DNA of 36,995 bases from Clostridia bacterium (GTDB taxonomy: Bacteria > Bacillota > Clostridia > Oscillospirales > Acutalibacteraceae), in assembly GCA_017473435.1 (NCBI GenBank), contig JAFULG010000005.1, positions 1 to 36,995 on the forward strand, given 5' to 3'. Both the position numbers and the translations under genes were made by a program. Position 1 is the first letter of the stretch. Each line of letters opens with the position of its first letter. Below the pieces are notes generated by a model, which saw only the letters and a program-made list of their open reading frames with translations, made no database searches and had not been told where the DNA came from. Shown here one piece after another: positions 1 through 36,995 of this stretch.

Positions 1-187
1 AAACTCCGCTTATCGTTTTCCTTACGGAAAAGCTCACCGCTCCGTTGTGCTTCCTCTTCCCCAAAAAGCCTATCGGGCTTTTTGGGGACCCCGTAAAATC
101 TCGCTTCATCCGCCACCGGCGGCGCTTCAGCGAGGATGCCCTGCAAGCTTTTGTAAAAGCTTGACCAAAACTTTTCTTGTTTTTATT
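1..187. repeat. Intergenic repeat-rich end of proS, with hairpins
   Basis: No gene is supported here. The stretch holds a strong inverted repeat at 59-87 (CCCCAAAAAGCC, 4-5 nt loop, GGCTTTTTGGGG), a short GC hairpin near 110-121, and a 31-bp segment at 144-174 containing AAGCTTTTGTAAAAGCTT. That segment recurs as an exact inverted copy at 7437-7467, downstream of the sulfatase. In both places it lies just 3' of a gene end, so it may work as a transcript-end structure. The 59-87 hairpin could act as the proS terminator, although it lacks a clean U-tract. Confidence 0.6.
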
Positions 188-1630
188 TTAATAAGCCTTG
201 CCCCAGTATACGAGGTGCTTTGCTTCCTTACCGCAGCAAACGCACTTGTCGCTTACTTTTTCCTGATTAAGAGGCATACAGCGTGAGCCGACACCGGTGA
301 TTTCCTTAACCTTGTCCTCACATTCCTCGTCGCCGCACCACATAGCCTTAACAAAGCCGTCACCGTTCTCCTCAAGAGCCTTTGTGATTTCATCAAGAGT
401 TGTGCAGGTGTAGGTTCTCTTTTCTCTGTTTGCAAGAGCCTTATTGAAGATGCCCTCGTTAACCTCTGTGAGCTTTGCAGAAACGCTTTCCGCAAGGTTT
501 TCAAGGGAAACAACAGTCTTTTCTCTGTTGTGACGTGTAACGAGCACACATTCGCCCTTTTCAATGTCACGGGGGCCAACTTCGATACGAACGGGCACAC
601 CCTTCATTTCATACTCTGCATACTTCCAGCCGGCGGAGTTGTTGCTGTCGTCAAGCTTTACGCGGATGCCTGCCTTCTTAAGGTCAGCCATAAGCTCGTT
701 AGCCTTTTCAAGCACGCCTTCCTTGTGCTGAGCAACGGGGATGATAACTGCCTGAATAGGAGCAACTGCGGGAGGAAGAACAAGACCGTTATCGTCACCG
801 TGAGTCATAATAATAGCACCGATGAGTCTTGTTGTAACACCCCAGGATGTCTGATGGGGATATTCAAGCTTGTTTTCCTTGCTCTGGTACTGAATACCGA
901 AGGCCTTTGCAAAGCCGTCACCGAAGTAATGTGAGGTACCTGCCTGAAGAGCCTTACCGTCGTGCATAAGAGCTTCAATAGCATAGGTTGAAACAGCGCC
1001 TGCAAACTTGTCGCTTTCGGTCTTTTTACCCTGAATGATGGGGATTGCAAGATACTTTTCACAGAAGTCTGTGTAAACATTAAGCATCTTTTCTGTTTCG
1101 GTAATTGCTTCCTCGGCTGTAGCGTGGATTGTATGACCCTCCTGCCAGAGGAATTCTCTTGAACGAAGGAAGGGACGAGTTGTTTTTTCCCAACGTACAA
1201 CGCTTACCCACTGATTGTAAAGCTTGGGAAGGTCACGGTGAGAGTGGATAATGTTAGCGTAATGCTCACAGAAAAGAGTTTCTGATGTAGGACGTACACA
1301 GAGTCTTTCCTCAAGCTTTTCGCTGCCGCCGTGGGTTACCCAGGCAACCTCGGGAGCAAAGCCCTCAACGTGGTCCTTCTCCTTCTGGAGGAGTGATTCG
1401 GGGATAAACATAGGCATACACACGTTTTCGTGGCCGGTTTCCTTGAACATACCGTCAAGGATGCGCTGGATGTTTTCCCAGATAGCGTATGCGTAGGGGC
1501 GGATAACCATACAGCCCTTTACGCTTGTGTATTCAACAAGCTCTGCCTTTTTGCAGATGTCGGTATACCACTTGGCGAAATCTACCTCCATAGAGGTGAT
1601 TTCTTCAACCATTTTTTTATCGTTTGCCAT
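188..1630 (-). CDS. proS: Prolyl-tRNA synthetase (ProS, archaeal-type short form)
   Basis: This class II synthetase charges tRNA-Pro with proline in the cytoplasm. At 480 residues it matches the short archaeal/eukaryal-type ProS found in many Firmicutes, which lacks the editing insertion of the approximately 570-residue bacterial form. Visible marks are the class II motif 2 region ([20 protein letters not shown], then HTIHA), the preceding RPTSETLF segment, and a C-terminal Cys-bearing domain (CGDEECE ... [10 protein letters not shown]) ending in the family-typical aromatic residue, here WGKAY. The start is ATG at 1630, with an AGAAAGGA-like ribosome binding site upstream. It lies 160 bp downstream of ileS on the same strand. 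No T-box leader motif was recognised before it. Identity is secure. Confidence 0.97.
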
Positions 1631-1792
1631 AGGATTTTTTCCTTTCTTTTTGAGTGGAAAATTACATATATATAATAGTATACGAATTTAATCACTGCAG
1701 GGCGATTTTTAAAGGGCCAAGGGCCAAGGGCCGAGGGCCGATAAGTACCCGCAGAGATATTAAGCAGCGGGCGGCATCAGCCGCCCTGTGCA
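1631..1792. repeat. ileS-proS spacer with GGGCCAA direct repeats and hairpin
   Basis: The spacer holds a short tandem of GGGCCAA/GGGCCGA units at 1713-1740. The same unit recurs at 5053-5074 and, inverted, at 5207-5235. A GC-rich hairpin at 1769-1786 (GGGCGGC, ATCA loop, GCCGCCC) sits just after the ileS stop on the minus strand. It has no U-run, so it may be only a weak terminator or an mRNA-end structure. Confidence 0.6.
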
Positions 1793-4700
1793 TTACGCTT
1801 TCTTTACAGAAATTACAACTTCCTTGTCACCGATAGCTACAGTCTTTGTAAGGTCAGCTTCAATATCCTCACCAACGAGAACTGAATCTGCAAGAAGCTC
1901 TGCTGCCATATGATCAATGTTTTCCTTGATGCAGGAAACGGTGAACTCATCAGCTGATGAAAGAGCCATAACAACTCTCTGCTCAACCTCATAGCCTGCT
2001 TCCTTACGGATAAGCTGGCACTGACGGATGATGTCACGTACTGTACCTTCCTTGATAAGCTCGTCGTTAAGTACAACATCAAGAGCAATTACTGTGCCCT
2101 CGCCGCACTCAGCGGAAACGATACCTGCCTTTGTTTTTGACATAATGTTGAAGATAGCGGGATCGTAAGCCTCGTCAAAGCCTTCAACAAGAACAGCCTC
2201 GCCTGCCTTTGCCTTAGCGGTGTATTCAGCCATCTTATCAGCATCGGCTGCTTCAAGAGCCTGCTTCATCTTGTTTACATTCTGCTTAAGGACTGCACCT
2301 GCAACCTTGAAGTTAACGGTGAGGTAGCTGTCATTGAGTGCGTTTGCGTCGTCGATATATTCGATAGCCTTGATATTAAGCTCGTCGAGGATGTTCTTTT
2401 CAAATACCTTGATGTCTGCATCGCTGCATATAAAGAGCTTTGAAAGGGGCTGACGAACCTTGAGCTGATGCTCGTTACGAAGTCTCATAGCTGTTGCAAT
2501 GATATCTCTTGCAAAGGCTGTCTTTTCAATTATACCGTCATCGTCAAAGCCCTCAAGTGCTGTGGGCCAGTCTGCAAGATGAACGGAAAGCTCTGCTGTG
2601 GGAAGTACACGGCGTACAAGGTTCTGCCAGATGCTTTCAGTCATAAAGGGAAGGATGGGTGCCATAATCTTTGTACAAGCCTCAAGAGCCTTGAAGAGTG
2701 TCCAGTAGGCAATCATCTTATCCTTTTCGTCACCTGTCTTCCAGAAGCGGCGGCGGTTGGTTCTGATATACCAGTTAGAAATATCGTCTGTGAAGATTTC
2801 AAACTCCTTAACAAGGTTGTATGCCTTGTAGTCATCCATCTGAGCTGTTGCCTTTGCGATGAAGTCGTTTGTTCTTGCAAGAAGCCACTTATCTGTAACG
2901 GTCATTGCACTCTTATCGGGTGTGTAGCCTTCAAAGTTGGGCTTGTCAAGTCTTGCATAGGTTTCAAAGAAGGTGTAAATATTCCAGAAGGAGAGAAGCT
3001 TTCTTCTTGCTTCGTCACCGAGGTTGAAGCCGAAACGTACATCGTTTGCAACGGGACCGCCTGCATAGAGATAACGCACGGTGTCTGCACCGATTTTTTC
3101 AGCAGCCTCATCAAAGCGGATCATAAAGCCTGTTTTGGAGAACTTTTCGCCGCTTTCCTGAACAACGCTTGAGTGGCAGAGAACTCTTTCATAGGGGGCT
3201 CTGTCTTCAAGAACGGTGCTCATAAACAGAAGTGAGTAGAACCAAAGACGAACCTGCTCGCGCATTTCAACAACCCATTCTGCAGGGAAGTTCTTTCTCC
3301 ACTCTTCCTTATCGGTAAAGTAGCCTGTTGTTGAGAAGGGAACAATACCTGCGTCAAGCCAAACGTCACCAACGTCGGTGATACGCTTAACATTTTTGCC
3401 GCACTTGGGACACTTGATTTCCACTTCGTCAATCCAGGGTCTGTGAAGCTCGGGAAGAGCATCAACCTTTGCAGGGTCAACTGCAAGGCTCTTAAGCTCG
3501 TCTATTGAGCCTACGACGTGAACATTGCCGCAGTCCTCACATACATAGAAGGGGAGGGGCATACCGTAGTAACGCTTACGGGAAATGTTCCAGTTACCCA
3601 TATTGTTAAGCCAGTCAAGCATTCTCTTGCCGTTTGATTCGGGCTCCCATTTAACGCTCTGAGCGTTTCTGATAAGTCTGGGCTTTAATTCCTCAGTAGC
3701 AATGAACCATGAGGGAACAAGACGGTAGATGAGCTCTTCCTTACATCTCCAGCATACGGGATAGCTGTGCTCGTGAGGCTTGATGAGGTAAAGCTTATCT
3801 CTCTTTTTGAGCTCTTCGAATACTTCGTCAGCGATTGTCTTTGAGTTCTTACCTGTGAAGAAGCCGAAGCCTTTAAGGAAGATACCCATATCGTCAACGG
3901 GCATAATTTCGGGAAGGCCGAGTCTTTTGCCAAGCTCGTTATCCTCTGCACCGCAGCCGGGAGCAATGTGAACAACGCCTGTACCTTCTTCAGCATCTAC
4001 ATCTTCCCAGGCAACGATCTTATGCTCAAAGCCCTGCTGAGCCTCGAGCTCGGGGAAGCAGGTGTCATATTTCTTACCTACAAGCTCTTCACCCTTGAAC
4101 ATACGAAGAACCTCAAGCTTGTCCTCACCGAGGTACTTGATAGCGTTCTTTGCAAGGATGAGAGTCTTTTCATCGCTCTTAACCTTTACTTCAACGTAGT
4201 CGATTTCGGGGTTAACTGCAAGAGCAACGTTTGATGAAAGAGTCCAGGGGGTTGTTGTCCATACGATGATTTTGCTGTTTGTGCCTTCAACGGGAAGCTT
4301 GAAGAAAACAGAGTTATGTGTGATTATTTTGTATGAGCCTGTCATTTCATGCTCTGAAAGAGATGTACCGCAACGGGGACACCAGGGCATAGGCTTGTAT
4401 TCTCTTCTGATCCAGCCGTTGTTGTCGCAGGTTTTGAGGAAGTGCCAGATTGAGGTGATGTTAAGGTCGGTGTTGGTGTAGTAGGAGTTGTCCCACTGCA
4501 TCCACTGACCGAGTCTCTTTGACTGCTCGGTGATAACGCCTGAATACTGCTTAACACGTTCAACGCACTTCTTTGTAAACTTGTCGATACCGTAATCCTC
4601 GATATCCTTTTTTGATTCAAAGCCGAGATCTCTTTCAACGCCGACCTCAACCCAAAGGCCCTGGCTGTCGAAGCCGTTCTGACAGCGGCAGTCATAGCCT

Positions 4701-4921
4701 CTCATATACTTGTATCTGATGAAGGTATCCTTGAGGGTGCGTCCCCATGCGTGGTGAATACCCATAGGGTTGTTCGCTGTAATAGGGCCGTCAATGAAGC
4801 GGAAACGCTCCTTGCCCTGATTTTTTTCCTTACGCTTTTCGTAGCAATTATTATCCTCCCAGAACTTGAGAACCTCATGCTCCATGGCGATAAAATTGTT
4901 GCTTTTTTCCATTTCTGCCAT
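1793..4921 (-). CDS. ileS: Isoleucyl-tRNA synthetase with divergent signature motifs
   Basis: This class I synthetase attaches isoleucine to tRNA-Ile. The 1042-residue length, the CP1 editing region with its WTTTPWTL motif, the zinc-type CPRCG and CWRCKEE clusters, and the C-terminal anticodon-binding region all fit IleRS. The class I signatures are unusual: the HIGH element reads HHAWG (about residues 56-60) and the KMSKS element reads KFSKT (about 593-597). The start is ATG at 4921, preceded by AGGAGG at a rather long 12-nt spacing; an in-frame ATG three codons later is possible. A good sigma-A promoter lies at 4986-5014. It is upstream of proS on the same strand and could be co-transcribed with it. 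Function is firm; the subclass is inferred. Confidence 0.95.
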   Translation of the reverse strand: MAEMEKSNNFIAMEHEVLKFWEDNNCYEKRKEKNQGKERFRFIDGPITANNPMGIHHAWGRTLKDTFIRYKYMRGYDCRCQNGFDSQGLWVEVGVERDLGFESKKDIEDYGIDKFTKKCVERVKQYSGVITEQSKRLGQWMQWDNSYYTNTDLNITSIWHFLKTCDNNGWIRREYKPMPWCPRCGTSLSEHEMTGSYKIITHNSVFFKLPVEGTNSKIIVWTTTPWTLSSNVALAVNPEIDYVEVKVKSDEKTLILAKNAIKYLGEDKLEVLRMFKGEELVGKKYDTCFPELEAQQGFEHKIVAWEDVDAEEGTGVVHIAPGCGAEDNELGKRLGLPEIMPVDDMGIFLKGFGFFTGKNSKTIADEVFEELKKRDKLYLIKPHEHSYPVCWRCKEELIYRLVPSWFIATEELKPRLIRNAQSVKWEPESNGKRMLDWLNNMGNWNISRKRYYGMPLPFYVCEDCGNVHVVGSIDELKSLAVDPAKVDALPELHRPWIDEVEIKCPKCGKNVKRITDVGDVWLDAGIVPFSTTGYFTDKEEWRKNFPAEWVVEMREQVRLWFYSLLFMSTVLEDRAPYERVLCHSSVVQESGEKFSKTGFMIRFDEAAEKIGADTVRYLYAGGPVANDVRFGFNLGDEARRKLLSFWNIYTFFETYARLDKPNFEGYTPDKSAMTVTDKWLLARTNDFIAKATAQMDDYKAYNLVKEFEIFTDDISNWYIRTNRRRFWKTGDEKDKMIAYWTLFKALEACTKIMAPILPFMTESIWQNLVRRVLPTAELSVHLADWPTALEGFDDDGIIEKTAFARDIIATAMRLRNEHQLKVRQPLSKLFICSDADIKVFEKNILDELNIKAIEYIDDANALNDSYLTVNFKVAGAVLKQNVNKMKQALEAADADKMAEYTAKAKAGEAVLVEGFDEAYDPAIFNIMSKTKAGIVSAECGEGTVIALDVVLNDELIKEGTVRDIIRQCQLIRKEAGYEVEQRVVMALSSADEFTVSCIKENIDHMAAELLADSVLVGEDIEADLTKTVAIGDKEVVISVKKA

Positions 4922-4985
4922 AATAAATCTAATCCTCCTAACGCAAATCGGAAAAGCATACTGCTCCGATTATATATACCAAGAC

Positions 4986-5014
4986 AGTATACTATAATAT
5001 ACGGAATTTTTCAA
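4986..5014 (-). promoter_or_regulatory. Predicted sigma-A promoter of ileS
   Basis: Read on the minus strand: TTGAAA, 17-nt spacer, TATACT. Transcription would start near 4979, giving a leader of about 58 nt. That leader contains a short hairpin (ATCGGA/TCCGAT, 4947-4970) and then AGGAGG. The leader is too short for a T-box and no T-box core is visible. Confidence 0.7.
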
Positions 5015-5052
5015 TAGAAAAAGGAAAAAAAGTGGGATAAAAAGTGAGGTGA

Positions 5053-5237
5053 GGGCCAAGGGCCAAAGGGCCGAGTGAAGGTGAGGTGTGATTTAAAGTA
5101 GTAAGTAGTCAGTAGTCAGGATTGTCGCTTTGCGACAAAAGGATTTTGTAGGGCGCATATCATCCGCACGCTGTACTCCTGATTTTTGGCACTTGGTTCC
5201 TGACACTTGTCCCTTGTCCCTTGGCCCTCGACCCTCA
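5053..5237. repeat. Inverted-repeat-bounded intergenic element
   Basis: The divergent ileS/SDR spacer contains GGGCCAA-type repeats on the left (5053-5074) and their inverted counterpart on the right (5207-5235, CCCTTGGCCCTCGACCCTC). Between them lie a GTAGTAAGTAGTCAGTAGTC simple repeat (5098-5120, also seen at about 20297-20328) and a hairpin TTGTCGC-TTT-GCGACAA (5122-5138). No reading frame is supported. It resembles a non-autonomous, MITE-like element of about 185 bp; mobility is inference. Confidence 0.5.
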
Positions 5238-5242
5238 CCCCC

Positions 5243-5271
5243 TTGCATTTTCCTCCCCCTTGTGCTATATT
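5243..5271 (+). promoter_or_regulatory. Predicted sigma-A promoter of the SDR-sulfatase pair
   Basis: TTGCAT, 17-nt spacer, TATATT, with a predicted start near 5278. It sits just upstream of the AAAGGAG ribosome binding site and ATG of the dehydrogenase. Confidence 0.6.
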
Positions 5272-5295
5272 TAACTCATAAAAGGAGATGTAACT

Positions 5296-6069
5296 ATGAA
5301 TTACACATTTGATTTTGAAAATAAGGGCATACTTATCACCGGTGCCGCAAGCGGTATCGGGCTTGAGGCAACAAGGGCTTTTTTACAGAATAAGGCCACG
5401 GTTTTTATGGCTGATTACAACGAAAAAAAACTTACCGAAAAGGCAGAGGAGCTTAAAAAGGACTTCCCCGACGGTGAAATTTTTACCTTTGTCTGTGACA
5501 TCACCGATAAAGAGGCAAGGACAAGGCTGATAAGTGACGTAAAGGCGACGGGCAGGGATGTTGACGTGCTTCTCAACAACGCGGGTATGTCCCATTCCGT
5601 CTACAGTATCCACGAAAAGCAGGAGGACTGGGAAAGGGTTATTTCCCTTAACCTTACGGCACAGTTTTTTATGGCTCAGGCGGTTGCAAATGAGTTCTTT
5701 ATTCCGAAGAAGAATGGCAAAATTGTCAACACCTGCTCCTTGAGCGGTATTATGGGCATCCCCTCGGCGGTTGCCTACAGTGCAAGTAAGGGCGGTGTGA
5801 TGCAGATGACAAAGAGCCTTGCCTGCGAGTGGGCGCGCTTCGGTATAACCGTCAACAGCGTCTGCCCCGGCTTTGTTGAAACTCCGCTGATTGCCGATAA
5901 CCTTTCAAACGAAAAGTGGATGGGATATATGACTATGCGCACACCTATGCGCCGCCTTGCAAAGCCTGACGACGTTGCAGGCTCAATTCTCTTTTTTGCC
6001 TCACATATGGCGGATTACATCACGGGGGCAAGCGTAGTTATTGACGGAGGATTTTCAAGTGGCTCATGA
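5296..6069 (+). CDS. Short-chain dehydrogenase/reductase (SDR family)
   Basis: A 257-residue classical SDR oxidoreductase, acting on an NAD(P)-dependent alcohol/ketone conversion of unknown substrate in the cytoplasm. The Rossmann motif TGAASGIG is at residues 15-22, NNAG at 94-97, the catalytic Ser near 148, and Tyr161/Lys165 in YSASK. A C-terminal IDGGF motif is typical of the family. The start ATG has AGGAG 8 nt upstream. The stop overlaps the start of the sulfatase gene, so the two are probably translationally coupled. The sulfatase partner and the nearby sugar transporter suggest a sugar or sugar-alcohol substrate; that is inference from context only. Confidence 0.9.
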   Translation: MNYTFDFENKGILITGAASGIGLEATRAFLQNKATVFMADYNEKKLTEKAEELKKDFPDGEIFTFVCDITDKEARTRLISDVKATGRDVDVLLNNAGMSHSVYSIHEKQEDWERVISLNLTAQFFMAQAVANEFFIPKKNGKIVNTCSLSGIMGIPSAVAYSASKGGVMQMTKSLACEWARFGITVNSVCPGFVETPLIADNLSNEKWMGYMTMRTPMRRLAKPDDVAGSILFFASHMADYITGASVVIDGGFSSGS

Positions 6070-7432
6070 GTTAAAAAACAAGCTGCAGTCGGCAGCACTT
6101 GACGTGGTTGATAAAATCACGGGCAAGGAAAGAAAAAAGAATATCATCTTTTATTTTACCGATCAGCAGCGTTATGATACGGCGAACAATGATATTATGC
6201 CTAACCTTTACGCCTTAGGCGAGGAAGGCGTTACTTATACCGACTGCTATACCTGTCAGCCTGTATGCGGACCTGCAAGAGCCTGCCTGCAGTCAGGTGT
6301 TTATGCCACACAGGTAGGGTGCTTTAAAAATAACATTTCTCTGCCGAGAAGCATTACACCTCTGGCGGAATACTTTAACCGTGAGGGATATGATACTGCA
6401 TATATCGGCAAATGGCATCTTGCCTCGGACAGAGATTTTAACTGCGAAAAAACCGCCATCCCCCGTGAAAGGCTCGGCGGCTACAGATATTTCCGCGGTG
6501 CAGATGTGCTTGAATTTACGTCTCACGGCTATGACGGCTATGTTTTTGACGAAAACGGCAACCGCATTGATTTTACGGGCTACCGTGCCGACAGGATAAA
6601 TGATTTTGCACTCGAATATCTTGATAATGCTCCCAAGGGGAAACCGTTTTTCATGTTCATTTCGCAGCTTGAGCCTCATCATCAGAATGACAGAGGTCGC
6701 TTTGAGGGCTTTACGGAAACGGTCAGCGATTTCAGGTGTCATCCCATACCCGAGGAGCTCAGACACTTCAAGGGCAACTACGAAAAGGAATATCCTGATT
6801 ATCTTTCAGCGATCAACCGTATAGATTATAACCTTGGCAAGCTTGTTGAAAAGCTTAAGGAAAAGGGCATTTACGAGGAAACGGTGATTATTTTCACAAG
6901 TGACCACGGCTGTCATTTCAAGACGAGAAATATGGAGTATAAGCGCTCCTGTCACGACAGCAGCACACACATTCCTCTTGTGATAAGGGGCGGAGATTTC
7001 CGCGGCGGCAGAACGGAAAACAGACTTGTCAGCCTTATAGATCTTCCGGCGACTCTTCTTTCAATTGCGGATATTGAAGTGCCTGATTACTTCAGCGGAT
7101 TTGATATTTGTGATGACGATTACGAGAGAGAATGCGTTTACATACAGATAAGTGAAAGCCAATGCGGCAGAGCAATCCGCACAAGGGAGTACAAGTATTC
7201 TGTGAGCGCTCCGACCTATGCACTCGGTATGACGGTGCCGAAGAGTCCCGTTTATGTTGAGGAATATCTTTACTCTCTTGCCGATGATCCTATGGAGCTT
7301 CACAATCTTATTAAGGACCCGAGTTACAGGATTGTGAGAAATAAGCTTAAAAAAATGCTTCTTGAGGAAATGGAGAGAGAAGGTGAGGGCAAGGCGGTTA
7401 TCTTGCCTGCGGCGATAGTAAAAAGCAAGTAA
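6059..7432 (+). CDS. Cys-type sulfatase (formylglycine-dependent)
   Basis: An alkaline-phosphatase-superfamily sulfatase that would hydrolyse sulfate esters. The activation motif C-G-P-A-R followed by ACLQSG is present, with Cys about residue 70 from the chosen start. It would need conversion to formylglycine, which in anaerobes is done by a radical-SAM maturase not seen in this window. The early DQQ metal ligand, the GKWHLA block and a SDHG block are also visible. The start is taken as GTG at 6059, because GGAGG at 6046-6050 is 8 nt upstream; a TTG at 6041 is in frame but lies before that site. It overlaps the SDR stop by 11 bp. There is no signal peptide, so it appears cytoplasmic, suggesting that sulfated sugars are imported before cleavage. 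Length is about 457 residues. Confidence 0.9.
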   Translation: MAHELKNKLQSAALDVVDKITGKERKKNIIFYFTDQQRYDTANNDIMPNLYALGEEGVTYTDCYTCQPVCGPARACLQSGVYATQVGCFKNNISLPRSITPLAEYFNREGYDTAYIGKWHLASDRDFNCEKTAIPRERLGGYRYFRGADVLEFTSHGYDGYVFDENGNRIDFTGYRADRINDFALEYLDNAPKGKPFFMFISQLEPHHQNDRGRFEGFTETVSDFRCHPIPEELRHFKGNYEKEYPDYLSAINRIDYNLGKLVEKLKEKGIYEETVIIFTSDHGCHFKTRNMEYKRSCHDSSTHIPLVIRGGDFRGGRTENRLVSLIDLPATLLSIADIEVPDYFSGFDICDDDYERECVYIQISESQCGRAIRTREYKYSVSAPTYALGMTVPKSPVYVEEYLYSLADDPMELHNLIKDPSYRIVRNKLKKMLLEEMEREGEGKAVILPAAIVKSK

Positions 7433-7436
7433 AAGT

Positions 7437-7467
7437 AAAGTTTTGGTCAAGCTTTTACAAAAGCTTG
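7437..7467. repeat. 31-bp repeat, inverted copy of 144-174
   Basis: This 31-bp stretch is an exact reverse complement of 144-174. It contains its own palindromic core (AAGCTTTTACAAAAGCTT) and lies immediately after the sulfatase stop, as the other copy lies after proS. Confidence 0.85.
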
Positions 7468-7527
7468 TCAGGGTTGGTAAGGGGTGAAACCCCTTACATA
7501 TTAAAAAACAATAAGCATATAATCAAT

Positions 7528-7567
7528 AAAGCCAACACAGAGAAATCTGCGTTGGCTTTACTTTTTT
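7528..7567 (+). terminator. Terminator of the SDR-sulfatase operon
   Basis: A stem of AAAGCCAAC-A-CAG pairs with CTG-C-GTTGGCTTT (one mismatch) around AGAAAT, and is followed by ACTTTTTT. The hairpin is 7528-7559. It ends the plus-strand transcript ahead of the convergent transporter gene. Confidence 0.8.
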
Positions 7568-7617
7568 CGCTCGCCGCGGGGCTTTCTTTTCTTGGAAGAA
7601 AAGAAACAAAAGAACTT
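7568..7617. repeat. Dispersed hairpin repeat (inverted copy at 23373-23431)
   Basis: The segment CGCTCGCCGCGGGGC, a hairpin of TTTCTTTTCTT/AAGAAAAGAAA, and CAAAAGAACTTT recurs with small differences, in reverse orientation, after recR at 23373-23431. It has no coding content and lies near gene 3' ends in both places. Confidence 0.75.
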
Positions 7618-7631
7618 TTCTTTTTCTACCT

Positions 7632-9794
7632 TTATGCTTTTGTCGCCGCCAACGCTTCAAGCTCCTCAAGGTGGGAGTAATCCCTGGCCTGATTGAGCAG
7701 AAGTTCTGCCTCTGTGTAGGGTTTGGTTGCCATTTCATAAACGGAAACGGCCTTTGCGTAAGCACGAAGCTCCTTTCTTACCTGCATACTTTCGGAGAAG
7801 GTGGGAGTCTCTCTGTTCTGAAGCTCAGTTTTAATGCTCTCGTCAGGAAGAATAATATTTTCAATGCCGTATTTTTCAATAAGACGTGAAGCTTGCTTCT
7901 TGAAACGGGCAAGGTTGATGGCGTCGCTTCGGATTTCCTTTTCTTCCGCTGTCTTTTTTGGAAGAGCCTTAGCTCTTGCCATTTCCTCAGCGGCATCGGT
8001 GTAGTTGTGAAGCTTACCGTTCTGAAGTGTCCTTTCAGCCTCGGCAATACGGATTAAGCCTGCCTTTGTGGTGAATTTGTTAAGCTCGTCAATTATAACT
8101 CCGGACCTTTCAATAGCGAGGTTGGTTTCCTTTACACGCTTGAAATCTGCCTTTGATCCGGCAATTGCAGCACGGCGTTTTTCCTTTTCTTCGTCAGTTT
8201 TCTTCGGGAGCCTTCGGGCTTCTTTTATTTTACCCTTATCAAGTGCAAGCGGCTTTTTTCCGTTAAGCTCTCTTGCCCTTTTGATGATGCTCATTGCCTC
8301 GATAAGCTCGCTGTCCTCAAGCTTGTTTACGGAGTGGTTGATGAACATTGCACGGATTTTAAGCACCTCAACATAGCCCTTGTGCTTGTTTTCCGTAAGG
8401 TTGTAGAAGAAGAAGGGTAGAAGGTTGAGCACCGCACCTATTGCCGACCAGATGATAAGCGTTTCAAAAAGGTTGTTTCTGATAGCGTCATCGTAAAGCA
8501 CGGAGTAGTCACGCTTGAGTCCGTTAGCTTCGTAAATATAGGGATAGAACATACCTGTGAACAGACCGATAACCGTGCCTATCATTCCGAGAGGTCCGAA
8601 CAGACCGTCAACACGTACACCTGTTTTCCATTGATGATAATCTCTCATATCGGCGCTGATGTTGTGCTGGACGATGTTCCAGAAGGTGCTTATAAAGGTG
8701 TTTATGTAAGTGAGGATACAGATAAGCCAGATATTCTGATAAACAAAAAAAAATCCGATGATAACAAAAACATTTACGCTGTTTATAAGAATAAGCACAT
8801 TCCGTTTGCCCATTGCTTTTATCGCAAAGGGGCAGACCATCATTGACCAGAGGGCGGCGTTGCCTATAACAAGGCTTGCAATACCCTCGGGTGCGCCTAC
8901 GTATTTTCCGTCAAAGCCGTAGTTGAAGCTCCATGTGAGGATAACTCCGTAGCCTGATTCAAGGAAAACAATCCATGCTGCTGCCTGAATCATCCAGTAG
9001 TATTTGTTTTTTGCAACCTCTCTTATGGCATCAAGCATTCTGACGGGCTCAGGCTTTTTCCTGGGAAGAATAAGCCTTTCCTTACATTTGCTGAAGAAGA
9101 TCAGGCTCATAATAAGACCTATTACGGTAAAGCAGGGGTATATGACGCGGTAGGTCCATATATTGTCACGTCCCCAGGTCATACCTGCAAGTGCGGGCAG
9201 GGCGGCATTTGTAATGGTGGGTGCAAGGGAATAGACAATCTGCGAAATGCTCATTACATTGGAGCGCTCCTGGGAGTCAGGGGTGATAATCTGCTGAAAG
9301 TAGTTGTAGCTTTCGGTGTAAAAGCTCATTGCAATGCTTATTGCAAGGTACATTACCTCAACCACAACAGCCTTTGTTATATAGTCCATTCTTTCATAGG
9401 GAAGCCATACAAAAAGAGTTGAAAGAAGGAAAATAGGCAGGGCGGATTTTTGTATGAAGGGCAGGAATTTTCCGCCCTTGAGATTGTGGTTGTCGTAGTA
9501 CCAACTACGGAAAATACCGATAGGTATACCGATAATATTTGCAACATTGAGCATAATCTGCAGATGCATTGGCTCAAGGCCGATACTCGGACCGACAATA
9601 TAGTTTGTTGCGCTAAGGCCTATGCTTGAGGCAAGAAGGGTAAGCCAATGTGCGCCGAAGCCTGCACCGCTTAAAAAAGCCACTTCCTTATAGGAAACGT
9701 ACTGCCCCTCGGCAGGCTGATTCCAGTATTTTTTAGCTGTCTGAAAAAGGCTTGTTGCCTTACTTTTCAGACCGGATCTGTTTGCTTTCTCCAT
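7632..9794 (-). CDS. GPH/MFS-type sugar symporter with long helical C-terminal tail
   Basis: A 720-residue membrane transporter. About the first 470 residues carry roughly 12 hydrophobic segments and look like the glycoside-pentoside-hexuronide cation symporter group of the MFS superfamily (MelB/XynB-like), which usually ends at about 450-500 residues. The remaining approximately 240 residues are charged, helical and cytoplasmic. They contain a repeated block: RRLPKKTDEEKEKRRAAI and KALPKKTAEEKEIRSDAI. The start ATG is 15 bp downstream of the glycosidase stop, so it is the last gene of the run deaminase-DUF362-glycosidase-transporter. It probably imports an oligosaccharide or glycoside; the substrate is unknown. 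The tail is not a known EIIA-like domain by eye. Confidence 0.8.
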   Translation of the reverse strand: MEKANRSGLKSKATSLFQTAKKYWNQPAEGQYVSYKEVAFLSGAGFGAHWLTLLASSIGLSATNYIVGPSIGLEPMHLQIMLNVANIIGIPIGIFRSWYYDNHNLKGGKFLPFIQKSALPIFLLSTLFVWLPYERMDYITKAVVVEVMYLAISIAMSFYTESYNYFQQIITPDSQERSNVMSISQIVYSLAPTITNAALPALAGMTWGRDNIWTYRVIYPCFTVIGLIMSLIFFSKCKERLILPRKKPEPVRMLDAIREVAKNKYYWMIQAAAWIVFLESGYGVILTWSFNYGFDGKYVGAPEGIASLVIGNAALWSMMVCPFAIKAMGKRNVLILINSVNVFVIIGFFFVYQNIWLICILTYINTFISTFWNIVQHNISADMRDYHQWKTGVRVDGLFGPLGMIGTVIGLFTGMFYPYIYEANGLKRDYSVLYDDAIRNNLFETLIIWSAIGAVLNLLPFFFYNLTENKHKGYVEVLKIRAMFINHSVNKLEDSELIEAMSIIKRARELNGKKPLALDKGKIKEARRLPKKTDEEKEKRRAAIAGSKADFKRVKETNLAIERSGVIIDELNKFTTKAGLIRIAEAERTLQNGKLHNYTDAAEEMARAKALPKKTAEEKEIRSDAINLARFKKQASRLIEKYGIENIILPDESIKTELQNRETPTFSESMQVRKELRAYAKAVSVYEMATKPYTEAELLLNQARDYSHLEELEALAATKA

Positions 9795-9809
9795 TTTTTA
9801 ATTCCCCTT

Positions 9810-12251
9810 TTATTTGTTTATTGTCACACTTTCGATTCTCGGTGCTAAGGTTTCGTTTCCGTTGAAGCGGATGTTTCCGCTGCTTGAAAGCCTTACGGTG
9901 TTTTCACCTTTGTTAAGCTCAAGGCTGAAGGTGAGGGTCTTATAGTTGTAAAGGCTGTAGGTGTTGCGGCAGAAAATGTCCTGAGCCTGACCGTTTGCAC
10001 TTACTGTAAGCAAGGCTTCGATAAGGTCAACATTGTAAGCGTGGTAGCCGCCCTCAAGGTTATTTGCATAATTGAGTGTTACACGGTAGGTGCCGCTTTC
10101 GGGAGCGTTTACGGTAAATGTGGCATCTCCGCCTTCGCTTGAAATACCGTCAATGTAGCTTATGCCGTATTTGTCGGTTTCAAGTCTTGCCTTACCGTCA
10201 AGGTTCATTTGTGTGGCAGTGATTTTTTCGCTGAAGCTCTCGGAGCCGTCTTTGAAAATTTGAAGCTCTATACACTCTGCATCAGCGGTAATTTCGTTAA
10301 GACCTCTTCTTAAATAAATGCTTTCACCGTTATTGAAGTTATAGGGTACACCGTCAACGGTACCTGTGAAATTATTGGAAGCAGAAACAGCATAAAAACC
10401 GTCATAGGGTGCAACTGCAAGATATTTTCCGTCACCGTCGGGAAGAAGGCTTATTGTTTCTTTTTCCTCGTGAAGGCTCAGAATTGCGCTGTCGAGCACA
10501 AATGTGCCCTCTCCGTGGCTGAAAATAATTTCGTGCTTGCCACAGGAAAGTTCAAGCTGCATTTCGTAGCAATCGGTGTATTCGCTCTTGATTGTGTTGG
10601 GGAAATAAAGGGTCTGCTCCTTGCCGTCAAGGGTGAATCTGACAGCTCCGTAATCTCTGCCGTCCCTTGTACCGCTGTCGTTGTGCTTGCCGAAAATTAT
10701 TCTGAAATCGTAGGTGCCTGACTCTTTTGCAAAAATGTTGATTTTAACTCCGTCGCCCTCGTTTTCAAAGCCGCCGCACATTCCGTTCTGTTCGCCGGTT
10801 GTTGCATAGGCGCTGTCATATGTATAGGCATTGCCGAGAAGCTGACCGTCCTCGAATTCGTATCTTACGGGGATGTTATCGTTCTTGATTACGGGAGCGT
10901 TTTTGTCGGCGGGAGAAACTGTGATAAAGTAAACCGCATTGTCATCCGTGGCAGGAATGTTTATATTAACTGAGCCGAAGGATACGCCTGTGTTATACTG
11001 CCTTAAAAGGATGGGTGCAGAAGTAATGCCTGTAAGTCCCTGATAGTAAACGCATTCAACTTTAACGTTGACCTTTTTCCCGATTTCGGTTTTGTTAAGA
11101 TTATTGATTTTAACTGCACGCTTGCTTTCGCTACCGGTAACGATCATATTGATTTCTTTTTTATCGTCCGAGAGGACTGCAAGACCGTCAAGTCTTTCGC
11201 GGTAGTTGTATTTATCCTGAGAGCTGCTTGTTGCTTCAAGAAGCTTACCGTCCAGCTCGGCGTATTTTCTGTAAAGCCACCAGTTTGAGTTGGGTGAGTT
11301 ATCATCGGCGGCGGTATCGTTAAGGTTGTTTGCAAGGCGCCAGTAGGCTACATTACCGTAGACTCCGCTTTTTTCCATAGCGATAATGTAATGGAGCATT
11401 GTTGTGGGGTTACCGCAATCCTCCATTGTACCGTATTCTGTTACGATGATGGGGAGTTCTGCTACGCCGTAGGTATCTTCTATACGTCTGTAGTCCTCAA
11501 CGTGCATATGCCAGTCGGGGATTGACCACCATGCAAGCTCGTGGTAGATCATAATTTCGGGCATACAGTCGTTTTCTGCACAGTATTTTACAAAGCCTTC
11601 AATTTTTGTTGTTTCGTAGTCGCAGAAGCCGGGACCGCCGATAACTGCATCGGGGTCAAGGGACTTTACATAATCGTAGGTAAGCTTCCACGCCTCGTAA
11701 AAATTCTGTCTGCCAATGTCATCATAGAGGGTCTGTCCGTCAACATAATTGCCGAACCATACGGCATTGTCACATTCGTTGTAAATGCAGTAAACAAGCT
11801 TATCCTTATAGGGCGCGTTTTTTAAAAGCTCAACCTTTTCCTTTATAAGGGGGAAGTAGCTTTCATAAAGGAAGGCCTCCCAATCATATGTGCCTGCCTT
11901 ACGCATCTCCATAATTTCGTCGTGGCAGTAGTACCAGGTGCTGTAGGAATCCTGAAGGTAAACCACGGTGTAGTCACATTCCTCAAGCTGGGGAGCAACG
12001 TGGCTGATGTCGCCCGTAGGGTGCTGAAGTCCGTCAACGACCTTTTGCGAAACCGAGGCAATATCGAGGCTGTCGGTCATCGCCTCTGAGGGTACACCCT
12101 CCTCGGAAAGACCGTAGAGGAAGCCTGTCGCCCTTGTTGATACGGGGTTAAGCTCCTTTGAGGCGTCAACGGTAAGGGTAGGTACCCATACAAGGGGAAT
12201 TGCTTCAAGCATAAGGATAATTGAGATGATGAATGATATTATCCGGTTCAT
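9810..12251 (-). CDS. Secreted clan GH-A-like glycoside hydrolase with CBM-like C-terminal domains
   Basis: An 813-residue exported protein. Residues 1-30 form a signal peptide or signal anchor. The region 40-370 looks like a (beta/alpha)8 glycosidase of clan GH-A, closest in feel to GH39-type enzymes: a likely acid/base Glu159 in YNECD and a likely nucleophile Glu272 in VTEYG, with a WRLANN strand after it. The region about 470-600 (YEFEDGQL..., ending VLDSAILSL) is a CBM6/35-like beta-sandwich. The last approximately 150 residues form a further sandwich-like domain (GTYRVTLNYANN ... NIRFNGNE). The gene is followed within 15 bp by the transporter and preceded within 33 bp by a DUF362 gene. 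It likely trims a glycan outside the cell for import. Family number and substrate are uncertain. Confidence 0.7.
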   Translation of the reverse strand: MNRIISFIISIILMLEAIPLVWVPTLTVDASKELNPVSTRATGFLYGLSEEGVPSEAMTDSLDIASVSQKVVDGLQHPTGDISHVAPQLEECDYTVVYLQDSYSTWYYCHDEIMEMRKAGTYDWEAFLYESYFPLIKEKVELLKNAPYKDKLVYCIYNECDNAVWFGNYVDGQTLYDDIGRQNFYEAWKLTYDYVKSLDPDAVIGGPGFCDYETTKIEGFVKYCAENDCMPEIMIYHELAWWSIPDWHMHVEDYRRIEDTYGVAELPIIVTEYGTMEDCGNPTTMLHYIIAMEKSGVYGNVAYWRLANNLNDTAADDNSPNSNWWLYRKYAELDGKLLEATSSSQDKYNYRERLDGLAVLSDDKKEINMIVTGSESKRAVKINNLNKTEIGKKVNVKVECVYYQGLTGITSAPILLRQYNTGVSFGSVNINIPATDDNAVYFITVSPADKNAPVIKNDNIPVRYEFEDGQLLGNAYTYDSAYATTGEQNGMCGGFENEGDGVKINIFAKESGTYDFRIIFGKHNDSGTRDGRDYGAVRFTLDGKEQTLYFPNTIKSEYTDCYEMQLELSCGKHEIIFSHGEGTFVLDSAILSLHEEKETISLLPDGDGKYLAVAPYDGFYAVSASNNFTGTVDGVPYNFNNGESIYLRRGLNEITADAECIELQIFKDGSESFSEKITATQMNLDGKARLETDKYGISYIDGISSEGGDATFTVNAPESGTYRVTLNYANNLEGGYHAYNVDLIEALLTVSANGQAQDIFCRNTYSLYNYKTLTFSLELNKGENTVRLSSSGNIRFNGNETLAPRIESVTINK

Positions 12252-12284
12252 GATTTTTCTCCTTCGGTTTTATGATAATCCTTT

Positions 12285-13148
12285 TTAAAGGGTGATAAGC
12301 TCATATTCTTTACTGCCGATGCCCAGGTCATAAGCGGCATCGATTGTGTGTGCACCGTTACGGCTTTCAATTCTCTTTATAAGGTGAGCCTTGCCCGGGT
12401 CATCGCTTTTGTAAACAAGGTCAAGACAGGCTTTGTCGATTGCAACGGGGTCAAGAGAAATAAGCATACCGATATCCTTCATGCAGGGGTCCTCGGCAAC
12501 GGCACAGCAGTCGCAGTCAACGGACATATTTTTCATAACGTTGATATAAACGGCGTTGCCCTTAAAGTAGTCAACAACGCTTTTTGCGGCATCTGCCATG
12601 GACTCAAGGAAGCTGTCGTGGTCAGCCGTCCATATCTTTTCAACCTCGCCTGCACCGTGGATATATGCCTTGCCGTAGGAGGAAGCCATACCGATGGAGA
12701 GCTGCTTGAGGGCTCCGCCGTAGCCACCCATGGGATGACCCTTGAAATGAGAAAGCACAAGCAAGGAGTCATAATTTGCGGTGTTTTTACCCAAAAAGTT
12801 CTTTTTGATTCTCTTGCCTTCGGGGATGGGGAGTATCATATCCTCGCCTTCGCTGTCAAGCAGGTCAAAGGGGAAAAGCTCGCTCCAGCCGTGTTCTCTG
12901 ATTGTTTTAAGGTGCTTTTCCGTTGTATTTCTCGTGCCCTCGTATGCGGTGTTGGTTTCCGTCACTGTGCCGCCGACGTGGTCGATAAGCTCCTTCCAGA
13001 AGTCAGGGCGAAGGAAATTCTGATTGCCTGTTTCACCGCTGTGTACCTTGACGGCAACCTTGCCCGTAAGCTCCTTTCCGAGAGCCTTGTATAGTCTGAG
13101 GACACTTTCTTTTTCGCAGTTAGGGATGAAGTAAACTGTGGGTTTCAT
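12285..13148 (-). CDS. DUF362 domain protein
   Basis: A 287-residue protein resembling the DUF362 family (VAVKVHSGETGNQNFLRP near the N-terminus, a LSHFKGHPMGGYGGALKQLSIG core, and a Cys cluster DCDCCAVAEDPCM). Many relatives are fused to ferredoxin domains. This one has no CxxCxxCxxxCP ferredoxin clusters, only the CDCC/C group near residues 212-222. The biochemical role of the family is not established. The ATG at 13148 has an AAAGGAGAA site upstream. It lies 23 bp after the deaminase gene and 33 bp before the glycosidase, so co-transcription is likely; a link to sugar metabolism is only contextual. Confidence 0.75.
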   Translation of the reverse strand: MKPTVYFIPNCEKESVLRLYKALGKELTGKVAVKVHSGETGNQNFLRPDFWKELIDHVGGTVTETNTAYEGTRNTTEKHLKTIREHGWSELFPFDLLDSEGEDMILPIPEGKRIKKNFLGKNTANYDSLLVLSHFKGHPMGGYGGALKQLSIGMASSYGKAYIHGAGEVEKIWTADHDSFLESMADAAKSVVDYFKGNAVYINVMKNMSVDCDCCAVAEDPCMKDIGMLISLDPVAIDKACLDLVYKSDDPGKAHLIKRIESRNGAHTIDAAYDLGIGSKEYELITL

Positions 13149-13171
13149 TTTTGTTCTCCTTTATAAAAAGA

Positions 13172-13657
13172 TCAGAGGCTCTGATACCATTCAAGCTCGG
13201 ATGCCGGAATAATAATATAATTATTTTCACCATCACCTGTACGGAGTATTACATTTCTGATTCCTGCCTGAATAATGTTTCTTGCACAAACGGGGCAGGG
13301 CTTTGCTTTGTGTATTGTGTTATCGGGATTGACACCTGCAAGGTAAAGGTCTGCGCCTATCGTCTGTGCCCTTGAACAGTTTAAAAGGGCATTCATTTCC
13401 GCGTGAATTGCACGGCATATGCCGTAGCCCTCGCCCTGATGCATATTGCGCTCGATGCGGGGACAGGTGTTCAAATCGCAACAGTTGGAAAAGCCTCTCG
13501 GTGAGCCGTTGTAGCCTGTTGAAATGACGACATCATCTTTAATTATCACTGCTCCGTATTTTCTTTTTAAGCAGGTGCTTCTGTAAGCGAATGTTTCGGC
13601 ACAGTTTAAATATGTATCTGTTTTGGAGATTCGTTTCCCTTTTTCGGGTATGACCAT
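13172..13657 (-). CDS. dCMP/cytidine deaminase-family zinc enzyme (ComEB-like)
   Basis: A 161-residue deaminase of the dCMP deaminase/ComEB group. It carries the zinc motifs: HAEMNAL with catalytic Glu, and PCPVCARNI. The upstream GYNGSPRGFSNCCD and CPRIERNMHQGEGYG segments are typical of dCMP deaminase. The usual role is dCMP to dUMP for thymidylate synthesis, in the cytoplasm. The start is ATG at 13657, with GAGGA about 8 nt upstream. It is first in the four-gene minus-strand run, though its function is unrelated to the glycan genes and it may simply share the promoter. Confidence 0.9.
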   Translation of the reverse strand: MVIPEKGKRISKTDTYLNCAETFAYRSTCLKRKYGAVIIKDDVVISTGYNGSPRGFSNCCDLNTCPRIERNMHQGEGYGICRAIHAEMNALLNCSRAQTIGADLYLAGVNPDNTIHKAKPCPVCARNIIQAGIRNVILRTGDGENNYIIIPASELEWYQSL

Positions 13658-13712
13658 TTTAATTCCTCATTTCTTGCCCGTTTGTTCAAGGGCTTTAATT
13701 TTAACTTGATAA

Positions 13713-13834
13713 CTTGCCTCTCCCTTCGGGAGAGGTGGCAGACCGAAGGTCTGACGGAGAGGGTGTTCTGCGCTTTCATATTGTTGCAAATAGCCCTCTC
13801 AGTCACTTCGTGACAGCTCTCCCAAAGGGAGAGC
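13713..13834. repeat. Two-armed hairpin repeat element (family A), complete copy
   Basis: The left arm 13713-13763 holds two hairpins, CCTCTCCC-TTC-GGGAGAGG and CAGACC-GAA-GGTCTG, then CGGAGAGGG. The right arm 13794-13834 is the inverted counterpart, CCCTCTCAGTC then GTCACTTCGTGAC and CTCTCCC-AAA-GGGAGAG. The spacer is 30 bp. The 51-bp left arm recurs perfectly at 14299-14349. Related elements flank dnaX. Confidence 0.85.
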
Positions 13835-13866
13835 CAAGGGCTTATTTTTACCGTTTTCTGTTATTT

Positions 13867-14238
13867 TCAGTTTGTAATGCTTTTAAGCCGTGCTTTTATT
13901 TCTTCATCAATTGTCTCGCATACATTCTGAAAATCTGTGTCTACCTCGTAATTGGTAAATCTTAATACTTTTAAGTCATAGGCTTTAATTATTGCGCTTC
14001 GTTCCTTGTCATGTTCTATACCTTGTTTTGTAAAGTGCTGTGAGCCGTCTATTTCAATAACTAATCTGGCGGGAGCACAGTAAAAGTCGACAATGAAGGA
14101 TTCTATTATTCTTTGCTTGTATATTTTTACAGGATACTTGCGCAAAAACATATACCAAAGTTTTCTCTCGTGCGGAGTCATATTTTTTCTCAACATTTTT
14201 GCCGTTTGGAGTAAACTGTTATTCTTTAATACCTGCAT
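13867..14238 (-). CDS. DUF559 endonuclease-like protein
   Basis: A 123-residue protein of the DUF559 family, which belongs to the Vsr/PD-(D/E)XK-like nuclease group. Seen: the family start MTPHERKLWYMFLRK, then VKIYKQRIIESFIVDFYC, then LVIEIDGSQH (putative metal-binding Asp/Glu and Gln-His), and YDLKVLRFTNYEV near the end. The start is chosen as ATG at 14238, where MQVLKNN begins, rather than a TTG at 14262 that precedes the AAAGGA site. Spacing of that site is long (about 11 nt). The gene lies between one complete and one half copy of the same hairpin repeat. Such proteins are often found in repeat-rich spots; its biological role is not known. Confidence 0.85.
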   Translation of the reverse strand: MQVLKNNSLLQTAKMLRKNMTPHERKLWYMFLRKYPVKIYKQRIIESFIVDFYCAPARLVIEIDGSQHFTKQGIEHDKERSAIIKAYDLKVLRFTNYEVDTDFQNVCETIDEEIKARLKSITN

Positions 14239-14298
14239 AATGAAATAAATTCCTTTTAACAATTTTAATTAGGAAAGCATACAAATTTCAAGTGTACT

Positions 14299-14349
14299 CT
14301 TGCCTCTCCCTTCGGGAGAGGTGGCAGACCGAAGGTCTGACGGAGAGGG
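14299..14349. repeat. Half copy of hairpin repeat family A upstream of DUF559
   Basis: A perfect 51-bp direct repeat of 13713-13763, with both hairpins. It has no right arm. With 13713-13834 it brackets the DUF559 gene as direct repeats. Confidence 0.9.
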
Positions 14350-14386
14350 CACAACAGCATTATACCACAAACAATTCCCAAAAGTA

Positions 14387-14418
14387 AACAAAAAAAGAGA
14401 GCTGTTGCCAACTCTCTT
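14387..14418 (-). terminator. Terminator of the 39-residue peptide gene
   Basis: On the minus strand a 10-bp stem AAGAGAGTTG / CAGCTCTCTT (one G-U) with a GCAA loop is followed by a run of six to seven U. It is a strong intrinsic terminator 45 bp after the small gene's stop. Confidence 0.85.
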
Positions 14419-14462
14419 AAATGTTTTTTTCATTGTGTAATAACCTTATTATGAGAAAAGGA

Positions 14463-14582
14463 TTATTCCTTTTCGGGTTCGATATTATCGTTTTCGGGTT
14501 CGATATTATCGTTCTTTTTAAATAAGGAAATGAGATTCATAATGAAATCAATCAAAGCTTTGATATAATCCATGTAACTCAT
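14463..14582 (-). CDS. 39-residue amphipathic peptide
   Basis: A short gene. It starts at ATG 14582 with a GGGGGAG site about 8 nt upstream and ends in TAA at 14463. The product begins MSYMDYIKALIDFIMNLISL, a hydrophobic/amphipathic helix, then FKK, then two copies of a 7-residue unit NDNIEPE encoded by a 21-bp tandem repeat, and ends KE. It has its own consensus promoter (14620-14648) and its own terminator (14395-14418), so it is a single-gene transcript. The helix resembles that of the peptide at 17851-17979 (xxA-IDF-xxxL). Function is unknown; a membrane-active or membrane-associated small protein is plausible. Such peptides can be modulin-like or toxin-like, but nothing proves this. Confidence 0.75.
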   Translation of the reverse strand: MSYMDYIKALIDFIMNLISLFKKNDNIEPENDNIEPEKE

Positions 14583-14619
14583 TGGTCGCTCCCCCTGTCT
14601 GTTACTCTAATACATATAA

Positions 14620-14648
14620 AGTATACAGTACAAGTGTGAATTTGTCAA
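14620..14648 (-). promoter_or_regulatory. Consensus sigma-A promoter of the 39-residue peptide gene
   Basis: Read on the minus strand: TTGACA, exactly 17 nt, TATACT. The start would be near 14613, leaving a 5' leader of about 30 nt that contains the GGGGGAG site. This near-perfect promoter supports the small gene as real and well expressed. Confidence 0.8.
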
Positions 14649-14762
14649 CATTTTGTTTAAAAAATTTTCATTTTTTTAAAAATAATACTATAAAAATTTT
14701 TGGTTTTTACTGAAAAACACAATTAACACATTCAAATCAGTTAATAAATTATTAACTGAGCG

Positions 14763-15833
14763 TTATCCTGTGATTTCGGCTTCGGAGACTGAAATCTCGT
14801 CGGGGTTTTCTATAATTACCTCGGCTTCCTCGGGCTTTTCGGATTTCTTTCTCTTGAAGCGGTTTTTCCAGCTTTCCTTCTGCTGCTCATCCTCATCGGT
14901 GGGATTTATAACAACAGGTCTCGGAAGAAAGTGATCGCTGTCGGGCACGTAAAGCTCAACGGCACGCTCAAGCACATTGATTCTTACCTCGCGGTGCTTG
15001 CCTGCAAACTCACCGTCAATTGTCCAGGGTACATCCTCTTCAAGGGCGGTGATTTTAAGCTTGTTGGTGCTGAACATGATGATTTCCTTGCCGTCATATT
15101 TCTGATAGATTGTTTTGTACATCATGGGAAGAAGCTTGAGGGGAGTGAAATCCTTTACAAGGATAACCTCAAATTTACCGTCGTTGAATTTCACCTGATC
15201 CTTGGGCAGGGTAATTATACCGCCGACGGAAAGGGAGTTTGAAACAGCACCGAAAACAAACTTGCCCTCGATGACACCGCCATCATATTCCACTCTCATT
15301 TTTATGTTATGCAAGTTTTTCACGTCGGCAACACCTGCGGCAATATAGGCTGCTCTGCCGAACATATTTTTAAGCTTCTGATTAGTTGCATAGGATGCGG
15401 CGGCAAATGCACCGAAGGATGCAACGTAGGAGTAGTATCTGTTGTTGAAAAGACCGATATCATAATCATTGGGCTCGGCGGTTGCAATAAGATTAGCAGC
15501 CTCTTTTTTGTCTGTGGGGATGTGGAGTGACTTTGCAACATCGTTGGTTGTACCTGCAGGAATGTAGCCTATGGGTACACGGCGGGGCATATCCATTACA
15601 CCGTTGATTGTTTCGTTAAGAGTTCCGTCGCCGCCGCAGCATACAACAAGCTCGTGGTCTTCGAGCTCATTTTTAACAATGTTTGTTGCGTCGCCCTGGC
15701 AGGTAGTTTCGTGTACGGAAAATTCAAAATCACTGCCTTCAAAGCTTTCGGTAATTTCTTCTGCACTCGCTCTTGAGCTGTTTTTACCTGAGCGGGGATT
15801 TATAATGAGTAAAGCCTTCTTTTTGTTATCCAT
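14763..15833 (-). CDS. Diacylglycerol kinase-family lipid kinase (YegS/DgkB-like)
   Basis: A 356-residue protein with the diacylglycerol kinase catalytic fold. Seen: LLIINPRSGK at the N-terminus, the nucleotide-binding VVCCGGDGTLNETINGV, GYIPAGTTNDVAKSL, and the C-terminal TIDGEFAG block typical of the DgkB/YegS/LCB5 group. It would phosphorylate diacylglycerol or a related lipid at the membrane face. The last approximately 45 residues are charged and disordered (KRKKSEKPEEAEV). The start is ATG at 15833. It appears monocistronic, with about 570 bp to the next gene upstream and the small peptide transcript downstream. Confidence 0.9.
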   Translation of the reverse strand: MDNKKKALLIINPRSGKNSSRASAEEITESFEGSDFEFSVHETTCQGDATNIVKNELEDHELVVCCGGDGTLNETINGVMDMPRRVPIGYIPAGTTNDVAKSLHIPTDKKEAANLIATAEPNDYDIGLFNNRYYSYVASFGAFAAASYATNQKLKNMFGRAAYIAAGVADVKNLHNIKMRVEYDGGVIEGKFVFGAVSNSLSVGGIITLPKDQVKFNDGKFEVILVKDFTPLKLLPMMYKTIYQKYDGKEIIMFSTNKLKITALEEDVPWTIDGEFAGKHREVRINVLERAVELYVPDSDHFLPRPVVINPTDEDEQQKESWKNRFKRKKSEKPEEAEVIIENPDEISVSEAEITG

Positions 15834-16154
15834 AAATATATCCGTGGCCGATAGAGGCCTTTCCTTTCGGGTAATGGGATTCTTTTTTGTGTCATAATTT
15901 TAACACCTGCATAAAATATTGTCAAATGAATAATTTTTAAAAAACAGAGTGGCCGCTCTGCTTATTTTTTTGAACGGATTTTTAACAGCTTGTTTTTCCA
16001 CAATATCTTGTGCTTTTTTTATGGCGCGAAAAAAGCATACTTGTTCGAGAGATGAGTAAAATCGGATTTCGTTGTGCAAAATAAACAAAATTTATCAAGA
16101 AAATACTTGCAGATTAACCAAAAGGTAGAACCGTATTTTTTTGAAGAAAAAGTA

Positions 16155-16183
16155 TTGATTTTTTTCTGAAAGTGTTGTATTAT
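16155..16183 (+). promoter_or_regulatory. Predicted sigma-A promoter of the MATE leader RNA
   Basis: TTGATT, 17-nt spacer, TATTAT; predicted start about 16190. It lies in the 575-bp gap between the lipid kinase and MATE genes. I see nothing coding in the rest of the gap (15834-16150). Confidence 0.65.
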
Positions 16184-16189
16184 TACTTT

Positions 16190-16317
16190 GCAATCGAGAG
16201 AGGTTGCAACACAAAAGCGAAGCGCAAAGCTTCGGACTTAATTAAGATTTCTCCACTATAATGTTTTCTTCATATTTTCTCCTTTTAAAAGCACTCGGTT
16301 TCTCCCCGGGTGTTTTT
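16190..16317 (+). ncRNA. Structured leader RNA or small RNA upstream of MATE gene
   Basis: Between a good promoter (16155-16183) and an intrinsic-terminator-like hairpin lies about 128 nt without coding content. Structure seen: a 6-bp stem GCAATC/GGTTGC (16190-16207), a second stem CGAAGC-GCAAA-GCTTCG (16218-16234), then a pyrimidine-rich stretch and the hairpin CACTCGG/CCGGGTG at 16292-16312, followed by TTTTT. The MATE start is about 95 nt further on. This is the layout of an attenuating riboswitch or of an independent small RNA. I do not recognise the class. Confidence 0.5.
16291..16317 (+). terminator. Intrinsic terminator/attenuator before MATE gene
   Basis: The stem CACTCGG pairs with CCGGGTG (one U-G pair) and is followed by five T. 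It lies between the predicted promoter and the MATE coding start, so readthrough would be needed for expression from that promoter. Confidence 0.65.
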
Positions 16318-16409
16318 AATTTGTAAAAGCAAATTTACAGGCAAGCAGCAGGATAAAGACCTGGCCAATTGCGTAATCAATAAAGCTCCCTGAAAGGTTG
16401 TGAGCCCCT

Positions 16410-17768
16410 TTGAAAAAAGAACGTTCAATGCTGACGGGCAACCCCATTAAAACAATAATCCTTTTTGCTTTGCCGATTATGGCGTCCTCAATGCTTCAGT
16501 ACAACTATTCACTGGTTGATAATATTATCGTTGGCAGATATGTAAGCAATGAAGCACTCGCTGCCGTCGGAAGTGTCGGATCAATCAACTCCTTTATAAT
16601 CGGTGCGGCGCTGGGACTTACAAGCGGCTTTTCAATTCCCGTTACCCATGCCTTCGGTGCAGGCGACGGAAGAAAAGCAGGACGTTTTGCCGGTAACAGT
16701 ATAAGCCTTGCCTTTATTATAGGAAGCGTGATAGCGGTTGTTGCCCATCTTTTGTCAACGCCTCTTCTTAAGCTTATAGGAACTCCCGGGGAGATTATTG
16801 ATCTTTCCTCTGCATACCTTAATATACTGTATTACGGTATACCTTTTCAGATGCTTTCCAACAACTTCACCGCTATTTCAAGAAGTGTAGGAGAAAGCAA
16901 AAAGCCTCTGTACTTTTTCTCCTTCACCGTAGTGCTCAACTTTTTTCTTGATGTTTTGTTTGTAAAGACATTTTCGTGGGGAGTTGAGGGTGCGGCTTTA
17001 GCAACACTTATATGTCATATAATTGCGGCGGCGCTTAACGGCGGCTTTGTGCTTTTCAGACTTAAAAAAATACATATCTCAAAATACGATCTTATCCCCG
17101 ATATGAAAATTTTCCGTAAGCAGATAATGCTCGGTATCCCTGTTTCTCTGCAGTTTACTATGACATCGGTAGGATCAATGTGTCTGCAGAGCGTGGTTAA
17201 CTCCTTCGGCACAAATGTCATTGCCGGCTTTACTGCCGCCGGCAGGGTAGAGGGCATCACCAATATCCCGATGTCGGGCCTCGGCGTTGCCACCCAGACC
17301 TTTGTAGGACAGAACTACGGTGCAGGCAATTATAAGCGTATACGTGAAAGCGTAAGGCGGATATTTATTCTTGACCTTGCCGTTTCAGTAGTGATGAGCA
17401 TAACCCTTTATCTTATTTCAGAGCCTGTTATAATGCTCTTTATGGAGGAGTTCAACCCCGAGATTATGGCGGCGGCAAAAAGATATATCCTCGCAATAGC
17501 TCAGTGCTACAGCCTTGTTGCTGTGCTTTTTGTTATGCGTAACACTCTGCAGGGACTCGGCTTTACCTTTGCAAACTCCGTTGCAGGTGTAGGGGAGTTT
17601 TTCGGCAGACTGCTTGTTGCTTTTATACTCACCCCTGCTCTCGGCTTTGATGCCGTATGCTATGCAGGTCCTGCGGCATGGCTGCTTGCGGATGTCCCCT
17701 TAATCATTATATATATTTACAATGTAAAAAAGAAAATGACTACAAAAGAAGAAATATTGACTTGTTAA
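16410..17768 (+). CDS. MATE-family multidrug/metabolite exporter
   Basis: A 452-residue inner-membrane antiporter of the MATE family with about 12 hydrophobic segments. Family marks are the N-terminal MLTGNPIKTIILFALPIM pattern, the NYSLVDNIIVGRYV segment of helix 1-2, and the second-half repeat with VATQTFVGQNYGAGNYKR. It would export drugs or metabolites using a Na+ or H+ gradient. The start is taken as TTG at 16410, because relatives carry the Lys/Arg-rich stretch before the D/S-M-T-x-G-N-P motif and a GAAAGG lies upstream. ATG at 16428 is the alternative. Regulation by the upstream leader RNA is possible. Confidence 0.9.
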   Translation: MKKERSMLTGNPIKTIILFALPIMASSMLQYNYSLVDNIIVGRYVSNEALAAVGSVGSINSFIIGAALGLTSGFSIPVTHAFGAGDGRKAGRFAGNSISLAFIIGSVIAVVAHLLSTPLLKLIGTPGEIIDLSSAYLNILYYGIPFQMLSNNFTAISRSVGESKKPLYFFSFTVVLNFFLDVLFVKTFSWGVEGAALATLICHIIAAALNGGFVLFRLKKIHISKYDLIPDMKIFRKQIMLGIPVSLQFTMTSVGSMCLQSVVNSFGTNVIAGFTAAGRVEGITNIPMSGLGVATQTFVGQNYGAGNYKRIRESVRRIFILDLAVSVVMSITLYLISEPVIMLFMEEFNPEIMAAAKRYILAIAQCYSLVAVLFVMRNTLQGLGFTFANSVAGVGEFFGRLLVAFILTPALGFDAVCYAGPAAWLLADVPLIIIYIYNVKKKMTTKEEILTC

Positions 17769-17772
17769 CATA

Positions 17773-17801
17773 TTGACATTTTGTTCATTTTATATTAAAA
17801 T
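17773..17801 (+). promoter_or_regulatory. Consensus sigma-A promoter of the 42-residue peptide gene
   Basis: TTGACA, 17-nt spacer, TAAAAT. It begins a few bases after the MATE stop codon; predicted start near 17808, about 43 nt before the ATG at 17851. Confidence 0.75.
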
Positions 17802-17850
17802 ATTTTACAGTAAAAGAAATGTTCAAATATACAAAAAGGAGGATATAACA

Positions 17851-17979
17851 ATGGATAACGCATTCTACAATTTTTTCCAGACATATTATGATGATATCGT
17901 AGCTTTCGTAAGAGCAATGATTGATTTTGTCAAGTCACTTTCAGCAAAGCTCGGCGGCGACGCGGAAGCAACAGAATAA
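17851..17979 (+). CDS. 42-residue amphipathic peptide
   Basis: The start is ATG 17851 with a perfect AGGAGG 8 nt upstream (17837-17842). A longer frame opening at a TTG (17773) overlaps the promoter and is rejected. The product begins MDNAFYNFFQTYYDDIVAF, continues VRAMIDFVKSLSAKL and ends in an acidic tail GGDAEATE. It has an aromatic N-terminus and an amphipathic helix, and no classical signal peptide. It has its own promoter (17773-17801) and a terminator 12 bp after the stop. The helix resembles the 39-residue peptide at 14463-14582. Function is unknown; a small membrane-associated peptide is likely. Confidence 0.75.
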   Translation: MDNAFYNFFQTYYDDIVAFVRAMIDFVKSLSAKLGGDAEATE

Positions 17980-17990
17980 TGTAATAAAAA

Positions 17991-18016
17991 AGCCTTCCGT
18001 CGGGAAGGCTTTTTTT
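17991..18016 (+). terminator. Terminator of the 42-residue peptide gene
   Basis: AGCCTTCC, GTCG loop, GGAAGGCT, followed by TTTTTT. A textbook intrinsic terminator, 12 bp after the stop codon. Confidence 0.95.
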
Positions 18017-18237
18017 AATGAATAATTAATAATGAATGATGAATAATGAATAATTAAGGGTCGCTTCGCTCCTCATAATATCCGTGTAAGCTATACCGCC
18101 AAACCACGTGTGTATACATTTATTATAATCTATACACTTGCAATTAATTAAAAAACAGCATTGTGCGGAAATAAGGCTTGAATTTTAACCGAGGTATCCG
18201 CAAACGACGCTATTAATTATTCTTTATTCATTAAAAA
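18015..18237. repeat. AT-rich inverted-repeat-bounded element (MITE-like)
   Basis: The gap after the small gene opens with AATGAATAATTAATAATGAA-type direct repeats (18016-18057) and closes with the inverted counterpart TTAATTATTCTTTATTCATT (near 18213-18232). The inner approximately 150 bp has no reading frame. A short TCGCTTCGCT palindrome lies at 18061-18070. The termini suggest a non-autonomous element inserted between the terminators of two convergent genes. Confidence 0.5.
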
Positions 18238-18264
18238 AGGACACCCCGCGGGTGTCCTTTTTTT
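18238..18264 (-). terminator. Bidirectional terminator after gdhA
   Basis: AGGACACCC, CGC loop, GGGTGTCCT (18238-18258), flanked by A6 on the left and T7 on the right, so it can end transcripts from either side. It lies 8 bp after the gdhA stop. Confidence 0.9.
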
Positions 18265-18266
18265 AC

Positions 18267-19610
18267 TTAAAATATTCCCTGTGCCATCATTGCATCTGCA
18301 ACCTTGATGAAGCCTGCAATGTTTGCGCCGGCAACAAGGTTGTAGCCGAGACCGTACTGCTCAGCAGCCTTTGCGGAGTTATCGTGAATATCTTTCATAA
18401 TTCTCTTGAGCTTTTCGTCAACCTCTTCAGCTGTCCAGCTGTAGCGCATTGAGTTCTGGCTCATTTCGAGAGCTGATACTGCAACACCGCCTGCGTTAAC
18501 TGCCTTTGAGGGAGCAACTGCCTTACAGTTTTCCATAAGGTAGCTGAGAGCCTCGTTTGTGGTTGGCATATTTGCAACCTCGATGTAATAGGGCACACCG
18601 TTGGCTACAAGCTGTTCTGCTTCCTTCATGCCGATTTCATTCTGGGTTGCGCAGGGCATTGCAATGTCAACCTTAACTCCCCAGGGCTTCTGACCTGCGT
18701 GGAATTCACAGCCGAACTTGTCAGCGTAATCCTGAGCCTTGTCTCTGCCGGAAGCGCGCATTTCAAGAAGATAGTTGATTTTTTCCTCTGTTACGATACC
18801 GTCGGGATCGTAAACATAGCCGTCAGGACCTGAGATGGTAACAACCTTACCGCCGAGCTCTGCTACCTTTTTGGCAGTACCCCAGGCAACGTTTCCGAAG
18901 CCTGAAACTGCAACGGTCTTGCCCTTGATTTCTTCGCCGAAGTGCTTGAGAACCTCGATTGCATAATATGTAGCGCCGAAGCCTGTTGCCTCAGGTCTGA
19001 TAAGTGAGCCGCCGAAGGAGAGACCCTTACCGGTGAGAACGCCGTTTTCAAAGCAGCCCTTGATGCGTCTGTACTGACCGTAGAGGTAGGCAACCTCTCT
19101 TGCACCTACGCCGATATCGCCGGCAGGAACGTCAACGTCAGGACCGATGTGTCTGTAAAGCTCTGTCATAAATGCCTGGCAGAAGCGGAGAATTTCTCCG
19201 TCGCTCTTACCTCTGGGGTCAAAGTCGGAGCCGCCCTTTGCGCCGCCGATGGGGAGACCTGTGAGACTGTTTTTGAAGGTCTGCTCAAAGCCGAGGAACT
19301 TCATAATGCCGATGTAAACAGAGGGATGGAAACGCAGACCGCCCTTGTAGGGACCGATTGCGCCGTTGAACTGAACTCTGTAGCCTGTATTAACATTAAC
19401 CTTGCCGTTGTCATCAATCCAGGTAACGCGGAAGCTTATCTGTCTTTCGGGTTCAGCCATTCTTTCAAGAAGAGCTGCCTTTTCGTATTCGGGATGCTGT
19501 TCAATAACGGGAACAAGGGAGGTGTAAACCTCTGTTACTGTCTGAACAAACTCAGGCTCGATTGAATGTTTTTTTGCGATGTCGTCAATAACGCGCTGTA
19601 CGTAATTCAT
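18267..19610 (-). CDS. gdhA: Glutamate dehydrogenase (NADP-type, hexameric family)
   Basis: A 447-residue enzyme interconverting 2-oxoglutarate plus ammonium and glutamate; in this family it usually works for ammonium assimilation with NADPH. Visible: the substrate-site segment GPYKGGLRFHPSV, the catalytic lysine motif LPIGGAKGGSDFDP, PAGDIGVGAREVAYLYGQYRR, the dinucleotide-binding VAVSGFGNVAWG, and the C-terminal AVNAGGVAVSALEMSQNS. The length is standard for the small hexameric bacterial enzyme. It starts at ATG 19610 with an AAAAGGAATG site upstream. It stands alone, with its own terminator. The cofactor is assigned from family resemblance, not measured. Confidence 0.95.
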   Translation of the reverse strand: MNYVQRVIDDIAKKHSIEPEFVQTVTEVYTSLVPVIEQHPEYEKAALLERMAEPERQISFRVTWIDDNGKVNVNTGYRVQFNGAIGPYKGGLRFHPSVYIGIMKFLGFEQTFKNSLTGLPIGGAKGGSDFDPRGKSDGEILRFCQAFMTELYRHIGPDVDVPAGDIGVGAREVAYLYGQYRRIKGCFENGVLTGKGLSFGGSLIRPEATGFGATYYAIEVLKHFGEEIKGKTVAVSGFGNVAWGTAKKVAELGGKVVTISGPDGYVYDPDGIVTEEKINYLLEMRASGRDKAQDYADKFGCEFHAGQKPWGVKVDIAMPCATQNEIGMKEAEQLVANGVPYYIEVANMPTTNEALSYLMENCKAVAPSKAVNAGGVAVSALEMSQNSMRYSWTAEEVDEKLKRIMKDIHDNSAKAAEQYGLGYNLVAGANIAGFIKVADAMMAQGIF

Positions 19611-20049
19611 TGGGTATCATTCCTTTTGTGTAGAGTTTATACAGTATATAATATAACTGAAATTTCTTCTTATAAAATATAACTGATTTATGTTTATGGT
19701 GTAATATTTTATACCTCGATGTGGTAAATTGCAATAAAAAACCGACAATTTTTGATATTTCGTGAAATTTGTTAAAAACTTTGCTTTTTGAGGGTAATTA
19801 TTCATAAAATTTGCAACAAACGACAAGAGGATTAAAACTCTCTTACAGGTAGTTTATTCGCTTTTTTTGGTAAATATAACCAAAAATATGGTGAGTTTTC
19901 GCTCACCTTTCACGGCTTTGTGAAAGGTTCTTACAAGAAAGCGCTATTTATGCGAAATTAATACTTTGTGCATAAATATAATAAATATGCAAAGCTTATG
20001 CATAATTTCAGGGCGGATTTTATAAGGTAATAAAAAAAATAAAAAACAC
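19611..20049. other. AT-rich gdhA/SRP RNA intergenic region with overlapping hairpins
   Basis: No gene is supported. At 19890-19927 two hairpins share their middle CC: GGTGAG-TTTTCG-CTCACC and CCTTTCAC-...-GTGAAAGG. The following 60 bp contains repeated ATGC/GCAT-rich segments (TTATGC, GCATAA, TATGCA). The region upstream of gdhA is the place to look for its regulation, but I do not recognise an operator. Confidence 0.5.
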
Positions 20050-20078
20050 TTGATTTTCTCAGCTTTTTATATTATAAT
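20050..20078 (+). promoter_or_regulatory. Promoter of the SRP RNA gene
   Basis: TTGATT, 17-nt spacer, perfect TATAAT. Predicted start near 20085, at the foot of the SRP RNA closing helix. Confidence 0.8.
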
Positions 20079-20084
20079 ACTACG

Positions 20085-20247
20085 AGTTAAGAGTAAGATA
20101 CATTGTTTTGGTCATGCAGTGCGGGTCCTGTGCGACAGAACACCCCGAACCATGTCAGGCGGGAGACCGAGCAGCATTAAGGGGAATGTCTGTGCGACAC
20201 AGCTACGCCTGCACTGTATGACCGAGAAAAGGTGTCTTACTCTTTTT
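20085..20247 (+). ncRNA. ffs: Signal recognition particle RNA
   Basis: The RNA core of the signal recognition particle, which binds Ffh and targets membrane proteins. The domain IV core is plain: CCATGTCAGG, a CGG-GAGA-CCG tetraloop stem, then AGCAGCATTAAGG. The outer helices pair over long distances: GAGTAAGATAC (20091-20101) with GTGTCTTACTC (20232-20242), and GGTCATGCAGTGC with GCACTGTATGACC. The 3' end runs into TTTTT. At about 160 nt it is longer than E. coli 4.5S but shorter than the B. subtilis scRNA, and no full Alu domain was seen. Its place just before dnaX matches other Firmicutes. Confidence 0.95.
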
Positions 20248-20331
20248 GAGTATATACTGCTGATTGGTGCTTCGGGTGCGAGGTAAGTGAGCGGAGCAGT
20301 AGTCAGTAGTAAGTAGTTAGTAGTCAGGGTA

Positions 20332-20432
20332 AACCCCTCCGTCAAAATCGTAGATTTTGACACCTCCCCTTTCAGGGGAGGAAAGAATTTCCCTCCCTGA
20401 AAGGGAGGGGGGACCGCGGAGCGGTGGAAGGG
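20332..20432. repeat. Two-armed hairpin repeat element upstream of dnaX
   Basis: Starts ACCCCTCCGTC and ends CGGTGGAAGGGT. Hairpins in order: TCAAAATC/GATTTTGA, CCTCCCCT-TTC-AGGGGAGG, CCCTCCCTGAAAGGGAGGG, and CCGCGGAGCGG. It ends 24 bp before the dnaX ATG. It belongs to the same family as 13713-13834 and 22279-22381. A GTAGTCAGTAGTAAGTAG simple repeat (20297-20328, also 5098-5120) precedes it. Confidence 0.8.
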
Positions 20433-20456
20433 TAAAAACAACAAAGGTGGGATTAT

Positions 20457-22256
20457 ATGTACCAGGTACTCTACAGAAAATACAGACCCCGTGTCTTCAG
20501 CGATGTTGTGGGTCAGGAGCATATTACCTCGACGCTTTCAAAGGAAATCGAGTCGGGGAAGGTTTCTCATGCCTACCTTTTTACAGGTTCAAGAGGTACG
20601 GGTAAAACCACCTGTGCAAAAATTCTTTCCAAGGCGGTAAACTGCCTTAATCCCATTGACGGAAATCCCTGTAATGAATGTGAAATCTGCCGCGGAATTG
20701 ACGACGGCACAATAGTTGACGTTGCCGAAATTGACGCCGCAAGTAACAACGGTGTTGAAAATATCCGTGATATACGTGAAGAAATCAACTTCACTCCTGC
20801 TTCGTGTAAATACCGCGTTTATATCATCGACGAGGTGCATATGCTTTCTATAGGTGCTTTCAATGCGCTTCTCAAAACCCTTGAAGAGCCTCCCGCACAC
20901 GTTAAATTTATTCTTGCAACCACCGAGGTGCACAAGCTCCCCGTTACAATAGTTTCACGCTGTCAGCGCTTTGATTTCAGACGTGTCACCCCCGAGGCTA
21001 TGATTTCCCGTATGAGTGACATTGCAGAAATGGAGGGCTTTACAGCCGATAATGAGGCTCTCACTCTGATTTCGCGTATTTCCGACGGCGGTATGCGAGA
21101 TGCTCTTTCGCTTCTTGATCAGTGTACGGGTCACGGAAAGCACATCACATCGGAGATTGTCTGTGCCGTAGCAGGTATGGCAGGTAAGGATCATCTTTTC
21201 AGCCTTGCCAACGCTGTAAGTGAAAATAATTCTGCCGAGGCGCTTCGTATAATCAGCGACCTTCACGGCAATTCTGTTGATATGGAAAGGCTCTGCACCG
21301 ATATGGTCAACCATTTCCGTAACCTTATGATAGTAAAAACCGTAAAAAATCCCGAGGGACTTTTAGTATGCACCGACAGCGAAATGGCGGAGTATAAGGA
21401 ACAAAGCAGTCGCTTCACCCTCGAGAGCATACTCAGATGTATTGCCCTTTTGCAGGATACTGCGGCGGCAATCAAAAAGGGCGTTAACCGCCGAATAGAA
21501 ATGGAAATGACCTTTATCCGCCTTGCTTCTCCTAAGCTTGACACGGATAACGAGGCAGTTTTAAGGCGCATTGCCGATCTTGAGTTTAAGCTTGCAAGCG
21601 GTGAAATTGCAGTAAGTGCTCCTGCCGCTAAAAAAGCAGAGCCGACTCTCATTTCAGAATATGTTGCACCTGCCAAAAAGGCAGAGCCGGCTACCTCTGC
21701 TGCGGAGCCTTCGGTGAAGGCTGAGGAGGTTAAAAGGGAAGAGCCAGCGTCAACGCCTCAGGTTTCCAACGTTTTTAACACCTTCACTAATGCAAACGAG
21801 CCTCCCCGAGAGGAGGAAAAGCAGGAAAATCCCTTCTTACAGGAAGCACCTGCTGAGCCTGAATACGTATCGCAGCCCTATTATACCGATGCTCCTGCGG
21901 CTGATGATACCGCTTCGGCAGATGCGAGCCTTCCCTGGGCAGAGGTTCTCAGTGAGCTTATGAAAATCAATATGCCCTTGTGGGGTGTACTCCACGATTC
22001 CGAGGCATATATAAACGGTGACTTTGTACTTATTACAAGCACGAATCCTACCCTTAACGCCTTTATCAGAGGTGCAGGTAATTCGAGGGATGTAAAGCAG
22101 GCAATTTTCCGCGTTACCGGTAAAAATTACCGTCTCGGACTCAATGCGCCCAAGGGTGATGGTGCGGCGGCACCTGCACAGCAGAGACGTGACCCCCTTG
22201 AGGATCTTATCAGCCAGGCAAGGTCAATGGATATAAATGTTGACATCAAGCCGTGA
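20457..22256 (+). CDS. dnaX: DNA polymerase III subunits gamma/tau
   Basis: The ATPase motor of the replicative clamp loader, 599 residues. Walker A GSRGTGKT is at 44-51, zinc cysteines at 63, 72, 75 and 78, and Walker B IIDEVHML near 123-130. The sensor segments TLEEPPAHVKFILATTE and TIVSRCQRF follow. The middle (about 385-490) is a Pro/Ala/Glu-rich linker, and the C-terminal approximately 100 residues resemble the tau-type tail. The start ATG has AAAGGTGGG 5-6 nt upstream. It is followed by ebfC and recR, the usual Firmicutes order. I saw no obvious frameshift signal for making a short gamma form, though I did not check exhaustively. Confidence 0.97.
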   Translation: MYQVLYRKYRPRVFSDVVGQEHITSTLSKEIESGKVSHAYLFTGSRGTGKTTCAKILSKAVNCLNPIDGNPCNECEICRGIDDGTIVDVAEIDAASNNGVENIRDIREEINFTPASCKYRVYIIDEVHMLSIGAFNALLKTLEEPPAHVKFILATTEVHKLPVTIVSRCQRFDFRRVTPEAMISRMSDIAEMEGFTADNEALTLISRISDGGMRDALSLLDQCTGHGKHITSEIVCAVAGMAGKDHLFSLANAVSENNSAEALRIISDLHGNSVDMERLCTDMVNHFRNLMIVKTVKNPEGLLVCTDSEMAEYKEQSSRFTLESILRCIALLQDTAAAIKKGVNRRIEMEMTFIRLASPKLDTDNEAVLRRIADLEFKLASGEIAVSAPAAKKAEPTLISEYVAPAKKAEPATSAAEPSVKAEEVKREEPASTPQVSNVFNTFTNANEPPREEEKQENPFLQEAPAEPEYVSQPYYTDAPAADDTASADASLPWAEVLSELMKINMPLWGVLHDSEAYINGDFVLITSTNPTLNAFIRGAGNSRDVKQAIFRVTGKNYRLGLNAPKGDGAAAPAQQRRDPLEDLISQARSMDINVDIKP

Positions 22257-22278
22257 GGTAGGGTATAATTTAAGCAGT

Positions 22279-22381
22279 AACCCCCTCAGTCAGACCTGAC
22301 GGTCTGACAGCTCCCCTTTCAGGGGAGCGAAAGATATTCTTCCCTGAAAGGGGAGGGGGACCGCGTCAGCGGTGGAGGGGT
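22279..22381. repeat. Two-armed hairpin repeat element between dnaX and ebfC
   Basis: Starts AACCCCCTCAGTC and ends CGGTGGAGGGGT, in the same orientation as 20332-20432. Hairpins: CAGACC-TGAC-GGTCTG, GCTCCCCT-TTC-AGGGGAGC, CCCCTTTC-type repeat pairs, and ACCGCGTCAGCGGT. It lies inside a conserved operon, so the transcript would carry these stems between the two coding regions. Confidence 0.85.
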
Positions 22382-22414
22382 CATCCGATAAATAAAACTA
22401 AAGGAGATATTAAA

Positions 22415-22756
22415 ATGAAAGCAAGAATTCCCGGAGGTCAGGCAGGCGGCCAGGCCAATATGATGAAAAAAATTCAGGAAATGCAGGCTCAGATGGAGCA
22501 GAAGCAGGCTGAAATTGAAGCAAGCGAGTTTTCCGCATCAGCAGGTGGCGGAGCTGTTGAGGTAACTGTTTCAGGCGCTCACGAGGTTAAGGACATCAAG
22601 CTTCAGCCCGACGTTGTTGATCCCGAGGATATCGAAATGCTCACAGACCTTCTCATTGCCGCAACAAACGAGGCTATGCGTAAGGCTGACGATGCTATGA
22701 ATCAGGCAATGCAGGCAGCACAGAGCGGACTTGCAGGTCTTAACCTTCCCTTCTGA
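22415..22756 (+). CDS. ebfC: YbaB/EbfC nucleoid-associated protein
   Basis: A 113-residue DNA-binding protein of the YbaB/EbfC family, encoded between dnaX and recR as usual. The Met/Gln-rich N-terminal helix ([20 protein letters not shown]) is followed by the beta sheet core with [20 protein letters not shown], and then [22 protein letters not shown]. Relatives form dimers that bind DNA without strong sequence choice. AAAGGAGA lies upstream of the ATG. Its stop overlaps the recR start as TGATG, so coupling is likely. Confidence 0.95.
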
Positions 22757-23358
22757 TGGCGGGCTACGGAGTAAATTCCCTTTCACGGCTTATTGAGCAG
22801 TTTGAGCGTATGCCGGGAATAGGGCACAAGAGCGCACAGAGGCTTGCCTTTCACGTGCTTAATTTAAAAAAAGAGGAGGCCGAGGCTTTTGCCAAGGCTA
22901 TTCTTGACTCCCACGAGAAGATAAAAAAGTGCAGTTGTTGTTGCAACCTCTGCGAGGATGAGCTGTGTCATATCTGTAAAAGTCCTTCAAGGGATCAGAG
23001 CGTAATCTGTGTTGTTGAGGATCCGAGGGATGTTATGGCTTTTGAGCGCACAAGAGAATTTGACGGTACCTATCACGTGCTTCACGGCGTGATTTCACCT
23101 ATGAACGGCGTCGGTCCCGAGGATATTACCGTCAAGGAGCTTCTGAGAAGAATGGGTGACGGCACGGTTAAAGAGGTTATTATGGCGACTAACCCCACCG
23201 TTGAGGGTGAGGCTACTGCTATGTACATTTCAAGGCTTTTAAAGCCGATGGGTGTTTCCGTCAGCCGTCTTGCTTACGGTGTACCGGTAGGCTCCGATCT
23301 GGAGTATGCTGACGAGGTTACGTTGACGAGGGCGCTTGAGGGAAGAAGAAGCCTGTAA
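22756..23358 (+). CDS. recR: Recombination protein RecR
   Basis: A 200-residue recombination mediator that works with RecO/RecF to load RecA at gaps. Seen: the helix-hairpin-helix [17 protein letters not shown], the zinc cluster [16 protein letters not shown], and the Toprim region [17 protein letters not shown] ... [17 protein letters not shown]-terminal LARGVPVG-like block, here [15 protein letters not shown], is typical. It overlaps ebfC by one base (ATG within TGATG). Confidence 0.97.
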
Positions 23359-23372
23359 CCCAAAAAAACGTA

Positions 23373-23431
23373 AAGTTCTTTTGGTTACTTTTCTTACAAG
23401 AAAAGTAACGCCCCGCGGCGAGCAAAAGAAC
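23373..23431. repeat. Dispersed hairpin repeat after recR
   Basis: An inverted, diverged copy of 7568-7617. It carries the hairpin GTTACTTTTCTT-ACA-AGAAAAGTAAC-type (23384-23409), then CGCCCCGCGGCGAGC, CAAAAGAAC. It could double as the recR terminator, but lacks a clear U-run. Confidence 0.75.
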
Positions 23432-23459
23432 AAATTAGTTATTCAATGAGGTGAAAACA

Positions 23460-23861
23460 ATGAAAAAAGCCTTTATTATTGTTCTTTCAGCTTTTCTCAT
23501 TATTACCGTCGGTCTGTATATTACCGACCACGTTTTAAGAAACGATCCCATAGTCTGTCCCGATGAAACCAAGGTTGTTTCAATTACGGTTGCCGAGGGC
23601 GAGGGTGAAGCGAAGCAGGTTGATGAGAATGATTTTCTCCCTATTCTTTCCTGCATAAGAAATTCAGTCCCCACAACAAAGGACAGCGTGAACGACAGAC
23701 CCTATGAGGATGAGTATTACACTCTGACCGTCAGCACCGAGGATATGCAGTACCATTATTTCGTTTATCAGAAGGGCTCGCAATACTATATAGAAATGCC
23801 CTACATCGGCGTTTACAAGGCTCACGAAATTATAGGTTTAAATTTATCAAGACAGTTCTGA
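23460..23861 (+). CDS. Small membrane-anchored hypothetical protein (DUF5301-like?)
   Basis: A 133-residue protein. The start is ATG at 23460, with GAGGTG about 7 nt upstream; the in-frame GTG 9 bp earlier is inside that site. Residues 3-22 form one hydrophobic segment (KKAFIIVLSAFLIITVGLYI), so it is exported and anchored or a signal peptide is cleaved. The rest is a small soluble domain with a beta-strand pattern (EYYTLTVSTEDMQYHYFVYQ and YYIEMPYIGVYKA). It loosely recalls DUF5301-type proteins, but I am not sure. It sits between recR and smpB without an obvious functional link. Confidence 0.7.
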   Translation: MKKAFIIVLSAFLIITVGLYITDHVLRNDPIVCPDETKVVSITVAEGEGEAKQVDENDFLPILSCIRNSVPTTKDSVNDRPYEDEYYTLTVSTEDMQYHYFVYQKGSQYYIEMPYIGVYKAHEIIGLNLSRQF

Positions 23862-23900
23862 ACAGAGTAATTTTGTATTTAAGAAAGGTGGTGCCTTACT

Positions 23901-24371
23901 ATGGCGACAGTAAAAACCGACGAAAAACAAACCGTTGCGCAGAACAAAAAAGCAAGGCACGACTATTTTGTGCTTGAAACCTACGAGGCGGGCATTGAGC
24001 TTTTCGGCACGGAGGTCAAATCCATCCGTAAGGGCAGGCTTAATCTTAAGGACTCCTGGTGCAGTATTGACGGAGGAGAGATTTTCGTCAAGGGCATGCA
24101 CATCAGCCCCTATGAGCAGGGTAATATTTTTAACCGTGACCCGATGCGTGTAAGGAGACTTTTAATGCACAAGAGGGAAATCAACCGACTTTTAGGTGTC
24201 ACAAAGCAGCAGGGACTGACCCTTGTGCCGTTGAGTGTATATTTCCTCAAGGGCAGGGCGAAGCTTGAAATAGGACTCTGCAAGGGTAAAAAGCTTTATG
24301 ACAAGCGCGAGGTGGCGGCAGAAAAGGACGCAAAGCGCAACATGGAGCGTAATTTTAAGGAAAGATATTAA
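23901..24371 (+). CDS. smpB: SsrA-binding protein SmpB
   Basis: The 156-residue partner of tmRNA in ribosome rescue (trans-translation). Family marks: [38 protein letters not shown], the central HISPYEQGN, and the basic tail [19 protein letters not shown]. The start is ATG at 23901 with AAAGGTGG about 9 nt upstream. It lies directly upstream of ssrA, an arrangement common in Firmicutes, with the hairpin array in the gap. Confidence 0.97.
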
Positions 24372-24385
24372 GCATAATTTACCTG

Positions 24386-24413
24386 TTGATTTTTTAAAGA
24401 AACGGGATATAAT
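24386..24413 (+). promoter_or_regulatory. Predicted promoter of ssrA
   Basis: TTGATT, 16-nt spacer, TATAAT; a second TATAAT overlaps just after it. The start would be near 24420, immediately before the hairpin array, so the array would be in the pre-tmRNA leader. Confidence 0.65.
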
Positions 24414-24420
24414 TATAATC

Positions 24421-24549
24421 GTCACGAAGTGACCCGAAGTATTTGCCGCAAGGCGAATATTTCACACCGACAAAGTCGGTATTTCATATTGCGAAAGCAA
24501 TATTTCACCTGACCGAAGGTCAGATTTCATGCAATGCCGACGGCATTGC
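24421..24549 (+). repeat. Array of six hairpins separated by ATTTCA linkers
   Basis: In order: GTCAC-GAA-GTGAC; TTGCC-GCAA-GGCGA (with one wobble); ACCGAC-AAA-GTCGGT; ATATTGC-GAAA-GCAATAT; CTGACC-GAA-GGTCAG; GCAATGCC-GAC-GGCATTGC. The linkers are mostly ATTTCA(C). The stems differ completely in sequence but keep near-perfect pairing and a short, purine-rich loop. It fills the space between the ssrA promoter and mature tmRNA. Confidence 0.85.
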
Positions 24550-24557
24550 CTCTATAC

Positions 24558-24904
24558 GGGGATGAAAGGATTTCGACGGGGATTCTGAACCACGATAAGC
24601 GGGTAGTGGAGTGGCACCACTATAAAAGTCACACGTTTAAATAATAAACGACAACAATACAGTTTTAAAGGCTGCTTAATGCGGCCCGTCTTGGTTAAGA
24701 GTACTGCGGCTTAACTAAAGGCGTCGATCAGCAGTGAACGTGAACGGCAGAGCGCCTTGTATGCCGTCATGCATCAAAGGCTACCAAGCTCTCAAGCCTG
24801 TCAACCGGCGTGAGGGTGAGGGAATGTTAAAAGACTGACTGCACCCGGAGAAGGTTGTGCGGATGGGTTTTCGGACGCGGTTTCGATTACCGCCATCTCC
24901 ACCA
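24558..24904 (+). ncRNA. ssrA: Transfer-messenger RNA
   Basis: The tmRNA that rescues stalled ribosomes and tags proteins for proteolysis. The 5' end GGGGATGAAAGGATTTCGACG is diagnostic and pairs with 3' CATCTCC (acceptor stem, one G-U), then discriminator A and an encoded CCA at 24902-24904. The T-arm GGTTTCGATTACCGCC is seen at the 3' end. The tag frame ends AAC GAC AAC AAT ACA GTT TTA AAG GCT GCT TAA (24647-24679), giving NDNNTVLKAA, with the preceding codon (ATA) as a possible resume codon. The final AA fits ClpXP-type tags. Length is 347 nt. Confidence 0.95.
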
Positions 24905-24981
24905 AACAAGAGTCAGACGAACACCTACTACTTCTTCACAGGCGGCTTCGCCGTGAAAGTGGACATCTGACAGAAAAAGAA

Positions 24982-25014
24982 GAACCAAGGTTAGAAATAG
25001 CCTTGGTTCTTTGC
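24982..25014 (+). terminator. Terminator downstream of ssrA
   Basis: GAACCAAGG, 10-nt loop, CCTTGGTTC, then TTTGCT. Strong stem with a short U-run. It falls 78 bp past the mature tmRNA end, just before the AT-rich accessory DNA. Confidence 0.8.
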
Positions 25015-25186
25015 TAGATAAAGGGAGGTTTTGTAGTTGATTTCGAATTTAACTACATTAGAAAATGACATATAATAATACAGTAGTCATAAAAATATAC
25101 AGTAAAAATTTTTAAAACATAAAAGTTGCTTTTCCGTGTTGAAAATGTTAATATATAAATATATTATTTAATTTAGGAGGTTGCTT

Positions 25187-26071
25187 ATTCCTAGTTGGAA
25201 CGAAATATTTGATAGTGTTCAATCAAACAATGCAATTGAAAATCAAAAGAAACTTTTCTTCAAAAAACTTATTGAGCACACCGGTCGAAATTGTATTGTT
25301 TATTTTTCATGTTGGCAACAAAAACCTGGCACTCAATCTCCATTTAGTATAGAAGACGATGATAGAAATGGTTTTATGAACGCTTTATATGGGTTAGATA
25401 AAACTAAAGGTTTGGATTTAATTTTACATACACCTGGTGGAGATTCTGCAGCTACACAATCGATTGTTGACTACTTGTTTAGTTATTTCAATGGAGATGT
25501 GAGAGTAATCGTTCCGCATACAGCAATGTCGGCAGGAACAATGATTGCTTGTTCCGCTAAAGAAATTATTATGGGTAAACATTCTAATTTGGGTCCAATC
25601 GATCCTCAAATAAGCGGAATGCCTGCGCACGAGTTTGTAAATTTGCTCAACCAAGCAATAAGCGATATTTCTGCTAATAAAAATGTAGTTTACTGGCAAA
25701 TGACATTAAGCAAATATCCTCCTACATTATTTGGATTATGTAATAATGCTATCGCCGTATCCAAAAAGAATGTAAAAAAATGGTTAGAAAGAACAATGTT
25801 AAAAGACACTGATTCTGCCGATGTCGATAAAACTGTTGAATATTTAGCTAATTATAATTTTCACTTGCAACACAATACTCGATTATCAATTGATGAACTT
25901 AAAAAGAATACCTCGTTAAAGATAACTGCTTTGGAAGAAGATCAAGAATTGCAAGAAAGCGTATTATCTTTGTATCATTGCTACCAAATTTACGCTGCTG
26001 GCTCAAATTGTGCAAAAATAATTGAAAATCACAAATCCATTAAATTCATAAAAAACCATGCACCGAATTAA
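25187..26071 (+). CDS. Serine dehydrogenase proteinase (SDH, ClpP-fold serine protease)
   Basis: A 295-residue protein of the SDH/SppA-like serine protease family (ClpP-crotonase fold). Seen: LDLILHTPGGDSAATQSIVDYL (oxyanion region), the catalytic Ser in PHTAMSAGTMIACSA (about residue 115), and GKHSNLGPIDPQ. The C-terminal helices hold no other known domain. Relatives are probably cytoplasmic peptidases of uncertain target. The start is odd: AGGAGG (25175-25180) is followed by TTGCTT and then ATT, and the protein from there reads IPSWNEIF, while relatives start MPSWNE. The TTG at 25181 abuts the ribosome site. I chose ATT at 25187. It sits in AT-rich accessory DNA after ssrA. Confidence 0.85.
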   Translation: MPSWNEIFDSVQSNNAIENQKKLFFKKLIEHTGRNCIVYFSCWQQKPGTQSPFSIEDDDRNGFMNALYGLDKTKGLDLILHTPGGDSAATQSIVDYLFSYFNGDVRVIVPHTAMSAGTMIACSAKEIIMGKHSNLGPIDPQISGMPAHEFVNLLNQAISDISANKNVVYWQMTLSKYPPTLFGLCNNAIAVSKKNVKKWLERTMLKDTDSADVDKTVEYLANYNFHLQHNTRLSIDELKKNTSLKITALEEDQELQESVLSLYHCYQIYAAGSNCAKIIENHKSIKFIKNHAPN

Positions 26072-26083
26072 GGAGATAAAAAA

Positions 26084-26266
26084 ATGAATTCATTGACTAT
26101 CCAAAATGATGAATACACTTTAAAAGCGATAAATTTGTTCGAATTTATGGATATAATAGATTGTGATAAATTAAGTATAGAAGAAATAGCGATGCAATAT
26201 AATGAGGCAATTCAAAATTTTCAAAAAAACAATATTAATGATTCTGTTTTTTATTATGCAAGATAA
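26084..26266 (+). CDS. Small hypothetical protein
   Basis: A 60-residue acidic protein, starting at ATG 26084 with AAGGAGAT upstream, 12 bp after the protease gene. It has no recognised domain, and no signal peptide or membrane helix. Its sequence (YTLKAINLFEFMDIIDCDKLS, then YNEAIQNF) is helix-rich. It is probably co-transcribed with the protease and could be a small partner or regulator; there is no evidence beyond position. Confidence 0.65.
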   Translation: MNSLTIQNDEYTLKAINLFEFMDIIDCDKLSIEEIAMQYNEAIQNFQKNNINDSVFYYAR

Positions 26267-26381
26267 CTTTTTAAAAATTTAATAACAATATTATTAAGTG
26301 AAAAAGTATTTCCTACACATTCACCAAACTACGGATCCTCCTTATACAATGGTCTTACCAAAATACAAGGAGGTCTTTTCT

Positions 26382-26768
26382 ATGAATTTACCTAAACACA
26401 TCACCAACGAGCAAACCGGTATCCGTTACACCCTTCACGGCGACTACTACTTACCCGACCTAAAACTGCCTAAAATCAAAGACAACCGTCCCATCGGCAA
26501 ATGGGGACAACTTCACCTCAACCACCTTAAAAAGCACTGTAAGTCAACCTATTACACATATCTTATGAACGGTACACTTCACGATTACCTTTGCGGTATC
26601 AATGACCAGGCGGAAGAAATGTTCAATCGCATAGTGTCACATATGGCAGAGGCAGACGGCACTGACGAGAATCTGAAAGCCACCGACCAAATTAAATGGG
26701 TGGGTCTTATGAACAACTACCGTCACTGTGCCGAAGAAGTTGTTTTCGACTCTATTATTTACACCTGA
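26382..26768 (+). CDS. TnpV transposon-encoded protein
   Basis: A 128-residue protein of the TnpV family, found on Tn4451-type and other clostridial mobile elements. Family marks are YTLHGDYYLPDL, GKWGQLHLNHLKKH, YLMNGTLHDYL, and the end WVGLMNNYRHCAEEVVF. The start is ATG 26382 with AAGGAGG 7 nt upstream; an in-frame GTG at 26298 lacks such a site. The gene is richer in GC than its AT-rich surroundings, suggesting it arrived separately. No site-specific recombinase accompanies it, so it looks like a remnant. Its role in transposition is not known. Confidence 0.85.
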   Translation: MNLPKHITNEQTGIRYTLHGDYYLPDLKLPKIKDNRPIGKWGQLHLNHLKKHCKSTYYTYLMNGTLHDYLCGINDQAEEMFNRIVSHMAEADGTDENLKATDQIKWVGLMNNYRHCAEEVVFDSIIYT

Positions 26769-27330
26769 CAACACTGTAAAATACGGCTTTTTTTATACGA
26801 TCAGTGCTGTACTGATAAAAAAATAATGAAAGGCAGTTGATAAAATGATAAAAAGAATTCATTTAGTGAAGTCAGTTGTCAGTTTGTAATTGATGTATTA
26901 TATCTTTCATAAATTATAGGCATCTCCGTATGTTTTGGGAGATGCCTTGATTTTTTTGGAGGGGAGATATGTAATACGAAACTTTTAGTTATCTGTCTCA
27001 GATAATCAGAGGCAAATTTACTTGATATGTATGAACGTAGAGCAGATTTTATTTGACTGAGTGAGGCCATAAGGAAGCTGTGGCTAACTTAAAGAATAGA
27101 ATTAGAGTGGATATGTACAGATAATGATAAGTATAGAGTTAAAAGTAAGAGATGTTTTGTATTGTGTAATTTTATGTATAAACATTAAAAATATCGTAGA
27201 AAAATACAATCTGGGATGATTTTGTTACTTTTTCTCATTTTTATGACTATTCAATTGAGGACTCAAATGTTAAGGAGGGAAAAATTTAATTAGAGTTCAA
27301 CTAATTTAAGAAAATGAAAAGGAGAAAGTA
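26769..27330. other. AT-rich gap with one terminator; no gene supported
   Basis: About 560 bp of low-complexity AT-rich DNA between TnpV and the RHS gene. It includes a terminator-like hairpin at 26918-26957. A 63-codon minus-strand frame (26879-27070) overlaps that hairpin, has no clear ribosome site and is not annotated. The last 30 bp holds the AAAGGAGAAAG site of the RHS gene. Confidence 0.6.
26918..26957 (+). terminator. Intrinsic terminator downstream of TnpV
   Basis: AGGCATCTCC, loop of about 10 nt, GGAGATGCCT, then TGATTTTTTT. It separates the TnpV region from the RHS gene. Confidence 0.8.
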
Positions 27331-30300
27331 ATGAGAATTTTAAAAAAAACTTTGGCAGTATTTTTGGTGATTATCACTCTTTTCACAACTTTTTCATTGG
27401 TAATGCCTGTTTTTGCACAATACAAAGCAGAAATCGAAGCGGATACCGAAATGGAGATCGTTGATGAAGAAAAAGAAGCACACATAATTTCAGAAGTTAT
27501 TGACAAAAGAACAGAGAACACAAAGCAGTTCCTTATGTCTGACGGATCATATGTTCTGGCACAATATAATTCATCGGTCCATTACCTGACAGATGAAAAT
27601 GAATGGGCGGATATTGATAATACACTTTGTGAGAATGCTGCCACTACGGTTCAGGCTGAGGTCTTTGGACAGAGCAATATTATCAGAACAAAAAGCGAAG
27701 AAACAAATATCGTTTTTGCAGAAAAAGCTAATTCAAATACTCTTGTGTTTTTCGATGATGAAAAATATCCGATTTCTTTGAATTATCAGAGTATGAAAAA
27801 CAGCCGAGCTGAAATTACGGAAAAATCAACGGAATTTCAAGGTGATGAAGCATTTCTTAATCTTTCACATCTTACCGATGAAATCATTTATGAAGATGCA
27901 TACAAAAATGTTGATTTGCAGTATTTAGTTTCATCAAACGGCATTAAGGAGAATATCATACTTAAAAATGCAACTGCTCAAAACAGTTTTGTTGTAAACT
28001 ACAACATAGGAGAATTAAGCGCAAAGGCGATTTCAAAAAACGAAATACACTTAACCAACGGAAAAGATGTAATATATGTAATATCTGCTCCTGTTATGTA
28101 TGATGCAAACGGTAATACAAGTTCAGAAATTGAGCTTGACATCACAAAAAACAAGAACGGAAAGCTTCGTTTTGAAATTCTTCCTGATGAAAACTGGCTT
28201 TCAACTGCAGTTTATCCCGTTACAATCGATCCCTCAATAATCGATGCTAAAGAATACTCGATTAGCGGCATATGCGTAAACGGTACTTCAACAAGTACGA
28301 ATAATTTCACTTTAACTTACGGAAGCACTTCCTATGCGCTTCTTGATATTCAAAAAAGTGAAGCCAATGCCTTTGTTGACCATGTTGTTTCAGCAATGCT
28401 TAATTTACCTGTAGTTTCCGGCTCTGTAACATCTTCAAGCAGAGTTTGTGTACGAGAAATTACTGAAGATTGGAAAAATGATGGTGCAATTACGAATGCA
28501 AATCCCGTATGTGCCACAACAATTGAGGATTATTCAAGTGTAAATGCAACAACAGACAATCTATCTTTTGATCTCACTAGATTGTATCACAAGTGGGAGA
28601 ATGGCGGAAGCAACGAAGGTATTAAGCTAGAAATGGGAGCTTCGGGAAGTGTACGTTTTGAAACAACATCCACTGAACCGCTATTAACTGTTCAGTATAT
28701 GAACACTTGCGGACTTGATTCATCAATGCCTTATACAGAGTTTGATATGGGCAGTGCAGGTTACATATATGTTAATAACTACAGCGGAAACCTTGTGCTG
28801 ACAAGAGATAACGATATTTCGACAACAGGTGAAGAATATCCTTATAATTTTTCAATGACCTATAATAGTCTGGCTGTTGTTGATGAAGACTATTCTTATT
28901 GGCTTCCAAGCTATATGTCAGGCTTCAGCACATCTTTTATTTATACAGCTCCCGACGGAACACAGCAACTTTTCGTTCAAGGTGAAGATACTTTAAAAGA
29001 AGATTTCTATATTTTAGAAAAAAATGATTATGGTTGGGAATGTCTTGAAGCAACTGAAAAACGGAGCTTTACATTTCCGATTGTCGGAGCCACAATTAAA
29101 ATACCTATTGCTTTCGATGCGTGTAAAAACAACTGTACCGAAAAGTATTCGTTTAATGCAAGTGGGTTACAGAAAATTACAATTGGTGAAAAACTTTGTT
29201 CGGATGAGCCAAAAAACGAAAGAGTAATACTTTCACGTGAAAAAATTGAAGGATCAAGTAGTTTTTATCTTGTTGATGGTAGTGGCGACAAGTTACTTGT
29301 ATCTTCTGCAGATGGCTTATACTCTGTAACTTCGATTGATATTAAATCCAATGGCACGAGTACAACAGAAGAAACATTGATTTACCAAAAGGATGAAAAT
29401 GGAAATGTAACACAAATTGTTCACAATAATAAGGTCGAGGCGGTTTTCACTTATGATGCTTTAAGTCGCATTACATCAATTACAAATGATTCGGGTTATA
29501 AATTAACTTTCGGTTATGTTAACGAGAGCAGAAGAGTTGCATATGTTGGTGAAAGTAAAAATAACGAGTTAGGCAGAGAAGTTTCTTTTGAAAGAGGATG
29601 CAATAACACGGTTACAAGAACTTCAGGAGCTAATGGTATATTTGGCGATGCTGATGACCTTTTAACCACCTATGTGTATAATAACAAAGTACAGGTTGTT
29701 TCAACTCAATGTGAAACAGTTGGCAGCGAAACAATTGAGAGTGAAAAGCTTGGAGCAGTAGGGCTGGAACGGAGTTCACAAAGTAAAATTCCTGATTCTA
29801 TTTCTAAAGTGCACGCAGAAGGAAAAATACCTGACAATGTTATTAAAAACCATAATGTTGAAAGCACACAATATTGGTCACCTATTCTGCTTGATGATTC
29901 GAATTGTGTAAATACAAAAAATTACACAACAGAGGAAGCTTATGTAGGAGAAGGCTCTTTGAAAATAAAAATTGAAAATCTTGCTTCTAGCGGTGCAGCA
30001 GCGTTTTATCAGAATTTAGATTTGAATGACGGGGCTGTTGAAAAAGGCGAAACATATACTTTCTCGGCATATGTTAAAACGAACGGTATAACTTATGATT
30101 CTAATTCAAGTATAAATCAAAACTATGGTGCAGCATTGATGATGCGAATAGCAAAAACTGACGGTACGGTTGAACGGATTTATTCTTCGCACGTTCAAAA
30201 AACAAATTATGATATAAATAATGGTTGGGAAAGAGTCTTTGTTACGTTTACATTACCCAAAAATACAGCAAGTGTGATTGCATTTGTGCTTGTTAGAAAC

Positions 30301-33300
30301 GGAATTGGTACAGGGTATTTTGACGGTGTGCAGCTAGAGAAGAGTGAAGTTGCAAGTCAGTATAATATGCTCGAAAATAACGGTTTTAATTTTGTTGAGT
30401 CTACAGGTTATGCATCCTCATGGAACAGATGGAATATGAGCTCATCTGATGTTGTTGTGGACAGTAAGATGCAGATTGCCGGAAGTCCGACGCACCAAAA
30501 GGCGTTGATACAAGAGGTTAAAGTAAACGAAAAGGATTATGACGATAAATTTATCTTTGGCGGTTGGGCTGAAGCTGTGCCGTTGCCTAAAAAGGTAACG
30601 AGGTATTACAGATTGCATGTTATTGTATTCTATAAGGAAACCAAGAGTGACGGAACTCCGGAAAGCTATGTTCCTGCTTGGGCTGAGTATGATTATTACA
30701 ATGACGGAACGCAGTTTACTAGCGGTAGCTTTGGCTTAAGGCATCCTGAGCATCCTGAATATACACCGGATAAAATCCGTGTAGTATGTTGTTATTATAA
30801 TCAGGCAAATACGGCATGTTACGATTCAATAAGGCTTAGTAAATCATCTGATGTGTATGATCTTAATGAGATGTATGGGGATGCAGCGGATACGAATACG
30901 GAAACAGAGCTTGATCCATACACCTACGACGAAAATGGAAGAGTTCTCACCTATACCGATGAAGAGAGCGTGGTTTATTCCTATTCATACAACGCCTACG
31001 GTGATGTTGTTTCAATTCTGAACGCAGACGGTGAAGGTGACAGGTTTGAATACAACACTTATGATACAGACGGTGACGGAAGCTACGACACAACCCGAAT
31101 AAGAAAAGAAACCTATGCAGATGGCACGATTTACGAATATACTTATAACAGTGCTCTTGAAATTACAAAGGAGACCGTTACTATTCCTAATTCCGAGGGT
31201 GAACCAACTGTTGAGGAGTATAATTACGACGAAAACGGGAATTTGGATACCCACGTTGTTGACAATGAAGTTAAATCCAGTTATACTTATATTAAACCTA
31301 ATAATAATTGGCTTATTGCAACAGAGACAAGCAATGGTTATAAAACGACCTACACTTATAATCCTGAAACTGACGAACTGGTGAGCAAAGTTAAATCACC
31401 GTCAGATAATGTTGATGTTGTAATTGAAAGTGACAGCTATGAGTATTCAGACGGTAATGTTACAAAGCATACCCACACGGAAAACGGCACATCCCTAACC
31501 TATCATTACGGTACAAATGGAGAGATATCCAAGGTCGAACATAACGGTTTTGCATATAATTATGAATATGATGCTTTTTCCAACACAACAAGCGTTAAGG
31601 TGGGTGACCAGAGCCTTGTCGGTTATACTTATCAGCAGGACAAGTCAAAGGTTGCTTCAATGACCTACGGCAACGATGACAAGGTAACTTATACTTACGA
31701 TAATTACGGCGGTATCAGTAAAAAGACAGTAAGTGATAAAATCAGTGACGGTAGCACAAAGGATCATTATTATACTTATTTCACTGACGGTGAGGGTAGA
31801 ACTGTTTACGAAGAGGACAGTCCAAGTCATCAGGAAACTTATTACCTTTACGATGATGAAGGAACGCTTTACGGTGAAAGAGTCAACGCAACAACGACAA
31901 ACAATACTTATCGAAATCGGCTTTATGAGGTTATAAATAATTTCGATGACAACGGAAATGTTGTCAAAAACGCCTTGAGAAGTCAGTCGGGCTTATTGAC
32001 AACTTATTATGCTTATGATTCCGTAACAAATTTACCGTCAAGTATAACACTTTTTGGCGGAAAACAGGTTTCATACAACTATGACGATGAAGGTACACTC
32101 ACAGGCAGAAGTCTTTCGACAAGTACTCCTGTTGCGGAGGGCTTTAACTACAATGATAAAGGTCTGATTTCGACACATACCATTGCTCTCGGAACAAATA
32201 GTGATGTTTATTCGTATACTTATGATGATAATGCAAACATTACTGAAATTAAGCTTGGCGATACGGTTCAGCAGAGCTATGAATATGATGCGTTAAATCA
32301 GCTCATAAGAGAAAATGACCGTGATACGGGTAAGACTGTAATTTACAGTTACGACGGCTACGGAAACATCACATCAAAGACTGAATATGCATTTACATTA
32401 GGTGAGCTTGGAGCTGTTGTTGATACTATCAGTTATGCTTACAATGACACAGCATGGAAGGATAAGCTGACAAGCTATGACGGACAGGGCATAACCTATG
32501 ATGAAATCGGCAATCCTACAAGCTATATGGGTGCTGATATGACTTGGGCAGGTCGATACCTTACATCATATGTTAAAGGTAACACGGCTGTTTCATATAC
32601 TTACGATTCTGACGGTTTAAGAACAAGCAAAACAGTCAATGGTGTCAAGCATAACTACTACTACGTTGACGGACAACTTCGTTACGAAAGAAACGGCGAT
32701 AACTACGAAATCTATTACACTTACGATGCTGACGGCAGACCCGTGCTTGCAACAAAGCGTGACCTTGTTGCAAAGAAGAATTATCAGTATTATCTCATAA
32801 CAAATACCCGTGGTGATGTTATTGAAACACGTGATGATTACGGTAATGTTAATGCAAAGTTTGTTTACGATGCTTGGGGTAAATTGATATCTGTAACGGA
32901 TGCTAACGGTAACGCACTCTCAACAGACAGCTTTGCTTATCAGATAAGTCTCAAATACCGTGGATATGTGTATGATAATGAGACGAGTTTGTATTATCTG
33001 CAGAGTCGCTATTATGACCCGGAGACGGGTAGGTTTTTGAATGCGGATGATGTGGAGTGTATTGGCTTATTGAATACAATGTGTTCCTTAAATTTGTTTG
33101 CTTACTGTGGAAATCAGCCAGTTGATCGATATGATTATAGTGGACTTTCGACAGTGTATACTTTAAGCAATGGATGGAAATATAGGATAGATCCACCAAA
33201 TACATCAACTAAGACGAAAAGACATATTCATATTTATAAAGATGGATATAATTATTCACAAAACGATGATGGTTCTCCTCATGATGGAAGTTCAGATGAA

Positions 33301-33525
33301 CCGCCGAACAGTGTGAAAAAAGAGTTGAAAAATAAAGGCGTGTGGGATTGGGATGCTAAGGCAAAAGAATACAATGAATCTTTAACCAACAATGGTTTGG
33401 AGCCAGTACTTAAAGCTTTAAGAGTAGTTATTATTATATATGCTGTATATAGAATTGTAAGGTTATTACCTTCTTTTCTTCCCGGTTTGCGCTGGACTTT
33501 ACCTGGAAATGTAGCATTTGCTTAG
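27331..33525 (+). CDS. Secreted RHS/YD-repeat polymorphic toxin-like protein
   Basis: A 2064-residue exported protein. Residues 1-30 form a signal peptide (MRILKKTLAVFLVIITLFTT... VFAQ). Residues about 300-460 resemble a DNRLRE-type domain. A carbohydrate-binding-like domain lies about 845-1010 (YVGEGSLKIKIEN ... GTGYFDGVQLEKS). YD repeats (YDENGN, YTYDxxG and variants) run through about 690-740 and then 1190-1880. The RHS-associated core motif YYLQSRYYDPETGRFLNADD is near residue 1890. The final approximately 140 residues after YDYSGLS form a variable tip with HIHIYKDGYNYSQNDDGSPH and a final hydrophobic stretch. Such proteins deliver a C-terminal toxin to neighbouring cells. The tip's activity is unknown. 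A good AAAGGAG site precedes ATG 27331. Confidence 0.9.
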   Translation: MRILKKTLAVFLVIITLFTTFSLVMPVFAQYKAEIEADTEMEIVDEEKEAHIISEVIDKRTENTKQFLMSDGSYVLAQYNSSVHYLTDENEWADIDNTLCENAATTVQAEVFGQSNIIRTKSEETNIVFAEKANSNTLVFFDDEKYPISLNYQSMKNSRAEITEKSTEFQGDEAFLNLSHLTDEIIYEDAYKNVDLQYLVSSNGIKENIILKNATAQNSFVVNYNIGELSAKAISKNEIHLTNGKDVIYVISAPVMYDANGNTSSEIELDITKNKNGKLRFEILPDENWLSTAVYPVTIDPSIIDAKEYSISGICVNGTSTSTNNFTLTYGSTSYALLDIQKSEANAFVDHVVSAMLNLPVVSGSVTSSSRVCVREITEDWKNDGAITNANPVCATTIEDYSSVNATTDNLSFDLTRLYHKWENGGSNEGIKLEMGASGSVRFETTSTEPLLTVQYMNTCGLDSSMPYTEFDMGSAGYIYVNNYSGNLVLTRDNDISTTGEEYPYNFSMTYNSLAVVDEDYSYWLPSYMSGFSTSFIYTAPDGTQQLFVQGEDTLKEDFYILEKNDYGWECLEATEKRSFTFPIVGATIKIPIAFDACKNNCTEKYSFNASGLQKITIGEKLCSDEPKNERVILSREKIEGSSSFYLVDGSGDKLLVSSADGLYSVTSIDIKSNGTSTTEETLIYQKDENGNVTQIVHNNKVEAVFTYDALSRITSITNDSGYKLTFGYVNESRRVAYVGESKNNELGREVSFERGCNNTVTRTSGANGIFGDADDLLTTYVYNNKVQVVSTQCETVGSETIESEKLGAVGLERSSQSKIPDSISKVHAEGKIPDNVIKNHNVESTQYWSPILLDDSNCVNTKNYTTEEAYVGEGSLKIKIENLASSGAAAFYQNLDLNDGAVEKGETYTFSAYVKTNGITYDSNSSINQNYGAALMMRIAKTDGTVERIYSSHVQKTNYDINNGWERVFVTFTLPKNTASVIAFVLVRNGIGTGYFDGVQLEKSEVASQYNMLENNGFNFVESTGYASSWNRWNMSSSDVVVDSKMQIAGSPTHQKALIQEVKVNEKDYDDKFIFGGWAEAVPLPKKVTRYYRLHVIVFYKETKSDGTPESYVPAWAEYDYYNDGTQFTSGSFGLRHPEHPEYTPDKIRVVCCYYNQANTACYDSIRLSKSSDVYDLNEMYGDAADTNTETELDPYTYDENGRVLTYTDEESVVYSYSYNAYGDVVSILNADGEGDRFEYNTYDTDGDGSYDTTRIRKETYADGTIYEYTYNSALEITKETVTIPNSEGEPTVEEYNYDENGNLDTHVVDNEVKSSYTYIKPNNNWLIATETSNGYKTTYTYNPETDELVSKVKSPSDNVDVVIESDSYEYSDGNVTKHTHTENGTSLTYHYGTNGEISKVEHNGFAYNYEYDAFSNTTSVKVGDQSLVGYTYQQDKSKVASMTYGNDDKVTYTYDNYGGISKKTVSDKISDGSTKDHYYTYFTDGEGRTVYEEDSPSHQETYYLYDDEGTLYGERVNATTTNNTYRNRLYEVINNFDDNGNVVKNALRSQSGLLTTYYAYDSVTNLPSSITLFGGKQVSYNYDDEGTLTGRSLSTSTPVAEGFNYNDKGLISTHTIALGTNSDVYSYTYDDNANITEIKLGDTVQQSYEYDALNQLIRENDRDTGKTVIYSYDGYGNITSKTEYAFTLGELGAVVDTISYAYNDTAWKDKLTSYDGQGITYDEIGNPTSYMGADMTWAGRYLTSYVKGNTAVSYTYDSDGLRTSKTVNGVKHNYYYVDGQLRYERNGDNYEIYYTYDADGRPVLATKRDLVAKKNYQYYLITNTRGDVIETRDDYGNVNAKFVYDAWGKLISVTDANGNALSTDSFAYQISLKYRGYVYDNETSLYYLQSRYYDPETGRFLNADDVECIGLLNTMCSLNLFAYCGNQPVDRYDYSGLSTVYTLSNGWKYRIDPPNTSTKTKRHIHIYKDGYNYSQNDDGSPHDGSSDEPPNSVKKELKNKGVWDWDAKAKEYNESLTNNGLEPVLKALRVVIIIYAVYRIVRLLPSFLPGLRWTLPGNVAFA

Positions 33526-33556
33526 ATTTTTAAATTTTTGTTTGAGGTGAATTATT

Positions 33557-34009
33557 TTGCGATATTTCAAATACGAATTATGGAAAAATTCAACAGAAGA
33601 GACTGAGGCGAGATTGTGGAATGAAAATTCACATAGGTATTACAATTATTTTAATTCGATCAAGAAATTTTTTTCAAATGATTTTATTAATTCGTACTTG
33701 AACTTTAAAGGATTTCATGATTATAAAATACTATCAATAAGATATGCTGATGCCGAATCTGTGTGTGTTGAATTGAAAAAAAACAAAACTAAAATAGATA
33801 TAAGATATGAAGGTGTAAAAAGTTTTTCTGTTGATTTTAATAATTGTTGTAATGAATTACAAATTGGAGATTTGCCTGAATGGGGATACGATGAATTTTA
33901 CAAGTTGAAAGATAATTATTTTACGCACTCTGTTATTACCTCTTCGGGTATTGAAATAGAAATTGGTTTTAAGAAGATTAGTGTATTAATTAGGGGTAAC
34001 ACAGAGTGA
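33557..34009 (+). CDS. Candidate immunity protein or RHS-linked hypothetical
   Basis: A 150-residue protein of unknown family, 31 bp after the RHS gene. The start is TTG 33557 with GAGGTG 7 nt upstream; no ATG is available in the N-terminal region. The product begins MRYFKYELWKNSTEETEAR and is aromatic-rich and soluble with no signal peptide, as immunity proteins to RHS toxins usually are. Position right after the toxin tip is the whole argument for this role. I do not recognise a domain. Confidence 0.6.
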   Translation: MRYFKYELWKNSTEETEARLWNENSHRYYNYFNSIKKFFSNDFINSYLNFKGFHDYKILSIRYADAESVCVELKKNKTKIDIRYEGVKSFSVDFNNCCNELQIGDLPEWGYDEFYKLKDNYFTHSVITSSGIEIEIGFKKISVLIRGNTE

Positions 34010-34037
34010 CCACCCACCGATGACCACTAAAAAGAAA

Positions 34038-34128
34038 AACACAGGGGGGACGGTACTGTGTGTTAACCAAAAACAAATAACCACGGTGATTTGGGCGGTG
34101 CGTTGGCAAAAGTCACGCACCACCCACC
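34038..34128. repeat. Hairpin elements at the junction before the orphan RHS tip
   Basis: Two structures: AACACAGGGGGGACGGTACTG then TGTGTT (34038-34064, stem ACACAG/CTGTGT) and GGGCGGTGCGT/ACGCACCACCC (34093-34125, one mismatch). The motif AACACAGGGG(GG)ACGGT recurs at 36074-36087. The unit resembles short GACGGT-type palindromes dispersed in clostridial genomes. The region is GC-rich and unlike the DNA on either side. Confidence 0.7.
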
Positions 34129-34140
34129 CCGCGCCCTTGA

Positions 34141-35187
34141 ACAAGCAAAACAGTCAACGGAGTAAAGCACAACTATTACTACGTTGACGGACAGCTTCGT
34201 TATGAAAGAAACGGAGATAACTACGAGATTTACTACACTTACGATGCTGACGGCAGACCTGTGCTTGCAACAAAGCGTGACCTTGTTGCAAAGAAGAATT
34301 ATCAATATTATCTCATAACAAACACACGTGGTGACATTATTGAAACACGTGATGATTATGGTAATGTAAGTGCTAAGTTTGTTTACGATGCCTGGGGTAA
34401 GCTGGTTGCAGTAACAGATGCTAACGGCAATGCGCTTTCAACGGATAGCTTTGCTTATCAGATAAGTCTCAAATACCGTGGATATGTTTATGATAATGAA
34501 ACCGGTCTCTATTATCTGCAAAGCCGCTATTATGACCCGGAGACAGGAAGGTTCCTGAATGCGGATGATGTTGGCTTTATCGGATATTCCGGCGAGCAGT
34601 TGTCTTATAATGTGTTTGCGTATTGTGGAAATGAGCCAGTATGCAATTGCGATATTAGTGGTAAAATAAAAGTCAAAATAACATACAGGCGTAATTATAT
34701 AGACGTATATAAATATAAATTCTCTATTACGGGGCATATCGATTTTTCAATAAACGGGAAAATATACTCATTTGGTTCAAATAGTGCACCATATAAACAA
34801 AAATTACAAGGCACTGCGGCCGGTTACTTAAGAACTAGCAGTGTTCTGTATTGGCATACGGATGAAGAAATGATTTGTACTGGAAAGACAAGAGTGTGGA
34901 TGACTGATGATGAATTTATAACTTTAATTACTTCATTGACGGTATTTATGTCTACTTGTGTTTCAAAAGTGAATGAAAGCAAAGATGCAAATATTAAAAT
35001 GTTTAGAGTAATCAGGGGGAGATATTCATACTACAGTTTTACCAAAGCGAACTGTGCAACTTTTGTAAGGGATATAGTGATTAGTAGTATTCCAGATTTA
35101 GCAAAAAAATACAAAAGTGTATATTCAATGCTAATAATTCCAGCTAACGTATACAAGGTTATTTCTTCATGGGGGACTAAAATATGA
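34141..35187 (+). pseudogene. Truncated RHS tip cassette (orphan C-terminal toxin module)
   Basis: The frame from 34141 is a close copy of 32622-33050 in the main RHS gene (TSKTVNGVKHNYYYVDGQL, ... YYLQSRYYDPETGRF). It is open to the stop at 35187, but a stop codon stands just before it and there is no RHS start, so it is a 5'-truncated cassette. A GTG at 34261 could start a shorter form (308 residues). The new tip (about 175 residues after NCDISGKIK) has GHIDFSINGKIYSFG and KANCATFVRDIV, the His and Asn-Cys pattern of permuted NlpC/P60- or papain-like hydrolases. It may serve as a donor tip for recombination into the main gene. Confidence 0.8.
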
Positions 35188-36053
35188 AAAGAATAATAAT
35201 TGTCGTGTTTTCTTTAGTTTTGACGACTTTGTTTGTGTCGTTCTCGATTTTAGAAAAAAATGTAGAATCTAATGTTATTCCAATAACTATGAAAGCAATT
35301 GTAAATCCTGTATATGTTGATGAATCGTTGGATAATATAGCCTATGAAATTTGCTCTTTTGATGGTACTAGTCTTGACTCCTTTGAAAAAGAAACAATTT
35401 ATGGTTGTTATTATGCATACAAGCTTCTGAATGGTAATTATTGTTATATTCAAGAATTCAACGGGGAACTTGTTCTTGCAATCCATTTACCCAACAATGT
35501 TATCAGAATAAGTATAGATTGGGTACCGGAACAAATTATTGAATGGGATAATGCAATTTATTTAAAATATCGTAATGCTTTATATTTTGTTGATTTACAA
35601 AATGAAGAAATAAACATTTTTAAACAATTAACACGTGCTAACATCAAAGCAGGAACGGTTCATGCAAAAGAAAAATTAATAGCATACACTGATAGCAATA
35701 ATTTGTATATAATAACTGATAATGAAGAATTTCAATTCAAAACGAAGGCACACTGTTTAGGTGTAGTGAGTGATGATTGCGTACTTATGAGTAGATGTTT
35801 TTTCGGTTTTTTTGAGCTGATATATAAATATAATATATATACTCACACGATAACCAATATAATTCTTTGTGCATCTCCTGGTAGAATTTTAAAGTCAACG
35901 TTGAGTTCAGATGCTAATTATTTGCTTTATGTGGTATTTGAAGGCTTTGATACTCCACCGACATTAAGGTTGCTTGATTTGAAAACGCGTGAACGATTAA
36001 TTCTTGATAATATGGATGAGTTTTGGAAAATATCTTCTTTACAATTGTTATAA
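35184..36053 (+). CDS. Signal-anchored hypothetical protein; candidate partner of the orphan tip
   Basis: A 289-residue protein. Its ATG overlaps the stop of the orphan tip by 4 bp (ATGA), so it is coupled to it. Residues 3-24 are hydrophobic (RIIIVVFSLVLTTLFVSFSI), so it is exported or anchored. The rest has a repeating strand pattern (NNVIRISIDWVPEQ, YFVDLQNEEINIF, NLYIITDNEEFQF, PTLRLLDLKTRERL) like a beta-propeller. It could be an immunity protein, but its membrane location differs from typical cytosolic immunity proteins. No family is recognised. Confidence 0.65.
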   Translation: MKRIIIVVFSLVLTTLFVSFSILEKNVESNVIPITMKAIVNPVYVDESLDNIAYEICSFDGTSLDSFEKETIYGCYYAYKLLNGNYCYIQEFNGELVLAIHLPNNVIRISIDWVPEQIIEWDNAIYLKYRNALYFVDLQNEEINIFKQLTRANIKAGTVHAKEKLIAYTDSNNLYIITDNEEFQFKTKAHCLGVVSDDCVLMSRCFFGFFELIYKYNIYTHTITNIILCASPGRILKSTLSSDANYLLYVVFEGFDTPPTLRLLDLKTRERLILDNMDEFWKISSLQLL

Positions 36054-36071
36054 AGAAGACAGTGGGACAAG

Positions 36072-36164
36072 AAACACAGGGGACGGTTAGCGTGAAAACC
36101 TCACCGTTGACCCCTGAAAAATGAAGACACTAAACCAAGGCTGTTGCAGAAATGCGACAGCCTT
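36072..36164. repeat. GACGGT palindrome plus terminal hairpin next to IS110
   Basis: The first hairpin is CAGGGGACGGT...ACCGTTGACCCCTG (36077-36115), related to the motif at 34038-34064. A second hairpin AAGGCTGTTGCA-GAAA-TGCGACAGCCTT (36137-36164) may be the downstream end or terminator of the IS110 element that follows. Confidence 0.65.
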
Positions 36165-36184
36165 TTGCTATGTAAAAATCAACC

Positions 36185-36995
36185 TCATTCTTTAAGATAA
36201 GGGCTCATAGCAATATCGTTATCGTAAAATTTATCATTAGTTAAAAGATAGTAAATAGTTGAAAGAATTTTTCTTGAAACAGCAACAATAGCTTTTTTCT
36301 TGCCTAAACGCTGTTGATTAGCCCAAAACCATCTGCCGAAAGGATTTTTTCTTGTTTTAGCCGCTACCCAAGCAACCTGACAAAGAATAGACTTGATATA
36401 TGGATTTCCGTGCATAACTTTTTTAGACTTGATTTTACCTGCACTTTGGTCATTTCTTGGCGATAAACCCGCCCACGAGCATAAATGTGCAGCTGTTTTG
36501 AAATTTTGTTGGACATTTGAACCGATTTCTGCTAAAATAAGCAAAGCAGCGGTAACATCAATGCCAACAATGGAATCCATTTGTTCCAAAGCCTTTGAAT
36601 AAGGCTCGGCTATCTCCTTCATTTTATCTAAAATCAAGTCAATGTGTTCTTGTATCAGTTTAAGTTGATTGAGAAAGTCAGCAAGCAAAAAGCACTCATT
36701 TTTATTGAGCCTTCCGCAAATGGCATTTTGTATCTCTTTGGGTGTCTTTTTGGTGTTACGGCTGATAGCGTTTTGAACATCGTCTATCGACAAACTGCCT
36801 TTTTGACTTAAACCCGTGAGAAGATTTATGCCCGAGACAGAGTTGATGTCGCTCAAGACGCTTGAAAGTTTAAAGCCGTGTGTTTGAAGAAACTTTTCCA
36901 GTCTGTTCAAACAGCGGCTTTTCTCATTTACAGCATTTTTGTAGGTTCTTGAAAACTCTCTTAAATCTCGGATTGTTCTTTCGGGGACAAAAGAA
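36185..36995 (-). CDS. IS110-family transposase (partial, 5' end outside window)
   Basis: The frame is open to the window edge: upstream of the TTG at 36910 it still reads VPERTIRDLREFSRTYKNAV and so on, so the true start lies beyond 36995. About 270 residues are seen, against about 400 in full IS110 transposases. The C-terminal Transposase_20 domain is plain: MDSIVGIDVTAALLILAEIG, HLCSWAGLSPRND, SAGKIKSKKVMHGNPYIKS. The N-terminal DEDD nuclease domain is outside. IS110 elements lack usual inverted repeats. It marks the far end of the visible accessory region. Confidence 0.9.
   Translation of the reverse strand, partial: SFVPERTIRDLREFSRTYKNAVNEKSRCLNRLEKFLQTHGFKLSSVLSDINSVSGINLLTGLSQKGSLSIDDVQNAISRNTKKTPKEIQNAICGRLNKNECFLLADFLNQLKLIQEHIDLILDKMKEIAEPYSKALEQMDSIVGIDVTAALLILAEIGSNVQQNFKTAAHLCSWAGLSPRNDQSAGKIKSKKVMHGNPYIKSILCQVAWVAAKTRKNPFGRWFWANQQRLGKKKAIVAVSRKILSTIYYLLTNDKFYDNDIAMSPYLKE

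Follow-up and report, generated by a model that had tools for sequence, protein, structure and literature searches.

Two peptide genes and their expression signals

The DNA analyzed here, referred to as the window, is a stretch of 36,995 nt from a Clostridia bacterium of the Acutalibacteraceae (assembly GCA_017473435.1, contig JAFULG010000005.1, positions 1-36,995, forward strand). It contains two short genes, P1 and P2, with the following features.

14395..14418, minus strand: P1 intrinsic terminator (folding z -3.55)
14462..14513, minus strand: 21-bp tandem repeat in the P1 tail, 2.4 copies, encoding the acidic repeat NDNIEPE
14463..14582, minus strand: P1 gene, putative leaderless amphipathic peptide of 39 aa (ORF, homologues, substitution pattern)
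14589..14595, minus strand: P1 ribosome-binding site GGGGGAG (read from the sequence)
14648-14620, minus strand: P1 promoter TTGACA-17-TATACT, 11/12 consensus (promoter scan)
14763..15833, minus strand: lipid kinase of the DagK/YegS type, immediately upstream of P1 with 180 nt between its stop and the P1 start (Pfam DAGK_cat and YegS_C)
16410..17768, plus strand: MatE exporter upstream of P2 (Pfam MatE)
17773..17801, plus strand: P2 promoter TTGACA-17-TAAAAT, 11/12 consensus (promoter scan)
17836..17842, plus strand: P2 ribosome-binding site AAGGAGG (read from the sequence)
17851..17979, plus strand: P2 gene, putative leaderless amphipathic peptide of 42 aa (ORF, homologues, substitution pattern)
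17986..18015, plus strand: P2 intrinsic terminator (folding z -5.53)

The ORFs, promoters, ribosome sites, terminators, acidic tails, and tail repeat described in the original prediction are all present in the sequence. Both ORFs have the predicted extent and end in acidic tails, one of which, that of P1, is indeed a 7-residue tandem repeat; this repeat did not appear in the tails of the other aligned P1 peptides. The promoters, described as consensus, are near-consensus. Between positions 13500 and 18800, 28 promoter-like sites matching at least 9/12 positions were found, with 11.6 expected, and two of the three sites at 11/12 are those of P1 and P2. This signal is kept in homologues: the best upstream site reached at least 10/12 in 29/29 P1 and 20/20 P2 loci, compared to 6.8% and 7.4% in dinucleotide shuffles, and for P1 it was at least 11/12 in all 29. 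The claim of dedicated terminators likewise held, with a terminator-like hairpin at most 100 nt away in 27/29 P1 and 17/20 P2 loci, versus 7 in 400 stretches of 100 nt drawn at random from the window. Of the two supposedly strong ribosome sites, that of P1 is weaker than the AAGGAGG of P2. The fraction of C-ending codons is 7/19 in P1 and 7/17 in P2 (small numbers), compared to 0.65 to 0.71 for proS, ileS, and GDH. The proposed high expression therefore draws on promoter and ribosome site only, because codon choice gives no sign of it. Judged from these signals, each of the two genes forms a transcription unit of its own, made up of a near-consensus vegetative promoter, a ribosome site, an ORF, and a terminator.

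Coding status, relatedness, and predicted structure

Homologues of P1 were detected in 30 and of P2 in 20 of 34 congeneric genomes. The frames are conserved in these relatives, and pN was lower than pS in all 406 P1 pairs and all 190 P2 pairs, a synonymous bias that agrees with the original prediction. P1 and P2 thus look like real coding genes under purifying selection across one gut Clostridia genus. Strong promoter-terminator units of about 150 to 200 nt would also suit small RNA genes with chance ORFs, but the substitution pattern and the conserved frames make this reading extremely improbable. Rfam, applied to the window and four loci, gave only tmRNA, SRP, and Gut-1 RNA in the window.

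Neither peptide matched Pfam or NCBIfam at E<=1, PHROGs gave no relative, and PDB sequence searches yielded none (best E 0.18 and 0.42). Ten plus three further peptides gave nothing above cut-off in Pfam, NCBIfam, and PHROGs. An IMG/VR search with the P1 alignment matched 30 stretches, 0 of which were confirmed, and no match at E<=0.1 was obtained for P2 in phage records or for P1 in plasmid records. Since the searched libraries contain no model for these genes, they are likely missed by annotation. A word search of the open-access literature found no paper describing these peptides, though a printed description may still exist. To this extent the proposal of an undescribed family of small peptides, conserved, coding, and amphipathic, stands, but P1 and P2 are only two members of a larger set.

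Both peptides are predicted to consist of an amphipathic helix followed by an acidic tail, with family lengths of about 30 to 45 residues. AlphaFold models a helix at residues 3 to 25 of P1 (mean pLDDT 75.6) and helices at residues 4 to 11 and 13 to 34 of P2 (mean pLDDT 84.4), and the helical moments of P1 and P2 peptides exceed those of shuffles. Inspection by eye revealed neither a signal peptide-like stretch nor a Gly-Gly leader in the peptides, and Cys is absent from all 29 P1 peptides and present in 2 of 21 P2-group peptides. The adjacent Phe-Lys pair is the only invariant element of the P1 alignment. The original prediction spoke of membrane peptides; a membrane-spanning form is doubtful, with a 19-residue hydropathy above 1.6 in 9/29 P1 and 3/21 P2-group peptides.

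The suggested relationship between P1 and P2, with a common helix pattern, is plausible from sequence comparison. With the P2 profile, the mean score of the P1 peptides was 8.8 bits, versus 1.4 (sd 0.6) for shuffles keeping the hydrophobic/polar pattern, but profile-profile comparison returned a probability of only 33%.

Type I toxins and cationic bacteriocins fit these properties poorly. In favour of toxins restrained by antisense RNA are the short hydrophobic ORFs with solitary promoters and a promoter-like site (10/12) lying antisense inside P1 (14542-14569). However, antisense sites of at least 10/12 within the ORF plus 60 nt occurred in 2/29 P1 (0.5 expected) and 0/20 P2 loci (0.7 expected), so that by this promoter-site test there is no conserved antisense gene, and we regard a type I toxin-antitoxin pair as very unlikely. 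Only slightly better placed are leaderless bacteriocins, with which the peptides share small size, lack of a leader, and occurrence of several per genome. The median net charge, -2 for P1 and -6 for P2 with a few members up to +2, is acidic rather than cationic, which lowered this candidate, and no immunity gene or ABC exporter is a constant neighbour.

Genomic companions and the genus-level repertoire

The lipid kinase and MATE exporter that were said to be bracketed by P1 and P2 are borne out by their Pfam domains, but as context they differ: the kinase is a constant companion, of P1 only, whereas the exporter is not constant for P2. The kinase lies upstream on the same strand in 27/30 P1 loci, 140 to 330 nt from stop to start in the 26 loci measured. 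Outer neighbours vary, with ORFs forming at least 8 clusters beyond P1 and at least 7 beyond the kinase (mechanical ORF calls, grouped by eye). P1 itself is single-copy, syntenic, and slowly evolving. In other genera, none of 26 testable loci had a P1-type gene behind the kinase (a 27th, with only 109 nt behind the kinase, was left out), while the same scan recovered P1 in 27/30 P1 loci. Some kinases do without P1: two genomes of the genus (G005 and G006) keep the kinase (~63% identical) but lack the peptide gene; conversely, three (G020, G023, and G030) have P1 without a kinase nearby. As P1 has its own promoter, co-regulation with the kinase does not follow from the linkage. The idea that P1 is a broken-off kinase tail was rejected, since kinase tails are variable and charged and show no P1-like helix by eye.

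A MatE gene directly precedes P2 in only 6/20 P2 loci, with a seventh 1.7 kb away, and a functional P2-MATE pair was therefore rejected.

By sequence, P1 and P2 are part of a wider repertoire at the level of the genus. It comprises several families, with some genes arranged as tandem arrays and others predicted to be paired in one transcript. Of 69 consensus promoter/ribosome sites in this genome, 13 precede genes for such peptides; none did so among 30 sites sampled from 144 in four other genera. A third family, the NW-type peptides, comprises P2 relatives and adjoins the small terminase gene (TerS) of a gene-transfer-agent-like head module in 13 genus genomes. A conserved 5' hairpin in this family was set aside, as it comprised four pairs in a loose alignment. 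Two genus-wide numbers obtained with the profiles A1 and A2 are partly circular, as these profiles include sequences that they go on to find.

This neighbourhood, together with the position of P2 beside the head module in 5/20 loci, could indicate accessory peptides of a gene-transfer-agent-like particle, acting for example in release or membrane handling, with P1 and P2 as relocated copies. The module is family-wide (TerL in 251/398 family genomes), yet all 24 modules inspected in other genera lack such a peptide beside TerS, and within the genus only 4/6 unselected modules have an NW-type peptide. P1 flanks the module in none of its loci, no head module lies near P1 or P2 in the window, and their promoters look constitutive. 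We thus give this explanation little credence. Judged by gene content, the neighbouring module resembles FpGTA I of Faecalibacterium, likewise a compact operon of gut Oscillospiraceae/Ruminococcaceae, with TerS, TerL, portal, scaffold, and capsid genes (PMC12946183); the text of that paper mentions no amphipathic peptides or small proteins.

A possible role at the membrane surface

In our best reading, to which we assign a probability of about 0.4, both peptides lack a leader and rest in the surface of the membrane, where P1 probably works together with DagK. Once translated, the helix would partition, in plane, to the cytoplasmic membrane surface and might there alter lipid packing or recruit a partner. 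For P1, the most likely partner or context would be the kinase encoded just upstream, which would convert diacylglycerol to phosphatidic acid at the inner leaflet; P1 may act by binding or sensing these lipids, or by helping to keep the kinase at the membrane, with its Phe-Lys pair placed on the helix edge where membrane and water meet. P2 and the array peptides may likewise be surface-active but have no fixed partner. Promoters of vegetative type and the steady retention of a single copy suit a housekeeping function more than an arms race. The acidic net charge does not favour binding to an anionic inner leaflet and counts against this reading, as do the kinases without P1 and the P1 loci without a kinase. 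SpoVM is a single amphipathic-helix peptide of the membrane surface, about 30 residues long with an in-plane helix. By description, P1 and P2 may resemble such peptides in both respects; their vegetative-type promoters differ.

The main competing reading, possible but doubtful, is that the peptides are released surfactants like the phenol-soluble modulins, abundant, exported without a leader, and perhaps acting on neighbours. Staphylococcal phenol-soluble modulins are short, leaderless, amphipathic helices with several paralogues per genome, and the peptides described here belong to the same physical class: by lengths, moments, and models they have an amphipathic helix within about 20 to 45 residues, leaderless by eye and nearly Cys-free. 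Strong promoters, several paralogues, and tandem and paired units point the same way, and one array peptide hit the NCBIfam delta-lysin-type modulin model at chance level (E 0.45, 9.9 bits versus a cut-off of 68). P1 and P2 themselves, however, match no curated modulin model and have no sequence relationship to staphylococcal modulins at NCBIfam thresholds; they differ further in having a promoter per gene, acidic tails, and, for one member, linkage to a lipid kinase. Neither gene has an exporter as a constant neighbour, the inconstant MatE is not, to our knowledge, a peptide exporter, codon use is unlike that of abundant proteins, and the stable, single-copy state of P1 is not what this reading would suggest. 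By description only, not sequence, the peptides can also be likened to Clostridiales-specific 29-residue proteins, which their published report calls the most highly translated of its data set.

It is tempting to speculate, as a tentative extension of the membrane-surface reading, that solitary genes for acidic, leaderless amphipathic peptides form a set spread over the genome and private to this genus (at least 13 units with promoters here), and that one of these peptides is a fixed companion of the lipid kinase, adjusting the turnover of diacylglycerol and phosphatidic acid at the surface of the membrane. If true, bacterial membrane lipids would be subject to a new form of control by peptides. 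The genes are conserved, carry near-consensus signals, and occur in large numbers in gut and rumen bacteria that are themselves abundant, where they have probably been overlooked; if made at the level that their promoters suggest, the peptides may be relevant for membrane physiology, neighbours, and the host. The fixed kinase-peptide pair provides a concrete gene pair for asking what a solitary amphipathic peptide does.

The P1 and P2 genes and their conservation

P1 and P2 are conserved within the genus and resemble coding genes. Their contig, C16, belongs to a 2.56-Mb assembly of 91 contigs, and its named relatives are uncultured Clostridia and Oscillospiraceae genomes originating from ruminant rectum, caecum, and rumen.

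14463-14582, minus strand: P1, 39 residues
17851-17979, plus strand: P2, 42 residues

The positions of both reading frames, the near-consensus promoters, the terminators, the acidic tails, and the tail repeat, as described in the original prediction, were all borne out on re-examination. The ribosome-binding site is a full AAGGAGG for P2 and GGGGGAG for P1, and between the genes lie a lipid kinase (DAGK_cat and YegS_C domains) and a MatE protein. Upstream sites scoring at least 10 out of 12 against the vegetative consensus were present in 29 of 29 P1 loci and 20 of 20 P2 loci, and terminator-like hairpins were found 3' of P1 in 27 of 29 and of P2 in 17 of 20. Judged by these signals, P1 and P2 are probably transcribed separately.

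The search of related genomes proposed in the original prediction recovered P1 homologues in 30 of the 34 genus genomes (single-sequence search, E≤1), with the weakest matches in genomes G007 (E 0.05) and G030 (E 0.04), both retaining the core motif, and with no match in G005, G006, G027, and G033. The search with P2 yielded homologues in 20 genus genomes, the window's own included; the two weakest (G019 and G030, E 0.2) were accepted on motif, start, and signals, and loci L002 and L020 were left out of the P2 list before counting. Locus L057 (genome G028), which has no start codon meeting the rule applied, was left out of the start-based P1 set. Absence of a synonymous bias had been named as evidence against these genes; in codon alignments, pN was lower than pS in all 406 P1 pairs and all 190 P2 pairs, and the close pair G016-G012 differs by seven synonymous changes and one non-synonymous change.

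Elsewhere in the window, a Gut-1 RNA (24454-24532, minus strand; Rfam RF01706, 60.5 bits) adjoins a tmRNA (24558-24904), and at 27331-35187, by eye, a large YD-repeat-type protein (2,064 amino acids) is followed by a second reading frame that repeats its core end with a different tip.

A repertoire of amphipathic peptides in the genus

P1 and P2 are members of a repertoire, not a lone pair. A search pattern combining promoter, ribosome site, and start ATG had 69 matches in the genome that contains the window, against 0 in the control, and 17 of these lead into open reading frames of up to 75 codons. Thirteen of the 17 encode P1/P2-type peptides, typed by eye and by helical hydrophobic moment (0.54 to 0.71, versus 0.34 to 0.53 for the other four). 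In four genomes of other genera the pattern was found 144 times; 30 fetched sites held eight frames of up to 75 codons, none of this type, and the top moment among other-genus frames of at least 18 residues (0.51) belonged to a DNA-binding-like protein. An array on contig C71 of the window's genome (L147:4425-6302) comprises five transcription units with eight amphipathic peptides; in three of the units one transcript encodes two peptides. P1 and P2 do not have the codon use of strongly expressed genes; some array peptides come closer to it. Scanning of 62 genus loci, picked for already holding matches, gave 71 short units, nearly all of the P1/P2 type.

In a search of 398 genomes, strong matches to the P1 profile were confined to the genus, where six of the seven genomes included gave one. 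Outside it, the best-matching peptides, about 32 residues long, came from one further genus of the same bacterial family, in which 8 of 11 genomes scored E≤4.1e-4. These peptides (loci L310 to L319; core QKLIDFIMxII) form a separate family with weak similarity to P1, and the window's kinase had no homologue within 1.5 kb of them. The likeness between P1 and P2 exceeds what the hydrophobic pattern alone explains, but their profile comparison is weak. A 44-residue Gly/Ala/Val-rich solitary peptide (MKNPFD...; L176:8743-8877, L177:2516-2650, and L178:2507-2641) represents another family conserved within the genus.

Word searches of an open-access library brought up no paper on these peptides. The nearest report found is a MetaRibo-Seq study (PMC7324362), which gives two Clostridiales-specific 29-residue families as its most highly translated proteins.

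Genomic neighbors

A homologue of the window's kinase lies upstream of P1 on the same strand in 27 of 30 P1 loci, counted within the 1.5 kb fetched per locus, and the distance from kinase stop to P1 start is 140 to 330 nt (26 genomes measured). P1 is present with no kinase nearby in G020, G023, and G030. Gene order outside the pair is not kept, with at least eight clusters of reading frames after P1 and at least seven before the kinase, as judged by eye from mechanically called frames, some possibly spurious. Around 13715-13775 and 14300-14350, similar intergenic inverted repeats (CTCTCCCTTCGGGAGAGG...GACCGAAGGTCTGACGGAGAGGG) were seen by eye, and a like stretch occurs in locus L241.

As a control, we scanned 27 kinase loci from other genera of the family for promoter, ribosome site, reading frame, and terminator. 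One had only 109 nt behind the kinase, leaving 26 as a fair test, and nothing was found behind the kinase in these; the sole match among the 27 preceded the kinase and, with a moment of 0.36, was not amphipathic. The same scan recovered P1 in 27 of 30 P1 loci. A strict bond between P1 and the kinase is counted against, since P1 is missing from four genomes and two of these, G005 and G006, keep the kinase.

MatE is directly 5' of P2 in 6 of 20 loci and 1.7 kb away in a seventh. P2 flanks a phage-head module in five of the 20 (G007, G008, G009, G021, and G025); in G032 the distance between P2 and such a module is 2.8 kb. Profile relatives of P2 form a third family, with an N-W-x-x-I-V-x-F-F-D-K-type core. 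In 13 genomes of the genus, a peptide of this family sits next to the gene for the small terminase subunit, part of a head module of nine genes. On contig C6 of the window's genome (locus L374) the features are as follows.

L374:5805-12639: nine-gene phage-head module (TerS, TerL, portal, capsid, and others)
L374:5805-12948: peptide-beside-head-module arrangement
L374:12979-13001: palindrome TTTTAAAATTT-N-AAATTTTAAAA

PHROGs and Pfam named the terminase subunits, portal, and capsid, and three of the nine proteins had no match in either. Inspection by eye showed no gene for an integrase, lysis, or tape-measure protein next to the module in L374; its flanks are what we take to be an mfd-like gene on one side and ABC transporter, aspartokinase, and homoserine dehydrogenase genes on the other. 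Of 398 genomes of the family, 251 carry a TerL homologue. In the 24 head modules examined from other genera, no peptide of this kind adjoins TerS, and the module therefore predates the peptides. The 23-base palindrome occurs at only 14 places in the 34 genus genomes, 13 of them directly 3' of a third-family peptide gene and the 14th 3' of a frame that is truncated at a contig end and resembles one. In its layout the head module is similar to FpGTA I, a gene transfer agent of Faecalibacterium (PMC12946183).

Predicted structure and proposed action at the membrane

P1 and P2 are predicted to be helical and amphipathic. AlphaFold models place a helix at residues 3-25 of P1 (mean pLDDT, 75.6) and helices at 4-11 and 13-34 of P2 (mean pLDDT, 84.4), with both tails predicted to be unstructured. 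Helical hydrophobic moments were above those of shuffled sequences, with a median z of 2.4 for 29 P1 peptides and 2.9 for the P2 group (n=21, one paralogue included). Net charge is acidic (median, -2 for P1 and -6 for the P2 group), Cys is almost absent, and just two residues of P1 are invariant, a Phe and the Lys next to it.

In the favored reading, the peptides would bind the membrane surface in plane, and P1, with less ground for this step, might work together with the kinase on the inner leaflet. The main rival explanation is that the peptides are released from the cell as modulins are; the released and surface-bound readings differ in where the peptide is located.
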